From assembly GCF_947495665.1 (NCBI RefSeq), contig NZ_CANLZV010000007.1, positions 62,001 to 126,000 of the forward strand: 64,000 nt of DNA. The letters run 5' to 3'. This document shows, in pieces, positions 1 to 64,000 of the stretch; the stretch's first letter is position 1; the number at the start of each line of letters is the position of its first letter. The notes beneath the pieces are model-generated. The model saw only the letters and a program-made list of their open reading frames with translations. It had not been told where the DNA came from and searched no databases. This stretch comes from an uncultured Sunxiuqinia sp. (GTDB lineage Bacteria > Bacteroidota > Bacteroidia > Bacteroidales > Prolixibacteraceae). Position numbers and translations under genes: made by a program.

Positions 1-2
1 TA

Positions 3-341
3 ATTGCCAAACACGGCTCGCGCAACGAGATTACCATTTACGGCGGAGCCATCCATATTTCCAAGGATTCCATTATCAATACGGATGGGAAGAGCCTGTA
101 CGGACAGATCGTCGTTCGTAAAGACGATGAAAAGATCTTGCTGGATGAGAAAAACTACCTTTGCGAAATGTCGCAGGAAACAGGTATTCTGAAACTAACC
201 TACAAGGATTTTAACCTGATCAATGTAGGCGATCTGGTTGAAATTATTCCGGTACACAGCTGTTTGACCGTTAACCTAATGGGAAATTATTACACAACAG
301 ATGGCGAACTAATTTCGTTAATCCCAAAATCAACCAACTAA
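3..341 (+). CDS. D-threonine aldolase / D-serine dehydratase-like PLP enzyme, C-terminal part (5' truncated by window edge)
   Basis: The reading frame is open from the left edge and ends at the TAA at 339-341, so only about 112 C-terminal residues are present. They match the C-terminal beta domain of the fold-III (alanine-racemase-type) PLP family that includes D-threonine aldolase and DSD1 D-serine dehydratase. Visible hallmarks are an HGSR...IYGGAIHISKD segment at the start and GDLVEIIPVHSC near the end; the His and Cys of the VHSC motif correspond to the divalent-metal ligands of this family. Such enzymes cleave or dehydrate D-hydroxy amino acids in the cytoplasm. The N-terminal PLP lysine lies outside the window, so the exact reaction cannot be assigned. 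The 3' end overlaps the convergent cyclase gene by 4 bases. Confidence 0.75.
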   Translation: MAKHGSRNEITIYGGAIHISKDSIINTDGKSLYGQIVVRKDDEKILLDEKNYLCEMSQETGILKLTYKDFNLINVGDLVEIIPVHSCLTVNLMGNYYTTDGELISLIPKSTN

Positions 342-2131
342 GTCGTTTGCATTCTACCCAAGGCTTCCAGGTAAGCCGTTAGCGGGTACAGTCTTTCATC
401 ATACCACAACGAAGCAAAATAAAGCCCGATGGGCGACGCTTTTAAACCATGTTGCTGATAGCAGTCATCCAACCACTGCAATCCAGCAACACAGGCTGCG
501 TTCGCGCGCCCGCCTGACAGTGCTGAAACTGCCAACGCAGTTTCCTCCATTGAGCCGGGCACCTCTTTGGCTCCTCCCCAACTTCCATCCTGATTTTGAA
601 CACTAACCAGAAACTGCTGACCAGCCAAAATCAACTGTTGCAATTGCTGCCTCGTAGTGACATCAATCCAACTATAAGCCGAGACATCCTTCAAATAAGT
701 CAGCACCCTGGCCGTTCCATAAACCGGATTAGAATGATCATCTGTTTGTTGATTTCCAAACCACAAAGGCAGCCAGCTTCCATCTGCCCGCTGCTTCTTC
801 TGCAAATATGCTAACGCTCGAAAAAAAGCACGCTGATACCGTTTCAGACTGGACCGATCCATCTCGTCCTGGAAAGCTTCCATACAGGCCGACAAAGCCA
901 GCAAGCCATGCCCGGTCAAGTCGGCACAACTCTGATCAAATGGCAAGCGCCCCCAACCTTTAGAGAAAGTGGGCAAGCCGCCATCTTTATTTTGAAGCTG
1001 CAAAAGCCAGTTGCACCCAGCCAGTACCTGCTTTTTCACTTCGCTCTTTGGCTGAAGTTGAAGAAGTGCTAAAATGGCTCCTGGGGTATCATCGCCGTCT
1101 GGTACTGAGCCACTGTGATTCGTCCAGCCCCATCCTCCCGGACCAGTCCCGTTAAACGGATGAATTTCCTGGTTCTGGACTTCTTTCAAATGAGTGACCA
1201 ACTTCTCTTTTACATCCGGTGTTAAGACAGTATCCATCTTTGAGCGGAGTGCTTTCACCGACAAAGAAGTAACCCAGGTGGACAAATTTATATCGATTGG
1301 CCAGCTGCCATCTTCGCGCTGGGTACGCTTCAAAAAACCAATGCCCTTTTCAACCACTTCCAAATCCTTATAGCCCGCTTCAACCAAACTTAAGCAAACA
1401 AAAGCTGTCAAAGGCATGGCCTCTAAAAAGCCACCGCTCTCCGGCATCAAGCTTCGTAACAGCTCCAAAGCAGGCCGGATTGCTCTGCCTCTTACGGCTC
1501 GTGCCAAGGCATTGGTCCTTTTCTTTTTAAAAACTACGATTCCCACGGCAATCAACGCCGGAATAGCGTAACTAACCACACTAAGATTGAGCAATCGGTA
1601 AAAATTGCGGGGTAATAAAGCAAGTTCGAAAGGCAGTTGCGGAATCGGCCGGAAAGCCTCTTTCTCCGGAATGCCGCACAAACCGCACATGGTCAGAATG
1701 GGAACAGAAAACGTATAATCTTTTTGGTAATGACTAAGAATCGTTTCCGCAACTTGAGACGACTGCAAATCAATGCCCTGCTCAGCCAGGTATTTGGATA
1801 GTTTGGCCTGGAGCCCCGCAATCGCCTCATCTTCTCCGGCATATAAATTGGTGGCGGCATAAACCAGTAAACTCGTGCTCACATTGCCCCGACTTTGGGG
1901 CGTATCACCAAAACTTCCATCAGCATTTATATGCTTTTTCAACCAATTCAGGCCTCCTTTTATAGCAGACTGATTGGCTTCCTTATCGTGAACGTGAAGC
2001 GCCGCAACAGCCACCGCCACGCCCAACGCACTGGACGACAACTCGCCGGTCCAGAATCCCTCCGGATTCATCTCATCCAGTAAAATACCGGACAGCTCAT
2101 CAAAACGTTTTTGCCAGTTTTCTTCAGTCAT
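338..2131 (-). CDS. Squalene-hopene cyclase-like class II terpene cyclase
   Basis: This 597-residue protein has the length and repeat pattern of squalene-hopene cyclases (about 630 residues). Several QW-type repeats are visible (ADGSFGD near 70, REDGSWP near 273, ADGSWLPLWFG near 449, QDGSWGG near 514), with a GSMEETALAVSAL segment near 526 as in the family. The catalytic class II motif DxDD is present as DGDD at residues 345-348, within SVPDGDDTPGAILAL, so protonation-initiated cyclisation of an isoprenoid is chemically possible. Family knowledge would suggest squalene as substrate, but no squalene synthase gene lies nearby; a polyprenyl diphosphate or polyprenol is an alternative (inference). 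A hydrophobic stretch near 185-200 could be the membrane-contact region. It is the last gene of a five-gene minus-strand operon, 27 bases after the preceding gene. Confidence 0.8.
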   Translation of the reverse strand: MTEENWQKRFDELSGILLDEMNPEGFWTGELSSSALGVAVAVAALHVHDKEANQSAIKGGLNWLKKHINADGSFGDTPQSRGNVSTSLLVYAATNLYAGEDEAIAGLQAKLSKYLAEQGIDLQSSQVAETILSHYQKDYTFSVPILTMCGLCGIPEKEAFRPIPQLPFELALLPRNFYRLLNLSVVSYAIPALIAVGIVVFKKKRTNALARAVRGRAIRPALELLRSLMPESGGFLEAMPLTAFVCLSLVEAGYKDLEVVEKGIGFLKRTQREDGSWPIDINLSTWVTSLSVKALRSKMDTVLTPDVKEKLVTHLKEVQNQEIHPFNGTGPGGWGWTNHSGSVPDGDDTPGAILALLQLQPKSEVKKQVLAGCNWLLQLQNKDGGLPTFSKGWGRLPFDQSCADLTGHGLLALSACMEAFQDEMDRSSLKRYQRAFFRALAYLQKKQRADGSWLPLWFGNQQTDDHSNPVYGTARVLTYLKDVSAYSWIDVTTRQQLQQLILAGQQFLVSVQNQDGSWGGAKEVPGSMEETALAVSALSGGRANAACVAGLQWLDDCYQQHGLKASPIGLYFASLWYDERLYPLTAYLEALGRMQTT

Positions 2132-2158
2132 AATCAGGTTCAGTTTAGTTCGTTAGTT

Positions 2159-2983
2159 TTATTTTAAACAGCCTAAAGCCAGCAGCCCATAAAAAGTATA
2201 TTCCACATCCCGATTTGCATCACCGTCTCCCGATAAGAAAGCCCCTTTATCGTAACACTGCTGGGCAAAATCAAAGCAAGTCGGGGCAATCAGGCGCGTG
2301 TCAAAACCCGATTTTTGCAAAGCGAATAAGGCCACTCCCATCGACAGCAGATCGCCTGATTGCACCTGCTCAAACGCCCGAAAACCTATTCCGTCTTCAA
2401 AGTACGTGAGTAGTTGCTGTTGCATTTTTGCTGTTGGCAACCCCACTTCATAACGAGCTACTGTCAGCGCAGCAACCAAGCTGCATGGTGCCCCTTCCGG
2501 CATTTTATAAAATCTTAATAACAATGTAAGAACAGCATACATCCAGCGCTTCCTGCCATAGCCGGCATCCAAAACCAAAAGCGACAGAAACAACTGGTAG
2601 GAAAAATTAATGGGATGATCATCACGAAGAAAAGCCCGAATGAGCGCCCAACCACGGATTCGTTTCTTCAACAGGCTTTGCTGAATCAACATCAAAGCCA
2701 AACGATCAACAACACTTTCTTCATTCCTCGTGTTTTGAGCAAACGCCTTCAGACCTGTCAACACATCGTTTTGATTCATCGCTAAAGCCAACCAGTATCC
2801 GAATAATGAATAGTACAAATCCGGCCGGCCACCACGATCCGTAAAAGCTCCATCCACATGTTGCTGCTCAGCAATAAACACTTTAACTTCGTGCTGACTT
2901 TCAGCATCTAACAAATCCAAGCCGATTTGGACCCGCTCAATAAATTGTTGATAGATTGGTTGATGATTGAAGGAAGGTTTCAT
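2159..2983 (-). CDS. Small prenyltransferase/squalene-oxidase-repeat protein
   Basis: The 274-residue product resembles a single alpha-barrel of the prenyltransferase-beta/terpene cyclase superfamily. The clearest segment is VDGAFTDRGGRPDLYYSLFGYWLAL near residues 43-67 (a DGxF...GGxPDLYxS repeat), and further weak repeats such as DRDVEYTFYGLLALGCLK-like sequence close the protein. No DxDD acid motif is visible, so it is probably not an independent class II cyclase. Its place between the polyprenyl synthase (11 bases upstream) and the cyclase (27 bases downstream) suggests it acts as a partner subunit or a lipid-modifying enzyme in the same pathway (inference). A protein prenyltransferase role is not supported, because no zinc-ligand set is obvious. 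Confidence 0.6.
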   Translation of the reverse strand: MKPSFNHQPIYQQFIERVQIGLDLLDAESQHEVKVFIAEQQHVDGAFTDRGGRPDLYYSLFGYWLALAMNQNDVLTGLKAFAQNTRNEESVVDRLALMLIQQSLLKKRIRGWALIRAFLRDDHPINFSYQLFLSLLVLDAGYGRKRWMYAVLTLLLRFYKMPEGAPCSLVAALTVARYEVGLPTAKMQQQLLTYFEDGIGFRAFEQVQSGDLLSMGVALFALQKSGFDTRLIAPTCFDFAQQCYDKGAFLSGDGDANRDVEYTFYGLLALGCLK

Positions 2984-2994
2984 ATTTCAGCCCG

Positions 2995-4563
2995 TCAGAA
3001 AATTTTTCCCATCACTCCATACAGACTCAGTTTTAGTTTCAGGTTTTGAAGTTGATCCAATTCGTGATAACACTTCTCCACATACAACTTCAAAAAAGCT
3101 TCCGCATATTCATCTATTCGCTCATCAACAATCAGCTGACGAATTTGCTGAATTTTCATTTTTCCCAAATCGGCTAAACATTCCGACTTCCCTTTTTCAA
3201 TAAATCGTTCATTCAACAAAGCCAACAGAAACGGAAAATGATGCACTTGGTCCTGATGCTGTTCATCCTGAAATTCATTTAAGTCATCCCGAATTTGATA
3301 GGCAATGCCAAACCAGTCTGAAAAAACCGTCAGCCGGCTGAGTTCACTGGCAGATGCACCACCATGAATGGCTCCAAGCAGCAAAGCTACTTTTACCGCT
3401 TCTCCGGTTTTCTGGGTAAAGATTTTTAAAATTTGATCAACCGTGAGAGCTTCCCGGTTCTGATCCAGCATCAGGTCGGCTCCCTGCCCTGTTGCCAAAT
3501 TAAGGTGAGAAGAAGCCACCACGCGCAACGACTCAGCTAAAACCGCTGGCTCGATTGGCAAATCAGCCAACAATTGATAGCCCTTCCCAATCAGGTAATC
3601 GCCCACATTAATGGCTTGAGGAATGCCATGCGTTTTATGCAACGTTTCCTGATCGTAACGAAAATCATCGTCATCTTCAATATCATCGTGAATCAACGAG
3701 GCCTTATGGAAACATTCAATAATTAGTGCCAAAGCGGCTTGTATTTCTTCAGAAATTTCAGGGGTATAAGACCGGTAAGCCAATACGGTCAGCAAGGGGC
3801 GAATGCGTTGTCCCCCCATTAACAACATGCGTTTTGCCAGCTTTTCAGTCGAATCATGCTTTTGAAAAAATTCCTGAAGGTTGAATTCCGTAAAATAATC
3901 CAACACCTGATCTTTCAGCAAAGAAACCGACAAGGGCTGCTTGCTTGAATTGGGTTTCAAGCTGTGCATTTCTTCAAACAACCAACCATAATCAACATTG
4001 GTATTTTCGCAACCATCATACAACAAGGGCAAGCCCATAACAGGAACTGCAGCTCGCGAAACGGGTTCGAATGAGCGCTGCAACACCGGCATACAACTCA
4101 CGCCAATAACAGCATCAATGGCTCCCTCTTCGACCAGACCAACAGCAACTGTTGTGCCTTCTGCAACCAAGGTGGTATATCCCAAAGCTTCGGCTTTATT
4201 CAGCACCGAATCAATCTGGCATCCTTTACACCCGGCACAAATCAGTCCCAGCGAATCCATTTCGGCCTGACAACTTGAAGTATTTTTCAGGCATTGCGGG
4301 AGCAACAGCAAGCGGCGATTAAAAGGAGTAGCAGCAACCACTTCACGCCAAATTTCATTTCCACAAAGCACAATCGCAAACTCAAGAAACACCTGGTCTG
4401 CACCCAAGCGCTGAATAAGCTCCCCGGCCAGTTCTTCCAGGCGGTCAAAATCAACCGGTGGTAAGATGTTTTTTTCTACAATCAGCCGGGCCGCTTCCTT
4501 TCGAAGGGCACTCCGCATTTTTACATCCGTTGGTACTATGAGTCGTCGTTGCGTCTTGATCAT
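2995..4563 (-). CDS. DUF116-like / polyprenyl diphosphate synthase fusion
   Basis: The 522 residues contain two parts. Residues about 60-200 look like a DUF116 domain: LLLLPQCLK, then Cys at 91, 98, 109, 112, 115 and 157 (the CAGCKGC cluster and a GVSC motif), a set that could hold an Fe-S cluster or another metal. Residues about 215-520 are a class I trans-isoprenyl diphosphate synthase, with GGQRIRPLL, the first Asp-rich motif DDIED (293-297) in LIHDDIEDDDDFR, and a second motif DDLNE (426-430) in which the last Asp is Glu. The synthase part would elongate allylic diphosphates with IPP in the cytoplasm; chain length cannot be told. It starts 5 bases after the radical SAM stop. The fusion ties isoprenoid chain synthesis to a redox/metal domain of unknown role. 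Confidence 0.8.
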   Translation of the reverse strand: MIKTQRRLIVPTDVKMRSALRKEAARLIVEKNILPPVDFDRLEELAGELIQRLGADQVFLEFAIVLCGNEIWREVVAATPFNRRLLLLPQCLKNTSSCQAEMDSLGLICAGCKGCQIDSVLNKAEALGYTTLVAEGTTVAVGLVEEGAIDAVIGVSCMPVLQRSFEPVSRAAVPVMGLPLLYDGCENTNVDYGWLFEEMHSLKPNSSKQPLSVSLLKDQVLDYFTEFNLQEFFQKHDSTEKLAKRMLLMGGQRIRPLLTVLAYRSYTPEISEEIQAALALIIECFHKASLIHDDIEDDDDFRYDQETLHKTHGIPQAINVGDYLIGKGYQLLADLPIEPAVLAESLRVVASSHLNLATGQGADLMLDQNREALTVDQILKIFTQKTGEAVKVALLLGAIHGGASASELSRLTVFSDWFGIAYQIRDDLNEFQDEQHQDQVHHFPFLLALLNERFIEKGKSECLADLGKMKIQQIRQLIVDERIDEYAEAFLKLYVEKCYHELDQLQNLKLKLSLYGVMGKIF

Positions 4564-4568
4564 GCTTT

Positions 4569-5744
4569 TTATCCGTAAGCGCCCAAGCCAAAAAAGGCTC
4601 GTTTTTTAGCAAATTTATACACCCAGTTTTTCTCCGGAACAGGCTTCCCTGAGCCATGACTACATACTCGCTCCATGGCACGCAAGCGTTCCGCTTCATT
4701 GCCTCTTCCTGAAGTATCTTTGGCACCATGTTTTTCCACAAAGTCCACCAGCCACTCAGGGTCTTCCATAATGATACAGCCCGATGTCTGCCGGGGGATT
4801 TCATGCTTCAGCTCCTTCAAAAAGGCCGATGAACGATAAATCTCCGCCAAGGGCTTATCGCCAATCCTGTCGGTGGCAAACTGAATAACCGGACATGGCT
4901 CGATGTATCCGGAGGCATTGATATGATGGCTCAGCCCCGAGGCTGCCGGACATAATCCACGTCCTTCGCCGTCCCAATAAGCATCAATAATAACCAGCTT
5001 GTATTTGGTGCGTGCTTCGACCATATGCTGCCGAAGTTGTTGTATTTCCTCTTGACTCAGGCTCAAATTGGCCGAAGCGTTTTCGCCCACCGGCCTGAAA
5101 ATATAATACCACAGGTAAGTGACTCCCTGATTGATCAATGACTGAATAAAATCAGGCGAAAGCGCCAGGTCTAAATTTGACTTGCAAACACTCATGGCCA
5201 CTCCGGTAACCAGGCCGGCATCTGTTGCATGGTCAATTGCCTGCCGGGTTCGCTGATAAACTGCTTTTCCGCCACGACGCACGTCCGCCACGTCCTCATC
5301 TCCTTCAAAACTGATCAAGGGCGAAACGTTGCCGCATTGCCTCAACTTTTCTGCCACCTCCGGCGACAATAAAGTACCATTGGTAAACAGCTGAAAATAG
5401 CAGTCCGAATGTTTGTTGAAAACGTCAAAAAGTGGTTTGTACATTAAAGGCTCTCCTCCCAAAATTCCAAAGAAATAAGAGCCCTGAGCTTTGGTTTCGG
5501 TTATAATCTGATCGACTTGCTCAGCTGTCAGACGGCTATTTTTCTTTTTCCCAGTCACCCAACATCCCTGGCAATTCAGGTTGCAGTCATCGGTTACTGA
5601 AATAAAGTGAAAGGCTGGAAAGAACGTGCCTTTCTTTAGTCGCTTCTGAAAACGATTAAAGCTCAGTGTTCCTTTTATTCCAAGGTTGTACACAAATTTA
5701 TAGAGACACTTTTTATCCGTCTTAAACAGTAGTTGTTTCAGCAT
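4569..5744 (-). CDS. Radical SAM enzyme of the terpenoid cluster
   Basis: This is a radical SAM protein with the CX3CX2C cluster motif in VTDDCNLNCQGCW (Cys 54, 58, 61 in the 391-residue form), followed by GGEPLMY and a TNG motif typical of the TIM barrel. The C-terminal third carries further Cys residues (GLCPAAS, IEPCPVI, TSGCII), suggesting a SPASM-like auxiliary cluster site. The ATG at 5744-5742 was chosen because it sits 1 base after the ferredoxin stop and just before the conserved region; a longer frame from 5861 would overlap the ferredoxin gene by 116 bases. By analogy with HpnH of hopanoid synthesis it could modify a polycyclic isoprenoid with a 5'-deoxyadenosyl radical, with the upstream ferredoxin as electron donor (inference). 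Substrate is unknown. Confidence 0.8.
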   Translation of the reverse strand: MLKQLLFKTDKKCLYKFVYNLGIKGTLSFNRFQKRLKKGTFFPAFHFISVTDDCNLNCQGCWVTGKKKNSRLTAEQVDQIITETKAQGSYFFGILGGEPLMYKPLFDVFNKHSDCYFQLFTNGTLLSPEVAEKLRQCGNVSPLISFEGDEDVADVRRGGKAVYQRTRQAIDHATDAGLVTGVAMSVCKSNLDLALSPDFIQSLINQGVTYLWYYIFRPVGENASANLSLSQEEIQQLRQHMVEARTKYKLVIIDAYWDGEGRGLCPAASGLSHHINASGYIEPCPVIQFATDRIGDKPLAEIYRSSAFLKELKHEIPRQTSGCIIMEDPEWLVDFVEKHGAKDTSGRGNEAERLRAMERVCSHGSGKPVPEKNWVYKFAKKRAFFGLGAYG

Positions 5745-5745
5745 G

Positions 5746-6516
5746 CTATTTTTCTTTTCCAATCCCTTTTTTAAACTCTTCCAAGGCTTTCCGTCGTTCT
5801 TCCTCAGCCAGCTGAACCACGTCCTGTTTAAATATTGATTTCCGCGTTTGGTTACGCTCATTCAGCAAAACAAACAATCCTTCTTTCGGTGCAGATGACC
5901 GCGGAGATTTTTCTCCCGGCTCGGCTCCGGCCAATGCCGTATTCTCAACCAGTCGCGGAAACATAATGGCCGAGGCTGGACAAGTTCTGCCACAAGCCGG
6001 ACAATTATTTTTACATGCCAACGGATTAATCACCGTCAGGCTTTTTTTGTCATAAGCATAAACTCCAAACAGACAAAAACGAGCACATTGTCCACAAAGC
6101 GTGCAACGCGACTCGTCAATCACCGGAAACCAGGCAGGTACTGACAACTCATTCATTTGAATTTGATAGCGCGCTTTCCCTTCCTTCAACTGGTAATCCG
6201 TTTTCAACTTATCCAGAATTTGATCTACGGTAAATTCCCTGAAGTTGAGCACCTCAAAATTTTCCAGTTTAATCGAAGCCTGCTTAAACATGTTCTTCAC
6301 CGCACGCGGATAGCAGGCCACCACAATTTTGCGCAAGTACTTTTCGGCAATCCGCTCCAGAACATCTTTTTCGTTCACCGAAAACGCACATAAATCATTC
6401 AACTCATAAACATCCACATCCAGCTGATGAAAGCTCTCAGCCAGTTGGTCTGTCATTTCCTTCGAAATTACACCTGCTCCACATCGACAAAAAAGAATAC
6501 ATGTAGTTTGAATCAT
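5746..6516 (-). CDS. Dicluster [4Fe-4S] ferredoxin-like protein
   Basis: The 256-residue protein has two Cys clusters: CTLCGQCARFC (Cys 138, 141, 144, 148) and CKNNCPACGRTC (Cys 168, 172, 175, 179), both compatible with [4Fe-4S] binding. The N-terminal 110 residues (FCRCGAG at 10-15, Cys 43, IVVACYP near 65) recall the N-terminal part of HdrA-like electron-transfer proteins. The C-terminal 60 residues are charged and probably helical. It is the first gene of the minus-strand operon and is followed after 1 base by the radical SAM gene, which it may reduce (inference). No signal peptide is visible, so it should be cytoplasmic. Upstream lies a palindrome overlapping a candidate promoter (6562-6584). 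Confidence 0.75.
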   Translation of the reverse strand: MIQTTCILFCRCGAGVISKEMTDQLAESFHQLDVDVYELNDLCAFSVNEKDVLERIAEKYLRKIVVACYPRAVKNMFKQASIKLENFEVLNFREFTVDQILDKLKTDYQLKEGKARYQIQMNELSVPAWFPVIDESRCTLCGQCARFCLFGVYAYDKKSLTVINPLACKNNCPACGRTCPASAIMFPRLVENTALAGAEPGEKSPRSSAPKEGLFVLLNERNQTRKSIFKQDVVQLAEEERRKALEEFKKGIGKEK

Positions 6517-6561
6517 GCTTTCGGTACATTTAGTTAGCTAAATAAATTAAAATCCACTCAA

Positions 6562-6584
6562 TTGGGAAATCATTCCCAAACTTA
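6562..6584 (-). promoter_or_regulatory. Candidate -7 promoter element with overlapping palindromic operator
   Basis: A perfect inverted repeat TTGGGAA-ATCA-TTCCCAA occupies 6562-6579. On the minus strand the sequence TAAGTTTG (6584-6577) fits the Bacteroidota -7 consensus TAnnTTTG and overlaps the right arm. No TTG at the expected distance is clear. The site lies 61 bases upstream of the ferredoxin start and could be where a repressor controls the terpenoid operon (inference). Confidence 0.4.
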
Positions 6585-6731
6585 TACAACAGCATTAACA
6601 AGTTTTCACAAAAAAAGTGGTGCCCCATATCTTGAAAAGATTTTACTTTTTGAATTTCAAAAGCAATAAAAATACAACAAGTTATAGCTATTTCAGACCA
6701 AGATGACAGGTTATAAAGAAAAAGGAAATAC

Positions 6732-6739
6732 TATATTTG
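6732..6739 (+). promoter_or_regulatory. Candidate -7 element upstream of the FkbM methyltransferase gene
   Basis: TATATTTG matches TAnnTTTG and lies 66 bases before the ATG at 6806. No -33 TTG is seen at the right distance, so this is only suggestive. Confidence 0.35.
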
Positions 6740-6805
6740 TAGTTTAGGCAGTATTGAACTCAATACTCCTGCTGCTAATTCCAAAAATCAGAATCGATTC
6801 AACCA

Positions 6806-7594
6806 ATGAAAAAAATTGGAACTATTATCCGGACAATACTCTACCGTTCGCTCTCGTTTGAAAATTACCTTTACGTATTAAGCAAAGCGTATTTCTTTAC
6901 GTTCAACACCGGTTTGCTAAAGCTGAGCAAATCGTTTGAATACCCCTATTTTCTCAAGCAGATCATCCACCCGGGAGAGCTTGTGATTGACATTGGTGCC
7001 AACCTGGGTTACCTCACCGTTTGGTTTTCGAAATTGGTGGGGAAACAGGGGCAGGTGCACTCCGTAGAGCCTGTGGCGCCAGTAAGGCAAGTACTTCAAA
7101 AAAATACCAAACGCCTTAACAATGTCCGGATATATCCTTTTGCACTAGGCAACGAAAACAAACGAATTCAGCTGGGAAACAACACCCGAATCAAAAAAGG
7201 ATATGTGGGTTCGGGCTCCCATTTTGTCATTGACAAACCCAGCCAGGCCGCTGACGAAACCGACATTGTTTCAGAAGCTGAAATGAGACGCGGCAGTGAG
7301 TTATTCGCTGAATTGAATCGCATCGACTTTATCAAGTGCGACATTGAAGGATTTGAAACGGTGGTCCTGCCCGAGATGGAGCCTCTGATTAATCGTTTTC
7401 AACCAACATTACTGGTTGAAAGTGGTGGCGAAAAACGCCGGGAGATGCTTGATTTTTTCAATGCCCGAAACTATAAAGCCGTTATCCTACTGAACGGAAA
7501 GTTAAGACCGGCTACTGAGCATGAATCGCGTGATATCTTTTTCTTTCATGCCGACAAGCTTGACAAACTGGCCGGCCAATACATTCAGCTGTAA
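6806..7594 (+). CDS. FkbM-family SAM-dependent methyltransferase
   Basis: The 262-residue protein has the Rossmann methyltransferase core. LVIDIGANLGYLT (motif I, about residues 59-71) binds SAM, HSVEPVAPV near 90 is the acidic-loop motif II, and DFIKCDIEGFE near 173 is the FkbM signature. The family methylates hydroxyl groups on sugars, glycolipids or secondary metabolites. It is a single gene on the plus strand, divergent from the terpenoid operon with 289 bases between them. A role in modifying a product of that operon or a surface glycan is possible but not shown. No signal peptide is seen. Confidence 0.85.
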   Translation: MKKIGTIIRTILYRSLSFENYLYVLSKAYFFTFNTGLLKLSKSFEYPYFLKQIIHPGELVIDIGANLGYLTVWFSKLVGKQGQVHSVEPVAPVRQVLQKNTKRLNNVRIYPFALGNENKRIQLGNNTRIKKGYVGSGSHFVIDKPSQAADETDIVSEAEMRRGSELFAELNRIDFIKCDIEGFETVVLPEMEPLINRFQPTLLVESGGEKRREMLDFFNARNYKAVILLNGKLRPATEHESRDIFFFHADKLDKLAGQYIQL

Positions 7595-7712
7595 ACGAGC
7601 ACTCTGGCATATTAAACCAGAAATTTACAAATAGAATCCTTTCGATTCAACAAAATATTCTCAACCAAAAGTCCGGCAAAACGTTTAAAGAGAATAATTT
7701 AAAATTGAAACT

Positions 7713-8153
7713 ATGTACACAGGATTCTTACATCTGCATAACACCTTACGGTGGTTAATTTTATTGATTGCCTTAGTCTCCCTGCTCAAATATTTCATGG
7801 GCTGGTTTAGTCAAAAAAAATGGGGAAAATCCGATAACATTCTGGGAATCATTTTCACGGCCGCCATGGACCTTCAGCTGCTAACCGGGCTGGTGCTGTA
7901 CTTTTTCTTAAGCCCCATTACCAGTGCGGCTTTCCAAAACTTTGGTGCAGCCATGAAAAACGCAGATTTACGCTTTTACGCCGTCGAACATTTCTTAATG
8001 ATGCTTATTGCTGTTGTCTTGGTTCATATCGGTCGCAGCAAGTCGAAAAAAGCCTCCCATTCGCGAAAAAAGTTTGGACTGTCACTGGTCTTCTTCGGAA
8101 TTGCCTATATCATTATGCTGGCAGCCATTCCATGGAGCAGAGTTATCGCTTAA
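7713..8153 (+). CDS. Four-helix integral membrane protein, cytochrome b-like
   Basis: The 146-residue product has four hydrophobic segments (about residues 12-30, 47-70, 88-108 and 122-142). Histidines sit in or near the membrane segments (HLHNTLRW at 7-14, VEHFLMM near 92, VLVHIGR near 101), a pattern seen in small Bacteroidota proteins often named cytochrome B. Haem binding is therefore plausible but not proven. It is a single plus-strand gene that ends before a strong bidirectional hairpin at 8191-8223. No enzyme function can be assigned. Confidence 0.6.
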   Translation: MYTGFLHLHNTLRWLILLIALVSLLKYFMGWFSQKKWGKSDNILGIIFTAAMDLQLLTGLVLYFFLSPITSAAFQNFGAAMKNADLRFYAVEHFLMMLIAVVLVHIGRSKSKKASHSRKKFGLSLVFFGIAYIIMLAAIPWSRVIA

Positions 8154-8190
8154 GCTGTTAATTTCAGAAGATTGGCAAAAAAACATAAAC

Positions 8191-8223
8191 AAAGAGGCTG
8201 TTTCCTTTCGAAACAGCCTCTTT
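8191..8223. terminator. Bidirectional rho-independent terminator
   Basis: A perfect 14-bp inverted repeat (AAAGAGGCTGTTTC, loop CTTTC, GAAACAGCCTCTTT) separates the convergent membrane-protein and acyl-CoA ligase genes. The A/T ends of the stem can serve both strands. Confidence 0.85.
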
Positions 8224-8227
8224 GCTA

Positions 8228-10099
8228 TTACAGCTTAATTCTTTTCAGTAGCTCATTCATATCAAAGCGTAAATTCACCTTCACTTTGGGTAGCCTTAAC
8301 CCATTGCCCCCATTCGGTGTCTTTGCAGCATAAATTGCATCAATAATGTGCTTGTATTTCTTGGTAACGAAATTGCGCTTCAACTTCAAGGTCGGTGAAA
8401 GCTCGCCCGTTTGAGGGGTCCATTCCTCGCAAACCAGGCGGAAACGTTTAATTTCTTCGTGCTGTCCCAGTGTCTTGTTTATGGCAGCAACTTCTTTAAA
8501 AAACTGAGAATTGACCTCTTTCTTTTGAACCAGATCTTCATTGTCGCGGAAGTGAATCTTGTGTTGCGAACACCAGTCGTGCAAATATTCAAAATTCGGC
8601 GAAATGAGGGCACTGGCAAATTTTTCATTCTCACCAATCACCATAGCCTGCTCAATAAAAAATGATTCTTTCAACTTATTCTCAATCATCTGAGGCGCAA
8701 TGTACTTTCCGCCTGACATCTTGAACATCTCCTTTTTGCGGTCGGTAATTTTCAGGTATTTCCCTTCTTCCAAAACACCAATGTCGCCGGTATGAAACCA
8801 ACCTTCTTCATCAATCACTTCGGCTGTCAGATCCGGTGCCTTGTAATACCCTTTCATGATTGATGGGCCCTTGCACAGAATTTCGCCATCATCAGCAATC
8901 CGAACTTCCACATTATCGAGAACCGGCCCTACTGTTCCGACTTTCATTTCGCGCAATGCCGGGTTATTTACAGCAATTACCGGCGAGGTTTCAGTCAAAC
9001 CATAGCCTTCCAGCGTGTACATGCCAGCCATGCCCATTACGCGCGCAATCCGGGGTTGCAAAGCGGCTCCACCCGAAACCACATAAACAATGTTGTTTCC
9101 TAAAGCTTCGCGCCATTTCGAGTAAACCAACTTGTCGGCCACCCGAATTCTCATCCGAAGAAAAAAGTTGTATTTCTTGTTGTATTCAAAGTGACGCGTT
9201 AAACTGACGCTCCAAAAATAAATCACTTTTTTAAGGCCGGTAAGTTCTTTCCCTTTCGATATAAACCCGTCATAAACCCGCTCAAGCAAACGGGGAACCG
9301 AGTTGAACATGTGAGGTTTGATTTCTTTGATTGCCGGCACAATTTGCCCCAGGTTTCCAACATAATAAACCCCCATTCCTTTGTACTGAAAGTGATAATT
9401 GACACTTCGTTCGTACACATGGCAAAGCGGCAGAAAACTGATCACCCGATGGTCTTTCCCCAGGTTATGCATCCGGGCATGACTTGTAAAATTGGCCACC
9501 AAGTTCTCTTGGGTAAGCATCACTCCTTTAGGCACACCTGTTGTTCCTGATGTATAAATGATTGTTGCCAGATCATCCGGAGAAACAGCGGATTTAATTT
9601 GCTCCAGGATCGGAGACCACTCTGCTTGCTTGCTTTCCCCCAGCTCCATAATCTCTCTGAAATGCGGACAGCCCTCAAAATCTTCAAAAGCATAGATTCC
9701 TTCGATTGCCGGGATCTCGGCTGCTATTGCACTTATTTTTTCATACAATTTATTGTCGCCTACCACCACATAGCGAACATCTGCATGTTCCAGAATAAAG
9801 CGATACTCATCATCGCCAATAGTTGGATAAATGGGCACATGAATCAAACCGGCCATGGCCAGTCCCATATCCACAAAATTCCACTCGGGACGGTTAGTTG
9901 TAACTGTTGCTACTTTATCCCCTTTCTGAAGTCCCTTAGCCAACATGCCCATTGCAAATAGGTGGGACTTTGCTTTATACTCCGAAGTTGAATAGGTGTA
10001 CCACTTGCCATTGGCTTTTCCGCCCAGCGCATCTTCGCGAGGATAATTTGTTTCACACCAGTCAAGGATGTCAAATGTCCTCCTAACCATGTTTTCCAT
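8228..10099 (-). CDS. Long-chain fatty acid-CoA ligase (AMP-forming)
   Basis: The product belongs to the ANL adenylating superfamily and would activate long-chain fatty acids to acyl-CoA with ATP. It shows the P-loop-like TIIYTSGTTGVPKGVMLT, the LEGYGLTETSP motif, WFHTGDIG and a C-terminal ITDRKKEMFKMSGGKYIAP hinge. Length (about 623 residues) fits bacterial FadD/ACSL-type enzymes. Three ATGs are possible at 10123, 10099 and 10090. The one at 10099 (MENMVRRTFDILDW) was preferred because a -7-like element lies at 10134-10141, leaving almost no leader for the first ATG. The gene stands alone and ends 5 bases from a bidirectional terminator. It likely acts at the inner membrane face in fatty acid uptake or recycling. 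Confidence 0.9.
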   Translation of the reverse strand: MENMVRRTFDILDWCETNYPREDALGGKANGKWYTYSTSEYKAKSHLFAMGMLAKGLQKGDKVATVTTNRPEWNFVDMGLAMAGLIHVPIYPTIGDDEYRFILEHADVRYVVVGDNKLYEKISAIAAEIPAIEGIYAFEDFEGCPHFREIMELGESKQAEWSPILEQIKSAVSPDDLATIIYTSGTTGVPKGVMLTQENLVANFTSHARMHNLGKDHRVISFLPLCHVYERSVNYHFQYKGMGVYYVGNLGQIVPAIKEIKPHMFNSVPRLLERVYDGFISKGKELTGLKKVIYFWSVSLTRHFEYNKKYNFFLRMRIRVADKLVYSKWREALGNNIVYVVSGGAALQPRIARVMGMAGMYTLEGYGLTETSPVIAVNNPALREMKVGTVGPVLDNVEVRIADDGEILCKGPSIMKGYYKAPDLTAEVIDEEGWFHTGDIGVLEEGKYLKITDRKKEMFKMSGGKYIAPQMIENKLKESFFIEQAMVIGENEKFASALISPNFEYLHDWCSQHKIHFRDNEDLVQKKEVNSQFFKEVAAINKTLGQHEEIKRFRLVCEEWTPQTGELSPTLKLKRNFVTKKYKHIIDAIYAAKTPNGGNGLRLPKVKVNLRFDMNELLKRIKL

Positions 10100-10133
10100 A
10101 TTTCTCTGTTTAGTTACACTCAAGTTAACCCGA

Positions 10134-10141
10134 CAAAGTTA
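10134..10141 (-). promoter_or_regulatory. Candidate -7 element for the acyl-CoA ligase gene
   Basis: The minus strand reads TAACTTTG, fitting TAnnTTTG. No clear -33 TTG. It supports a start downstream of 10123. Confidence 0.3.
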
Positions 10142-10281
10142 ACATTTCAGGAATTCTAGAAAATTGATATAAATCTATTCAGATATGGATAAAATCTATT
10201 TAGAGCAAATCAAAACAACGATACCCCGCTATCCAGCAAACACTTACAGGAATATAAAATGTTTTTTTTTAACACGTTATT

Positions 10282-13200
10282 CTATTCGTCTATTGCTTCA
10301 TACTTCTTGTACTGGCTGTACGACCACAGTGCCAAAACCGTAATTAAACCGAACGAAACATACACCGCCCAGTGAATGCCATCAGCCGAACCTTTTCCAT
10401 AGGAGTGTAGTCCTGACAAGAAATAGTTCACACCAAAGTAAGTCATCAGTACCGATGTAAAGGCAATAACCGTAGCCAGGTTGTAGTTGTAACGCCCCCG
10501 TAGCGAAGGGATCAGTCGCATATGTACAATGAACGCATAGATGACCGCTGTAATTAAAGCCCAGGTTTCTTTAGGATCCCAGCCCCAGTAGCGCCCCCAG
10601 CTTTCGTTAGCCCAAACCCCTCCCAGAAAGGTTCCAATGGTAAGCATGTACAAACCAATGGTCGCCGAAAGTTCGCTGATGGTCGTCAACTGATCGATAA
10701 AGTAGTCGATATTCTTTTGATTCCTTCGATTCATTAAAGCATACAATACGAGCACCAGGATGCCCAGGAAAGCACTTAGCCCCAGAAAACCATAGCTTGC
10801 TGTAATGATGGACACATGAATCATCAACCAATAGGATTTCAGCACCGGAACCAACGGCGTAATTTCAGGGTTCATCCAATTGAGATGAGCGACAAACAGG
10901 GTAATACCGGTTAAAACGGCCGCAGTACCCAAAACCATCGGATACTTTCGCCCAAAGATAATTCCGGCCAGCATGGCAGCCCAGGCAACATAAATCATCG
11001 ATTCGTAGCCATTACTCCAAGGGGCACGTCCCGAAATATACCAGCGAACAATCAGGCCTATCGTATGCACTGCAAAGCCCAAATAGATCAGCCCGCTAAA
11101 GGTGATTCGGGTGACCCGGTGAATGGGCTTTTGCCGGAAGATATTGACAAATAAAATGGCTAGTAAAATAAAACCGGTTAACAGATACCACGGAAAAACC
11201 CGCTTAAAGGGCTGGTATTTGTTGTAAACCATTTCAGCCGATTTCTTTTGTGCTGACGGTAAAATTTCCGCGCCAAATTTTTGTTGAAAAGCCGCGATCG
11301 TTGCAATAATCTGTCGGGGTTGAATCTCGCCGCCTTCCGACTCAATTCCTCCAGCCAGCAGGTTGAAGCTGCGATTGACAAAAAGGGAATCGTTGGCAGG
11401 ATACCCCGTTGGGGTGCTTCCTACAGCCCACCAGGCATCTGTTTGGTTTACCGGCGGAAAGAAGGTTAGCAAATCACCTTTAAAAACCATAAAACTGATG
11501 TTGATCCGCTCGTCCAGGAAAATGTATTCCTTATCCAATTTATTTCGCAAAGCCGGTGCTTTGGCAAAAGCAGCCCGCACTTGCTCGGTAATCCGGTAGT
11601 TTCCTTCCAGATCAAACAAGTCGATAATTCGTGCATATTTTTCACGTACTCCTATAGAAGCCGCAATCTCCTTGTCAATCTTGATGAAGGGTATCGAACG
11701 CCACAGCTCGGGATACAAATTCATACTCAACACAACTTCATCAGGAGACATGCCATTGAGCGATGACTTCCGGCTCAGTTTCCGAAGAATTTCGCTTGAC
11801 AAAGTAGACATCGGCTCAATACGGCCGTCATGCCCGTGCACCCACAACTCCGAAAAATCACTCACCAATTCTTCATCCAGCCGGGGAATACCAGCAGTAC
11901 TTTGAGCCTGCCCGGCCCCTCCAAGGAGCATAAGTCCCAAAAACAGACCTGCAAATTTGATTTTGCTTGACTGCTTCAGGTGACGCACCAAAACCTGGAA
12001 ATAGGAATTCTTGTTTCCCAGCGATAAAATCATCCCCACAGTCAACAGGAAATAGCCGATATAAGTTACCAAAGTTCCCCAAAAGTCTTTATTTACCGAT
12101 AAAATTGTTCCCAATTCATCCTGGTCATACGACGACTGATAAAAGCGAAATCCGCGGTACTTCAGGGTATTATTCATAAAAATACGAACATCGCGTTGCA
12201 CATTCCGTTCGTCATCAATCAATTCAATTTCACTGGCAAACGAAGAAGGGCTTTCAGAACCAATGTAACGCTCCAATTGAAAGTCTTTCAATCGTAAACG
12301 GAAGGGCAGCTTAACCGGTTGCGAACCATAGGTTAACTTAACCGGGGTTTGCCCAATCATATAAGTTACCGGGGCACCAATTTGACCAGCACGCCCAAAA
12401 ACATTGACAATCGCCTGCCGCTCTCCATTGGAGATTTCAACAATAACAGCATCTTCACCCGTATCGCCGGAACCGGATTTACTCACCCGCAAACTGGCAT
12501 GTTCATAAAACTTTTTCACCAACACCAGATAACCATCAAACGCGTACAAATGCATCAACTTGACTTCAGAGCGGGTTCCTGCCGGCACCTGCTCCGGCTC
12601 CCCTCCTGCCATGGAGCGTATTTCCATGTCGCGATCTGCTACAACAAACAGTTTCGCACCTTCTTGTTCAAAACGAACATCGGCCTGCCCTTCAAAACCC
12701 ACCGTAGCAGGCCCCAGGTTAACCAATTGCCCCTTACCAAAAGTAAAGCTCTCCATACCTTGTCCGGCTGAAATTACAAAATCAACAACCGGATCTCCTG
12801 ATTCAGTCTCTACCGGCGTTCCCACGGCATCTTTTACAAAGCCAACCGATTTTACACGTACATGCTCTCCTTCAATCGTCAGTTTTCCACTGAATTCTTT
12901 TGCGCTCAATTCTGAAAACAAAACCTTATCGGATAACTTTTGCTGGTCAGTTTCTACCGTGAAGTACGAATCGGTTGAAACAATATAATCGGCTGAAGCT
13001 CCCTCGCGGATATGCATCATTCCCTCAAAGCTAATGTACCGTGTAATGCCTGCACCAATCAAAATAACAATAAATGATAAGTGAAAAATGCCAATGGTCA
13101 GTTTCTTGGCCGTAAATTGGCGGTACTTGAAGAAATTATGAATCAAACTGATGCCCAGTAGTAAAAAAACAAGTTCAAACCAATGGGTATTATAAACCAG

Positions 13201-13326
13201 GGCCTTAGCTGCCGGAGTACCGTAACTACTCTCAATAAATGTAGCAATGGCCATCGAAAAGGCCATAATCAGCAATAAGAACCCCATAAAAGAAGTGGAA
13301 ACCAGGAATTGATAGATTTTATTCAT
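10282..13326 (-). CDS. ccsBA: Fused ResB-CcsA (CcsBA) cytochrome c haem lyase
   Basis: This 1014-residue membrane protein fuses a ResB/CcsB-like N-terminal half to a CcsA-like C-terminal half, the system II machinery that exports haem and attaches it to apocytochromes c in the periplasm. The N-terminus has membrane segments near 15-30, 50-62 and 78-95 and a long extracytoplasmic domain. The middle (about 455-690) is a second large soluble region. The C-terminal helices include the haem-handling WWD motif in WANESWGRYWGWDPKETW, and conserved His in LMIHVS. Fused forms of this size are typical of Bacteroidota. It is monocistronic here. Its presence implies respiration with c-type cytochromes. 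Confidence 0.9.
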   Translation of the reverse strand: MNKIYQFLVSTSFMGFLLLIMAFSMAIATFIESSYGTPAAKALVYNTHWFELVFLLLGISLIHNFFKYRQFTAKKLTIGIFHLSFIVILIGAGITRYISFEGMMHIREGASADYIVSTDSYFTVETDQQKLSDKVLFSELSAKEFSGKLTIEGEHVRVKSVGFVKDAVGTPVETESGDPVVDFVISAGQGMESFTFGKGQLVNLGPATVGFEGQADVRFEQEGAKLFVVADRDMEIRSMAGGEPEQVPAGTRSEVKLMHLYAFDGYLVLVKKFYEHASLRVSKSGSGDTGEDAVIVEISNGERQAIVNVFGRAGQIGAPVTYMIGQTPVKLTYGSQPVKLPFRLRLKDFQLERYIGSESPSSFASEIELIDDERNVQRDVRIFMNNTLKYRGFRFYQSSYDQDELGTILSVNKDFWGTLVTYIGYFLLTVGMILSLGNKNSYFQVLVRHLKQSSKIKFAGLFLGLMLLGGAGQAQSTAGIPRLDEELVSDFSELWVHGHDGRIEPMSTLSSEILRKLSRKSSLNGMSPDEVVLSMNLYPELWRSIPFIKIDKEIAASIGVREKYARIIDLFDLEGNYRITEQVRAAFAKAPALRNKLDKEYIFLDERINISFMVFKGDLLTFFPPVNQTDAWWAVGSTPTGYPANDSLFVNRSFNLLAGGIESEGGEIQPRQIIATIAAFQQKFGAEILPSAQKKSAEMVYNKYQPFKRVFPWYLLTGFILLAILFVNIFRQKPIHRVTRITFSGLIYLGFAVHTIGLIVRWYISGRAPWSNGYESMIYVAWAAMLAGIIFGRKYPMVLGTAAVLTGITLFVAHLNWMNPEITPLVPVLKSYWLMIHVSIITASYGFLGLSAFLGILVLVLYALMNRRNQKNIDYFIDQLTTISELSATIGLYMLTIGTFLGGVWANESWGRYWGWDPKETWALITAVIYAFIVHMRLIPSLRGRYNYNLATVIAFTSVLMTYFGVNYFLSGLHSYGKGSADGIHWAVYVSFGLITVLALWSYSQYKKYEAIDE

Positions 13327-13551
13327 TAGATAGTGGCTTTTGTTAAAAAGAAGTGTAAAGTAAATTTTTAAAACTGAGTAAAAAAATGCTTTTATTTAAA
13401 TAGCTATCACATTAACATTTATTGGGATTTTTGGTTTAAAATTCGGCTCGAAAGAGCAAGAACACAGTTCAAAAAAACAAAGCGCCATTCGAAACCCAAA
13501 CCGGATTCCGTAGGTAAAAGAGAGCAACTTTAACACTAAAATTCAGATACA

Positions 13552-13764
13552 ATGAAAAAGAACATGGGAATGGCCGATCGCGTGATTCGCTCTGTAATTG
13601 CAGTTGTTATCGCAATTCTTTACTTTGCCGGCATACTTACCGGAATTTGGGGACTTATTCTGCTAATTCTGGCTTGTGTATTTTTATTAACCAGCGTGGT
13701 GAGTTTTTGTCCGCTGTATCTTCCCTTGGGAATAAACACCTGTGGAAAGTCGGACAAACTTTGA
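13552..13764 (+). CDS. DUF2892 inner-membrane protein
   Basis: The 70-residue product starts MKKNMGMADRVIR and has two hydrophobic segments (about 12-30 and 32-50), followed by FCPLYLPLGINTCGK. This is the layout of the DUF2892 (YgaP-type membrane domain) family, including the Cys pair near the C-terminus. The family has no settled function; related domains accompany rhodanese sulfur carriers. The following DUF2007 gene starts 22 bases later and may be cotranscribed. Confidence 0.8.
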   Translation: MKKNMGMADRVIRSVIAVVIAILYFAGILTGIWGLILLILACVFLLTSVVSFCPLYLPLGINTCGKSDKL

Positions 13765-13786
13765 CCGGGCCATAAAAACCAAAACG

Positions 13787-14029
13787 ATGACCAAAGAAAC
13801 GCAGCACGAAACCCTGGTTATATACAGCGGTAAGCCTTTAGAGGCCGAAATGGTCAACCAATTGCTGAATGACCGGGGCATTGTCACCCTCATGAGCAAT
13901 CATCTGATGGGACAAATTGCCCCCTGGCAAGTTTCAGCGGGCGGCTTTGAGCCGGTAGAAATTATTATTAACCGTGACGATGAAGCCTTGGCACGTCAAC
14001 TGCTTAAAGAGTTTCATTACATCGATTAA
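13787..14029 (+). CDS. DUF2007 domain protein (putative signal-transducing protein)
   Basis: The 80-residue protein reads LVIYSGKPLEAEMVNQLLNDRGI followed by a VEIIINRDDEALARQLL end, the pattern of DUF2007 (a ferredoxin-like fold found in small signalling or regulatory proteins). The ATG at 13787 was chosen over an upstream ATG at 13742 that lies inside the preceding gene. The partner is unknown. Confidence 0.7.
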   Translation: MTKETQHETLVIYSGKPLEAEMVNQLLNDRGIVTLMSNHLMGQIAPWQVSAGGFEPVEIIINRDDEALARQLLKEFHYID

Positions 14030-14178
14030 ACCTTCCATTCAAAAGAGAATCGTTTCAGCAAGTAGTTCGAAAGGAGAATCCAATGCCCCCGAAGGCTCCC
14101 CCGCTTATTGTCTAAACGAATAAGTGATTTAGGGAAGGTATGTTCTTCGTTGCATGAACAAGACTTCAGCGCAACAAA

Positions 14179-14212
14179 AAAGGTTCCACCTGACCATGCA
14201 AGTGAAACCTTT
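14179..14212 (-). terminator. Hairpin downstream of alaS
   Basis: AAAGGTTCCAC (14179-14189) pairs with GTGAAACCTTT (14202-14212) with one mismatch. On the minus strand the stem is followed by a run of T (opposite the AAAAA at 14176-14180), fitting a terminator for alaS. Confidence 0.6.
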
Positions 14213-14243
14213 CAATCTTATATCTTTTTGAACAGAGCCGGTT

Positions 14244-16862
14244 TTATCCGACAAATGATTTTGCCTTGGCAATAGCCGCTTCAATACCGGCCACGTCTTT
14301 TCCACCAGCCGTAGCATAAAATGGCTGGCCGCCACCGCCACCTTTCATTTCTTTGGCTGCTTCACGTACAATCTGTCCGGCGTTCAGTCCTTTTTCTTTC
14401 ACCAGGTTATCGGCAATCATAATGCTTAGGCTTGGTTTTCCACCGATTTCAGCGCCCAGCACCAAAAACAAGTTATCCACCTCGCCTTTTAACTGGAAAG
14501 CCAAATCCTTGATGGCTTGTGGAGAATCCAACGCCACTTTTTCGGCAATCACATTCACGCCATCAATCTCGGTAATTTTCTTTTTCAGTTCATCCTTCAC
14601 CCCAGCTGCAGCTTGCTTTTCAAAGGCCTCCAGTTGCTTTTTCAACTTGGCATTTTCATCCTGCAAATCTTCAACCGATTTTTTCAGGTTTTTAGTATTG
14701 CTGAACAAACCACGCACTTCGTGCAATTCATCCATGTTTTTAGTGATGAATGCTTCCGCCTTATCAGCCGTAATGGCCTCAATACGCCGAACACCTGCCG
14801 AAATAGCGCTCTCTGAAGTAATGACAAAATACCCGATTTGTCCGGTTGCAGGAACGTGCGTTCCACCACACAATTCCACCGAGTCGCCAAACTTAATCAC
14901 CCGCACTTTGTCGCTGTACTTTTCGCCAAACAAGGCAATCGCTCCCATTTCCTGTGCTTCGGCAAAGGGAACATCGTGCTTTTCTTCCTGTTGAAAGTTC
15001 TGACGAATCAACTCATTAACACGAGCCTGAATCTGATCCAGCTCTTCCTTCGACACTTTCTGGAAGTGGGCAAAGTCAAACCGCAGGTAATCGGCATTCA
15101 CCAACGACCCCTTTTGTTCCACATGCGTTCCCAGCACTTCGCGCAAAGCCTGGTCGAGCAAGTGTGTTGCCGTGTGGTTATTGGCCGTCAATTTTCGTTT
15201 CTGATTGCTAACCACAGCCCGGAAAGTTGCTGATGGATCAGCCGGCAATTCCTTGGCAATATGCACAATCAGGTTATTTTCTTTTTGCGTGTCAACAATA
15301 CTTGTTTTCACCCCATTGAATTCGATGTAGCCTGTGTCACCAACCTGACCACCCGACTCTCCGTAGAAAGGTGTTTGATCAAAAACCAGGTGGAAAAACT
15401 GCTTATCCTTTTGCTTCACTTGGCGGTAACGTGCAATTTGAATATCGGCTTCCAAGGTCGTGTAACCCAAAAACTTAACCTCATCAATTTTCTTCAGCTC
15501 TACCCAGTCGCTGGTTTCCTGCGCTGCCGCATTCCGCGAACGGTCTTTTTGTTTCTTCATTTCTGAATCAAACTCGGCACGGTTCACCGTTAAGCCATTT
15601 TCACGCAGAATCAGCTCCGTTAAATCCAGCGGGAACCCAAATGTATCGTACAATTCGAAAGCGCTTTTGCCAGCAACTTCCGACACATTTTCTTTTTTCG
15701 CTTTAACCATCACTTCATCCAGCAAGCGAATTCCTGTTTCCAGCGTACGCAGGAAACTTTCTTCCTCTTCCTTGATTACCTTTTCAATCAGTTCTTGCTG
15801 AGCCTGCAATTCGGGGAAAGCATCGCCCATGTTTTCCTTCAGCGTTTCCACCAGGCGGTAAATGAATGCCTCGCGGAAATTCAGGAAGGTATAGCCATAA
15901 CGTACTGCGCGCCGCAAAATACGACGGATAACGTAACCCGCTTTGTTGTTTGACGGCAACTGTCCATCGGCAATGGCAAAGGCAATGGCCCGCAAGTGGT
16001 CGGCAATAACGCGCATGGCAATGTCATCTTTCTCATTTTCGCCATACTTTTTACCACACAGTCCGGCCAGTTTCCCAATGATGGTTTGAAAGACATCGGT
16101 ATCGTAATTCGATTTTTTATTCTGCAACACCATGCACAGGCGTTCAAAGCCCATTCCGGTATCCACATGCTTAGCCGGAAGTTCTTCCAAACGTCCGTCT
16201 GCTTTGCGGTTAAACTGAATAAACACCAGGTTCCAGATTTCAATCACCAGCGGATGATCCTGGTTCACTAGTTCTGCTCCGGGAATTTTGGCTCGCTCAT
16301 CATCATCACGCAAATCCACGTGAATTTCGGAACAAGGACCACAAGGACCCGTTTCGCCCATTTCCCAGAAATTATCTTTTTTGCTTCCGTTCAACACATG
16401 GTGTGCCGGCAAGTGCTGTAACCAAAAATGCTTGGCTTCTTCATCCAAAGCCAGTTTATCGTCTTCACTTCCTTCAAAAACAGTCGCGTACATGCGGTCC
16501 GCGTGAATTCCCATTTTATCATGCAGAAATTCCCACGCCCAGTTGATGGCTTCTTCTTTGAAATAGTCACCAAAGGACCAGTTACCCAACATTTCAAACA
16601 TGGTGTGGTGGTAGGTATCGTGTCCTACTTCTTCCAGGTCGTTGTGCTTACCCGAAACGCGTAAACATTTCTGAGTATCAGCTACCCGTGCCGATTGGGC
16701 CGGTTGGTTCCCCAGAAAAATATCTTTGAATTGATTCATTCCCGCATTGGTAAACATCAGCGTTGGATCATTTTTTACCACCATGGGAGCCGAATCGACT
16801 ATGGTATGTTGCTTTGAAATAAAAAAATCCAGGAAAGCCTTCCTGATCGCTTTGGAATTCAT
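14244..16862 (-). CDS. alaS: Alanine--tRNA ligase
   Basis: The 872-residue enzyme charges tRNA-Ala with alanine in the cytoplasm. The N-terminal aminoacylation core includes [23 protein letters not shown] (family form of the AlaS start). The editing domain carries [11 protein letters not shown] and the CGGTHV zinc site. The C-terminal oligomerisation/C-Ala region contains a coiled coil ([18 protein letters not shown]) and a Gly-rich [14 protein letters not shown] segment. The start [14 protein letters not shown] at 16862 was chosen because 30 extra residues from an ATG at 16952 do not resemble the family. It is monocistronic and divergent from the M23 peptidase operon. Confidence 0.97.
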
Positions 16863-17033
16863 GTGTCTGTCTTTTTCAAATTTATATGATGCTGTAATTT
16901 TCGAATCAGGAGTCATGCCCCAGCCAGGCTGTTCGCAAGAAAGCCCTACCAAAACCGACTGAATCCTCCCCTTCTGGATTACAGGATTGAATACCTTTAA
17001 TTTTTGTTAAAAAGCACCTCTCAGCACTGCAAT

Positions 17034-17041
17034 CAAACTTA
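17034..17041 (-). promoter_or_regulatory. Candidate -7 element for alaS
   Basis: The minus strand reads TAAGTTTG (TAnnTTTG). No TTG at 19-20 bases upstream is obvious. The leader to the ATG at 16862 would be about 165 bases; no T-box or other RNA structure was recognised in it. Confidence 0.3.
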
Positions 17042-17102
17042 TTAACTCAATATTTCAATTACTTTTGCGTTTTCGTAGTTAATCTGCCTGATTTTTTAAG
17101 TC

Positions 17103-17132
17103 TTGCAAAGTTAGATTAATTACTTAAATTTG
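17103..17132 (+). promoter_or_regulatory. Bacteroidota-type promoter for the M23 peptidase operon
   Basis: TTG at 17103-17105, exactly 19 bases, then TAAATTTG at 17125-17132. This is the full -33/-7 consensus (TTG-N19-TAnnTTTG) of the Bacteroidota housekeeping sigma factor. The ATG at 17164 lies about 25 bases after the expected start site. Confidence 0.75.
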
Positions 17133-17163
17133 TTACATCCTGTAAAAAAGAAATTGGTTTTTT

Positions 17164-18135
17164 ATGGCAAAAGTTAAGTATAAATTCAACCCCGAAACCC
17201 TCAGTTACGAAAAGGTTGAACGCAACTTAAAATCGAAAATCCACCGTTTTTTAGTCTTCTTCTCATCCAGTATCGTCGTTGGAACCGTGTTGGCTATTAT
17301 CTTCCTTCAGTTTTACGAAACGCCAAAGATGCGCGGCTTAAAACTTGAGAACCAGCGGTTGATGTCACAGTATGAATTGATGTATCAGAACCTGGAAAGC
17401 ATTGAAGAGGTTTTGACCGATATTCAGCACCGGGATGACAACCTGTACCGGATTATTTTTGAAGCAGATCCGATCCCCAACTCTTTGCGTAAAGCCGGTT
17501 TTGGTGGTGTTAACAAATACGCCCACCTGGAAAATCTGGACAATTCGGAACTGGTAATCAATACGGCGCGTAAGCTGGACATCATTGCCAAAGAAGCCTA
17601 CATTCAATCCAAATCTTACGACGAGGTACTCAAGCTGGCTTTAGACAAAGAACAAATGCTTTCGAGCATTCCGGCAGTAATGCCCATCTCCAATAAAGAC
17701 CTGAAACGAACTGCTTCCGGCTGGGGTTTCCGCATTGATCCGGTTTATAAAATCCGGAAGTTTCACTATGGTATGGACTTTACCGCCCCTATTGGCACCG
17801 AGGTTTATGCTACCGGCGATGGCGTGGTGAAAGAAGTAAAAACCTCGCGCGGAGGTTACGGAAGATGGGTGGTTATTGACCATGGCTTTGGTTACGAAAC
17901 CCTTTACGGACACCTCAACGAATTCAATGTGAAAAAAGGCCAAAAGGTAAAACGGGGTAGCGTAATTGCTTACGTGGGTAATGCCGGAAAATCAACAGGC
18001 CCGCACTTACACTACGAAGTGCACAAAAACGGAAGAGCCGTAAATCCGCAATATTACTATTTCAAGGACTTAACGCCTCAGGAATACGAACGGATGATTG
18101 CCATTTCGTCCAACATGGGACAATCCTATGATTAA
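17164..18135 (+). CDS. Membrane-anchored M23 (LytM) family peptidase
   Basis: The 323-residue protein has a cytoplasmic N-terminus, one membrane anchor (about 30-52), a helical region (about 60-165) and a C-terminal peptidase M23 domain (about 195-300). Zinc-ligand motifs are visible: HYGMDF (H and D) and GPHLHYEVH (HxH). This family cleaves peptide cross-links of peptidoglycan, or serves as an activator of amidases when ligands are missing; here the ligands are intact, so an active endopeptidase is expected. It is the first gene of a plus-strand operon with the MerR, Nif3-like and zinc-ribbon genes (6-31 base gaps). Confidence 0.88.
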   Translation: MAKVKYKFNPETLSYEKVERNLKSKIHRFLVFFSSSIVVGTVLAIIFLQFYETPKMRGLKLENQRLMSQYELMYQNLESIEEVLTDIQHRDDNLYRIIFEADPIPNSLRKAGFGGVNKYAHLENLDNSELVINTARKLDIIAKEAYIQSKSYDEVLKLALDKEQMLSSIPAVMPISNKDLKRTASGWGFRIDPVYKIRKFHYGMDFTAPIGTEVYATGDGVVKEVKTSRGGYGRWVVIDHGFGYETLYGHLNEFNVKKGQKVKRGSVIAYVGNAGKSTGPHLHYEVHKNGRAVNPQYYYFKDLTPQEYERMIAISSNMGQSYD

Positions 18136-18141
18136 AACCAG

Positions 18142-18492
18142 GTGACCGTGCCTTACAAAAAACCCAAGATAGAAAAAGTCTTTTACACGATTGGAGAAGT
18201 CGCTGACATGTTTCAGGTCAACACCTCTCACATTCGCTTTTGGGAGAAGGAATTCGACATTCTGAAACCCCAAAAGAACAAGAAAGGTAACCGCCTGTTT
18301 ACAAAGGAAGATATTGAAAACATTAAACTGATATACCACCTGGTAAAAGAGCGTGGCCTGACCCTGAAAGGAGCCAAGCAAAAGTTGAAAGACAACAAGG
18401 AAGACACGCTCAACAAACATGAATTAGTCGATCGGTTGAAATCCATCAAACACATGCTGCTTGAAATTCAGGCAAAAATGGACGAGTCCTAA
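18142..18492 (+). CDS. MerR-family transcriptional regulator
   Basis: The 116-residue protein has a MerR winged helix: YTIGEVADMFQVNTSHIRFWEKEF, then KGNRLFTKEDIENIKLI, followed by a helix continuing to a coiled coil (about 85-115). It lacks an effector-binding domain, so it is a short MerR form common in Bacteroidota next to M23 peptidase genes. The start is GTG at 18142, or GTG at 18148, six bases after the M23 stop. DNA target and inducer are unknown; autoregulation of the operon is possible. Confidence 0.85.
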   Translation: MTVPYKKPKIEKVFYTIGEVADMFQVNTSHIRFWEKEFDILKPQKNKKGNRLFTKEDIENIKLIYHLVKERGLTLKGAKQKLKDNKEDTLNKHELVDRLKSIKHMLLEIQAKMDES

Positions 18493-18523
18493 ACCAATCG
18501 GCCTGAATCTGAAAACATACACT

Positions 18524-19618
18524 ATGAGATTAAGCGAAATTACAAGCTACCTCGAATCAGTTGCTCCCCTGGCCTACCAGGAATCCTACGATAATGCAGG
18601 CCTGCTGGTTGGAGAACCGGGCAAGGAAGTCAAACAGGCCCTCATCACCCTCGACGTGACTGAGACGGTGCTGGACGAAGCCATTGCCCGCAAATGTGAC
18701 CTGATCATTGCGCATCACCCGCTGATTTTTGGCGGGCTGAAAAAACTGAACGGCAAAAACGAAGTGGAACGTTGCGTCATCAAAGCCATTCAGCATAACA
18801 TTGCCATTTATGCCTCGCACACCAACCTCGACAGTGTGCCCGAGGGAGTGAATGGCAAGATTTGTGAAAAAATTGGACTGGAGAACTGCCGCATCTTATC
18901 GCCTGTTAGCGGGCAGCTCAAAAAGCTGGTCACCTTTGTACCATTCGATCATGCCGAAAAGGTACAGGAAGCTTTGTTTGCCGCAGGAGCCGGACAAATT
19001 GGGAATTACGATTCCTGTGCCTACTCCATTGCCGGAAAAGGCAGTTTCAGAGGCAATAGCACCACCAACCCATTTGTGGGGAAACCCGGCGAAATTCACT
19101 ACGAAAATGAACTTCGCATCGAAACCATTTTCCCGGCTCACTTGCAGGGAGCCGTTGTGCAGGCCTTAACTCAGGCGCACCCCTACGAAGAAGTGGCTTA
19201 CGACATTTATTCCATCGACAACCAACACCCGCAGGTAGGCATTGGCATGGTGGGCGAACTTCCGCGCGAAATGGATGAAAAACGCTTTCTGCGTTCACTC
19301 AAAAAAATATTTGGAACAGGCCTGATCAAGTACAGTCCTTTGCTGGATAAAAAGGTGAAAAGGATTGCGGTTTGCGGGGGTTCCGGAAGCTTTTTAATCA
19401 AACAAGCCATTCGGGAACAAGCCGATGTGTTTGTGACCGGCGACTTGAAATACCACCAGTTTTTTGAAGCTGAAAACAAAATGGTATTGGCCGACATTGG
19501 GCATTTTGAAAGCGAGCAATTCACTAAAGAAGTTTTTTATGAATTACTTACAAAAAAATTCCCTAAATTTGCAGTCCGTTTATCTGAGGTGAACACCAAC
19601 CCGGTAAACTACCTTTAA
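18524..19618 (+). CDS. Nif3-like dinuclear metal centre protein (YqfO type)
   Basis: The 364-residue protein is a Nif3/YbgI family member. It shows the metal-ligand motifs IIAHHPLIFGG, SHTNLD and the C-terminal DIGHFESEQ. A region of about 100 residues in the middle (about 130-235, KKLVTFVPFDHAEKVQEALFAAGAG...AHPYEEVAYDIY) is the CutA/PII-like insert of the long YqfO subtype. The ATG at 18524 gives the expected MRLSEITSYLE start. These proteins form hexameric rings with two metal ions per subunit; GTP cyclohydrolase-like activity has been proposed for the family but its role is unsettled. The gene is 31 bases after the MerR gene. Confidence 0.9.
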   Translation: MRLSEITSYLESVAPLAYQESYDNAGLLVGEPGKEVKQALITLDVTETVLDEAIARKCDLIIAHHPLIFGGLKKLNGKNEVERCVIKAIQHNIAIYASHTNLDSVPEGVNGKICEKIGLENCRILSPVSGQLKKLVTFVPFDHAEKVQEALFAAGAGQIGNYDSCAYSIAGKGSFRGNSTTNPFVGKPGEIHYENELRIETIFPAHLQGAVVQALTQAHPYEEVAYDIYSIDNQHPQVGIGMVGELPREMDEKRFLRSLKKIFGTGLIKYSPLLDKKVKRIAVCGGSGSFLIKQAIREQADVFVTGDLKYHQFFEAENKMVLADIGHFESEQFTKEVFYELLTKKFPKFAVRLSEVNTNPVNYL

Positions 19619-19643
19619 CATAGAAAATTAGAGCATTCCAAAT

Positions 19644-20414
19644 ATGAATACACAGTACCAAGAAGACAAATCAGTTCCAATTAGCGAAAAGCTAAAAGCC
19701 CTTTTCGAGTTGCAAACAGTTGTTTCTGAAATCGACAAGATTAAAACGCTTCGCGGAGAGCTTCCGCTTGAGGTACAAGACCTGGAAGACGACATTGCTG
19801 GCTTAACTACCCGTGTTAACAATTACAGTGATGACATCAAAACCCTTGAAACGTCTATCACAAACCGGAAAGCTGCGATCAAAGAATCTGAGGCCCTGAT
19901 TGCCAAGTATACCGAGCAGCAAAACAACGTGCGCAACAACCGCGAATACGATTCGCTGAACAAGGAAATTGAATTCCAAAAGCTGGAAATCGAACTTTCT
20001 GAAAAGCGCATTAAAGAGTTTACAGCGGAACTGGCCTCTAAAAAAGAAGCCATCGAATCATCTAAAACACTGCTTTCGGAACGTCAGGAAGACCTGGATC
20101 GCAAAAAATCAGAGTTGGAAGAAATTACCGCTGAAACGAAAATTGAAGAGGAAAAGCTGAAAGGAAAAGCGGAGAAAATTGAAAACGCAATTGAACCCCG
20201 TTTATTAACTGCTTTCAAACGGATTCGTAAAAATGCCCGCAACGGACTATCCGTAGTTACCGTTCAGCGTGATGCTTGTGGCGGTTGCTTTGCGAAGATT
20301 CCACCACAACGCCAAATGGACATTGCCAACCGCAAAAAAATTATCGTTTGCGAATATTGCGGACGAATCCTGGTTGACAAAGATATTCTGGAACCAGACC
20401 AAGTGAGCGAGTAA
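19644..20414 (+). CDS. Coiled-coil protein with C4 zinc ribbon
   Basis: The 256-residue protein is mostly helical coiled coil (about 15-185, rich in E/K/L heptads) and ends in a zinc ribbon with CGGC and CEYCGR (four Cys). This is the DUF164/zf-RING_7 architecture conserved beside nif3-like genes in many bacteria. Family members are thought to bind nucleic acid or ribosome-associated partners, but the function is not settled. It is the last gene of the operon; a perfect hairpin terminator follows at 20439-20470. Confidence 0.85.
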   Translation: MNTQYQEDKSVPISEKLKALFELQTVVSEIDKIKTLRGELPLEVQDLEDDIAGLTTRVNNYSDDIKTLETSITNRKAAIKESEALIAKYTEQQNNVRNNREYDSLNKEIEFQKLEIELSEKRIKEFTAELASKKEAIESSKTLLSERQEDLDRKKSELEEITAETKIEEEKLKGKAEKIENAIEPRLLTAFKRIRKNARNGLSVVTVQRDACGGCFAKIPPQRQMDIANRKKIIVCEYCGRILVDKDILEPDQVSE

Positions 20415-20438
20415 GCACTCGTTGACCAATTGATATAC

Positions 20439-20470
20439 AAAAGCCTTTAGAGCATGCTCTAAAGGCTTTT
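20439..20470 (+). terminator. Rho-independent terminator of the M23-MerR-Nif3-ribbon operon
   Basis: AAAAGCCTTTAGAGC and GCTCTAAAGGCTTTT form a perfect stem around a short centre, followed by a T run to 20474. Confidence 0.9.
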
Positions 20471-20503
20471 TTTTGTTGCTGTTAACTCGTACTGGAGGCA
20501 GCT

Positions 20504-20550
20504 GGATCGGATTTGCAATCCGATCCCATCTAACCCGGGATTTGCAATCC
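20504..20550. repeat. Left pair of REP-like palindromes flanking the RAYT gene
   Basis: A 10-bp-arm palindrome GGATCGGATT-TGC-AATCCGATCC lies at 20504-20526, and a shorter copy of its core, GGATT-TGC-AATCC, at 20538-20550. The same long arms recur on the other side of the transposase gene at 21170-21192. Confidence 0.8.
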
Positions 20551-20570
20551 TACTAAACGAATCATCACAT

Positions 20571-21119
20571 TCATACAAATTCAATATTAACCAATCCTTT
20601 TTCACCCGCATAATCTCTTGCCGAACTGTATAAGTAATCTTCCGGATTCCCCACCAACTCTGCCTTGACCGGGTTGTTGTGGATATACGCCATCTTTTCT
20701 TCCAGAAAAATGGTCCTATGGATTTCCTTTGCATCATTCCCATCCTGCCAAACTTTGTAGTTGCGTATCTTCTTATTGTTTTTCCCCGCGTACCAGAACA
20801 AATTCAGCAACCAGTCGCGCCTGCTTTCAGTTCCTGTTTTTAGGGCATCAACCAAGGCTTTGCTGGTAAATTTCTTGAAATCGCGAAGAACATCAGATAA
20901 ACTATCGTCATCATCAGCTCCGGCAATCAGGTGCAAATGGTTCGACATCAGGCACCAGCAATACACCCTTAACCCTTTATGGGCAATACAATAATTCAGA
21001 GAGTCAACAATCAGATGCTTGTATACCGGGCGGGTAAACAAATCAATCCATTCCACAATCGTTAAGGTCAGATAGTAGACATATCCTGGTGATATTTTAT
21101 TACGAATTCCCATGGGCAT
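20571..21119 (-). CDS. REP-associated tyrosine transposase (RAYT, Y1/IS200-like)
   Basis: The 182-residue protein has the Y1_Tnp (HUH) fold: a beta strand YVYYLTLTI, the HUH motif as SNHLHLIAG, and a C-terminal YIHNNPVKAELV segment with tyrosines (YIHNNP is typical of RAYTs). The ATG at 21119 was chosen because an upstream ATG at 21182 lies inside the flanking palindrome. Enzymes of this kind nick and rejoin single-stranded DNA at adjacent palindromes. The gene is flanked by two GGATT-N3-AATCC palindromes on each side, so it resembles a complete RAYT-REP unit. All catalytic parts look intact. Confidence 0.88.
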   Translation of the reverse strand: MPMGIRNKISPGYVYYLTLTIVEWIDLFTRPVYKHLIVDSLNYCIAHKGLRVYCWCLMSNHLHLIAGADDDDSLSDVLRDFKKFTSKALVDALKTGTESRRDWLLNLFWYAGKNNKKIRNYKVWQDGNDAKEIHRTIFLEEKMAYIHNNPVKAELVGNPEDYLYSSARDYAGEKGLVNIEFV

Positions 21120-21143
21120 CAGGTTATTTAACAGTTGGACCTT

Positions 21144-21192
21144 ATGGATTCCAAATCCATTGTTAGTATGGATCGGATTCAAAATCCGATCC
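21144..21192. repeat. Right pair of REP-like palindromes flanking the RAYT gene
   Basis: ATGGATT-CCA-AATCCAT at 21144-21160 and GGATCGGATT-CAA-AATCCGATCC at 21170-21192. The long palindrome has arms identical to the left copy at 20504-20526; only the 3-base loop differs. Confidence 0.8.
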
Positions 21193-21236
21193 AGCCACAG
21201 TCCTATTGCAAAGCCGCTGGATCTGCTCTGGCGCTC

Positions 21237-21953
21237 CTACTGATTGACCACCGGACGGCTGCCACTTTGCCGCGCCGCTGCCGTAGCCTCACGAATCGCT
21301 TGATCAAGTTCTTCAACCGTTTCACGAATTCCTTCCGGTTCGTTGAGCGCATTAAGGGCATTAAGCATGTTGCACAGCAAATCCAAGGATGTTTTTAACT
21401 GCTCGAAAGCCTCTTTATCAGTCACCGTGTCGTCGGTCGAACGGGCAGCAGTCCGCTCCTGCGAAAGATTGACAAACGACTGGTTGTCGCGATGCAGCTC
21501 GGTTATCCATTCCACCGCATGAATCGTTACCAGATGCGCTTGCATCGCCTGGTCATTCAGGTCCTTTAACAAACTCGTAATTGCTGCTGTTTCTTCAGCA
21601 TAAGAAGCATAGTAAAGACTCAGTCCGTTTTTTTCAAAAAGAGGCCACAGCGACTCACAAGCCAGCCGGTACTCCTCGTTCTCGCGCAGTAAACCCGCTG
21701 CTACATGATCGCGCAAGGAGCGGTAACTGTTATCGCGCCGCTGATCGGCCTTCCGGATCAAACTGGTTAATGCTTGCCAGCTACTGCTGCCAACCGCCTG
21801 AACAGCGATTTCCTGCTTAAGGCGAATGGTGGCCAGCAACGATGAAATCATTGGATGATCGGGAAACCGGTCGGTCACCAACTGTATCATCCGCTGTGAA
21901 AGACTGATTAAGTGGGCAAGGCTGAAATAAGAGTATAAAATTTTTAAGATCAT
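21237..21953 (-). CDS. DUF6261 family protein
   Basis: The 238-residue protein begins MILKILYSYFSLAHLISLSQRMI, is almost entirely helical, and resembles the DUF6261 family restricted to Bacteroidota, whose members often sit near mobile or repeated DNA. No catalytic motif, signal peptide or membrane segment is visible. The first 30 residues and the RDNSYRSLRDHVAAGL segment near 73 are the most family-like parts. It stands alone between the RAYT unit and the 41-bp tandem repeat. Function unknown. Confidence 0.65.
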   Translation of the reverse strand: MILKILYSYFSLAHLISLSQRMIQLVTDRFPDHPMISSLLATIRLKQEIAVQAVGSSSWQALTSLIRKADQRRDNSYRSLRDHVAAGLLRENEEYRLACESLWPLFEKNGLSLYYASYAEETAAITSLLKDLNDQAMQAHLVTIHAVEWITELHRDNQSFVNLSQERTAARSTDDTVTDKEAFEQLKTSLDLLCNMLNALNALNEPEGIRETVEELDQAIREATAAARQSGSRPVVNQ

Positions 21954-22047
21954 AACTATTGATTTTTAAATGATTAAGAACCATAAATTACAACAAAATG
22001 ATCAATTTAACAATAGGAATGCAAAAATTAAAGAACAGTAGTCACTG

Positions 22048-22387
22048 GCTGCCGATTTTCATTTCCGCAGCACCGGAAGTAAAAGTTAGCTGCTGATTTT
22101 CATCTCCGCGCCACCGGAAGCAAAAGTTGGCCGCTGATTTTCATTTCCGCGCCACCGGAAGCAAAAGTTGGCTGTTGATTTTCATTTCCGCAGCACCGGA
22201 AGCAAAAGTTAGCTGCCGATTTTCATCTCCACGCCACCGGAAGTAAAAGTTGGCTGCTGATTTTCATCTCCGCGCCACCGGAAGTAAAAGTTAGCTGCTG
22301 ATTTTCATTTCCGCGCCACCGGAAGCAAAAGTTGGCTGCCGATTTTCATTTCCGCGCCACCGGAAGCAAAAGTTGGCTGCCGATTTT
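22048..22387. repeat. Tandem repeat: eight 41-bp units plus a partial ninth
   Basis: Units begin at 22048, 22089, 22130, 22171, 22212, 22253, 22294 and 22335, each exactly 41 bases, and a truncated unit starts at 22376. Each unit contains the short inverted repeat TTCCG-N6-CGGAA (one base changed in some units). Differences between units fall at a handful of positions, mostly as two alternative bases. As 41 is not a multiple of 3 and there are no unique spacers, it is neither coding nor CRISPR. Confidence 0.9.
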
Positions 22388-22544
22388 TTAATGGTCGTTA
22401 AAAACGACACAAAGCGAACTCCTTGTTACCGCTTTGCTCAAACAAGGGGGAGATGGGGATTGGCAATTTTATCCTACTGCTTCAAAGGTAGGATAAATGT
22501 GTTAAAAACTTTCCTGAAAAAACTAACAAGCTTGTTAACAGGGG

Positions 22545-22626
22545 TAGGACAAACTGTGAGTGGGTGTCAACAAACAATAGGACAAATTGTGAGCAGCTAT
22601 GAACAGTTAGTAGGACAAACTGTGAG
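22545..22626 (+). repeat. Iteron-like sites, cluster 1 (three copies, 33-bp spacing)
   Basis: TAGGACAAACTGTGAG at 22545, TAGGACAAATTGTGAG at 22578 and TAGGACAAACTGTGAG at 22611. Starts are exactly 33 bases apart. The sequences between the sites are not alike, which shows that the 16-bp site itself is what has been kept. Confidence 0.8.
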
Positions 22627-22725
22627 TGAGTTCTTTTTAAGGCGATGTGCGTGTTATTCTCACTCCCTCTTAAGTTGCTGGTTATTAGCTTGATATAGCC
22701 ACGGAAGGACTTTATTAACACCTTG

Positions 22726-22825
22726 TAGGACAATTTGTGAGCGACTTAGGACAAGTTGTGAGTACGATAGGACAAACTGTGAGTGGTATAGGACAAAATG
22801 TGAGCAATGTAGGACAATTTGTGAG
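22726..22825 (+). repeat. Iteron-like sites, cluster 2 (five copies, 21-bp spacing)
   Basis: Five TAGGACAA-nn-TGTGAG sites start at 22726, 22747, 22768, 22789 and 22810, exactly 21 bases (two helical turns) apart. The two central bases vary (TT, GT, AC, AA, TT). An inverted copy of the core, ACTCACAGTTTGTC, lies at 22943-22956 beyond an A/T-rich stretch. The layout resembles plasmid replication iterons, but no rep gene is in the window. Confidence 0.8.
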
Positions 22826-22942
22826 CTCAACCCTTGCAACTAACACACTGTCAATGACATAGGATTACCTTGTATTTGAGAATATCTTGGGAATTTAGAA
22901 TATCTTTGATGAGTAATTTTTAATTTAAAAGAAAGAAATACC

Positions 22943-22956
22943 ACTCACAGTTTGTC
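22943..22956 (-). repeat. Inverted copy of the iteron-like core
   Basis: On the minus strand GACAAACTGTGAGT matches cluster 1 copies over all 14 bases. It lies 117 bases beyond the last direct copy, past A/T-rich DNA. Confidence 0.65.
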
Positions 22957-23128
22957 ACCATTTTGATTACCAGTATTTTAACTACAATAGTGTACATTAT
23001 TTACACTTTAACTCCAATTTTTTTCCTTGTGTCATTGCAAGACGAGTCCTATCGGTTTCCCATGTGGAGAATCTGATTTCTTTTTTACACCTTTTGCAAT
23101 TTGTATAGAGTCTCATTTCAAAATGTTG

Positions 23129-23258
23129 CCTAACGCTTGGTACATGCTGTCGTTACGGATTTCGGAGAGCGCTCCTGTCCGAAGGACATGGAACTGAGTA
23201 ACGAGAATCCAGCGAACGATACACCATGAACCCCGCAATACAATATGTACTGTTTTAC
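23129..23258. repeat. Long nested-hairpin intergenic element
   Basis: Nested inverted arms are visible: GTACAT (23140-23145) with ATGTAC (23245-23250), and CGTTAC (23151-23156) with GTAACG (23198-23203), plus TCC-GAA-GGA inside. The element begins with GCCTAACGCTTGGTACATG. It resembles intergenic repeats I associate with other Bacteroidota genomes, but this is from memory and no second copy is in the window. It lies just downstream of the GIY-YIG gene. Confidence 0.4.
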
Positions 23259-23275
23259 AAGCTGGTTTTTCATTT

Positions 23276-24094
23276 TTAACTGTTCGCAATTCTTACACAT
23301 TCTGCTCTCAAATCTGATAATTCTTTAACTGAAAGAGGATTCTTTGCAATATTTATTAAAGGTAGATATTTCTGGATCAAGTTGGTTTCTAAACTCTCAA
23401 AATCGTCATTAAATTCAACCCAGTTTACAAGCAAATTTTTATTTATCCACTCTATAATTTTACTTTCATCGGAGGTCGAAAATTTATAGTTCTTTTTGTT
23501 GGCTCTATTTTTTAGAGAACCTTTTGGTGGTTTAAAACCAAGAACGGCTCCAATGCTACGAAAAAAAGTTCCGTGTCCGTTTGCGCGCAATTCCTGATTT
23601 AAAAATCTTTTCTTTAGATTTTGAGATGCAATCCCAATGTAGATTATGTTGTGTTTTCTTTCTTCTAATACTCTGTCAAATGGCTCAGGGAAAACTTTAT
23701 AATTTTTAATTCGGATACAATAAAGTCCTGAATTAGATGGTACTAAATTATCAATATCTGAAGCATTTTTAAAGTTTTTTTCATTCATTAAAACTTTCTC
23801 CAAAAGCACAAGATTTTTTGAAACTTCTGTAATTTTTGTTTTAGGTTTTTCAGTCTGAATTATGGGAGAAGAAACTTTAATGTTTTTTTGTCCGATTAAT
23901 GAAACAGTTGAACCGTTACGATTAAAAAGTTGTGGATAATTCCTTGTTCTCCCATGAATTTGAAAAGGTTGAATTTCTGAACCATCCTTTTTTTGATACC
24001 ACTTATTTTTATTCAATTCATAAGCAATTTCAGAAGTAGTCATTGGTCTACCATTTTGTTGTAATAATTTCTCTATTGCTTCATGAAGTTTCAT
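23276..24094 (-). CDS. HARE-HTH / GIY-YIG nuclease-domain protein
   Basis: The 272-residue protein appears to join two domains. Residues about 1-68 fit a HARE-HTH winged helix (EAIEKLLQQNGRPMTTSEIAYEL, then a YPQLFNRNGSTVSLIG end), a DNA-binding module proposed to sense modified DNA. Residues about 120-265 fit a GIY-YIG nuclease: GLYCIRI and IIYIGIAS supply the GIY/YIG pair, KKRF the Arg, and ETNLIQKYLP...NIAKNP the catalytic Glu and the Asn. The gene looks more A/T-rich by eye than its neighbours and sits in the accessory island, which suggests transfer. A role in restriction of modified DNA or in mobile-element cutting is inference; no methylase or partner gene is nearby. Confidence 0.7.
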   Translation of the reverse strand: MKLHEAIEKLLQQNGRPMTTSEIAYELNKNKWYQKKDGSEIQPFQIHGRTRNYPQLFNRNGSTVSLIGQKNIKVSSPIIQTEKPKTKITEVSKNLVLLEKVLMNEKNFKNASDIDNLVPSNSGLYCIRIKNYKVFPEPFDRVLEERKHNIIYIGIASQNLKKRFLNQELRANGHGTFFRSIGAVLGFKPPKGSLKNRANKKNYKFSTSDESKIIEWINKNLLVNWVEFNDDFESLETNLIQKYLPLINIAKNPLSVKELSDLRAECVRIANS

Positions 24095-24278
24095 ATGCTT
24101 ACGTTTAGGTCGTTTCAGGTTTCGCTGTTCAAGTTACAAAACTTTACAAAATGTACGAATCCGTAAGTATCTTTTTATTTCCGTTTTAAGTAGCTGATTG
24201 CTCCAACAAGGGGTAGTTAGGTGAATCCTTGCCAAAAAATCAAGGGGCTCCCCTCCTCCAAAGTACGTGCAAAAAAAA

Positions 24279-24311
24279 GGCTCCGATCTTTTGGGGAGAA
24301 AGATCGGAGCC
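24279..24311. terminator. Terminator downstream of the lipoprotein gene
   Basis: GGCTCCGATCTT (24279-24290) and AAGATCGGAGCC (24300-24311) form a perfect 12-bp stem. On the minus strand it is followed by a T run opposite AAAAAAAA at 24271-24278. Confidence 0.85.
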
Positions 24312-24337
24312 CTTGTTACACGTATCCGCACCAAAGC

Positions 24338-25309
24338 TTACGGCCGTTCAAACTCGTTCACGCTTTTCACTTTAAACACGCGCGAAGATTCCCCGTTGAC
24401 CATTTCGTAGTTTACCTGACGCAGCTTGTTGGTTCCGGCAATGGGGAAGCGCTGGCTCAGGGTCGTTTCCACAATGGCAAACTCATCGCCGCCCTCGTAG
24501 CCTTGGTTGATGGAGGAATCGAATTTGATATCCTGAAAGTAAACATCGCTCATCGACTTGCGATTGTTGACCGAATAGGCAATCACCGTTCCTTTGGTGG
24601 TTTCTTCGTTGCGAATGAAAACCACCACTTCGGGCGAGCCATCACTGTTCAGATCCTCCACTTCGGCCCAAACCACCTGCCCATCCATTTCGTGCTCAAC
24701 CGAACGGTTCGAGATCTCCAAACCAAAGGGTGCAATGGTTAGCCAGTTTTTACCCTCCTTCATCTTACTCGAAACATGAAAGCCAATTCCCTGCAGTTGC
24801 AGCACCTGGCTAAAAAGGGTTTGATCGACCTGCTCCGGATCCAGCTCCCCGGCAATCTTTTGATAGCTGCCAGCAACGGTTGCTCCTCCTGAGCAATAGA
24901 AATACAACACGCCTTCATCTTCCGCCTTTTCGGCTTTAATGGTTAATTGATCGCCTTCAAAGGCAAACAAAACCGGTTTTCCATCCACCACGGCACGAAA
25001 AACACCTTCCGAAATTTCCCGGGCCGTGACATCCCATGTACAGGTTGGCCGCTTTTTATCCGCCCGCGACCGAACGGAAATGGCCAACTGCTTCTCATCC
25101 TGTTGGCTCACCTTTATGCCTACCCAGTCGTAGCCTTCACTGCGCTTAAAATAATCCGGCGTCACATAGTTTCCTGACACCGTTTTTTCAACCGCTTGCT
25201 CTACAACCACCGACTCTTTTTCGGCTTCTGGTTTTTTCGTCTGCGTTCCGCAGGCAAACAGCATGGTTCCCACCAAGCCGCTTAGCAATATTCTTTTTGA
25301 TCGCTTCAT
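24338..25309 (-). CDS. Predicted lipoprotein of unknown function
   Basis: The 323-residue product starts MKRSKRILLSGLVGTMLFACG: a signal peptide ending in a lipobox (LFAC), so Cys is the expected lipidation site. The ATG at 25309 was preferred to one 10 codons upstream because it begins the signal sequence directly. The mature part has two halves with beta-rich, evenly charged sequence (VTPDYFKRSEGYDWVGIKV near 55, SDGSPEVVVFIRNEE near 225). I recognise no domain. It likely faces the periplasm or cell surface. The gene is monocistronic and bounded by terminators at 24279-24311 and 25417-25440. Confidence 0.7.
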   Translation of the reverse strand: MKRSKRILLSGLVGTMLFACGTQTKKPEAEKESVVVEQAVEKTVSGNYVTPDYFKRSEGYDWVGIKVSQQDEKQLAISVRSRADKKRPTCTWDVTAREISEGVFRAVVDGKPVLFAFEGDQLTIKAEKAEDEGVLYFYCSGGATVAGSYQKIAGELDPEQVDQTLFSQVLQLQGIGFHVSSKMKEGKNWLTIAPFGLEISNRSVEHEMDGQVVWAEVEDLNSDGSPEVVVFIRNEETTKGTVIAYSVNNRKSMSDVYFQDIKFDSSINQGYEGGDEFAIVETTLSQRFPIAGTNKLRQVNYEMVNGESSRVFKVKSVNEFERP

Positions 25310-25416
25310 ATTTTTCAGTTTTTGGCTTCTTTTACCCAATGTTTCTAAAACAACTCCTGTTTTAATCGAATGTTTTGTTCCCCGTCATTTTTTTGATGAG
25401 AACCGGCCAATAAAAA

Positions 25417-25440
25417 AATCCGGCTTCGAAAAGCCGGATT
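25417..25440. terminator. Terminator downstream of the lemA-TPM operon
   Basis: AATCCGGCTT-CGAA-AAGCCGGATT (10-bp arms, stable tetraloop). On the minus strand a T run follows (opposite AAAAA at 25412-25416). Confidence 0.88.
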
Positions 25441-25468
25441 TGAATGTCATATTTTATAGTGTCTGGCA

Positions 25469-26272
25469 TTACCAGCTTCCGCCGGCACCACCACCGCCAA
25501 AACCGCCACCACCGAAGCCGCCGAAACCGCCACCGCCGAAGCTTCCGCCTCCACTGGAGAAGTTTCCAAACGAACCGCCATGGCTGCGTCCTGATCCCAT
25601 CATGTCGCCCATCAGCAACCAAAATGGCAAACTGCTTCCACGCGTTCCGGTGCTGTAATAGCGTCGTCGTCCGCGGAAAATGGGAATAATGAAAAAGAAA
25701 ATGATGAACAGCAAGAAGATAAACGGAAATCCGCCACTTCCTTCCGAGGCTTTTTCATGGTATTCCTGCGCCGTGAATTCGCCCCGGGCCAATCCCATGA
25801 TCACCTGTGTTCCGGCATATAAACCGCCAAAGGTGTCGCCTTGCTTAAAACGGGGAATCATCTCGTAGTCGATAATGTCGCGATTGGCCACAGCATCCGG
25901 AATAACCCCTTCCAGTCCATAGCCCACAGCAACAAAAATCTGCCCCCGCTCGTTGGCTGTTTTTGGTTTGAACAGCACCACCACGCCGTTATCCTTGTCC
26001 TTTTGTCCAATGCCCCACTCTTCGCCCAGGCGAAAAGCAAAGCTCGACGCATCGTAGCCATTCAGGCTAGGAACTGTTACGATGGCAATCTGGTTGGAGG
26101 TTTCGCGGGCAAACTGCGCCAGCTCCATTTCCATGCGCTGTTCCTCGGCATTGGAAAGCACATCGGCCAGGTCATTCACCAATCGCGGCGGATTAGGCCG
26201 TTCAGGCAAATCCTGGGCCGACACGGCCAGACTCAAAAAAAGTAATAGTAAAAATGAAAGTCTTTTTAACAT
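25469..26272 (-). CDS. TPM-domain membrane protein with Gly-rich tail
   Basis: The 267-residue protein has a signal peptide (about 1-19, ending SAQ), a TPM domain (about 28-155; LVNDLADVLS, QIAIVTVPSLNGYD, DNGVVVLF), one membrane segment (about 180-200, FIFLLFIIFFFIIPIF) and a Gly/Ser-rich tail that ends GGGGAGGSW. This is the YgcG-like layout that follows lemA in many bacteria. TPM domains have been linked to photosystem II repair in plants and to membrane quality control in bacteria; the bacterial activity is not settled. It is the last of three genes, 6 bases after the second TPM gene. Confidence 0.88.
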   Translation of the reverse strand: MLKRLSFLLLLFLSLAVSAQDLPERPNPPRLVNDLADVLSNAEEQRMEMELAQFARETSNQIAIVTVPSLNGYDASSFAFRLGEEWGIGQKDKDNGVVVLFKPKTANERGQIFVAVGYGLEGVIPDAVANRDIIDYEMIPRFKQGDTFGGLYAGTQVIMGLARGEFTAQEYHEKASEGSGGFPFIFLLFIIFFFIIPIFRGRRRYYSTGTRGSSLPFWLLMGDMMGSGRSHGGSFGNFSSGGGSFGGGGFGGFGGGGFGGGGAGGSW

Positions 26273-26278
26273 GCTACG

Positions 26279-26719
26279 CTATTTTTTTCCGAATGATATT
26301 TCATCCGACAATTCATTGACATCATCCGTTTGATAAGGGAAATGGGCTTTTAGCTGCTCGCCGGCCTTCTCTATTCCCTCAGCCAAACCTTCAGCAAACC
26401 GGCCTTCTTTAAACTTCGAAAGCATGTGCTCTTTAATTTCATCCCAGAAATCGGCCGGAACCTTGGCGTTAATGCCGGCATCGCCCAAAATGGCAAACTT
26501 CCGGTCGCTTACGGCCAAGTAAAACAACACCCCGTTTCGAAGGGCTGTTTTGTGCATCGCTAACTTTTCAAACCAATAGGCCGCACGGTCAAGCACATCT
26601 TCCGGGCATTTGCCCTCCACATGCACCCGAACCTCGCCCGAAGTGTTCAACTCGGCTGCTTTTACGGCATCGGTAATTTGTTTTTTCTCTTTGTCTGTAA
26701 AAAAATCTTGTACTGACAT
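26279..26719 (-). CDS. TPM-domain protein, soluble form
   Basis: The 146-residue protein is a second TPM domain without signal peptide: TSGEVRVHVEGKCPEDVLDRA, NGVLFYLAVSDRKFAILGDAGIN, then a helical end. It lies between lemA (11 bases upstream) and the larger TPM gene (6 bases downstream). Such pairs are common, so a joint function at the membrane is likely. Confidence 0.88.
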   Translation of the reverse strand: MSVQDFFTDKEKKQITDAVKAAELNTSGEVRVHVEGKCPEDVLDRAAYWFEKLAMHKTALRNGVLFYLAVSDRKFAILGDAGINAKVPADFWDEIKEHMLSKFKEGRFAEGLAEGIEKAGEQLKAHFPYQTDDVNELSDEISFGKK

Positions 26720-26730
26720 GGTTTATTGTT

Positions 26731-27324
26731 TTAGTCGAAACTTACTTCAGGGGCTTTCTCAGCGCCTTGATCTGCTTCAAAGTAGGCTTTCTTTTCAAAG
26801 CCGAAAAGATTGGCATAAATATTCTTTGGGAAAGAGCGAATGTAGGTATTGAATGCGCGGGCACTCTCGTTAAACTTCCGACGCTCTACCGTAATCCGGT
26901 TTTCGGTGCCTTCCAGCTGAGCCTGTAAATCCAGGAAACTCTGGTTCGCTTTCAGGTCAGGATACCGCTCTACAACCACCATCAGTCGGCTCAACGCTGA
27001 ACTCAAACCGGCCTGCGCTTGCTGAAACTGTTGCAAAGACTGCTCATTCAGATTTTCGGGATTCACATTAACCGAAGTGGCTTTCGAACGCGCTTCAATC
27101 ACACCTTCCAAGGTTTCCTGCTCGTGTGAGGCGTAACCCTTTACGGTATTCACCAGGTTCGGAATCAAATCAGCCCGCCGCTGATACACGTTTTCTACCT
27201 GTGCCCAGCTGGCATTGACGGCTTCATCCTGAGTAACCATCGTATTATAAGTCCCCTTAACCGAGGAGTACATCAACAACACAACAACTGCAATAGCAGC
27301 TAAAATGATCCAAGTCTTCTTCAT
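26731..27324 (-). CDS. lemA: LemA family protein
   Basis: The 197-residue product has an N-terminal membrane anchor (about 5-20), then the LemA helical bundle: NTMVTQDEAVNASWAQVENVYQRRADLIPNLVNTVKGYASHE is the family signature, and ENRITVERRKFNESARAFNTYIRSFP lies near 140. Most of the protein is expected outside the membrane. LemA proteins are conserved but their molecular role is unknown. It heads the lemA-TPM-TPM operon. Confidence 0.95.
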   Translation of the reverse strand: MKKTWIILAAIAVVVLLMYSSVKGTYNTMVTQDEAVNASWAQVENVYQRRADLIPNLVNTVKGYASHEQETLEGVIEARSKATSVNVNPENLNEQSLQQFQQAQAGLSSALSRLMVVVERYPDLKANQSFLDLQAQLEGTENRITVERRKFNESARAFNTYIRSFPKNIYANLFGFEKKAYFEADQGAEKAPEVSFD

Positions 27325-27453
27325 ATTTTTTTAATTAAAGCCAAAACTCAAGAATTAAGATTGTCAGATATTCTGATTTTCGGACGGCAGTCCCGGTTTT
27401 TAAAATCGCTATCCTTTATCTCCAAATTCTTTTGTCATGGGTGTTTTATATTC

Positions 27454-27482
27454 CAAAATTATTTATTCATAGTTTAATTCAA
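27454..27482 (-). promoter_or_regulatory. Candidate promoter of the lemA operon
   Basis: On the minus strand TTG (27482-27480), 18 bases, then TAATTTTG (27461-27454) fits the TTG-N19-TAnnTTTG consensus apart from one base in spacing. It lies 130 bases upstream of lemA. Confidence 0.5.
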
Positions 27483-27524
27483 CATTCTATCACTACAACA
27501 ATTGGTCTGCGCGTTCCTCCCTCC

Positions 27525-27561
27525 TCAATCCTTCAATCCTTCAATCCTTCAATCCTTCAAC
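27525..27561. repeat. Four 8-bp direct repeats (TCAATCCT) upstream of hutU
   Basis: TCAATCCT is repeated at 27525, 27533, 27541 and 27549, and a partial fifth follows. The rest of the 27325-27716 interval holds the lemA promoter and A/T-rich DNA; no other gene or RNA structure was recognised there. Confidence 0.85.
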
Positions 27562-27716
27562 TTAATCGTAAGCTTTCGAATATCTGAACGTCTAAAACCG
27601 AATATCCGGTGTATAAATATTACAAAACCGAATGAAAATCAATGTTTCTTTTCGGGGAAAGTCCCAAATTTGTCGTCAGAGCTAATTATTCAAAAGGTGA
27701 ACCAAAAAATCCGGTT

Positions 27717-29717
27717 ATGACAAAATTCGAATTTCAAGCAGCAATCCGAGAAGGTATTCCAAATCCACTTCCCCCTAAAAAAGCCTATGAACCGGCTATC
27801 AATCACGCTCCCAAGCGAAAAGACATTCTATCAAAAGCTGAAAAAATTCAAGCATTAAAAAATGCACTGCGTTATTTCCCGGAAGAGCAACATGCCATTT
27901 TGGCACCTGAGTTCGCTGAAGAACTCAACACTTATGGGCGAATCTACATGCTTCGACTTCGTCCGGATTACGAGATGAAAGCCCGGCCAATTAGCGACTA
28001 CCCTGCTCATTCCACCCAAGCAGCCAGTATCATGCTAATGATCCAAAACAACCTGGATTATGCCGTGGCCCAACATCCACACGAGCTCATTACCTACGGA
28101 GGCAATGGAGCTGTGTTTCAAAACTGGGCTCAGTACCGCCTTTGCATGAAATACTTGTCTGAAATGACAGATGAGCAAACCCTTGTTTTATACTCAGGCC
28201 ATCCGATGGGACTTTTCCCATCACATCCCAATGCGCCACGGGTAGTAGTCACCAATGGGATGGTGATCCCGAACTATTCCGGACGCGACGATTACGAACG
28301 AATGAATGCCCTTGGAGTCACGCAATACGGACAAATGACTGCCGGCTCATTCATGTATATCGGGCCGCAAGGGATTGTGCATGGAACCACCATTACCGTG
28401 ATGAACGCCGCTCGCCTGCAAGGAGCCACCGACATGGCTGGAAAAATCTTCGTTTCTTCCGGCTTAGGCGGTATGTCAGGTGCTCAGCCCAAAGCAGCTA
28501 AGATTGCCGGTATGGTTGGAGTCGTTGCTGAGATTAACCCCAAAGCCACACAGGTTCGCCATGAGCAAGGCTGGGTTGACGAGGTTTATGAAAATTTGGA
28601 TGAGCTAATCGTTCGGATGCAGGAAGCCAAACAAAACAAAGAAGCGGTTTCAATTGCTTACCAAGGTAACATTGTTGATTTGTGGGAGAAATTTGCGAAC
28701 GAAAATATTGTGGTTGATCTCGGTTCAGATCAAACATCACTGCACAACCCATTTGGAGGTGGCTACTATCCTGCCGGAATCGATTTTGAAACAGCCAAAC
28801 AAATGCTTGCCGAACAACCTGAACAATTTAAAGAAGAAGTTTATAAAACCCTGCGCCGGCATGTTGCAGCAATCAATAAACTGACTTCAAAAGGCATGTA
28901 TTTCTGGGACTATGGTAATGCCTTCCTATTGGAAGCTGGCCGTGCCGGAGCGGATGTGTTTAAAGCGGATCAGCAATTCCGTTACCCATCCTATGTCCAA
29001 GATATTATGGGCCCGCTGTTCTTCGATTACGGCTTTGGCCCTTTCCGCTGGGTATGTACTTCGGGAGATCCCATTGACCTGGCGCAAACAGATGAAATTG
29101 CTGCAGAAGTACTGCGCGAAATCTACCAACATTCTCCCGCTGAAATTCAATCGCAAATGCAGGACAACATTCATTGGATTGAAGAAGCAGGTAAAAATCA
29201 ATTGGTTGTTGGTTCTCAAGCCCGTATCCTTTATGCCGATGCAGAAGGACGCATCAAACTGGCACAAGCTTTTAACCAAGCAATTCGGGATGGAAAGATC
29301 TCTGCTCCGATTGTTCTGGGGCGCGACCACCACGATGTTTCAGGAACGGACTCGCCTTACCGCGAAACATCAAACATCTATGATGGCTCTGCCTTTACGG
29401 CTGATATGGCCATCCAGAACGTCATTGGGGACTCATTCCGGGGAGCAAGTTGGGTTTCCATTCACAATGGCGGTGGCGTTGGCTGGGGCGAGTCAATCAA
29501 CGGCGGCTTTGGTCTCACCATTGATGGCAGTGCCGAATCTGACAAACGCTTAGCAATGATGCTTCATTGGGATGTGAATAATGGGATTGCCCGTCGTAAC
29601 TGGGCTGGGAACTCATCGGCTGTTTTTGCCATTAAGCGAGCCATGGAAGCCAATCCCAACCTTAAGGTCACCTTACCTCATGAAAGCTCTGACGAGGTTT
29701 TAAAAGGGCTGTTTTAG
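27717..29717 (+). CDS. hutU: Urocanate hydratase
   Basis: The 666-residue enzyme hydrates urocanate to imidazolonepropionate in histidine breakdown, using tightly bound NAD. The sequence shows YSGHPMGLFPSH, the NAD-binding SSGLGGMSGAQPKAAK segment, and the active-site region FGPFRWVCTSGD with its Cys, then a C-terminal SIHNGGGVGWGESINGG segment. The length matches the longer urocanase form. The ATG at 27717 (MTKFEFQAAI) was chosen; an upstream ATG at 27642 adds 25 unrelated residues. No hutH, hutI or formimidoyltransferase gene is nearby, so the rest of the pathway must lie elsewhere. Its stop overlaps the convergent kinase gene by 4 bases. Confidence 0.95.
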   Translation: MTKFEFQAAIREGIPNPLPPKKAYEPAINHAPKRKDILSKAEKIQALKNALRYFPEEQHAILAPEFAEELNTYGRIYMLRLRPDYEMKARPISDYPAHSTQAASIMLMIQNNLDYAVAQHPHELITYGGNGAVFQNWAQYRLCMKYLSEMTDEQTLVLYSGHPMGLFPSHPNAPRVVVTNGMVIPNYSGRDDYERMNALGVTQYGQMTAGSFMYIGPQGIVHGTTITVMNAARLQGATDMAGKIFVSSGLGGMSGAQPKAAKIAGMVGVVAEINPKATQVRHEQGWVDEVYENLDELIVRMQEAKQNKEAVSIAYQGNIVDLWEKFANENIVVDLGSDQTSLHNPFGGGYYPAGIDFETAKQMLAEQPEQFKEEVYKTLRRHVAAINKLTSKGMYFWDYGNAFLLEAGRAGADVFKADQQFRYPSYVQDIMGPLFFDYGFGPFRWVCTSGDPIDLAQTDEIAAEVLREIYQHSPAEIQSQMQDNIHWIEEAGKNQLVVGSQARILYADAEGRIKLAQAFNQAIRDGKISAPIVLGRDHHDVSGTDSPYRETSNIYDGSAFTADMAIQNVIGDSFRGASWVSIHNGGGVGWGESINGGFGLTIDGSAESDKRLAMMLHWDVNNGIARRNWAGNSSAVFAIKRAMEANPNLKVTLPHESSDEVLKGLF

Positions 29718-31888
29718 GCTTGATCTGCCCTGTATTTTTTTAGCGTAAAACTGAAGGTACTTCCGCGTCCTACTCGGGATTGAATTTCTAGTTTCCCGCC
29801 GTTCATTTCGATGAACTCGCGGCATAAAACCAGACCAAGTCCCGAGCCTTTTTCGTTGCTCGTACCATAAGTTGACAAGTGGTCGTTGGGATCTAAAAGC
29901 CTCGGGAGGTCGTTCTCTGCAATGCCAACACCGGTGTCCTTGATACTTACTTCGATGAAATTGGCATCCACCGGTTTTACAAGGATGTCAACTTTCCCAT
30001 TTTCCGGTGTAAATTTCAGGGCATTCGAGAGTAGGTTACGAACAACCAGATCAACCATGTTGTGGTCCGCATAAACCAGCACTTCTTCAGGAATGTTTGC
30101 CTTCAAGTCAATCTTTTTACGGGTGGCAGTTCGCGAATTTAAAATGATGTTATTCTTAATCACCAGATTTAGCTTCAGCTTCTCCGGTTTAAATTGAATG
30201 CTGTTTTTCTGCGCTTTAGCCCATAAAAGTAAATTATCCAGTAAAAAATAAGTACTCTCTGCTTCATCGCGAAGTTCCTCAAGAATCTGACTGCGCAGTG
30301 CTTCATCAAACATTTCCGGAAATTCGGCCAACTGGCTCACCATGTCTTTAAAGGCTCCTATCGGGTTCCGCAAATCATGCCCGATAATCGACAGAAACTT
30401 ATCCTTGGTCTGATTAACCCGCAGCAACTCTTCATGCTGTTCAATAATTTGCTTATTCTTCTGTTGCAACAAGTCATTCGCTCTTTTCCGGGCTTTATTG
30501 TAGCTTAACGAAAGGCCCACCAAAGCCAGCAGCAATGCAATGGCAACAATAAATGTTCGTGATTGAGACTTTTGCTTGATCAGCTGCAAATCTTTGATTT
30601 CATTATCCTTCTGCAGCAACTCAATTTCATTTTCTTTTTCTGAAAGATCCAACTCCGCCCGGTGAAGAGCCAATTGATGGGTTTGCTTCTCCAGTTTCAG
30701 GGAGTCAGCAATTGCCACATATTTTTTGTAATTCTCCAAAGCCCCGCTATCGTCTTTTTGTTTCTGAAGAATTTCTGATTTCAAGAGATAGGCTTTTTGA
30801 ATTAACTCTTTCAAACCAATAGCCTTCGCCTCAATCAAACAGGCATCTACTATTTCATTGGCCCGAACCAGCTTGTCTTCATGCATATTAACCTGAGAAA
30901 GAATCAGATTGGCATTAATCTCTCCCTCCTTCATACCAAGTGAGTCAAAAACATGCAGGGATTGATTGGCATAATCGCGCGCCAACGAATTATTGCCTTT
31001 TAGCAAATAGGTCTCAGCCAATCCTACCTTTCCAATAGCCAGGTAAAAGTCGCTGATTGAGTTGTTCTCTGCCAGGTCAAAAATCTGATCGTAGTACTGC
31101 AGGGCCATGTCATACTGCCCTTTATCTTTGTATATTTCGCCAATGTTATTCAAGACAACCACCTTTCCAAGCAAATCGCCCGAGACTTCATAGGCACGAA
31201 GCGTTTTACGATAATACTTTAAGGCCAGATCATAGTCACGCCAGGCATGATAGTTGACTGCAATATTGTTCATGATTCGCGCTACAACAGGCGCATTGCC
31301 CGAAGACTCAAAATAAGCCAAAGCTTCTGTCATATAGCGCAATCCGCCGGCTCGGTCGCCTTGGTTGGTTAAAAGAGATCCGATGTTTAACTTGGCCCGG
31401 GCCTCCCAGTCGGGTAAACCTGCCTGCGTTGCCTTTTCCAGGGTTTCCTTAAACAACTCCATGGCTTTGGCATAATTTCCGGTATTCATATGAAAGGCAG
31501 CCAAAGCACTTAACCCAATGCTGATATACTTGGCATTTTTTATTTTGCGGGCAAGGGACAATGCGGGGGTAATAAACTCTTCTCCTTTGTTAAATTCACC
31601 GATTGCAATATAGCCGGTACCAATTAACAGCTTAGCATAACAGAGTTCATTTGACCTGTCGGAGTCAGCTAACAAAGCAAGTGCTTTTTCTCCATACTCA
31701 ATCGTTTTTTCCGGAGTAAGATACAGGTAAGCGTCTGCCAATTCAAGGCTGGCATCAGCCAGATCAGCACCATGCAAACGGGGTAAAACCTCAAGCAGAC
31801 TATCTATTTTTGAAGTTTGGACCTGCCCATGAATGGAAGTCATGGAGCTAAACAAAAGAAGAAAAAAACTTAATACTAGTTTCCTCAA
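29714..31888 (-). CDS. TPR sensor histidine kinase
   Basis: The 724-residue protein has a signal peptide (MRKLVLSFFLLLFSS), about seven tetratricopeptide repeats (about 35-390, e.g. GEIYKDKGQYDMALQYYDQIF), a coiled coil, one membrane segment (about 447-464) and a cytoplasmic kinase core. The phospho-acceptor is His504 in SIIGHDLRNP. ATPase motifs follow: NLLSNALKFT (N box), DTGVGI (G1) and GSGLGLVLCREF (G2). This is a typical Bacteroidota sensor with a periplasmic TPR domain that probably binds a protein or peptide signal. No response regulator gene is adjacent. It converges on hutU. Confidence 0.9.
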   Translation of the reverse strand: MRKLVLSFFLLLFSSMTSIHGQVQTSKIDSLLEVLPRLHGADLADASLELADAYLYLTPEKTIEYGEKALALLADSDRSNELCYAKLLIGTGYIAIGEFNKGEEFITPALSLARKIKNAKYISIGLSALAAFHMNTGNYAKAMELFKETLEKATQAGLPDWEARAKLNIGSLLTNQGDRAGGLRYMTEALAYFESSGNAPVVARIMNNIAVNYHAWRDYDLALKYYRKTLRAYEVSGDLLGKVVVLNNIGEIYKDKGQYDMALQYYDQIFDLAENNSISDFYLAIGKVGLAETYLLKGNNSLARDYANQSLHVFDSLGMKEGEINANLILSQVNMHEDKLVRANEIVDACLIEAKAIGLKELIQKAYLLKSEILQKQKDDSGALENYKKYVAIADSLKLEKQTHQLALHRAELDLSEKENEIELLQKDNEIKDLQLIKQKSQSRTFIVAIALLLALVGLSLSYNKARKRANDLLQQKNKQIIEQHEELLRVNQTKDKFLSIIGHDLRNPIGAFKDMVSQLAEFPEMFDEALRSQILEELRDEAESTYFLLDNLLLWAKAQKNSIQFKPEKLKLNLVIKNNIILNSRTATRKKIDLKANIPEEVLVYADHNMVDLVVRNLLSNALKFTPENGKVDILVKPVDANFIEVSIKDTGVGIAENDLPRLLDPNDHLSTYGTSNEKGSGLGLVLCREFIEMNGGKLEIQSRVGRGSTFSFTLKKYRADQA

Positions 31889-31948
31889 AGCAAAAACTTT
31901 AATATTACTAGTAAAAATAACCTTAATTTATCTGTTTTTCCAAATTTT

Positions 31949-32281
31949 TTAGGAGAACATTAACTGATAAGGTCTGGCTAACTGCTCCTGGAGTTCATGA
32001 ATACTGAAACTTCTGCTCTTCCGAATATACTCATGCCCGTCTAGAATCACCTGAAGGGTTGGCACCACAAAAATACGGTTTTGGGCCGCCAACTCCGGCG
32101 ACTCATTGAGATTGACATAGGCCAGCTTAACCTTTGGAAAGTGCTGCCGGATCATTTCTCCCACTTTCGGTTTCAGCACTTTGCATACCTGGCACTCAAC
32201 CGTTGAATAGTATACCAAAAGCGCAGGTTCATTGGCAACCAGCGCTTGATATTCTTCCAGTGTTTGAATGGTTTGATACAT
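31949..32281 (-). CDS. Thioredoxin-fold protein with CQVC motif
   Basis: The 110-residue protein has a thioredoxin fold with the redox motif CQVC in YYSTVECQVCKVLKP, and the cis-Pro segment VVPTLQVI. It lacks the WCGPC motif of standard thioredoxins, so a monothiol or dithiol reductase of different potential is expected. The ATG at 32281 starts 1 base after the TGA of the CoA-binding gene. It is the last gene of the porV-ispF operon. Confidence 0.8.
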   Translation of the reverse strand: MYQTIQTLEEYQALVANEPALLVYYSTVECQVCKVLKPKVGEMIRQHFPKVKLAYVNLNESPELAAQNRIFVVPTLQVILDGHEYIRKSRSFSIHELQEQLARPYQLMFS

Positions 32282-32282
32282 A

Positions 32283-32645
32283 TCAGTAGGCCCCAATGCT
32301 TAATAACACCAATGTACAGGCTTCTTCGGCCTCTATTCCTTTGTGCTCCAGTTTTTGAATCAACTCCTGGTTTTCAGTTCCCGGATTGAAAATAACCCGT
32401 CGGGGATTTAACTCAAAAAGGTAATCGTAATAATCGGGCTGATGGCGCGGCCCCACATAAAGCGTTACTGTATCAATTTCGGAGTAAGGCTTTTTAGACG
32501 TGTCAAACTCAACATCTTCCACTTTTCCTGCACGTGGAGCAATGGCCACCACCGGGTGTCCGTTGTTGCGTAAAGCTTTGATCGCCTTATGAGAATAACG
32601 ATCGGGGTTTTCGCTGGCCCCAATGACCAAGGTATTTTTTTTCAT
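32283..32645 (-). CDS. CoA-binding domain protein (YccU-like)
   Basis: The 120-residue protein is a single CoA_binding_2 Rossmann domain: LVIGASENPDRYSHKAIKALRNNGHPVVAI, later YVGPRHQPDYYDYL and NPGTENQELI. Proteins of this family bind CoA or acyl-CoA; their role is unclear. Its ATG overlaps the ispF stop in an ATGA, which indicates translational coupling. Confidence 0.88.
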   Translation of the reverse strand: MKKNTLVIGASENPDRYSHKAIKALRNNGHPVVAIAPRAGKVEDVEFDTSKKPYSEIDTVTLYVGPRHQPDYYDYLFELNPRRVIFNPGTENQELIQKLEHKGIEAEEACTLVLLSIGAY

Positions 32646-33130
32646 GATTCTTTTTTCACTAATAAGACAACAGCATGCGCCGACATGCCTTCTTCTCTTC
32701 CTTCAAAACCAAGTTGCTCGGTGGTCGTTGCTTTTATTGAAATGGCCTGATCATCAGCCTGCAGCACTTCCGTCAGCTTTTGCTCCATCAAAGGAATATG
32801 ATTTTTCAACTTAGGTTTTTGGGCTGCAATGGTAATATCTGCATTCCCCAATACGTAGCCTTTACTTTCGACCAACTCTTTTACTTTGGCCAGCAATATT
32901 TTACTATCCACATTTTTAAAATCGGCTGAATTATCAGGAAAGTGATAACCAATGTCGCGAAGCTTCACGGCTCCGAGCATCGCATCACATAAAGCATGAA
33001 TAATCACATCGCCATCGGAATGGGCAACGGTTCCTTTATCATGTTCAATAAGGATCCCTCCCAACCACAGGCTTTCTCCGACAGCTAAACGATGAACATC
33101 GTAGCCGTACCCAATACGAAATGGCATCAT
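32642..33130 (-). CDS. ispF: 2-C-methyl-D-erythritol 2,4-cyclodiphosphate synthase
   Basis: The 162-residue enzyme makes MEcPP in the non-mevalonate isoprenoid pathway. Zinc-site motif GYGYDVHRL (Asp and His), the substrate-binding HSDGDVIIHALCDAMLGA, DIGYHFPDN and C-terminal ATTTEQLGFEGREEG are all present. It starts with an ATGA overlap with porV and overlaps the next gene in the same way. Presence of ispF shows that isoprenoid units, which the terpenoid cluster at 338-6516 would consume, come from the MEP route. Confidence 0.96.
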   Translation of the reverse strand: MMPFRIGYGYDVHRLAVGESLWLGGILIEHDKGTVAHSDGDVIIHALCDAMLGAVKLRDIGYHFPDNSADFKNVDSKILLAKVKELVESKGYVLGNADITIAAQKPKLKNHIPLMEQKLTEVLQADDQAISIKATTTEQLGFEGREEGMSAHAVVLLVKKES

Positions 33131-34299
33131 CGGCGTTGGTTGTTAAAAGATTCGAAATCAAATGAAAGTGTAAAACGTAAGGTGTTTTCAAGCGGATGAT
33201 TCCGCACCGTTGGTATCAGGTAAGAAAAATCGAGGGCAAAAACATTCAATCTTAAGCCCGCTCCTGCTGTCATGAATTTCCGGTTTCCTTTATTTTCATT
33301 CTCATAAAAATAACCAACGCGCAAGGCAAACTGCTTGTTGTACCAATATTCAGCCCCCACGGCATAGCTAATCTCCTGCAATTCTTCTTTCAGCCCGCCG
33401 GGCGCATCGCCAAATGAACTGAAGATACCGGAAATTACCGATTTATCCTCGCTAAAACCACCTTCCACAATATCAACTGAATCTGTACTTGGTGTAGGAA
33501 CCAATAATTTATTGATATCAAAATAAAAACCGATGGTGTTGTATTGATCCATCTCGGTTTGATAACCGACTCCCAACTTCAGGTTGGTAGGAATAAAGTC
33601 TTTGGTTTGCCCGTCGGTATAGGAAATTTTACTACCGATGTTGGAAATATTAATACCGGCCGAAAAAACGGACTCCTTCCGGTTCACCCGCATTTCATTC
33701 TGGTAATAAAACGCAATGTCAGCTGCGTAAGAATTACCTGCTGTTGATGGCACTCCATTAACCAACTGCCCGCCGGTTAAATCCGACCGGATGTAACGCA
33801 TGGCCACCGATCCGGAAAAATGGTCGCTTAATAAACGCGTGTAAGCCACATCAATCGCAAACTCATTGGGACTTTGCTGACCTTGAAAATCACCATAATC
33901 ACTCATAAACGAAATGTCGCCCAATGAAAAATAACGGAGCGAAGCACTGAGCGCTTGTAAGTCATCCAGGCGTTTATACCCCACCAGGTAGGCCAGGTTA
34001 ATGTCATCAACCAGGTTGCGCAGCCAAGGGGTATAAGAAAGAGCAACCCCCATCTCGCTATCGATAAAAGCATATTTCGCAGGATTCCAATGCTGAGAAT
34101 TCATGTCTGGCGTAGAGGCAACTCCGGCGTCTCCCATTGCTCCGGCCCGTGAGTCAGGCGCAATTGTCAGAAAAGGCACACCGGTTAAAATTGTGTTAGC
34201 TCCTGTTGTTGATGAAGTGGCCTGTGCAAAAGTCTCGTTGGAGAAGAGCATAAGTCCAATCAAAAAAGCAAGAACTGTAAATCGTTTTTTCATTATCAC
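33127..34299 (-). CDS. porV: Type IX secretion outer-membrane protein PorV
   Basis: The 390-residue protein has a signal peptide (cut after about AQA, residue 27) and a FadL-like beta-barrel. The conserved start FLTIAPDSRAGAMGDAGVAS followed by NSQHWNPAKYAF is the PorV/LptO signature, and alternating beta-strands continue to the C-terminal FDFESF. PorV shuttles C-terminal-domain cargo from the SprA translocon to the PorU sortase. It heads an operon with ispF, the CoA-binding protein and a thioredoxin-like gene. porU lies 110 bases upstream on the same strand, and porU-porV adjacency is known from other Bacteroidota. Confidence 0.93.
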   Translation of the reverse strand: MIMKKRFTVLAFLIGLMLFSNETFAQATSSTTGANTILTGVPFLTIAPDSRAGAMGDAGVASTPDMNSQHWNPAKYAFIDSEMGVALSYTPWLRNLVDDINLAYLVGYKRLDDLQALSASLRYFSLGDISFMSDYGDFQGQQSPNEFAIDVAYTRLLSDHFSGSVAMRYIRSDLTGGQLVNGVPSTAGNSYAADIAFYYQNEMRVNRKESVFSAGINISNIGSKISYTDGQTKDFIPTNLKLGVGYQTEMDQYNTIGFYFDINKLLVPTPSTDSVDIVEGGFSEDKSVISGIFSSFGDAPGGLKEELQEISYAVGAEYWYNKQFALRVGYFYENENKGNRKFMTAGAGLRLNVFALDFSYLIPTVRNHPLENTLRFTLSFDFESFNNQRR

Positions 34300-34319
34300 T
34301 ATTTCAAGGTATTGAATTG

Positions 34320-34350
34320 CAAATATAGATCATCGTAAAAGAGTTCCCAA
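34320..34350 (-). promoter_or_regulatory. Candidate promoter of the porV-ispF operon
   Basis: On the minus strand TTG (34350-34348), 20 bases, then TATATTTG (34327-34320), close to the TTG-N19-TAnnTTTG consensus. The leader to the porV ATG would be about 15 bases. Confidence 0.6.
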
Positions 34351-34409
34351 GCAGGAAACCCAAAATGGAGAACGTAGCGTAAGGCGTAAAAAGTATATCA
34401 CAGAACAAA

Positions 34410-37400
34410 CTAATAGCGCGAAATAATAATTTTACCGGCTTTGTTGGCCGAATAACCATCGTCGGCTGTAATGATAACCCGATAAAGGTAAGCGCCGTTG
34501 CGCACCAACATCTGGCTTTCATTGATTGGCCACACCAACGGTAAACTTTCCGTTCCGTTTGAACCCAGACGCTGTTTTAACACCTCGACCAAACTGCCGG
34601 ACAGGTTGTAGATTTCCAGCTGGGTATCGAACGATTCATCCGGACGATTGTGCGTAAAAACAAAGTTAGCAACAGCACTGGCCGGATTGGGATAAGTTTC
34701 CAAACTTACAATTTCGAGCTTGGAATCAACCACAAACCGAATTTCAACCTCCGTTGAATTATTCAGCACATCCCACACTTTAAACTTGAGCGTGTGCTCC
34801 CCCACACTCAGGTTGTTCAGGGGAAAAATAACCTGTCCTTTTTTATAGCTGTCCTTTTCGCTTAAAAAATAATCATTCAGCACCAGCACATTCGAATAGT
34901 CATCATCCAGAACCAGCGTAATATCATGCCCGATTCCTACCCCGATGGTATTGATTCCATGCTCATCTTCAATATTAACAATTAAAACCGCATTTTTCCC
35001 AACCCGGTCGCCCGATTTAAACTCCGGACCATTCAGATAAAGATCAACGGCAGGCCCTTCCGTATCATTAACGGAACCATCAACCGCACCTCCAATCTCA
35101 AACTCATCAAAAACGCCATGTGCATCAAGCTCGCCATTGCTAGCATAGTAGCTGATTTTACCGCTTCCCACAGCATAAGAAATGTCTTTGGGGATGATAA
35201 ATGAGAATTCAAACCGGCCATCAGTCACCGAAGTAACTCCCTTGTAAATAACATGATCCTGCATTTCAAAACTGAAAGGCTCTTCACCATTATTTCCCAG
35301 CGTTTCCACCGGATATTTCTTGTCATACACCACCGGCATCAACTCGCCATTGAAATCGGTCAACACCTTACCGGTATGATCTGTGACCTTCCCGGCAATG
35401 GTCACCACCGACAGGGCTCCTAACCCTTCGGTCAGTTCACTGACTGGCTGACCATTGATCGTTTCTGTTTGAACATGAAATTTCGGGAAAGCCAAGCGCA
35501 GTGCAGGATCGGCCAGGAGTGTAAAACTTCGTTTATTAATTCCGGTATTGACCCCGTTTTTGGAGCGCTTCAGCACATCGCCCATGCGCAGGTTATTTCC
35601 TTGCTCATCCTGGCTAAATACATGGGCATAAAATTCTTTGTTCAGCACATAATTCGGATTGGAATAAACAACCCGGGTGGTACTGAAAAGGCCGATGCCT
35701 CCACCATTGGGATTGAAAAGAATATGCTCGCCCCCACTCTTCTCATCGGCATCAAACCGACTAATCTCACAAGTTGCCGTAACTAAAACCGGGAGCTTAT
35801 TGTAGTTCGACCAGCTATCAATTTCACTGGGGGTCAACACCTTTTCGGCTGCCAGCGTCGTTTCGCTGGCATGTCCGGTATAATTCAGGATCAGCACCCC
35901 TTCTTTTACCCTATTGTTAATGGCCTCGTTCACTTCCGGATACCGGTTGCCACTGGTTGTTGACTGTTCCTGATAAGCATCAAAATAGATTTTATCGGTA
36001 TAAAATGCCGAACTGGTTTCATTGACAATCGTGGCCAAGCCTTCCGCTTGAGTCATATGCACATTGGAGTCCTCATCGTCGCCAATAAAGGCAATAACAT
36101 TGCGCCAATTGCCCAGTGAGCTGTTGCTGGCATAATTCCTGATTTTATCAACGGCAATTTTTGCTTCAGCAACGGTATTGGCCGGAATACGTCCGATTCC
36201 CAAATCAATCATCCCCTGATATTCACCTTCGCCTTCATCCAAAAGCACAAAAAAGTCATCGGTAACAAAAGACGAAGTTGGCAGCAGGGAATTGGGCGAC
36301 TGGTAAGTCAAAATAAGATTGGTGGCTTCCCCGCTGATGTTTTTATTGTCATAACTGCCATCGCCAAACAAAAGCACATATTTCAGCGATGAACTCGGCT
36401 GCTGGTAAAGCATTTTCAAAAAATTGCGGATACCAGCTACATCGGGCGCTCCTCCGGAGAATTCATTGTAAATTTTGTCAGGAGTCACCACTTCAACGGC
36501 CAAGGCTCCATTTTGCCCATGAAATTGAGCCAAGGCATTGGCTTCATTCAAAAAGTCAGGATGTGTAATAATTACCATATCCATCCCGGTCAGGCCATGC
36601 AGGTTTTGTGCATCAATCGGTCCAACCAAGTCCGGCCGGGGCAATTCAGCCCTCGTATTGAAAGCCACAAACTCACACAACTCATCGGTAGCTGCTTTAA
36701 AACTCGCCCGGCTATTTTCAATGGAAAAAGGCATGGATACAGGCTGAGTAAAATCAGTTACATCCCAAATCTGCCAATCGCCGCCGGAAACGGTTAAGTC
36801 AAATTGGGTCAGCATACCGCTTCCAACACTGGCTAAATCACGAAACAGCAGTTGATCCTTCACCTCGAGCTTGCGCCGATAGTTCAATCTTATAAAGTCG
36901 AGCCAGGCAAAGGAAGTGTTGTTCGAAGCGCTGTAGCGCAAGCCAACATTCAGGCGTTCTTCGGAAGAGGTAACTTCGTACGAGGTACTTTCCAGGTCGG
37001 CATAGGTGGCAACAGCATCGCCCATATTCACTGGGGTGAAATTTAAGGCATCAACATCCGAATTGTTAAAACTCACCTGAAAGGCAGAACTACTTCCCGA
37101 ACGTCCGGCCCCGGTCAAATCAACATGAACAGTTCGCGCGTCGGCCAGGTTTGAAAGTGGTAAAACCACAGACCGGCTTTGCCCGTTCGAAAACTTTTCA
37201 CCAAACCACCTTCGTCCTGACCGGATCAGGTTTTCCTGTTCCAGTTCATGAACCAATCGCTCATCGAAAGTGGAAGTCTGGTAATTGGCAGGGGCTATAA
37301 TTTCAGGGGCCGTGGCAATCGTCATTTGACTGCCCTGATCCGTTAAAAAGTAATAGGCATGATCCGAATAATCGTTTCGAGCATGAACGAACTGTCTGGT

Positions 37401-38126
37401 AGTTCCATCCAACTCCCAGCGCACTGTTCCGGTAGCATAAAAGAACAGGCACTTTTCCCCCTGACCATTCTGTCCATGAAAAATTGCATTTTGTTGTAAG
37501 TCTTCCCAGTAGAATTCGTCGTTCATTTTTGGCAGCATATAACCTCCGTTGCCATACAAACAAACAGTTTCAGGCTGGCTAAAGCCCCACTCCTGAAGCT
37601 GAGCGTATGTAATTTGATGTACTCCCTCAGCAGTAGTTTTTATTTTCACCCATTTTCCGAAAGCCAAAACCGACGATCGCGTCTGAACCTCATTCTTCAG
37701 ACGTACGGACTTCGCCGACACAGTATATGTCTCGATATCAAATGAAACCAAGCGTCTTAACGAATTACCTTCCCGAATAACTGGCATAAAATGAAGCATG
37801 GCAAAAAACTTCCCATCCGAAGAAACATAGCGGGGCTTAACTACAAGCGAGTCTGCTAGTGCTTTCAACTCCGTTCCTTGGCCATCAATCGTCTCAAATA
37901 CAAGGTTGATCAGATCAATCCGTTTATGGGGTCCCTCCAGTTCAATTACCTCTTGGTAAATGGGCAGTCCTTCGTCGGTGATATAAGCATTCTCAAATAT
38001 TCCCACTGGTTGAAGATCGCTCATCGTTGCAGCATTCTGCCACAAAATCTGACGCTGATCAGGAAGGCCAGACACAGCTTCTGAGTACAAGAAAATAATT
38101 AAAATAAACAAATATGATCTCATCAA
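34410..38126 (-). CDS. porU: Type IX secretion sortase PorU (gingipain-type C25 peptidase)
   Basis: The 1238-residue protein has a signal peptide (about 1-20) and a central C25 cysteine protease domain. The catalytic pair is His752 in NYTGHASE and Cys786 in LVTATCEISRFD. PorU removes the C-terminal signal of type IX cargo at the cell surface and links the protein to anionic lipopolysaccharide. The end of PorU itself looks like a T9SS type A sorting domain (TYPNPAS near 1147 and a closing KAGKIIISRY), as in known PorU proteins, where it is kept rather than removed. The gene is divergent from gldJ; a TAnnTTTG-like element lies at 38230-38237. Confidence 0.95.
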   Translation of the reverse strand: MMRSYLFILIIFLYSEAVSGLPDQRQILWQNAATMSDLQPVGIFENAYITDEGLPIYQEVIELEGPHKRIDLINLVFETIDGQGTELKALADSLVVKPRYVSSDGKFFAMLHFMPVIREGNSLRRLVSFDIETYTVSAKSVRLKNEVQTRSSVLAFGKWVKIKTTAEGVHQITYAQLQEWGFSQPETVCLYGNGGYMLPKMNDEFYWEDLQQNAIFHGQNGQGEKCLFFYATGTVRWELDGTTRQFVHARNDYSDHAYYFLTDQGSQMTIATAPEIIAPANYQTSTFDERLVHELEQENLIRSGRRWFGEKFSNGQSRSVVLPLSNLADARTVHVDLTGAGRSGSSSAFQVSFNNSDVDALNFTPVNMGDAVATYADLESTSYEVTSSEERLNVGLRYSASNNTSFAWLDFIRLNYRRKLEVKDQLLFRDLASVGSGMLTQFDLTVSGGDWQIWDVTDFTQPVSMPFSIENSRASFKAATDELCEFVAFNTRAELPRPDLVGPIDAQNLHGLTGMDMVIITHPDFLNEANALAQFHGQNGALAVEVVTPDKIYNEFSGGAPDVAGIRNFLKMLYQQPSSSLKYVLLFGDGSYDNKNISGEATNLILTYQSPNSLLPTSSFVTDDFFVLLDEGEGEYQGMIDLGIGRIPANTVAEAKIAVDKIRNYASNSSLGNWRNVIAFIGDDEDSNVHMTQAEGLATIVNETSSAFYTDKIYFDAYQEQSTTSGNRYPEVNEAINNRVKEGVLILNYTGHASETTLAAEKVLTPSEIDSWSNYNKLPVLVTATCEISRFDADEKSGGEHILFNPNGGGIGLFSTTRVVYSNPNYVLNKEFYAHVFSQDEQGNNLRMGDVLKRSKNGVNTGINKRSFTLLADPALRLAFPKFHVQTETINGQPVSELTEGLGALSVVTIAGKVTDHTGKVLTDFNGELMPVVYDKKYPVETLGNNGEEPFSFEMQDHVIYKGVTSVTDGRFEFSFIIPKDISYAVGSGKISYYASNGELDAHGVFDEFEIGGAVDGSVNDTEGPAVDLYLNGPEFKSGDRVGKNAVLIVNIEDEHGINTIGVGIGHDITLVLDDDYSNVLVLNDYFLSEKDSYKKGQVIFPLNNLSVGEHTLKFKVWDVLNNSTEVEIRFVVDSKLEIVSLETYPNPASAVANFVFTHNRPDESFDTQLEIYNLSGSLVEVLKQRLGSNGTESLPLVWPINESQMLVRNGAYLYRVIITADDGYSANKAGKIIISRY

Positions 38127-38229
38127 AACAAGACTCTTGATTTAAAAATGAAACTCCTTCAACCATAAATCCCTAACAATTAAGGATCATTAATCAAAGA
38201 GAATAATGTCGTTTTCTCTTGCAAATAGG

Positions 38230-38237
38230 CAAAAATA
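38230..38237 (-). promoter_or_regulatory. Candidate -7 element for porU
   Basis: The minus strand reads TATTTTTG (TAnnTTTG), 104 bases before the porU start; no -33 TTG at the right spacing. Confidence 0.25.
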
Positions 38238-38306
38238 CAAAGACTATTCAACAATTTCTTATTAAAAAGTTGTACAAACCAAACAATAAGAATAGAACAA
38301 TTTAGT

Positions 38307-38314
38307 TATATTTG
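38307..38314 (+). promoter_or_regulatory. Candidate -7 element for gldJ
   Basis: TATATTTG matches TAnnTTTG. It overlaps an in-frame ATG at 38314, which argues that translation starts downstream at 38344. Confidence 0.45.
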
Positions 38315-38343
38315 TGCATAATAAAATCAAACTGAAAATACAG

Positions 38344-39795
38344 ATGATGAAATTTAAGGCCGTATTATTCTTAAGTTTGGCTGTCTTGATGGCAGGTTGT
38401 GGGCTTTTAGGGAAAGGTGGCAAAGCAAAAAAAGCATCAAGTACAACCGGATGGGAATACAACAATCCTGACAACGGAGGTTTTCAAGCCGATGGCGATT
38501 ACAACCAAATTACAGGCCCCGGACTCACCTTCATCGAAGGGGGAACATTCACAATGGGACGTGTGGAGCAAGACGTTATGTATGATTGGAACAACATGCC
38601 CCGACGGGTAACTGTCGCTTCGTTTTATATGGATGAAACCGAAGTTTCGAATCTTGACTACCGTGAATTCATTTTCTGGCTTCAACGGGTTTACCCGGAG
38701 CACCCGGGAAAAGCCAAAGCGGCCCTGCCTGACACCTTGGTATGGCGCAAAGAGTTGGGCTATAACGAACCTTATATCCAAAACTATTTCAGACATCCTG
38801 CTTACAGCGACTATCCTGTAGTTGGAGTTAGCTGGTTGCAAGCCGACGCTTATTGCAAATGGCGGACAGATCGTGTCAACGAGCAAATTCTGGTTGATCG
38901 TGGCGTACTGCAACACGACAATACCCAAACAGGTCAGAATGTCTACACGACAAACAGCTATTTGGCCGGACTTTATGAAGGTACAGAAGGCGATAATCCC
39001 ATTGAAGATGCTGCCGGAAATGCGCGCAAGCTTAAGTGGGAAGATGGAGTTCTGCTCCCCAATTACCGGCTTCCAACCGAAGCAGAGTGGGAATATGCAG
39101 CCTACGGTTTGATTGGAAATGCCGATGGCGAATTATTGACTGAGCGCAAACTTTACCCTTGGAATGGAAGTTACCTGCGCGATGACTCCAAAAAAGACCG
39201 CGGACAGATGATGGCAAACTTTGTTCGTGGTCGTGGAGATATGATGGGTATGGCTGGTGCTCTTAATGACAACGCCGACATTACAGCTCCAGTTAATTCA
39301 TACCATCCCAATGATTATGGTCTGTATTGTATGGCCGGAAATGTAAACGAATGGGTTGCTGACGTATACCGTCCGATGAACCAACAGGATGTTGACGAAT
39401 TTCAACCTTTCCGCGGAAATGTGTTCACGCAATATCGCCGGGATGGAGATGGAAATCTGGTTCGCAACGAATATGGCGAGTTAATTCAGGACACCATTGC
39501 CGATTACCGAAACTTTAAGGATGGAGACTACAGTTCTCAGATCATTGAAGGACCGGACTGGCAAGCCTTACAGGATCAGCTGTCCACTGAAGATATGTAT
39601 CTGAAGTCAGACGAAGCCGGACAATTCACCTCGTTAATTTCAGACAACGTGCGGGTTTACAAAGGTGGATCATGGAAAGATCGTGCTTACTGGCTCATTC
39701 CTGGGACACGACGTTATCTGGAACAAGATCAGGCAAGCAATGATATTGGTTTCCGTTGTGCAATGACAAGAGTAGGAAGCCCTCAGGGGTTCTAA
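38344..39795 (+). CDS. gldJ: GldJ-like lipoprotein (FGE-sulfatase fold)
   Basis: The 483-residue protein has a lipoprotein signal peptide (MMKFKAVLFLSLAVLMAGCG, lipobox LMAGC), a TTGWEYN start typical of GldJ, and a formylglycine-generating-enzyme-like domain (about 50-475): FIEGGTFTMG, MDETEVSNLDYREF, RLPTEAEWEYAA, CMAGNVNEWVADV, KGGSWKDRAYW and IGFRCAM. GldJ and its paralogue GldK/PorK act in gliding or type IX secretion at the outer-membrane inner leaflet. It stands next to porU as in Flavobacterium, but here it is divergent. ATGs at 38344 and 38347 are equivalent; the ATG at 38314 is unlikely. murF follows after a terminator. Confidence 0.85.
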   Translation: MMKFKAVLFLSLAVLMAGCGLLGKGGKAKKASSTTGWEYNNPDNGGFQADGDYNQITGPGLTFIEGGTFTMGRVEQDVMYDWNNMPRRVTVASFYMDETEVSNLDYREFIFWLQRVYPEHPGKAKAALPDTLVWRKELGYNEPYIQNYFRHPAYSDYPVVGVSWLQADAYCKWRTDRVNEQILVDRGVLQHDNTQTGQNVYTTNSYLAGLYEGTEGDNPIEDAAGNARKLKWEDGVLLPNYRLPTEAEWEYAAYGLIGNADGELLTERKLYPWNGSYLRDDSKKDRGQMMANFVRGRGDMMGMAGALNDNADITAPVNSYHPNDYGLYCMAGNVNEWVADVYRPMNQQDVDEFQPFRGNVFTQYRRDGDGNLVRNEYGELIQDTIADYRNFKDGDYSSQIIEGPDWQALQDQLSTEDMYLKSDEAGQFTSLISDNVRVYKGGSWKDRAYWLIPGTRRYLEQDQASNDIGFRCAMTRVGSPQGF

Positions 39796-39817
39796 AAAAA
39801 ATAAGCAAATTCCATTT

Positions 39818-39843
39818 AAACCTCATTTGAAAAAATGGGGTTT
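39818..39843 (+). terminator. Terminator after gldJ
   Basis: AAACCTCATTT-GAAA-AAATGGGGTTT is an 11-bp stem with one G-T pair, followed by a T-rich run. It lies between gldJ and the murF start. Confidence 0.8.
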
Positions 39844-39859
39844 TATTTTTTCTGAACAC

Positions 39860-41158
39860 ATGAATATTGAACAACTTTACGAACAGTTTCTAAAGCATCC
39901 CATCCTGTCGACGGATAGTCGGCAAATTACTCCGGGGTGCATTTTCTTTGCCCTGAAAGGGCCCAACTTTGACGGCAATAAATATGCTGCCGATGCCTTG
40001 GAGAAAGGAGCAGCCTATGCTGTGGTTGACAGCATGAACCTGCCAGAAAACGACCGATTCTTTGTCGTTCGCGATGTGCTTACTACCCTGCAGCAACTAG
40101 CTGCCCATCATCGCCAGCAACTGGCAATACCCGTACTGGGGATTACCGGAACCAATGGCAAAACAACCACCAAAGAACTGATCGTATCCGTTCTGCAACA
40201 AAAGTATAAGGTAAGTTCTACCCAAGGCAATTTAAACAACCATATTGGCGTTCCTCTCACCTTGCTATCCATGACCAGCCAAACAGAGATTGGCGTTGTG
40301 GAGATGGGTGCTAACCATCCGGGAGAGATTGCCGCCCTTTGCCAAATTGCCGATCCGGATCTGGGCATAATCACCAACATCGGGAAAGCACACTTAGAAG
40401 GGTTCGGCTCCTTTGAAGGAGTTATTCAAACCAAATCAGAGCTTTATGACTATCTGCGCAATAAGCAGGCTGCCTGCTTTATCAACCAGGATAATGAGCT
40501 GCTAATCCGACAAGCCCAAGGGCTTGAGCAGTTAAGCTACGGACAGTCAGAACAGGCACAACTTCGTGGCGAAGTACAGGAGTCACCGTACTACCTCACC
40601 GTAAAAGCCCTTTTCCCAAAAGGCTGGCTTTACCTGAAATCGAAACTGATTGGAAACTACAATTTTGAAAACATACTGGCAGCAGCCCGCATTGGTCTGC
40701 ACTTCCAGATTGATCCGCTGGCCATCCAGAAAGCTATTGAATGCTACTTGCCCAGTAACAACCGCTCGCAACTCATTACCCAAGGCAGCAACAAGCTTAT
40801 CATGGATGCCTACAACGCCAACCCAACCAGCATGATGGCTGCACTGAAAAACTTCACAGCAATGAATCATGCTGGCAAAATTGTCATTTTAGGTGATATG
40901 CTTGAACTGGGCGGACAATCGGCTATGGAGCACCAAAAGATTGTCGATTTCTTACAAACGCAAGAACTGGAGAAAGTCCTCCTGGTAGGCCCTGAATTCG
41001 AAAAAACGCAAACGAACGCTCTAAAAGCAGAAAAGTTCGACCATGTCGAACTTCTCACTGACTACCTATATCAACAAAAACCACTTGCGAATAAATTGAT
41101 TCTGATTAAAGGCTCACGCGGCATAAAACTCGAACGCGTCCTTTCCTTGTTTCAGTAA
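39860..41158 (+). CDS. murF: UDP-N-acetylmuramoyl-tripeptide--D-alanyl-D-alanine ligase
   Basis: The 432-residue cytoplasmic ligase adds D-Ala-D-Ala to the UDP-MurNAc tripeptide, the last cytoplasmic step of muropeptide building. It shows STDSRQITPGCIFFALKG (substrate domain), the P-loop GITGTNGKTTTKELI, VEMGANHPGEI, and MDAYNANPTSM, then a C-terminal domain. The ATG at 39860 is used because the alternative at 39827 lies inside the gldJ terminator hairpin. Its 3' end faces trxA with 29 bases between them. Confidence 0.95.
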   Translation: MNIEQLYEQFLKHPILSTDSRQITPGCIFFALKGPNFDGNKYAADALEKGAAYAVVDSMNLPENDRFFVVRDVLTTLQQLAAHHRQQLAIPVLGITGTNGKTTTKELIVSVLQQKYKVSSTQGNLNNHIGVPLTLLSMTSQTEIGVVEMGANHPGEIAALCQIADPDLGIITNIGKAHLEGFGSFEGVIQTKSELYDYLRNKQAACFINQDNELLIRQAQGLEQLSYGQSEQAQLRGEVQESPYYLTVKALFPKGWLYLKSKLIGNYNFENILAAARIGLHFQIDPLAIQKAIECYLPSNNRSQLITQGSNKLIMDAYNANPTSMMAALKNFTAMNHAGKIVILGDMLELGGQSAMEHQKIVDFLQTQELEKVLLVGPEFEKTQTNALKAEKFDHVELLTDYLYQQKPLANKLILIKGSRGIKLERVLSLFQ

Positions 41159-41187
41159 ATTTATTCTCTAAAGTGCTTTTGTAAACG

Positions 41188-41556
41188 TTAAGCAACTGGC
41201 TTCTCTACTTTAAGCACTTCTGAAATTGCCTGCTCCAGTGTCGCTTTGGGTAAAGCCCCTTGCGCCATCTGGGGTTGGTTATCTTTTGGAACAAACAACA
41301 AGGATGGAATACTCTGAATACCGAACATCGACGATAATTCACGTTGATCTTCTGTATCGACCTTGTAAATTTTGATGGCCTCTCCGTACTCTTTTTGTAA
41401 CTCCTCCAAAACCGGTGCAATCATTTTACATGGGCCACACCAGTCGGCATAAAAATCAATTAAGCAAGGTGCATCACCTTCGTATTTCCAATCTTTATTT
41501 TGTTCAAAGTTGAAAACTTTCTCTTTAAATGTCTCTTTGGTTAAATGTTCTAACAT
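41188..41556 (-). CDS. trxA: Thioredoxin
   Basis: The 122-residue protein contains the classic WCGPCKM active site in DFYADWCGPCKMIAPVL and the cis-Pro loop IPSLLF. N-terminal extension of about 15 residues (MLEHLTKETFKEKVF) is usual in Bacteroidota. It would reduce protein disulfides in the cytoplasm. The gene is single, with a -7-like element at 41577-41584. Confidence 0.95.
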   Translation of the reverse strand: MLEHLTKETFKEKVFNFEQNKDWKYEGDAPCLIDFYADWCGPCKMIAPVLEELQKEYGEAIKIYKVDTEDQRELSSMFGIQSIPSLLFVPKDNQPQMAQGALPKATLEQAISEVLKVEKPVA

Positions 41557-41576
41557 GACTTCCTATTTTTATTATG

Positions 41577-41584
41577 CAAATATA
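41577..41584 (-). promoter_or_regulatory. Candidate -7 element for trxA
   Basis: The minus strand reads TATATTTG, 21 bases before the ATG. No -33 TTG at the expected distance. Confidence 0.4.
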
Positions 41585-41668
41585 TAAATTTTTAGATATC
41601 TAAATATCAATCGCCGTGCCATTTTTATTTTCTACCCCATATTAGACTTTAAGGTAGAGAAATAATTG

Positions 41669-41676
41669 TAATTTTG
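41669..41676 (+). promoter_or_regulatory. Candidate -7 element for the CCA-adding/poly(A) polymerase family gene
   Basis: TAATTTTG fits TAnnTTTG and lies 67 bases before the ATG at 41743. No -33 TTG seen. Confidence 0.3.
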
Positions 41677-41742
41677 GCACAGTTTTAAACAATTTGTCAC
41701 ACTTGCATCTTTTATTAAGGTTTAAAACCTCTTATTTATTTC

Positions 41743-43155
41743 ATGAAAAAACATTTGCAACACCCTATATTCTCTATCATTTCGGAAGAAGCCGATCAGC
41801 TAGGACAAGCCTGTTTCGTTATAGGCGGTTTTGTCAGAGATTTATTACTGAAAAGAAATTCACCGGACATTGATGTGGTCACTTTAGGCAGTGGTATTGA
41901 ACTTGCCAAAAAAGTAGCGCGCAGAATTGGTCCCAAAACACCCGTCAGTGTTTTCAAAAACTTTGGTACAGCCATGCTAAAGTATCAGGAACTGGAAGTT
42001 GAATTTGTTGGAGCTCGAAAAGAATCTTACCAGCACGACTCCCGGAAACCCATTGTCGAAGACGGCTCTCTGGAAGACGATCAGAAAAGGCGCGACTTTA
42101 CTATTAATGCACTGGCCATTTGTCTGAACAAGGACCAATTTGGAGAGTTGATTGATCCTTTTGGCGGAATTGAAGATTTGAAGAAAAAAATTATTCGCAC
42201 TCCGCTGGATCCCTCCATCACCTTCTCCGATGATCCGCTTCGGATGATGCGTGCCATCCGTTTCTCAACCCAATTGAATTTTATAATTGAAGAAAAAACC
42301 CTCGAAGCAATTGCACAAAATAAGGACCGCATTAAAATTGTTTCCAACGAGCGAATCATTGAGGAGCTAAATAAGATTATTTTAGCCGACAAGCCCTCCA
42401 AAGGCTTTAAGCTACTGGAAAAAACCGGTTTATTGAAACTCATTTTCCCCGAGCTAAACCAGCTAAAAGGCCGTGAAGAGGTTAATGGCATTGGACATAA
42501 AGACAACTTCTACCACACCCTGGAGGTACTGGACCGCATTGTTCCAAATACCGATAACTTGTGGTTGCGCTGGTCAGCCCTGCTCCACGACATTGCTAAA
42601 CCGCGCACCAAGAAATTTATTCCCGGTCAAGGCTGGACATTTCATGCCCACAACTTTATCGGAGCGAAAATGATTCCCGGCATTTTCCGCCGCATGAAGC
42701 TGCCCATGAACGAAAAAATGAAATACATCCAAAAGATGGTTTCCCTGCATATGCGTCCAATCGTTCTGTCGGAAGAAGAAGTCACGGATTCGGCCATACG
42801 CCGTCTGCTGTTTGAGGCCGGTGATGAAATTGACGATCTGATGACCTTGTGTGAAGCAGACATCACTTCGAAGAATGAGACCAAAGTAAAACGGTACCTC
42901 AAAAACTTCCAACTGGTTCGCGAAAAGCTAAAAGACCTGGAAGAGCGGGATCATATCCGTAACTTTCAACCACCGGTTTCCGGCGAAGAGATTATGGAGG
43001 TTTTCAATCTCTCCCCTTCCCGCGAGGTGGGTGATATAAAAAGTGCCATCAAAGAAGCAATTCTTGAAGGAGAGATTCATAACAACCATGACGAAGCCTT
43101 TGAATACATGATTAAAGTAGCGGAGAAAATGGGATTAAAACCAGTGAAAGAATAA
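41743..43155 (+). CDS. CCA tRNA nucleotidyltransferase / poly(A) polymerase family with HD domain
   Basis: The 470-residue protein has the class II nucleotidyltransferase head FVIGGFVRDLLLKRNSPDIDVV (acidic metal ligands in DID), the RRDFTINALAI and DDPLRMMRAIRFSTQL motifs, and a C-terminal HD phosphohydrolase domain (GHKDNFYHTLEVLDRI, LLHDIAKP). It would add or repair the CCA end of tRNAs; poly(A) polymerase activity cannot be told apart by motif reading alone. It is a single gene bounded by a hairpin terminator. Confidence 0.9.
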   Translation: MKKHLQHPIFSIISEEADQLGQACFVIGGFVRDLLLKRNSPDIDVVTLGSGIELAKKVARRIGPKTPVSVFKNFGTAMLKYQELEVEFVGARKESYQHDSRKPIVEDGSLEDDQKRRDFTINALAICLNKDQFGELIDPFGGIEDLKKKIIRTPLDPSITFSDDPLRMMRAIRFSTQLNFIIEEKTLEAIAQNKDRIKIVSNERIIEELNKIILADKPSKGFKLLEKTGLLKLIFPELNQLKGREEVNGIGHKDNFYHTLEVLDRIVPNTDNLWLRWSALLHDIAKPRTKKFIPGQGWTFHAHNFIGAKMIPGIFRRMKLPMNEKMKYIQKMVSLHMRPIVLSEEEVTDSAIRRLLFEAGDEIDDLMTLCEADITSKNETKVKRYLKNFQLVREKLKDLEERDHIRNFQPPVSGEEIMEVFNLSPSREVGDIKSAIKEAILEGEIHNNHDEAFEYMIKVAEKMGLKPVKE

Positions 43156-43182
43156 AAATCTATAGGAATTCACCAGATACTC

Positions 43183-43214
43183 AAAGGAGAGCATTGTTAG
43201 CAATGATCTCCTTT
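43183..43214 (+). terminator. Terminator after the tRNA nucleotidyltransferase gene
   Basis: AAAGGAGA-G-CATTG, loop TTAG, CAATG-A-TCTCCTTT: 13 pairs around one G/A mismatch, followed by a T-containing run. Confidence 0.65.
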
Positions 43215-43297
43215 GCTGTTCATAACAACAGTCTTCGGGTCGAAATTACACATCAATTCACCGATACATCAGGCGAAATCTTTTTCTTAGGCGAAGT

Positions 43298-44320
43298 CTA
43301 ATTCGCTTGTTCCAGCTTTAACAATACAGGCAAATGATCGCTAAACCCACCATGGTATTTGAACCCAACATACGTCCGATTTAGTTTTTGACCTTTGAAT
43401 TTGGCGTCAGCTTCAAGCAAGAAAGGTAATGTTACCGGCGCAGCAAATTCAGGACGTGTGTGCCACCCCTGAACTTTCAAAAGCTGATCAGAAACCAGTA
43501 TTTGATCAAAAACCGTCCAGGCCTGGCGGTATTTTATCGTTCCTTGCTTCCACTTACTAGCCAGATTTATCAGCTCGCCATCGATAGCTAAGTTGTCTTT
43601 CCGCTTCGCTTGTAAACCATCCAGCAAACTTTTGTTTTGAGGCTGGTCATTAAAGTCCCCCATCACCACCACTTTGGGGTTCGGCTTTAAAAGCTGAATA
43701 CCATCAATAGCCCCACGCAAAGTTTTTGCAGCCAACATGCGCTCGTTTTCTGTTTCGGCTTGACCTCCGTAACGCGAAGGCCAATGATTAAAAAACACAT
43801 GAATCGTATCCCGCCCGGGTAATTGAAAAGTAGCTGACAAAATCTCACGGGTGGTCATTAGCCGCTGCTTACCATCATAAACAGGCCAATAGTAATAATC
43901 AACAGGCGTTATGCGATCCGACCGAAATAAAAGAGCAACATCAATTCCCCGCTCATCGGGCGAGTCTTTGTGAATCACCGAATAATTGTAATTCTTCAAA
44001 GGCGTTGTTTCCAACAACTTCTCAAGGACCTGGCTATTTTCAACTTCACACAAACCAATAATTTCCGGAGGCTCAAAACCGGCACTTGCCAAAATCACTT
44101 TGCTTAGCCGGTTAAGCTTCTCATAAAACCGTCTGTTGGTCCACCGCCGATCACCTTCCGGCAAAAATTCATCATCATTGGTCAATGAATCATTCACCGT
44201 ATCAAAAAGGTTTTCAACATTGTAAAAAAGGATATGAATCGTAGATGGAGATTCTGACTGCCCGAAAAGGTTCCAACTAAAGATAAAATAAATCAACAAA
44301 CACAGTCCAAGTTTGACCAT
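43298..44320 (-). CDS. Secreted endonuclease/exonuclease/phosphatase family protein
   Basis: The 340-residue protein has a signal peptide (about 1-20, ending in FG/Q) and an EEP domain: FYNVENLFDTVND, IIGLCEVENSQVL, NHWPSRYGGQAE, VVMGDFNDQP and C-terminal GGFSDHLPVLL with the catalytic His and Asp. All metal and catalytic motifs are intact. Substrate may be DNA, RNA, phosphodiester lipids or inositol phosphates; the family is too broad to choose. It starts 9 bases after the beta-helix lipoprotein gene, so the two are probably cotranscribed. Confidence 0.85.
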   Translation of the reverse strand: MVKLGLCLLIYFIFSWNLFGQSESPSTIHILFYNVENLFDTVNDSLTNDDEFLPEGDRRWTNRRFYEKLNRLSKVILASAGFEPPEIIGLCEVENSQVLEKLLETTPLKNYNYSVIHKDSPDERGIDVALLFRSDRITPVDYYYWPVYDGKQRLMTTREILSATFQLPGRDTIHVFFNHWPSRYGGQAETENERMLAAKTLRGAIDGIQLLKPNPKVVVMGDFNDQPQNKSLLDGLQAKRKDNLAIDGELINLASKWKQGTIKYRQAWTVFDQILVSDQLLKVQGWHTRPEFAAPVTLPFLLEADAKFKGQKLNRTYVGFKYHGGFSDHLPVLLKLEQAN

Positions 44321-44329
44321 GACAACGTT

Positions 44330-45799
44330 TTACCGGGCAACCTTCTCAATCCGCTCATAAGCGCCTAAATCCGGACCGGCATCATCGGTTCTCCCCTGAT
44401 TCAGCAAGTCCAAAGGATACTGCTGGCCAATACGACGCAAACCAGCATCTTTAGCAGGGCTTAAAGTATCCAGTTCGAAGTTTAGCTTTTCGTAGGGATC
44501 TTTAAACTTAGGATCGATACCACGGAGAATTCCAGAAAAATAGTCCGGATCTGAAATATTAAAGGTGTCAGACACCTGCAGTAAGCAGTGATCAAAATTG
44601 TAGTTAAAACCAGCCTCATCTGATATACCTAGTTCCAGCTCGTTGCCCGAACTAATATTCCCGGTAATAATACTGTTTGCAAAATTGGCCTTTTCTAAAT
44701 CACCCACATAGCTGACACTTTCGCCTGAAGACTGATCAATGATCAGCAAATTGGAAAGCACCAAAGAAGCTGACGAACGCGAAGTTCCGGAAAATCCGCC
44801 CCAATAGTTGGCAATGGTGGTATGGTAAAAATCGTATTCGCCTCCAACAAGCAAAGCGGCCGCATAAAAGCCGCAATTCGTGATCAAACAATTGTAGGCT
44901 TTAATTTTCGATTTAAGGGAAAAAATACCGGCATAAGCATGGTTGTAAATCTTTGTGTTGCCCAACTCTACCGACGCATAACCCTCATCTTCGATATTTC
45001 CAACCTGCAAGCCAATATTGGCATTTTTAATTTCAGCATAGTTAAACACATTGCCATGGCTTCCGGAGAACAGCAACAAGCCATTCCACTGGTCGGGCAC
45101 ATCCTGATAAACATCCTCCAAACGGTCGCCCTGAAAAACAATCGGTTGCCCAAACTCTCCCTGCGCTTTTATCCGGCCCCGAACATACAATCCGGCATTA
45201 TCATGAAAGTAAATCTTTGCTCCAGGATCTATGGTCAACACTTCTCCGCTGTCCACATAGGCATAGTTATACACCAAATAAGGCTTATCCGCCGTCCAAG
45301 TCGTCGTTTTTATCCGAGCATCCCGTACCAGGTGAAAATCCTGCCCCCAAGCAACCAAATCAATATCCTGAAACGAAGCATTGGTCGTAAACTCGATGGA
45401 GTCCTGAACAACCATGGCCATGTTATTTCCCGTAGGATCAATGGTTACTTCAACAAAAATGTAAATACTGTCTTGGGGAGGAATCTCCAAATCAAACACT
45501 TCATTTTCGGCGATCCCGTTAACATTCAGGCGAAACTTCGATTCATCGCCTTTTGCCAAACGAACCGACGAAATTAATAATTTCTGATCGTAGGGGTTAT
45601 AAACTTTAAGATGTTGGGTGGTTGAACCGATTGATGTGAAAATGGTGTCAAACATGACCGTATCAGCAGAAAACGCTAACTGCACCTCATTGATAGAAAC
45701 GTACTTCTCGTCCTCGCATGAAATAACCACTACAAGAATTAAAAGCCCAATGATTATGTGTAGTATTTTTTTCACAAGCTGTTTTAGGTTAAACGCCAA
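44330..45799 (-). CDS. Beta-helix lipoprotein
   Basis: The 489-residue protein begins with a lipoprotein signal (hydrophobic 12-26, lipobox VVISC). Residues about 35-150 look like an immunoglobulin-like domain (FDTIFTSIGSTTQHLKVYNPYDQ), and about 165-440 form a right-handed parallel beta-helix (VRGRIKAQGEFGQPIVFQGDR, FNYAEIKNANIGLQVG, YNHAYAGIFSLKSKIKAYNC). It ends DDAGPDLGAYER, a common closing motif of secreted beta-helix proteins. No catalytic residues can be picked out; surface polysaccharide binding is possible. It is followed closely by the EEP-family gene. Confidence 0.75.
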   Translation of the reverse strand: MAFNLKQLVKKILHIIIGLLILVVVISCEDEKYVSINEVQLAFSADTVMFDTIFTSIGSTTQHLKVYNPYDQKLLISSVRLAKGDESKFRLNVNGIAENEVFDLEIPPQDSIYIFVEVTIDPTGNNMAMVVQDSIEFTTNASFQDIDLVAWGQDFHLVRDARIKTTTWTADKPYLVYNYAYVDSGEVLTIDPGAKIYFHDNAGLYVRGRIKAQGEFGQPIVFQGDRLEDVYQDVPDQWNGLLLFSGSHGNVFNYAEIKNANIGLQVGNIEDEGYASVELGNTKIYNHAYAGIFSLKSKIKAYNCLITNCGFYAAALLVGGEYDFYHTTIANYWGGFSGTSRSSASLVLSNLLIIDQSSGESVSYVGDLEKANFANSIITGNISSGNELELGISDEAGFNYNFDHCLLQVSDTFNISDPDYFSGILRGIDPKFKDPYEKLNFELDTLSPAKDAGLRRIGQQYPLDLLNQGRTDDAGPDLGAYERIEKVAR

Positions 45800-45872
45800 A
45801 AAGATTGCTAATAGTATTTCAAAAGTACGAAATGATTTTTACAAATTTTAACATTTTTAACAATCAGTGGGT

Positions 45873-47315
45873 TCATTTCTTCTCTGAACTAAAAATTAGC
45901 CCCAAAAGCATAAGTAAACCATTCAATATCAGTAACTCAAAACCAAACTCATATCCGTTAAATAATTGTTTCGAAAAACGGGCTATTAAAAATGTAAGCA
46001 CTGGCGCTCCAACGGCAATGAATGGCACCAGGCGATCACGCACTTTTCGTTGAAATAAAATGGCAAAAACAAATAAGCCCAGAATGGGGCCGTAGGTATA
46101 ACTTGCAGCTTTAAAAAGGGCAATAACCACGTTTTCGTCGTTTATAATATGAAAAATAAGAATGACCAGAACCAATAATCCAGAGAATCCTAAATGAATC
46201 CATTTCCGATACTTCATTTTAGCATTATTCTTCAGTTGATCCATCTGAAGGAAATCAATTGAAAAGGCCGTTGTCATTGAAGTCAGGGCGGAATCGGCAC
46301 TGGAAAACGAAGCCGCGGTAATTCCAAGTAAAAAGGCAATAGCCACCGCACCTCCCAAATGATTCAATGCCAACATCGGATACAAATCATCTCCGGCATT
46401 GGACACATCAATTCCGGAATGCGAAGCAAATTGGTAGAGCATGGTCCCCAAGCTCATAAAAAGCATTACAATAAACACAAACAGCACACTGAAAACCAGC
46501 ATGTTTTTCTGCGCTTCCCGCTTCGATTTGCAAGTCAGGTTTTTCTGCATCAAATCCTGATCCATCCCATTGATGGCCAGGGTCATGAAAATGCCGGCTA
46601 CAAATTGTTTCCAGAAATAATTTGGCGATCGCCAGTCCCAAAAGAATACCTGCGACATATCGCTATGGTAAACCCGGCTGAAGATACCGGCGGTGCTGTC
46701 CTGCATATCCAAGCGACTAATCGTAAAGATCGTCAACAAAACAGCCAGCACCAAAAAGGTCGTCTGCAAGGTATCGGTCCACACAATAGTTTTTATCCCC
46801 GCCCGGTACGTGTAAATCCAAATCAAAAACACCGTAATGCAGACATTCGCCCAAAATGGTATTCCGAAAGCGCCAAAAAACGCATACTGCAAAACCACCG
46901 CCACCAGGTAAAGCCGAAAAGCAGCACCAATCAATTTTGAAATCAGGAAAAAGAACGAAGCTGTTTGATGACTTAAGCTTCCCATCCGCTCTTCTAAAAA
47001 GGAATAGATGGAAATCAGTTTCAGACGATAGTAAAAAGGCAACAACAGAAAAGCTACCAGCCAGTACCCAACTAAATTTCCAAAAACAAACTGCAAATAC
47101 GAAAAGGCAGAGTTTCCCACTTCAGCCGGCACGGAGATAAAGGTTACGCCCGACAAGGTAGCCCCCAGCATTCCGTAGGCCACCAAATACCAGGGAGAAG
47201 ATTGATTGGCATTGAAGAAAGTGAACTGGTCGGCATGGCGCGAAGTAAGCCATGAGACAAGCATGAGCAAAATAAAATAGCCTACAACAATAGCCAGCGC
47301 CAAATAAGAATCCAT
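45873..47315 (-). CDS. Sodium:solute symporter (SSS family)
   Basis: The 480-residue protein has about 13 membrane segments and the SSS features: an N-terminal YFILLMLVSWLTSRHADQ helix, then GATLSGVTFISVPAEVG, and GITAASFSSADSALTSMTTAFSID in the middle. It imports a small solute, with sodium, across the inner membrane. It starts 5 bases after the NamZ-type gene, which suggests that a sugar from muropeptide breakdown (for example MurNAc) could be the cargo (inference). Confidence 0.88.
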   Translation of the reverse strand: MDSYLALAIVVGYFILLMLVSWLTSRHADQFTFFNANQSSPWYLVAYGMLGATLSGVTFISVPAEVGNSAFSYLQFVFGNLVGYWLVAFLLLPFYYRLKLISIYSFLEERMGSLSHQTASFFFLISKLIGAAFRLYLVAVVLQYAFFGAFGIPFWANVCITVFLIWIYTYRAGIKTIVWTDTLQTTFLVLAVLLTIFTISRLDMQDSTAGIFSRVYHSDMSQVFFWDWRSPNYFWKQFVAGIFMTLAINGMDQDLMQKNLTCKSKREAQKNMLVFSVLFVFIVMLFMSLGTMLYQFASHSGIDVSNAGDDLYPMLALNHLGGAVAIAFLLGITAASFSSADSALTSMTTAFSIDFLQMDQLKNNAKMKYRKWIHLGFSGLLVLVILIFHIINDENVVIALFKAASYTYGPILGLFVFAILFQRKVRDRLVPFIAVGAPVLTFLIARFSKQLFNGYEFGFELLILNGLLMLLGLIFSSEKK

Positions 47316-47320
47316 GCCAA

Positions 47321-48475
47321 TTAGTTGAAGTCGGGGTAAATTAAATAGTTCTTCCGGATGGTGTTGTAGGCATCCAGTTCTTTTTGCCAGCCTTTTTCAA
47401 TAGTCTCCAGGCTCTTCCCGGCCCGAATTTCTTTTAACAGTTCGTCGGTTCCGGCCAGCAGGTTAAACCAGCGCTCACGGGTTAAAAATTCACACTTATC
47501 CTCAAACTTATGGTAGAAATCCAAAAAGTATTTCAACGTAAACGTTTCATCAAGCGGGGCATTGCGAAGGTCAACGCCATAACATAGTTTGCCCAGTTGC
47601 TTCGGATTTTTAGACATCCCTTCAATGCTTTCAGGGGTAAACTGAAAATCGCCCATTCGCTCATCCGGATAACCAATAACCTGAAACGGGAAATAGGTTC
47701 CGCGCCCAATGCTGGCACTGGTTGCTTCAAAAAAACACAAGGAAGGGTATAAGCGTATGGATTGGTCATTGGGCAAATTAGGAGATGGTTTTACCGGCAA
47801 AGAGTAAGGCATGTCATGCGTGTAGTTAGCCACCGGAACAACCGTCAGGTCGCAGGCCACCTCATTTTCCAGCCAGCCTTCGCCATTCATCATTTGAGCC
47901 AACTCACCAACCGTACAGCCATGCACTACCGGTATGGGGTGCATCCCTACAAAGGATCGAAATTCAGGCTTTAAAACCGGGCCGGCAATGTAATCGCCAT
48001 TGGGGTTGGGGCGGTCAAAAACAAAAAGCGGTTTGTTATTTTGGGCACAAGCTTCCATTACATAATGCATGGTGCTGATGTAGGTGTAAAACCGCACCCC
48101 CACATCCTGAATGTCAAAAATCAAAACGTCCAAATCGGCCAACTGATCGGCTCGCGGTTTTTTGTTTTCCCCGTAGAGCGAAACCACCTCAATACCGGTT
48201 TTAGGATCACGCTGATCAGCGACCACTTCTCCGGCATCCGCATTTCCACGAAACCCGTGTTCAGGACTAAACACGCGCTTTACAGCAAGCTTATTATTCA
48301 GTAAAAAATCGAGTAAATGCAACTCGCCAACAGTTGAAGTGTGGTTACAAACCAAGCCAATGGTTTTGCCTTCCAACTGAGATAAGTACAAATCCGTTCG
48401 TTCTGCACCGGGCTGAATTTCCTGGGCTGAAGCCTGACAACCGATCAGAAATAATAACATCCAAACAATACGCAT
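47321..48475 (-). CDS. namZ: Exo-beta-N-acetylmuramidase NamZ family protein (DUF1343)
   Basis: The 384-residue protein has a signal peptide (about 1-17, ending in SAQ) and the DUF1343/NamZ domain: GLVCNHTSTVGE, RVFSPEHGFRGNADAGE, DVLIFDIQDVGVRFYTYISTMHYVMEA, FDRPNPNGDYIAGP and MHPIPVVHGCTVGELA. Characterised members remove MurNAc from the non-reducing end of peptidoglycan fragments. The enzyme would act in the periplasm. It heads the minus-strand set (symporter next) and is divergent from the GH3 gene 110 bases away. Confidence 0.9.
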   Translation of the reverse strand: MRIVWMLLFLIGCQASAQEIQPGAERTDLYLSQLEGKTIGLVCNHTSTVGELHLLDFLLNNKLAVKRVFSPEHGFRGNADAGEVVADQRDPKTGIEVVSLYGENKKPRADQLADLDVLIFDIQDVGVRFYTYISTMHYVMEACAQNNKPLFVFDRPNPNGDYIAGPVLKPEFRSFVGMHPIPVVHGCTVGELAQMMNGEGWLENEVACDLTVVPVANYTHDMPYSLPVKPSPNLPNDQSIRLYPSLCFFEATSASIGRGTYFPFQVIGYPDERMGDFQFTPESIEGMSKNPKQLGKLCYGVDLRNAPLDETFTLKYFLDFYHKFEDKCEFLTRERWFNLLAGTDELLKEIRAGKSLETIEKGWQKELDAYNTIRKNYLIYPDFN

Positions 48476-48557
48476 AATAAATAATCGTTCTATTCATCAC
48501 GAAGTTAAGAAAACATCAGATATAACAAACCGCATTTTAGCATTCCTCAATCTTTGC

Positions 48558-48565
48558 TAATTTTG
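48558..48565 (+). promoter_or_regulatory. Candidate -7 element for the GH3 fusion gene
   Basis: TAATTTTG fits TAnnTTTG, 21 bases before the ATG at 48586. No -33 TTG at the right spacing. Confidence 0.35.
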
Positions 48566-48585
48566 CTCCTTGAAATTCTAGAAAT

Positions 48586-51531
48586 ATGCAAATCCTAAAC
48601 CGGCTTCTCGTTACGATGCTATTGGGCTGTTATGCCCTGGGAAGTTATTCTCAAAATAATCCCGCTTTCTTAAATTACCTGCAAGATCCCTGGGTCAACA
48701 GCACCCTGAAGGACATGACTCTGGATGAAAAAATCGGTCAGCTTTTCGTTGCCCAGGTTTATTCTAAACAAGCGCTTTCCGAGCAAAGTCCGCTATATGA
48801 GAAAATCTCGAAATACCACATTGGGGGCCTGATTTTCATGCAGGGAACGCCGGCCAACCAACTGAAAATAACCAATCAACTGCAGAAGCACAGCAAAATT
48901 CCGTTGCTGGTAACCATGGATGGCGAATGGGGGCCGGGGTTTCGTCTGACCGGAGCTCCCAAATACCCGGTACAAATGGCTTTGGGCGCCATTCAAAACG
49001 ACAGCCTGATTTACCGCATGGGCTATGAAATCGGGAGCCAGATGAAACGCATTGGTGTTCATGTCAACTATGCTCCCGTGGCTGATGTTAACAACAACCC
49101 GGCCAACCCGGTAATCAACTACCGGTCGTTTGGTGAAGCCCCGGAGAATGTTGCCCGAAAAACCTGGCTTTATGCCAAAGGAATGCAGGATGCCGGCGTA
49201 CTGGCAGTCGCCAAGCACTTTCCCGGGCATGGAGATACACAAACTGATTCGCATTTGGGTATGCCGGTTATTAAACATGACTTTGAACGGCTGGAACGGG
49301 TGGAGCTGTATCCGTTCAAACAACTGATAGAAAACGGAATTGGTGGCATTATGACCGCCCACCTGCATGTAGAGGCTTATGATCCTGAATCTGATATTCC
49401 GGCCTCACTGTCCCAAAACGTCACCCAAAACAAGCTCATTGATGATCTTGGCTTTAAGGGGCTGGTGATTACTGATGCCATGAATATGCACGGCGTAAGC
49501 AAACAGTTTTCGGATGGAGAAGCTACCGTACGAGCGCTGCTGGCAGGCAACGACCTGCTGGAAATTGTTCCCAACCTGCCGGTTCGAATTGAGGCGGTTA
49601 AGAAAGCCATCGCCGAAGGGCGGCTAACAGAGAAAGCCATCAATCAAAAATGCCGAAAAGTGCTGGCTCTGAAAAAATGGCTTCAGCTGGACCATTTCCA
49701 AGAGGCCAGCCCCAATAAGCTGGAGACCGACTACGCCAATCCGCAATACCAGCTGACCAAACGCCTGCTACATGAGCAATCGTTAACCCTGCTAAAAAAT
49801 GAAGGACAACTTCTCCCTCTGCAACGTTTGGACACTTTGGAAATAGCGGCCTTCTCCATTGGAACCGATAAAGAGACCCACTTTCAGCGCATGCTGGCCA
49901 ACTACATGAAAGTTGACTTTTTCAACCTGCCTAAGAACGCGACTTCTCAGGATGTTGCTAAACTGAAGTCCAACCTGAATGGCTACAACTTAATCATCAC
50001 CGGAATTCACGATATGCGTTTGAGTGTCTCCGGCAACTACGGTTTAACCCCCGTCATTAACGAAGCCTTGGAAGCCCTTTCACAAAAGCCGCAAATCGTC
50101 GTTCTGTTTGGAAATCCGTATGCGCTAAACCATCTCAGCAAAGCCAAAAATTCTCAGGGCATCTTAGTCACTTACCAGGAAAACCAGATAACCCAGGAAT
50201 TGGCTGCTCAGGCCATTTTTGGAGCCATCGATGTTAACGGAAAGCTCCCGGTAAACGTCAACGATACCTTCCAGTTGAACCAGGGAATTGAGCTAAAAAG
50301 AAATGACCGTTTTAAGTACACCATTCCCGAGGAGGTAGGCATATCCTCTTCCAATTTAAAATCCAAGGTTGACAGTATTATCCATCTTGGATTAGAAGAA
50401 GAAGCTTTTCCCGGATGCCAGGTCTTGATAGCCAAAGAGGGCAAAATCATTTTTCATGAGTGCTATGGCTACTTTACCTACCAGCAAAAAAGGCCCGTTC
50501 AAAAGACGGATATCTACGATTGGGCTTCCCTGACCAAGATTACGGCACCATTGCCGGCACTGATCAAACTGTATGGTGAAAGAAAATTCAACCTGGACTT
50601 GCCCTTCTCGTTTTATTGGCCCGACTTTAGAAATACCGACAAAGCAAAAATGACAAGCCGTGAGATTTTGGCTCACCAGGCACGGCTGAAATCCTGGCTT
50701 CCGCACTACCGAAACACCCTTCGAAAAAACGGGAAACTGAAATCTTCTGTTTTCAAAGATCATCCCACAGCCATGTTCAACCTGCGGGTGGCTTCAAACC
50801 TCTATATGAACCAGAATTACATCAATAATATATACAGTGAAATCCGGGATTCAGAATTGCTTCCGCGCAAAAAATATACTTATTCGGAATTGGCTTTTTA
50901 CTTGTTCCCCCGTATCATTGAGGATCTCACACATACAGATTACGAAGAGTATATCCGCACCCAATTCTACGCCCCTCTTGGTGCCAATTCGGTAACCTAC
51001 AATGCCTATAAACATTTCCCCGTAAATCAGATTGTGCCCACCGAACAGGATGATTCTTTTCGCAAGGAGCTGCTTCAGGGGTTTGTACATGATGAAGGTG
51101 CATCGATGATGGGGGGCGTTTCGGGTAATGCCGGGCTATTTGGCACAGCGACCGATGCTGCAAAAATCATGCAGATGTACCTGCAATACGGGCGGTATGG
51201 AGGCCAACAACTGCTTGACTCCTCCAGTGTGCGTGAATTCACACGCATTCAATTTCCGGAAAATGACAACCGGCGTGGACTGGGCTTTGACAAACCCTAC
51301 ATCGACAACCATAAAAATAAACTGAAAGACGCCTACCCTGCTGTTGATGCCAGTGCCGATAGTTTTGGTCACAGCGGCTTTACCGGCACTTTTGCCTGGG
51401 CCGACCCCAAAAACAAGCTCTTGTTCATTTTCTTTTCCAACCGTGTTTACCCCACGCGGAACAATCCCAAACTATTCCAGCTGAATATTCGTCCGGCCCT
51501 GCATCAAGCCATCTACGATAGTCTGAAGTAA
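48586..51531 (+). CDS. GH3 beta-N-acetylglucosaminidase fused to a serine hydrolase (beta-lactamase fold)
   Basis: The 981-residue protein has a signal peptide (about 1-23), a GH3 domain with the NagZ signature KHFPGHGDTQTDSHLGMP (about 208-225) and VITDAMNMHG, a GH3 C-terminal domain, and from about 590 a class C/esterase-type serine hydrolase. Its SxxK is Ser648-Leu-Thr-Lys651, followed by a Tyr motif YSE (YxN in beta-lactamases) and a C-terminal HSGFTGT. The NagZ half would release GlcNAc from anhydro-muropeptides; the hydrolase half could be a DD-peptidase or esterase. The fusion is widespread in Bacteroidota. It is divergent from namZ, which acts on the other sugar of peptidoglycan. Confidence 0.92.
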   Translation: MQILNRLLVTMLLGCYALGSYSQNNPAFLNYLQDPWVNSTLKDMTLDEKIGQLFVAQVYSKQALSEQSPLYEKISKYHIGGLIFMQGTPANQLKITNQLQKHSKIPLLVTMDGEWGPGFRLTGAPKYPVQMALGAIQNDSLIYRMGYEIGSQMKRIGVHVNYAPVADVNNNPANPVINYRSFGEAPENVARKTWLYAKGMQDAGVLAVAKHFPGHGDTQTDSHLGMPVIKHDFERLERVELYPFKQLIENGIGGIMTAHLHVEAYDPESDIPASLSQNVTQNKLIDDLGFKGLVITDAMNMHGVSKQFSDGEATVRALLAGNDLLEIVPNLPVRIEAVKKAIAEGRLTEKAINQKCRKVLALKKWLQLDHFQEASPNKLETDYANPQYQLTKRLLHEQSLTLLKNEGQLLPLQRLDTLEIAAFSIGTDKETHFQRMLANYMKVDFFNLPKNATSQDVAKLKSNLNGYNLIITGIHDMRLSVSGNYGLTPVINEALEALSQKPQIVVLFGNPYALNHLSKAKNSQGILVTYQENQITQELAAQAIFGAIDVNGKLPVNVNDTFQLNQGIELKRNDRFKYTIPEEVGISSSNLKSKVDSIIHLGLEEEAFPGCQVLIAKEGKIIFHECYGYFTYQQKRPVQKTDIYDWASLTKITAPLPALIKLYGERKFNLDLPFSFYWPDFRNTDKAKMTSREILAHQARLKSWLPHYRNTLRKNGKLKSSVFKDHPTAMFNLRVASNLYMNQNYINNIYSEIRDSELLPRKKYTYSELAFYLFPRIIEDLTHTDYEEYIRTQFYAPLGANSVTYNAYKHFPVNQIVPTEQDDSFRKELLQGFVHDEGASMMGGVSGNAGLFGTATDAAKIMQMYLQYGRYGGQQLLDSSSVREFTRIQFPENDNRRGLGFDKPYIDNHKNKLKDAYPAVDASADSFGHSGFTGTFAWADPKNKLLFIFFSNRVYPTRNNPKLFQLNIRPALHQAIYDSLK

Positions 51532-51853
51532 CCCATTCGTCAGAAGCCTGTTACTTCTATTAAACAACTACTCTAAAGTTGATTTTCAATTGTTAAATCG
51601 ATCGGAACAATTGCTAAAAAATGTTAAAATGTTCTTTAACACCCAAGCCCTTATAAATCAATTTGGAATACTCACAATGCGCTCCAATTGAAGCTTTCCT
51701 TCAAATAAAAATGTTTACCGTCCTTTAAAAATTTGCAAAAGATTTCAAACGCATATATAACTTAATCCGTAAACCTATATTATTAGATTATTAATTTTAA
51801 CTTTAAGGGGAGTTTAAACGAATTTATTTAATAACCTATAAAATTTTACTGCC
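51532..51853. other. Intergenic stretch without a recognised gene
   Basis: This 322-base interval is A/T-rich. No open frame of interest, RNA gene or matching promoter was recognised; only a leader for the small HTH gene at 51854 is expected here. Confidence 0.6.
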
Positions 51854-52108
51854 ATGGATAAAAAAATCACTTTTAACGAATTGCGTAAAATTAAAGACAG
51901 TTTACCTGACGGTTCAATTCGCCAAATAGCACAGGAGTTTGATATCGAAGTGGAAACCGTCAGGAATTATTTTGGAGGTGCAAATTATGACCGTGGAAAA
52001 TCAGTAGGGCTTCATATCGAACCAGGTCCCAACGGGGGAGTAGTATTAATTGACGACACAAAAATATTAGAACGCGCACAACAACTTATTGCAGAGCAGG
52101 TTCATTAA
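51854..52108 (+). CDS. Small HTH-type DNA-binding protein
   Basis: The 84-residue protein reads FNELRKIKDSLPDGSIRQIAQEFDIEVETVRNYFGG, a helix-turn-helix pattern similar to a homeodomain-like or LacI-type recognition unit, followed by a short beta-rich end (VGLHIEPGPNGGVVLIDD). I know similar small proteins from Bacteroidota but no function. A long A/T-rich leader (about 320 bases) and a strong terminator right after it suggest a highly or separately expressed gene. Confidence 0.7.
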   Translation: MDKKITFNELRKIKDSLPDGSIRQIAQEFDIEVETVRNYFGGANYDRGKSVGLHIEPGPNGGVVLIDDTKILERAQQLIAEQVH

Positions 52109-52133
52109 AAAACATTTAAAACATTATATTTAG

Positions 52134-52165
52134 GCTGCCTTATTTCGATAAGGCAGCTTTTTTTT
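52134..52165 (+). terminator. Terminator after the small HTH gene
   Basis: GCTGCCTTAT-TTCG-ATAAGGCAGC (10-bp arms, UUCG loop) followed by eight T. Confidence 0.95.
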
Positions 52166-52186
52166 CACCCTCTAAATTCAAAAATT

Positions 52187-52978
52187 ATGACTCGAAACCT
52201 AAGCCTGCTAATTGTCTTAGCATTAAGCCTGAGTTTAAATGCTCATGCACAAAAAATGAAAGCGGTATTCAACGGTAAAAACCTCTCCAACTGGGAATTT
52301 TTTATTGGTACTGCCCTTACCGGCTTTGATGACCTGAAGGAAAAAGCCACTCCCAAAAGCACATTTTCCGTGGTAGAGCAAAACAACGAAAAGCTGCTTC
52401 GGATTTCCGGAGATGTAAACGCCTCCATTGCCACCAAAAAAGCCTATAAAAATTACCACTTTCGCATGGAATTCAAATGGGGCGACGACGTATACACCAC
52501 TCGAAACAGCGGCTTACTTTACCACAGCGTGGGTGACTTTGGCGCTGGATTAGACACTTGGATGAGTTCCATTGAACTGCAACTCATGCATGGCAATATT
52601 GGTGATGCCTATATGATGGGCGATCCGTATGCTGAAATTCCGGTTCAAAAAGAAGGGGACAAACTGGTTTACGCGGCCAATGGAGACCGGCTGGCCTTTG
52701 GAAATGACCAGGAAGGCGGCAAAATTGCCCGTAAAAATTCGAACCAGGAAAAAGCGGTTGGAGAATGGAATGTAATTGACCTTTATTGCATTGGACAGAA
52801 AGCCATTCATGTGGTAAATGGCGTAAAAGTGATGGAATGCGACAATACCGGCTTGTTGGTAAACGGCCAGGTTCAGCCACTCAGCAAAGGGAAAATTCAG
52901 ATCCAGTCAGAAGGCGGCGAATTGTTTATCCGCAAAGCTGAAATCAGAAACATCAAATCGTTTCCGGACAATCTATAG
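52187..52978 (+). CDS. DUF1080 / 3-keto-disaccharide hydrolase domain protein
   Basis: The 263-residue secreted protein has a signal peptide (about 1-21, ending AHA/Q) and one DUF1080 domain: FNGKNLSNWEFF, FRMEFKWGDD, NSGLLYHSVGD, and C-terminal GKIQIQSEGGELFIRKAEIRNI. This lectin-like fold hydrolyses 3-keto-glycosides in characterised members. It stands alone between two terminators, so the substrate cannot be read from neighbours. Confidence 0.85.
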   Translation: MTRNLSLLIVLALSLSLNAHAQKMKAVFNGKNLSNWEFFIGTALTGFDDLKEKATPKSTFSVVEQNNEKLLRISGDVNASIATKKAYKNYHFRMEFKWGDDVYTTRNSGLLYHSVGDFGAGLDTWMSSIELQLMHGNIGDAYMMGDPYAEIPVQKEGDKLVYAANGDRLAFGNDQEGGKIARKNSNQEKAVGEWNVIDLYCIGQKAIHVVNGVKVMECDNTGLLVNGQVQPLSKGKIQIQSEGGELFIRKAEIRNIKSFPDNL

Positions 52979-53062
52979 TCCGACAAACTGCTCGCCCCTT
53001 TGGGGCTAAAACCAGACAAATATTAGCCTGCAGTATCCAAGGCAAGGCTTGAAGCAAATAAA

Positions 53063-53089
53063 AAGAGGGATCAAAATTTGATCCCTCTT
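53063..53089. terminator. Bidirectional terminator between DUF1080 and OmpA-family genes
   Basis: AAGAGGGATCAAA-A-TTTGATCCCTCTT: perfect 13-bp stem with the genes converging on it. The single central base allows only a tight loop, so the inner pairs probably open. Confidence 0.85.
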
Positions 53090-53140
53090 CAAGTCCGAAT
53101 ATAATTCAAAACTCAAATTCCACGCAAACTCTGCATGGGT

Positions 53141-54448
53141 TTATTTAACAAGCTTGAATTCAACTCTACGATTCTTTGCACGTCCTTCTTCAGTATTGTT
53201 CGAAGCAACCGGCTGAGATTTTCCTAAAGGAACAACTTTTACAATCCGGCTGGCAGCAATACCTTTTTCAACCAGGTACGTTCTTGCAGCATTCGCCCGA
53301 CGCTCTGAAAGCTTCATATTGTAAGCTTCTGTTCCAATTTCATCTGCGTGTCCATACAATTCCACAGAATATTCGCTGTGGTCTTTCATCGTTTTAATCA
53401 CCTCATCCAAACCAGCTTTAGCTGATGAAGTCAGGCTACTCTTATCAAATTCGTAATGAATGGCCTCTGGATTGGTAGCAACAACCGGACAGCCATTATT
53501 ATCTGCCGGGCCAGCTTCAGTCGGACAATCATCTTCTTCGTCTACTACACCGTCACCATCGCGATCATAAGGACAACCATTGCGGTCTACTTTATATCCA
53601 CGAGGAGTATCCGGGCATTTGTCATCTTTGTCGGCAACACCGTCACCGTCACTGTCAGGACATCCAGCAAGTTCTTTCACTCCGGCAACATCCGGGCAAA
53701 GGTCATCTTTATCAGCAACGCCATCGCCATCACGATCCGGGCATCCGTTCAAAGCAATCTCTCCGACTTCAGTTGGGCAGTCATCTTTGTAATCTGGGAC
53801 ACCATCACCATCGGTATCAATAGGACATCCATTCTTGTCAACAGCAACTCCTTGTGGCGTATTGGGACAGTCATCCTTGCGATCAGGAACACCATCACCA
53901 TCAGCATCCTTCGATTTTCCGAAGCTAATTTCAATACCTCCAACTCCTTTCCAGAAGCTTTCAGTAAACGTTCCTTCATCTCTTGCTTTCTCACCTCTTA
54001 AGCCTTCAATAAATCCGGCTTCAGCAAATAATGAAACAGAAGGGCTCAATGGAAATTTAAAACCTAAACCAGCATCCCAGTTCAATCCTTCTGTTTTGTT
54101 GTCCATAATAATACCAGGACCACCATACAAGTAAGGCTGAACACTGCTGTTTTCTTTGAAAATATAACCGTTATTAAACTTGTATCGCAAGTTCAGGAAA
54201 GACGCAGAATAATCCAAGGTACTTGAAATTTCGCTGTTAGCAATTCCCAGGTTATTCAAAAGCATCAAGTCAAAAGAAGGGCTTAACCACCGACTCAGAT
54301 AAAACTCCGTTGCCAGTCCTGTTCCTTCAAGCGTGTTTCCATAATACGCTCCGGCTCCCAGGCCTAATCCCCACTTTTTATCGCGGTTTTGTGCATGTGC
54401 TGTTTGAAAAAGCACTCCTACTGTTAAAATTAAAAGTAATTTTCTCAT
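53141..54448 (-). CDS. OmpA-family outer-membrane protein with TSP3 calcium-binding repeats
   Basis: The 435-residue protein has a signal peptide (MRKLLLILTVGVLFQTAHAQ), a beta-barrel (about 25-180), five thrombospondin type 3-like repeats (DxDGDGVPDxxDxCP pattern, about 185-320, including KDADGDGVPDRKDDCPNTPQG) and a C-terminal OmpA/MotB peptidoglycan-binding domain (VELYGHADEIGTEAYNMKLSERR, about 365-430). The repeats should bind calcium and act as a stiff spacer; the OmpA domain anchors the outer membrane to the wall. The ATG at 54448 was chosen to begin the signal peptide; an ATG 26 codons upstream adds a charged, non-secretory stretch. Confidence 0.92.
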   Translation of the reverse strand: MRKLLLILTVGVLFQTAHAQNRDKKWGLGLGAGAYYGNTLEGTGLATEFYLSRWLSPSFDLMLLNNLGIANSEISSTLDYSASFLNLRYKFNNGYIFKENSSVQPYLYGGPGIIMDNKTEGLNWDAGLGFKFPLSPSVSLFAEAGFIEGLRGEKARDEGTFTESFWKGVGGIEISFGKSKDADGDGVPDRKDDCPNTPQGVAVDKNGCPIDTDGDGVPDYKDDCPTEVGEIALNGCPDRDGDGVADKDDLCPDVAGVKELAGCPDSDGDGVADKDDKCPDTPRGYKVDRNGCPYDRDGDGVVDEEDDCPTEAGPADNNGCPVVATNPEAIHYEFDKSSLTSSAKAGLDEVIKTMKDHSEYSVELYGHADEIGTEAYNMKLSERRANAARTYLVEKGIAASRIVKVVPLGKSQPVASNNTEEGRAKNRRVEFKLVK

Positions 54449-54535
54449 AATAAATTGATCATTGTTTTTAATTGTTTGTTTATCTCGTTTTGCGTGGACC
54501 AATGCATACAAAAGGCCATAACGCAATATTATTTT

Positions 54536-55036
54536 TTATAGTATGAAGGTCACTCCCAGTTTTCCACCGGAAAAAGCATTACCTCCCCCAAATTCAAGGT
54601 TGACTCCAACCTTCTCCGAGAAATAATATCGACCTCCAACCTGGGCACCAAGTCCCAAATCCGAAGAATGAGAACCGCCATACCCTTTCGGAGAATTCCA
54701 GATGTAAAATCCCAAGTTTAATCCAGCGTAAAAGTCCCACTCCGAAGGAAGTTCCAATACCCGGTTAAAATGATAATTCCCGTTTCCGGAAATGCCAAGC
54801 ACCGAATGGTCATAGTTCACATTGGCATAATTGTCGTTGTACGAACGATAAGAAAGCTCTCCTCCAATGGTGATATCTTCATGCACCCCATAGTCTAACC
54901 CAACATACAAAGGAACTCCCCAGGAAGATAATCCCACTCCCACATTCAACTGCGATTCTCCCTTGGCAATTGGCGCCTGCCCAAATAGTAATTGACTAAA
55001 AAACACAAAAGACAGAATGAGTATTTGTTTTTTCAT
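54536..55036 (-). CDS. Outer-membrane beta-barrel protein
   Basis: The 166-residue product has a signal peptide (MKKQILILSFVFFSQLLFGQ) and alternating beta-strands ending in FGGGNAFSGGKLGVTFIL, a usual barrel terminus. It resembles short 8-stranded barrels of the OmpX/opacity type. The ATG at 55036 was chosen to start the signal peptide. The gene lies 87 bases upstream of the OmpA-family gene on the same strand, so they may be cotranscribed. Confidence 0.75.
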   Translation of the reverse strand: MKKQILILSFVFFSQLLFGQAPIAKGESQLNVGVGLSSWGVPLYVGLDYGVHEDITIGGELSYRSYNDNYANVNYDHSVLGISGNGNYHFNRVLELPSEWDFYAGLNLGFYIWNSPKGYGGSHSSDLGLGAQVGGRYYFSEKVGVNLEFGGGNAFSGGKLGVTFIL

Positions 55037-55639
55037 GGCTATTATTTTTAAGAATATGATTTTCATTGGCGTTTTAAGTTCCGGATTTGCCTTCTCCTCC
55101 AAGTCTCCCTGTACTGACCACATGCCTTAACTAAGGCTTCGTTCCGAATTTAAATGCGTTCCGGAAACGGGCACAAAGCCGAAGTTACTGTAACCAATAA
55201 ACACCAGAAAAGTTCCGAAAAAACACCACGCTATATTCATAACTAATTTATTGCGCATCAATTCTTTTCGAACAAAAAATTCGAGCACAAAAATCCGTAG
55301 ATTTTAACTACCACGCACACTACCTCCCTTTACAATATCTATACGCCAATCCATACAACATCTATACACACGCTACAACCACCTATAAAACAAGTCAATA
55401 AAAATGGAAATTGACATAAAAGATGAAATAACATCGGCTACTTTATTTTAGCCCGAAAATAGAAGACTAAAAAAGCACTGTTCTTCTCAGAAATTTTTTG
55501 ATTTTATACATATTTATGATAAATTTATAGGATAAATAAAACCATTACTATTATAAAGCAACCTATCCTCAACTAGAAAATAATGGGAACAATCAGTCTA
55601 TTGCTATGTTCCCTAATAAAAAATCTAAACCATGCACGA
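55037..55639. other. Long intergenic stretch without a recognised gene
   Basis: About 600 bases between two divergent genes. It is A/T-rich, especially after 55260, with no convincing open frame, RNA motif, repeat or full promoter consensus. It probably holds the promoters of the barrel protein and of the response regulator. Confidence 0.6.
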
Positions 55640-56893
55640 ATGAGCAATAAAAAAATAATGCTTGTTGATGATGAGCCTTTAAACCTAAAGCTCTTTCAAA
55701 ATATGCTGAAGGAGAATGATTTTCAGATCATCACAGCATCTAACGGGCAGGAATGCCTTGATCAGGTTCAGGTGGCTGCTCCTGATTTGATTTTGATGGA
55801 CTGGAACATGCCCGTACTTGATGGGCTTGAAACATTAAAACGCTTGAAGCAGAACGAGCACACCAAAGACATTCCCGTCTTGATGATTACCGGTGTGATG
55901 ACTTCATCGGAAGATTTGGCTTTGGCCATGAATAGTGGTGCAATCGATTTTCTGAAAAAACCCTTTGAAAAACTGGAGCTGAATGCCCGGGTCAAAAACA
56001 TCATCTTGCTGTCGAGCACCCTAAAAATCCTAAAGGCCCACAACCATTCGCTGGAAGATAAAAGCATCTTCATTTCCTCCCTGCTCGAAAGCATTCCGCA
56101 TCCGGTGATTTATTGTTCGCTGGAAGGAATCTTGCTCATGTGCAACCATTTTTTCGAGCAACTCATTGAAAAAGACAAGGCCGAATTGCTGGGAAAATCT
56201 GTCTACCGGCATTTCCTGAGCGACGAAATTGGATACCATGTCCAAAAAGATATTGAACTCATTCAGAATGGCGTTGCCATAGCCTATGAAAAAAATGGTT
56301 TTCCGGGAGATAAAACATTTATTATCTCAAAAAATGTTGTACTTGACAGCCACAACCAACCTTTAGGGATTATCACGGCTTTCACTGACATTTCAGAGCT
56401 AAAAAAGGCCAACGAAGAGAATATCAACAACAAAAAAATTGAATTGATCTCGAGCACACTAAAACTGATGCACCTCAACGAGATGAACACCAGCCTGATC
56501 AACGATTTGGAAAAAGTACTGCCCCATGCCACCAAAGAAGGTCAGGAACAAATTCGAAAGATGACCGGCAAGTTCAAAATGAACATGGCCGAGCAGATCT
56601 GGAATGATTTTGAAGCCCGCTTTGAGAGTGCTTTCGATTCCTTTTACCGCATCCTGCTGGAACGCTTTCCAAACCTAACACCCAACGAGCGCAAATTGTG
56701 CGCCTTGTTACGCTCTGGTTTTTCATCCAAAGACATTGCTGTCCTTACCTTTCAAAACCCGCAAAGTGTTGATGTAGCCCGCTACCGTTTGCGAAAAAAG
56801 CTAAACCTGGTAAATGATGAAAACCTGACCGATTTTCTTCTTTTGATTGACAAACAACAAACTGACAAACAACCCATTACCACTGAAGTATAG
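55640..56893 (+). CDS. Response regulator with PAS domain and LuxR-like C-terminal HTH
   Basis: The 417-residue protein has a receiver domain (about 5-120; phospho-acceptor Asp54 in LILMDWNMPVLDG, Lys in FLKKPF), a PAS domain (about 145-260), a coiled-coil linker, and a C-terminal HTH (NLTPNERKLCALLRSGFSSKDIAVLTFQNPQSVDVARYRLRKKL), which is the Bacteroidota LuxR-like form. It would bind DNA when phosphorylated or upon PAS ligand binding. The ATG at 55640 was chosen over one at 55583 because MSNKKIMLVDDEP is the receiver start. The histidine kinase gene follows after 91 bases and is the likely partner. Confidence 0.88.
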   Translation: MSNKKIMLVDDEPLNLKLFQNMLKENDFQIITASNGQECLDQVQVAAPDLILMDWNMPVLDGLETLKRLKQNEHTKDIPVLMITGVMTSSEDLALAMNSGAIDFLKKPFEKLELNARVKNIILLSSTLKILKAHNHSLEDKSIFISSLLESIPHPVIYCSLEGILLMCNHFFEQLIEKDKAELLGKSVYRHFLSDEIGYHVQKDIELIQNGVAIAYEKNGFPGDKTFIISKNVVLDSHNQPLGIITAFTDISELKKANEENINNKKIELISSTLKLMHLNEMNTSLINDLEKVLPHATKEGQEQIRKMTGKFKMNMAEQIWNDFEARFESAFDSFYRILLERFPNLTPNERKLCALLRSGFSSKDIAVLTFQNPQSVDVARYRLRKKLNLVNDENLTDFLLLIDKQQTDKQPITTEV

Positions 56894-56984
56894 ATAAAGT
56901 ATAGTTCTCCAATTGATTTTCCTGCTGGAATATTTCGATTTTTGCAAAGCAAAATTCGAAAACAGTTAAAGGACGATTCCGGAA

Positions 56985-58658
56985 ATGTCAAAATTAAAAC
57001 TCCCAAAACGCCTGCTTACAGTAACCCTGTTGATGGTCTTAACTCTGATTCTGATTGTTGGAGTAATCATTAGCCTAATTAATGAAAAAGCCCAAATTCA
57101 GTCAGCACTAAATCTATCTCAGCAAAACCGAGAACAGCTTCTGAAAACAGAAAGCGTTACCGAATCGCTTTTGTTGCTGGAAGCCCGCTTTCAAGAGTAT
57201 TGCATTACTTTTGAGCCACAAGCTTTTGAAGCCTACAAGTTGCATGTTCAGACGCTCTCTGAAAATATCCGGCTATTACAGCAAGCTTTCGCGAATATGT
57301 CTGCTGAAGAAAGTGACCACATTACGGGTATCCTGGATGAAAAAACCAAAGAAACTGACATTTATGTCCGGCTACGACAAATTACCGATTCCTTGATTTT
57401 TTCAGTCGCCGATCTGGAAGCACAGCAAACCAATCCGGGAAAGTACTCCCCACTCCTGGCTGAAGGACGGGTAGACACAATCAGCATTTCAGAAACACGG
57501 GAGAGTCATAAAAAAGGCTTGCTGGGAAAAATAAAAACGGCCCTCGTTGGTGAAAAAGTCCAGGAGCGTGTCAATACCAAACTTCTGGTGCAGTCTCCAC
57601 AAAGCCAGCCTGGAACAACTCCAAACCAACAAACAACCAGCCTGAGTCCAAGTTCCGGCAATATGAAAGAGCTGGTTCAAAAAACGTATAAGCTCAAAGA
57701 AAGTGAACTCAAACTTATTGCCATTAACAATAGTCTAATTGCTGAAATTCATCAACTCATTGATGAGATAAAAAACAGCATTCGGGCTCAGGAGGCCAAG
57801 CAGAATAATTCATTTCTAGTTTCAGTAAGAAGCTCAACCGATTTTTTACAAAACATTCTGATTGCACTTATGTTGCTAGCCTGTATTCTAGCTGGCTACA
57901 TTCTTTTGCTTGCCTTTAAAAACGATCGTTTTCAGGAACACATTGTTAATCTAAACCAAAAGGTAACCAAGGATTCTCTGCAAAAAGACAAGTTCTTCTC
58001 CATTGTTAGCCACGATTTGATGAACCCGTTCAATGCACTTCTGGGTTTCAGTGAAATGCTGAATGAATCAGCAAAAAAAGGAAACAAAGAAGACACCAGT
58101 GAATACGCATCAATTGTTCACCAATCTGCCAAACGAATTTTTAACTTGCTTCAAAACCTTTTAGTTTGGACAAGAATGCAGAATGGTAAAACCAAGTACG
58201 CTCCAAAGACTGAAAAAGTTGAAGAGCTCGTTTCGGACACCATGCTAATTGTTGCTCCGATTGCTCAAAATAAACAAATCAAACTCGAATGGGATGTGGA
58301 AAAAGAAATTACAGCCAAACTCGATTCAAATATGATCGGCTCTGCACTCCAGAACCTGGTTACAAATGCCATCAAATTCACAGAAAACGGAGGAAGCGTA
58401 AAAGTTACAGCAACAACGGAGCCTGACAATCTAAACTTTGTGGTTGCTGACACAGGAGTCGGCATGTCATCAGAACAAGTTGAGAACCTTTTCAAACTCG
58501 ATAAGAACTCTTCTTCAAGAGGAACAAATGATGAAGTAGGAACAGGTCTTGGCTTAATCATTGCCAAGGAATTTATCGACTTTCATCAAGGGAAAATTTG
58601 GGCCGAGAGCAATTTAGGAAAAGGAAGCAAATTCTGCTTTTCCATTCCTCTTAGTTAA
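56985..58658 (+). CDS. Membrane sensor histidine kinase
   Basis: The 557-residue kinase has two membrane segments (about 10-30 and 286-310) around an extracytoplasmic region of about 250 residues that is helical and resembles a CHASE3 sensor in part, with a flexible SPQSQPGTTPNQQTTSLSPS linker. The cytoplasmic core has His343 in FFSIVSHDLMNPF, the N box NLVTNAIKFTENG, DTGVGM and GTGLGLIIAKEF. It probably phosphorylates the preceding response regulator. The signal is unknown. Confidence 0.9.
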   Translation: MSKLKLPKRLLTVTLLMVLTLILIVGVIISLINEKAQIQSALNLSQQNREQLLKTESVTESLLLLEARFQEYCITFEPQAFEAYKLHVQTLSENIRLLQQAFANMSAEESDHITGILDEKTKETDIYVRLRQITDSLIFSVADLEAQQTNPGKYSPLLAEGRVDTISISETRESHKKGLLGKIKTALVGEKVQERVNTKLLVQSPQSQPGTTPNQQTTSLSPSSGNMKELVQKTYKLKESELKLIAINNSLIAEIHQLIDEIKNSIRAQEAKQNNSFLVSVRSSTDFLQNILIALMLLACILAGYILLLAFKNDRFQEHIVNLNQKVTKDSLQKDKFFSIVSHDLMNPFNALLGFSEMLNESAKKGNKEDTSEYASIVHQSAKRIFNLLQNLLVWTRMQNGKTKYAPKTEKVEELVSDTMLIVAPIAQNKQIKLEWDVEKEITAKLDSNMIGSALQNLVTNAIKFTENGGSVKVTATTEPDNLNFVVADTGVGMSSEQVENLFKLDKNSSSRGTNDEVGTGLGLIIAKEFIDFHQGKIWAESNLGKGSKFCFSIPLS

Positions 58659-58685
58659 TTATTTTTTATTGAGTATGACCAATTG

Positions 58686-58705
58686 GTAGCGTAAGCTACT
58701 TTCGT
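58686..58705 (+). terminator. Possible weak terminator after the histidine kinase gene
   Basis: GTAGC-GTAA-GCTAC is a 5-bp stem followed by TTTCGTTCTT. The stem is short, so this is only a possibility. Confidence 0.3.
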
Positions 58706-58736
58706 TCTTCAAGAATATTTGATACTTTTACTGCAT

Positions 58737-58818
58737 CTCGTTGGGGGTGTCTGCCAATAGGCGGGCTGAGATTATACCCCGGAACCTGAAATGTATAATA
58801 ACAGCGGAGGGAAACGAG
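58737..58818 (+). ncRNA. TPP riboswitch (THI element)
   Basis: The leader of thiM contains the conserved THI-box features: CTCGTT (58737-58742) pairs with AACGAG (58813-58818) as P1, the CTGAGA motif is at 58766-58771, ACCTGA at 58784-58789, and AGCGGAGGGAAA closes the aptamer. It senses thiamine pyrophosphate and should lower expression of the thi operon when TPP is plentiful. Confidence 0.93.
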
Positions 58819-58857
58819 GATTGTATTTCAATTGACGATTAATTGAACGCTAAATAC

Positions 58858-58895
58858 AAGCCGTTTCGCATTTCTGCGGAGCGGCTTTTGTTTTA
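58858..58895 (+). terminator. Leader terminator acting as the TPP riboswitch expression platform
   Basis: AAGCCGTTTCGCA (58858-58870), loop TTTC, TGCGGAGCGGCTT (58875-58887) is a full 13-bp stem with two G-T pairs, followed by TTGTTTT. It lies 39 bases after the aptamer and before the thiM ATG at 58942, so premature termination is the likely control mode. Confidence 0.85.
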
Positions 58896-58941
58896 TAAAA
58901 ACATTAGCGGCAAGATTCGTTCGTTCCCAAAAACAAATGTC

Positions 58942-59736
58942 ATGATCAATTCAAAATCAATTTATGCTGATTTAACAGCCTTAAGAAAAAACGTCCCCTT
59001 GGTCCATAACATCACCAATTTTGTGGTTATGAATAATACAGCCAACGCCTTGCTTGCAATTGGTGCCTCCCCGGTGATGGCTCACGCCATTGAGGAAGTT
59101 GCCGATATGGTCGGAATTGCCTCTTCATTAGTCATCAACATGGGAACCTTAAACCCACAATGGGTTGACGGCATGCTTCAGGCTGGAGCTGCTGCCAAGC
59201 AAAAAGGAATCCCTGTTGTTTTCGATCCGGTTGGTGTAGGCGCTACTCCTTATCGGAATCAAGTAGCAACCCAAATTATAGCCACAAGCCAACCAACCAT
59301 TATCCGCGGAAATGCCTCCGAAATTATGGCTTTGGCAAAAGAAAATATAGCCACAAAAGGAGTCGATAGCACCATCGCTGCCGATTCAGCTTTAGAAGCC
59401 GCCAAGCGCTTGGCCAATCAAACCGGAGCAGTTGTGGTCATTAGCGGAGTGGAAGATTTTATCACCAATGGCGAACAAGTCATTTCCATCAAAAATGGCA
59501 GCACGCTCATGCCCAAAGTAACCGGCATGGGCTGTACAGCATCGGCCATCACCGGAGCCTTTGCCGCAATCAACGAAAATGCACTTCAGGCCGCAGCTCA
59601 TGCGATGGCCATAATGGGAATTGCCGGTGAATTATCAGCAGCTAAAGTTGCCGGTCCTGGAAGTTTACAAACCGTCTTCATTGACACCTTGTATCAACTT
59701 TCCGAAGAAGAAATTACCAACACCTTTATCAATTAA
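58942..59736 (+). CDS. thiM: Hydroxyethylthiazole kinase
   Basis: The 264-residue cytoplasmic kinase phosphorylates hydroxyethylthiazole for thiamine salvage. Family motifs are LVHNITNFVVMNNTANALLAIGASPVMAHA (substrate site), VFDPVGVGATPYR and the catalytic KVTGMGCTASAITGAF. The ATG at 58942 gives the normal length; an in-frame start at 58843 would lie before the leader terminator. It is the first gene of the operon and ends 2 bases before thiE. Confidence 0.95.
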   Translation: MINSKSIYADLTALRKNVPLVHNITNFVVMNNTANALLAIGASPVMAHAIEEVADMVGIASSLVINMGTLNPQWVDGMLQAGAAAKQKGIPVVFDPVGVGATPYRNQVATQIIATSQPTIIRGNASEIMALAKENIATKGVDSTIAADSALEAAKRLANQTGAVVVISGVEDFITNGEQVISIKNGSTLMPKVTGMGCTASAITGAFAAINENALQAAAHAMAIMGIAGELSAAKVAGPGSLQTVFIDTLYQLSEEEITNTFIN

Positions 59737-59738
59737 CT

Positions 59739-60368
59739 ATGATTCCTTTTGATTTAAGCCTCTACCTGGTAACCGATCGCGATTTGTCGAAAGGAAGGCC
59801 ATTGGAATACATTGCTGCCGAAGCAGTGAAAGGAGGCGTCACCATGGTTCAGCTCCGCGAAAAAGACTGCTCATCCCGCGACTTTTATGAGCTTGGAATT
59901 CGGTTAAAAAGGTTACTCAAACCACAGAATATTCCGCTCATCATTAACGACCGCCTAGACATCGCCTTGGCCATTGATGCTGATGGGTTGCACATTGGAC
60001 AAAGCGATTTGCCTTGCGAGATTGCCCGGCAATTTCTGGGGAAAAATAAAATTCTGGGGCTATCAGTAGAAACCATTCAACAGGTTGAAGAAGCCAATGC
60101 TTTAGATATCGACTACATCGGAATTTCGCCCGTATTTGCCACCCCGACCAAAACAGATACGTTCACCCCATTTGGGCTCGAAGGCGTAAAAGCCAGCTGT
60201 GCATTATCCAAACATCCTGCTGTAGCCATTGGCGGAATAAACCTTGAAAACACCGCGGAGATCATTGCCAAAGGAGCTGACGGAGTTGCTGTTGTTTCGG
60301 CCATCTCGTCAGCAGATAGTCCCATGAAAGCCGCAGCATCATTAAAAAAATTAATTGTAAAAAAATAA
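59739..60368 (+). CDS. thiE: Thiamine-phosphate synthase
   Basis: The 209-residue TIM-barrel enzyme joins HMP-PP and thiazole phosphate to thiamine phosphate. The motifs LYLVTDRDL, VQLREKD, PLIINDRLDIALAIDADGLHIGQSD and GISPVFATPTK, then VAIGGI, are those of ThiE. It lies 2 bases after thiM and 4 bases before tenA, so the three are cotranscribed. Confidence 0.96.
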   Translation: MIPFDLSLYLVTDRDLSKGRPLEYIAAEAVKGGVTMVQLREKDCSSRDFYELGIRLKRLLKPQNIPLIINDRLDIALAIDADGLHIGQSDLPCEIARQFLGKNKILGLSVETIQQVEEANALDIDYIGISPVFATPTKTDTFTPFGLEGVKASCALSKHPAVAIGGINLENTAEIIAKGADGVAVVSAISSADSPMKAAASLKKLIVKK

Positions 60369-60372
60369 AGCT

Positions 60373-61020
60373 ATGAAATGGAGTAAAGAAGCCTGGGAAA
60401 CCTGTACCCCAGTCTATAACCAAATATTAAAATTACCTTTTTTGAACGAACTGATGGAAGGAACACTTCCAAAGGAAAAGTTCTTTTTTTACTTACAGCA
60501 GGATGCTTTTTACCTTGCCGAGTATGGAAAAATTTTAGCAGGCATTGCCGCAAAACTTGACTGCAAAGAGTGGCGCGAAGATTTTCTTTCATTCTCTTCA
60601 GATACCGTCACCGTAGAACAAGCCTTGCACGAATCGTACCTAAAAGGAGCAAGCGGAGAAGCAACGCCTTCTCCAACCTGCACGCTTTACACCGGACATA
60701 TGCACCAACAGCTGGCCAGCGGATCGGTTGAAAATGCCTTAGCTGCTGTATTGCCTTGCTTCTGGGTTTACAAAGAAGTGGGTGATTATATCCTCGCTAA
60801 CCAAACGAAAGGAGCAAATCCTTACCAGGAATGGATCAATACTTATGGTGGAGAAGAGTTTGCTCTTGCCGTAAAAAAGGCAGTTGCCATTTGCGATGAA
60901 GCTGCGCAAAACGCAACACCAGCAAAACGCAAGGAAATGACCAGAGCTTTTGAGCTGTCCTTTAAAATGGAATGGATGTTTTGGCACAGTGCCTGGCAGC
61001 AAGAGCAATGGCTTGTTTGA
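60373..61020 (+). CDS. tenA: Aminopyrimidine aminohydrolase / thiaminase II
   Basis: The 215-residue TenA protein releases HMP from degraded thiamine. LPKEKFFFYLQQDAFYLAEYGK, the catalytic Cys129 in VLPCFWVYKEVG, and the C-terminal ELSFKMEWMFWHSAW match the family. In this salvage operon it would supply HMP for ThiD and ThiE. Confidence 0.95.
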   Translation: MKWSKEAWETCTPVYNQILKLPFLNELMEGTLPKEKFFFYLQQDAFYLAEYGKILAGIAAKLDCKEWREDFLSFSSDTVTVEQALHESYLKGASGEATPSPTCTLYTGHMHQQLASGSVENALAAVLPCFWVYKEVGDYILANQTKGANPYQEWINTYGGEEFALAVKKAVAICDEAAQNATPAKRKEMTRAFELSFKMEWMFWHSAWQQEQWLV

Positions 61021-61072
61021 CAGAATAATTAATGAATTCTAGAGGCATCAAAACTGAGGATAAAAGAAACCC

Positions 61073-62074
61073 ATGGAATTAAAAGAAATAGGAGAATTCG
61101 GTTTTATCGAACGTTTTTCACCCGAGTTTAAATCGCTGCTGACCAAAAATGTATTTGGCATTGGTGATGATTGCGCCATTCTACCAATGAATGACACTGA
61201 AGACCTACTGGTCACCACCGATATGCTGATTGAGGATATTCACTTTTTGCGTGAAAAAATCACCCCTTGGCAATTGGGCTACAAATCGGTTGCTGTTAAC
61301 CTGAGTGATTTAGCTGCGATGGGAGCAACGCCAATTGGGACTTTTCTATCCATCGCCATTCCTCCGGGAGTCGATGTTGAATACCTGGATAAACTGATGA
61401 AAGGCTACCACGCCATTTCGGATCGCTACCAAACTCCACTTTTAGGAGGTGACACCACCAAATCCGTTAAACATTTGGCCATTAATGTTTGTGCCATTGG
61501 GAAGTGCCCCAAAGGGAAGGCTAAGTTACGTTCTGGCGCACAAGCAGGCGATGTGGTTTGTGTTACCGGCTCATTGGGTGATTCGGCAGGTGGGCTGCAG
61601 GTTCTGCTCAACCAGCTGGAATCAAACGAGGATACGGATTACCTTTTGAAAAAACATCATCAGCCAGAGCCCAGGATTGAACAAGGAGAAGCCTTAGTCA
61701 ACCTTAACGGGGTGCATAGTATGATGGACATTTCGGATGGAATTGCCTCCGACCTCAAACATATCCTGAAGGCTTCTGGTAAAATGGCCAAAATTGATTT
61801 GCAGCAGCTGCCGATCTCCGACCAACTGAAGCGAGTGAGTCAGGAGCAAAACTGGCAGCCGGAAGAATTAGCAATTGGTGGTGGCGAAGACTACGAATTG
61901 CTGTTCACCCTCGAAGCCAACCAACTTGAGTCATTACAAGGGCTGTTTCAAAAACAGTTTGGCCAAACCGTTTTCCCAATCGGTGTCATTGAAGAAGGAG
62001 AGCCAGAAATTCACTGGTTCAAAGAAGGAAAAGAAGTTCAATTCGGGAAAACCGGTTTTAATCATTTTCAATAA
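61073..62074 (+). CDS. thiL: Thiamine-monophosphate kinase
   Basis: The 333-residue kinase converts thiamine phosphate to TPP. It shows GIGDDCAIL (Mg-ATP site), TTDMLIEDIHF, VNLSDLAAMGATP, LLGGDTTKS and SDGIASDLKHIL, the order seen in ThiL. It sits 52 bases after tenA. Confidence 0.96.
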   Translation: MELKEIGEFGFIERFSPEFKSLLTKNVFGIGDDCAILPMNDTEDLLVTTDMLIEDIHFLREKITPWQLGYKSVAVNLSDLAAMGATPIGTFLSIAIPPGVDVEYLDKLMKGYHAISDRYQTPLLGGDTTKSVKHLAINVCAIGKCPKGKAKLRSGAQAGDVVCVTGSLGDSAGGLQVLLNQLESNEDTDYLLKKHHQPEPRIEQGEALVNLNGVHSMMDISDGIASDLKHILKASGKMAKIDLQQLPISDQLKRVSQEQNWQPEELAIGGGEDYELLFTLEANQLESLQGLFQKQFGQTVFPIGVIEEGEPEIHWFKEGKEVQFGKTGFNHFQ

Positions 62075-62090
62075 TTTCTAAATCGTAATA

Positions 62091-62915
62091 ATGAACTATA
62101 AACGAGTTTTAAGCATTGCCGGAAGTGACCCCAGTGGTGGTGCCGGCATTCAGGCTGACCTAAAGGCAATTTCAGCCTGTGGCTGTTTTGCAACAACAGC
62201 TATCACCGCCATTGTTGATGAAAACACGGTTGGAGTTTATGGCGTCCACCCTGTCCCAATCGATTTTGTAAAAGGACAGATAAAATCAGTTTTGGAAGAT
62301 GTTGGAACTGATGCCATAAAAATTGGTATGTTGCACTCTTCGGAACTCATTCGTGCTGTTAAAGAGTCAATCCTGCCACACCAGGTCAACAATATTGTTC
62401 TGGATCCGGTTATGGTAGCTACCTCTGGCGACAAACTTCTACAAGACGAAGCCATTGCAACCTTACAACAAGAGCTGATTCCAATGGTGCGGGTAATCAC
62501 CCCCAATATTCCGGAAGCAGAAATCTTGTCCGGCCTAAAAATCAACCAGCAAGCTGATTTGAAAAAAGTTGCCAAGGCCTTATCCTGCCAGCAAACCGTT
62601 TCCGTTTTGCTCAAAGCAGGACACTTAACGGATGATGAGCTTATCGACGTGTTTTACAATGCTGAAACGGATGAGTTTCTGGAGCTTTCATCAAAACGGA
62701 TCAATACCCGGAACACGCACGGAACAGGCTGCACCTTTTCTTCGGCATTGGCCGCTTTCCTGGCTAAACAAGAATCGCTGAACGATGCAGTGACTCATGC
62801 AAAACAGTACATCAATCAAGCCATTGAAAAAGGAGCTGCCTACCAAATCGGCAAAGGCAACGGGCCTGTTCATCATTTCCACAACCTTTGGAAAGAAGAA
62901 CCACAATTGGTTTGA
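62091..62915 (+). CDS. thiD: Hydroxymethylpyrimidine kinase / HMP-phosphate kinase
   Basis: The 274-residue kinase phosphorylates HMP twice to HMP-PP. Motifs are SIAGSDPSGGAGIQADLK (substrate site), VLDPVMVATSGDKLL, and TRNTHGTGCTFSSALAAFLA with the catalytic Cys. It is the last gene of the thi operon, 16 bases after thiL, and is followed by a strong terminator. Confidence 0.96.
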   Translation: MNYKRVLSIAGSDPSGGAGIQADLKAISACGCFATTAITAIVDENTVGVYGVHPVPIDFVKGQIKSVLEDVGTDAIKIGMLHSSELIRAVKESILPHQVNNIVLDPVMVATSGDKLLQDEAIATLQQELIPMVRVITPNIPEAEILSGLKINQQADLKKVAKALSCQQTVSVLLKAGHLTDDELIDVFYNAETDEFLELSSKRINTRNTHGTGCTFSSALAAFLAKQESLNDAVTHAKQYINQAIEKGAAYQIGKGNGPVHHFHNLWKEEPQLV

Positions 62916-62936
62916 CACCATGCCCAAAGGCAAAAA

Positions 62937-62970
62937 AAAAGCGGAGTGAAAATCCATTCACTCCGCTTTT
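62937..62970. terminator. Bidirectional terminator between thiD and the helicase gene
   Basis: AAAAGCGGAGTGAA, loop AATCCA, TTCACTCCGCTTTT: a perfect 14-bp stem with A and T flanks, shared by two convergent genes. Confidence 0.95.
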
Positions 62971-62973
62971 GCT

Positions 62974-64000
62974 TTATCTTTTTGTCCGCTTGCGTTTGGC
63001 CCTTGGCTGGTCCATGGCGGTTTTCTTTTTCTTCTTAATTTTCGGAACCGACACGCGCTCTTCGCCCGTCACTCGGTCAACCTCCAAAGAATGGCCATCC
63101 AATGAAGACTGGTTCATCGATTGAATCAATTCCTTTTCAAAACGACTATCGATCTCGAAGAAGGAGAATTTACGTTGAATATCGATTTTGCCAATTTCAA
63201 CATTTTTCCGTTTCGAGTGCTCATTAATCAAGCCTAACAGGCGTGAAGCATTCAGGTTTTGCTTTTTACCCGCATTGATAAACAGGCGGCTAAAGTTCAT
63301 TCCATTGTCGTTGTAGTCATTTCCACGATCACCACGCCGGCCACGCTTATCTCCACCCTTGCGTTCCTGTCCGCGAACGTTCAGGTCCGGTGCATTTTTA
63401 TAGTATGCTAAGAAGCGGTTAAATTCAGCCGAAACAAATCGCTTGAGTATTTCCTCGCTGTTCAATCCTTCAAACTTCGCCATAATGGCCGGCATGTAAG
63501 GATCAATTTTAGAGTCATTCACTTCAACCTGCGCTACTTTTTCTGCCAGGTGCATCAACTGAACTTCACAGATTTCTTCTCCTCCCGGAACGTCTTTCCG
63601 CTCGAAGCGCTTATTGAAGATTTTCTCAATATGTCTCAGTTTTCCGGTTTCACGCATGTGTAAAATAGAAACTGAGATTCCACTTTTCCCAGCTCTACCG
63701 GTACGTCCACTACGGTGAATGTATGCTTCCGGATCATCGGGCAAGCTGTAGTTAATAACATGGCTCAGGCTATTCACATCAAGCCCACGTGCTGCCACGT
63801 CGGTTGCTACCAACATCTGCAATTGCCCCGTACGAAAACGGTTCATCACATAATCGCGCTGTGCCTGCGACAAGTCGCCATGCAAAGCATCCGCATTATA
63901 ACCATCTTCCATCAGCTTTTCTGCCACATCGCGTGTTTCCATACGAGTACGACAGAAAACAATAGCATAACAGTTGGGGTAGTTGTCAGCCACTCGTTTC
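62974..64000 (-). CDS. DEAD-box RNA helicase, C-terminal part (5' end beyond window edge)
   Basis: The frame is open to the right edge of the window, so the N-terminal helicase core (Q motif, DEAD box) is outside it. The 341 visible residues contain the second RecA domain: VFCRTRMETRDVAEKL (motif IV), VATDVAARGLDV (motif V) and YIHRSGRTGRAGKSG (motif VI). A DbpA-type RNA-binding domain follows (FSRLFINAGKKQNLNASRLLGLI...FSFFEID, about 220-300), then a basic tail (KIKKKKKTAMDQ, RAKRKRTKR). The protein resembles DeaD/CsdA helicases acting in ribosome assembly or cold adaptation. Confidence 0.92.
   Translation of the reverse strand, partial: KRVADNYPNCYAIVFCRTRMETRDVAEKLMEDGYNADALHGDLSQAQRDYVMNRFRTGQLQMLVATDVAARGLDVNSLSHVINYSLPDDPEAYIHRSGRTGRAGKSGISVSILHMRETGKLRHIEKIFNKRFERKDVPGGEEICEVQLMHLAEKVAQVEVNDSKIDPYMPAIMAKFEGLNSEEILKRFVSAEFNRFLAYYKNAPDLNVRGQERKGGDKRGRRGDRGNDYNDNGMNFSRLFINAGKKQNLNASRLLGLINEHSKRKNVEIGKIDIQRKFSFFEIDSRFEKELIQSMNQSSLDGHSLEVDRVTGEERVSVPKIKKKKKTAMDQPRAKRKRTKR

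Follow-up and report, generated by a model that had tools for sequence, protein, structure and literature searches.

The closest described relatives of the cyclase studied here are squalene-hopene cyclase (SHC) from Alicyclobacillus (1sqc/1gsz) and drimenyl diphosphate synthase from Streptomyces showdoensis (7xq4 and its kin), whose solved complexes contain C15 farnesyl diphosphate. The sporulenol-type pathway of Bacillus cyclises a heptaprenyl chain without squalene; it has a tetraprenyl-beta-curcumene synthase and is not known to include DUF116, ferredoxin or radical SAM components. The locus described here would likewise join a long prenyl chain to SHC-like, squalene-free cyclisation. It differs from hopanoid loci in that it encodes a polyprenyl synthase of its own together with DUF116 and a radical SAM protein. 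No hopanoid (hpn) gene lies within or beside the operon, as the initial annotation remarked. A DUF116-polyprenyl synthetase fusion has already been noted in Pirellula staleyi (Psta_0175), with a proposed electron-transfer role for DUF116, for which a flavodoxin-like fold has also been proposed (PMC5898192). The section of that paper on Psta_0175 treats the identical domain fusion and makes no mention of the rest of the operon, a cyclase or a partner cluster (PMC5898192).

Operon layout and conservation

We analysed a window of 64,000 nucleotides from an uncultured Sunxiuqinia sp. Five genes, all on the minus strand, occupy positions 338..6516 of the window. Their coordinates, and the gaps of 1, 5, 11 and 27 bases between them, agree with the initial annotation. 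The features are as follows.

6577..6612, minus strand: possible Bacteroidota-type promoter upstream of fd, TTTG + spacer + TATAAGTTTG
5746..6516, minus strand: fd, Fe-S protein with an HdrA-like N-terminal stretch and a Cys-rich ferredoxin part; presumed electron donor
4569..5744, minus strand: rsam, radical SAM enzyme, 391 aa
5562..5585, minus strand: CNLNCQGC, the CX3CX2C radical SAM motif; Cys 54, 58 and 61 invariant in an alignment of 16
2995..4563, minus strand: DUF116-polyprenyl diphosphate synthase fusion, 522 aa
3970..4413, minus strand: DUF116 domain; C91, C98, C109, C112, C115, C157 and C185 invariant in an alignment of 42
3673..3702, minus strand: ASLIHDDIED, covering the first Asp-rich motif of the synthase half and an Ala that precedes the motif by five residues
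2159..2983, minus strand: rep, small alpha-toroid (prenyltransferase-repeat) protein
338..2131, minus strand: cyc, class II terpene cyclase of squalene-hopene-cyclase fold, 597 aa
1088..1099, minus strand: DGDD catalytic acid motif of cyc; D345, D347 and D348 invariant in 50 sequences

The longest rsam frame begins at 5861, within fd, and the start at 5744 agrees with relatives. The 3' limit of the operon is cyc, with the next gene convergent and overlapping the cyc stop by 4 bases. The promoter candidate follows the Bacteroidota consensus; the window has 5 matches to this pattern where 6.1 would be expected, which is no enrichment.

A scan with two peptide patterns yielded 300 confirmed relatives, and the best 80 of these, with genes located by tblastn, were taken as named loci. 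The gene order proved to be widely kept: all five genes are present in 66 of the 80 loci and have identical order and strand in 65. Some genes at these loci are not intact, with one operon gene split in two at L087, L132 and L142, and the cyclase cut at the contig end at L098 and L150. Orthologues of the cyclase and the radical SAM protein occur in an identical set of 22 among 61 related genomes, on separate contigs in one (G347). Compared with four relatives, the five genes give pN/pS values of 0.12-0.46; synonymous sites are close to saturated in these comparisons. The operon is therefore not a chance arrangement, given its conserved order and strand, the shared genome set and these pN/pS values.

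The distribution of the operon is patchy, even inside genera. Outside the order, the cyclase profile matches 6 of 395 genomes in a sample of the phylum, the source genome included; the other five matches are weak and partial (E 2e-7 to 3e-10) and were taken as non-orthologous. The DUF116-polyprenyl synthase protein was discarded as a phylum-wide marker because housekeeping polyprenyl synthases match it, giving hits in 294 of 296 genomes. In plasmid records DUF116 was absent, the SHC matches were distant and the radical SAM proteins stood alone. At 30 of 69 loci, rep and cyc are more than 60 bases apart. Nine of the larger gaps were inspected and contain paired ABC transporter genes, a gene for a secreted protein, or frames that are short or on the opposite strand; since these contents vary among loci we rejected a sixth conserved pathway gene at this position.

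The encoded proteins

Pfam matches in the operon are to SQHop_cyclase_C/N, polyprenyl_synt with DUF116, Radical_SAM and Fer4. The predicted structure of cyc has a double alpha-toroid fold along the whole chain, as in class II cyclases, and the intact acid motif reported earlier is present. SHC is the best profile match of cyc and a top fold match; the Alicyclobacillus enzyme shares the full-length class II fold, the DxDD acid and QW-like repeat motifs at ~23% identity in the structure alignment. The score against the NCBIfam squalene-hopene cyclase model (TIGR01507) is 87.9 bits, far from the cut-off of 431. In the fold comparison SHC and drimenyl diphosphate synthase score alike, the latter at 19-20% identity. 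A class II fold with a DxDD motif cannot separate hydrocarbon from diphosphate substrates. Sequence and model together support cyc as an intact class II cyclase of predicted activity.

The synthase half of the fusion scores 140.7 bits against a Pfam threshold of 27 and has both Asp-rich motifs, in which D293, D294, D297, D426 and D427 are invariant. A small residue five positions before the first Asp motif is a mark of long-chain polyprenyl synthases. The Ala at this position is shared with 9kp1, and the other four PDB sequences compared have Tyr or Phe; one of these four, 6kd7, is named only as a polyprenyl synthetase, and its want of the Ala weakens the chain-length argument. The source genome encodes three PF00348 proteins including this one, and the claim that the operon makes its own prenyl chain thus gains support from a dedicated synthase. 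The DUF116 half (PF01976) scores 108.5 bits against a gathering threshold of 25, and a fold search with its predicted structure gave 0 matches at E <= 0.001.

The radical SAM assignment of rsam is supported (Pfam Radical_SAM, 70.1 bits against 29.5), and three more Cys, C265, C284 and C323, are invariant in its C-terminal part. Its comparison with HpnH, made in the initial annotation, is not supported: the score is 36.8 bits against a TIGR03470 cut-off of 225, and HpnH-like identity was rejected. Among NCBIfam models SkfB scores highest, with 77.9 bits, itself far below the cut-off of 300 for that model. A B12-dependent methylase of the HpnP/HpnR type was also rejected, as Pfam finds no B12-binding domain in the protein at E <= 0.001. 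The protein first described as a dicluster ferredoxin has the Fer4 ferredoxin part; its HdrA-like N-terminal stretch had been overlooked. The operon does encode Fe-S and radical enzymes that could modify the product. For rep, the prenyltransferase-repeat description finds no Pfam match; a profile search does relate the protein to the alpha-toroid of the Rab geranylgeranyl transferase beta subunit (E 1.6e-9). The invariant columns of rep contain no Cys and no His, and it therefore has no visible zinc site.

A partner electron-transfer cluster and the proposed pathway

The operon is associated with a separate cluster of ~13 genes encoding NuoEF/NuoG-like proteins, a NapH/NosR-like protein, a Tat-type ferredoxin and beta-propellers. 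This association is newly found here. Like the NapGH and NosR quinol-dehydrogenase Fe-S proteins, the cluster includes a Fer4_5 membrane Fe-S protein and a ferredoxin, the latter with a Tat-like leader by eye; it differs in grouping these with NuoEF/NuoG-like proteins and PQQ-type propellers. The NapH/NosR-like protein scores 53.6 bits against an NCBIfam NapH cut-off of 234, a similarity only. Order-wide, a match to it is absent from 2 of 13 operon genomes: G493, which is 82% complete and has propeller genes beside cyc, and G495, which is 97% complete.

From the operon and its association with this cluster, which hints at the purpose of the lipid, we infer a substrate, an order of steps, a product and a role. 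Our preferred reading, to which we give about an even chance (roughly 0.5), is a dedicated squalene- and oxygen-independent pathway to a cyclised polyprenoid membrane lipid that serves the electron-transfer apparatus. The synthase half of the fusion would extend an allylic diphosphate into a chain that is all-trans and exceeds C20, and the DGDD Asp of cyc would protonate the far end to form one or more rings. Low-potential or radical chemistry may then change the rings or the opposite end of the chain: the radical SAM enzyme, supplied by the HdrA-like ferredoxin and acting together with the Cys-rich DUF116, would remove or replace the diphosphate, or make a C-C or C-X bond. The small alpha-toroid protein may hold the chain or hand it over. 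The product would be a membrane component or lipid cofactor of the separately encoded apparatus, comprising NuoEF/NuoG-like input, the NapH/NosR-like membrane Fe-S protein, Tat-type ferredoxin and beta-propellers. The earlier pathway proposal thus survives in its dedicated chain, intact cyclase, Fe-S and radical enzymes and probable non-squalene substrate, loses its HpnH parallel, and had missed the partner cluster.

If this reading is true, Bacteroidota can build cyclic isoprenoid lipids without squalene or oxygen, a route of which our full-text literature searches found no account. DUF116 would gain a chemical role, a terpenoid would be tied to a respiratory-type gene cluster, and sediments would have an added possible source of cyclic terpenoid biomarkers. 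Operon-bearing genera in culture are Sunxiuqinia, Draconibacterium, Maribellus, Mariniphaga and Mangrovibacterium, with Sunxiuqinia elliptica and Draconibacterium sediminis among the carrier species, and the lipid can therefore be searched for directly in strains.

The link to electron transfer might instead reflect the shared habitat and ancestry of anaerobic Bacteroidota, the operon having a separate task, which we regard as somewhat unlikely. The cluster does occur without the operon (11 of 33 cluster-bearing genomes), the two are unlinked in the source genome, and the Fisher tests of association ignore relatedness. However, every one of the 22 operon genomes has the cluster, against 11 of 39 without the operon, and the association holds in the family's other genera (13/13 vs 7/17, p 0.001). 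In 13 genomes, including Draconibacterium, Maribellus and distant lineages, the cluster also shares the strand of cyc and lies downstream of it; in six of these the first propeller gene is separated from cyc by one or two further genes, or by 1.3 kb that has no long frame.

Alternatively, cyc could form a cyclised prenyl diphosphate, as drimenyl-PP and copalyl-PP synthases do, as a building block for a terpenoid that is secreted or antibiotic-like and has no connection with electron transfer. The equal structural nearness of drimenyl-PP synthase, the prenyl diphosphate synthase in the operon, the patchy distribution and the presence, at 7 of 68 loci, of an upstream same-strand gene for a transporter-like protein (named by our own reading) are consistent with this. 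We nonetheless think it unlikely, because the operon is fully nested in the distribution of the electron-transfer cluster across 61 genomes, and because, of the 14 commonest neighbour clusters listed for 68 loci, only the beta-propellers (8 loci) lie downstream on the operon's strand.

A more specific form of the preferred reading, which we hold to be a decidedly long shot, is a new redox lipid or cofactor: a terminally cyclised polyprenoid, its head made or attached by the radical SAM, DUF116 and ferredoxin trio, acting as membrane electron carrier or anchor of an NADH-to-periplasm electron-transfer complex. We found no description of a complex that combines NuoEF/G-like and NapH-like proteins with a Tat-type ferredoxin and beta-propellers. 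Bolder still, squalene synthase may be replaced by DUF116 and the radical SAM enzyme, which would use Fe-S chemistry to couple or reduce prenyl diphosphates.

Omega-cyclic menaquinones occur in Nocardia, and the partner cluster holds a NapH/NosR-like protein of the quinol-oxidising type. The operon might accordingly tailor a respiratory quinone, with cyc forming a terminal ring on the menaquinone side chain, to be finished by the Fe-S enzymes. This we judge improbable, since a chain synthase of its own would be needless with menaquinone as substrate and the operon has no quinone-ring enzyme.

The squalene question

The cyclised lipid of the preferred reading is probably made from a substrate other than squalene, as the initial annotation suspected: 5 of the 22 cyclase-bearing genomes have no squalene/phytoene synthase (SQS/PSY, PF00494) protein with which to make it. 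Such proteins show a weak association with the operon (17/22 genomes vs 16/39 others; p 0.008, Fisher, relatedness ignored). A divergent hopanoid pathway, in which cyc turns squalene into hopene and rsam acts like HpnH, draws on this association and on the SHC matches of cyc, but is very unlikely and was rejected as the main reading given the low hopene cyclase and HpnH scores, the genomes without SQS/PSY, the operon's own polyprenyl synthase and the carotenoid setting of the source genome's only PF00494 protein. In favour of that pathway, the protein is best matched by HpnD, at 113 bits against a cut-off of 278.6; it falls below the HpnC, HpnD and CrtB cut-offs alike. On one side its gene has that of a CrtI-family desaturase, on the other that of a lycopene-cyclase-domain protein, with a CrtD nearby.

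Gene content of the operon

The five closely spaced genes described in the initial annotation are present as reported, with intergenic gaps of 1, 5, 11 and 27 bases. The features of this region are as follows.

338-6516, minus strand: operon encoding a ferredoxin-type Fe-S protein (fd), a radical SAM enzyme (rsam), a DUF116-polyprenyl synthase fusion (DUF116-PS), a small alpha-toroid protein (rep) and a class II terpene cyclase (cyc)
6577-6612: Bacteroidota-type promoter-like site, upstream of fd
6806-7594, divergent: FkbM-type methyltransferase gene, adjoining the operon

The gene families first assigned are recovered by Pfam as SQHop_cyclase C and N, polyprenyl_synt plus DUF116, Radical_SAM and Fer4, except that the fourth protein, rep (274 residues), has no Pfam match. 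The rep family profile matches Rab geranylgeranyl transferase beta (E 1.6e-9). Cyc is the last gene of the operon, since the gene that comes next is convergently oriented and overlaps the cyc stop by 4 bases. Promoter-like matches of this type in the window are not above chance (5 found, 6.1 expected). Of the neighbour clusters of 68 loci, the 14 most frequent do not include the FkbM-type methyltransferase gene. By its family-model score cyc does not qualify as a hopene cyclase, nor does rsam as an HpnH; the earlier likening of rsam to HpnH-type enzymes is not supported.

Conservation of the five-gene unit

The cyclase is present in 22 of 61 related genomes (the genome of the window counted), and an rsam orthologue (E below 1e-100) occurs in the identical 22; G345 has a weaker rsam relative (about 1e-42), and in G322 one accompanies the orthologue as a second copy. 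Twenty operon regions from the 22 genomes were compared, omitting G317, where cyc is cut by the contig start. All five genes are found in 18 of the 20; the incomplete regions are L054, which starts at a contig start within the operon, and L070, a contig with cyc alone. Across the order, cyc is present in 13 of 295 genomes.

Among named genomes, where the close relatives are Sunxiuqinia and other Prolixibacteraceae, we searched the best 80 of 300 rsam relatives by tblastn and found rsam in 80, DUF116-PS in 78, fd in 75, rep in 72 and cyc in 69. Of these best 80 loci, 66 are complete and 65 have identical order and strand, the 66th (L088) differing solely by an additional upstream polyprenyl-synthase match. 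A contig end truncates 11 of the 14 loci that lack a gene; tblastn found no fd in L107 and L111 and no cyclase in L139, where sequence is present. Against four relatives, pN/pS is 0.12-0.46 across the five genes (pS 0.69-0.84).

In the complete genome of Draconibacterium orientale (L132, 12775-15696), rep is broken into two overlapping frames and so is cyc, through frameshifts or sequencing errors. Plasmids of Klebsiella pneumoniae (L166), Escherichia albertii (L167) and Methanosphaera (L168) carry rsam relatives (31-33% identity over 75-87%), and the annotated neighbours shown include none of the remaining four operon genes; a TetR regulator adjoins the relative in L168.

An electron-transfer cluster accompanying the operon

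Divergent operons run on past cyc, on the same strand, into genes of a partner cluster. These encode PQQ-type beta-propellers, an NHL-type protein, a ferredoxin with a Tat-like leader, a NapH/NosR-kind membrane Fe-S protein, a membrane protein with a propeller, a NuoE-NuoF fusion, a NuoG-N/GltD-like protein, a glycosyltransferase and an ABC/FtsX pair, with leaders and membrane spans read by eye. Propellers lie downstream of cyc in 8 of the best 80 of 300 named loci: directly after it in L089 and L102, 1.3 kb past it in L143 (across a stretch without a frame of 90 codons), and beyond one gene (L144, L148, L152) or two (L142, L151), encoding a CobW-like GTPase and/or a permease-like protein. Five more genomes (G354, G315, G466, G532, G493) have a propeller directly after cyc, bringing the linkage to 13 genomes; G584 also shows it and, taken as L152, was not added. 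A CobW-like GTPase gene follows cyc on the same strand in L142, L151, L152, L145 and L141, and a permease-like gene follows it in L142, L144, L148 and L151.

When the neighbour clusters of 68 loci are ranked by frequency, propellers are the only downstream same-strand one in the top 14. Three upstream same-strand clusters recur in 7-8 of the 68 loci each, one of them transporter-like by our own reading.

In the genome of the window (G000) the partner cluster is complete yet unlinked to the operon.

G000:C2 about 506311-526895 (L208, L209): partner cluster of roughly 13 genes, with the NuoEF fusion, NuoG/GltD-like, NapH/NosR-like, Tat-type ferredoxin, NHL, several PQQ-type propeller, glycosyltransferase and ABC/FtsX genes and a 360-residue frame

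The NapH/NosR-like gene and a partner-cluster propeller gene occur in the identical 33 of 61 relatives. By these two genes the partner cluster is present in 22 of 22 operon genomes and 11 of 39 others (Fisher 1e-8, relatedness ignored), and within the family's other genera in 13 of 13 versus 7 of 17 (p 0.001, Fisher, relatedness ignored). Order-wide, at E <= 1e-40, a NapH/NosR-like match is present in 11 of 13 operon genomes versus 36 of 282 others, relatedness again ignored; the operon genomes without one are G493 (82% complete, with propellers adjoining its cyc) and G495. The operon is thus, these exceptions apart, confined to genomes with the partner cluster, and the reverse does not hold; it may be accessory to the cluster.

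Squalene and the proposed pathway

The sole squalene/phytoene synthase family (SQS/PSY) protein of G000 sits in a carotenoid gene cluster (L180, G000:C6 12-31 kb). It is flanked on one side by a CrtI-family desaturase (338.6 bits, cut-off 238.1) and CrtD (547.7, cut-off 500), and on the other by a lycopene-cyclase-domain protein (97.9, cut-off 39.4). The protein itself scores below every cut-off (HpnD 113 versus 278.6, CrtB 85.6 versus 550, HpnC 73.8 versus 250), so naming it phytoene synthase rests on context. No SQS/PSY protein was found in five of the 22 operon genomes (G303, G305, G309, G317, G347; 91-99% complete); a weak association exists among the 61 relatives (17 of 22 operon genomes versus 16 of 39 others, p 0.008). 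Squalene is probably not required for the operon.

We predict the enzyme classes from what is known of the families and from the conserved motifs. In our best reading, a prenyl chain would be elongated, cyclised by DxDD-initiated chemistry and finished by Fe-S/radical steps, giving a membrane isoprenoid that would serve the electron-transfer system; the sequence of steps, the radical chemistry and what the product does are inferred. Such a pathway would resemble squalene-independent SHC-type pathways in its manner of working. Among the matches listed by full-text literature searches (15 of 2,606 in one case), whose coverage excludes most subscription papers, neither the five-gene set nor the partner cluster was described. 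PMC5898192 already reports a DUF116-polyprenyl synthetase fusion in Pirellula staleyi and offers a guess that DUF116 acts in electron transfer, in line with the partner cluster described above.
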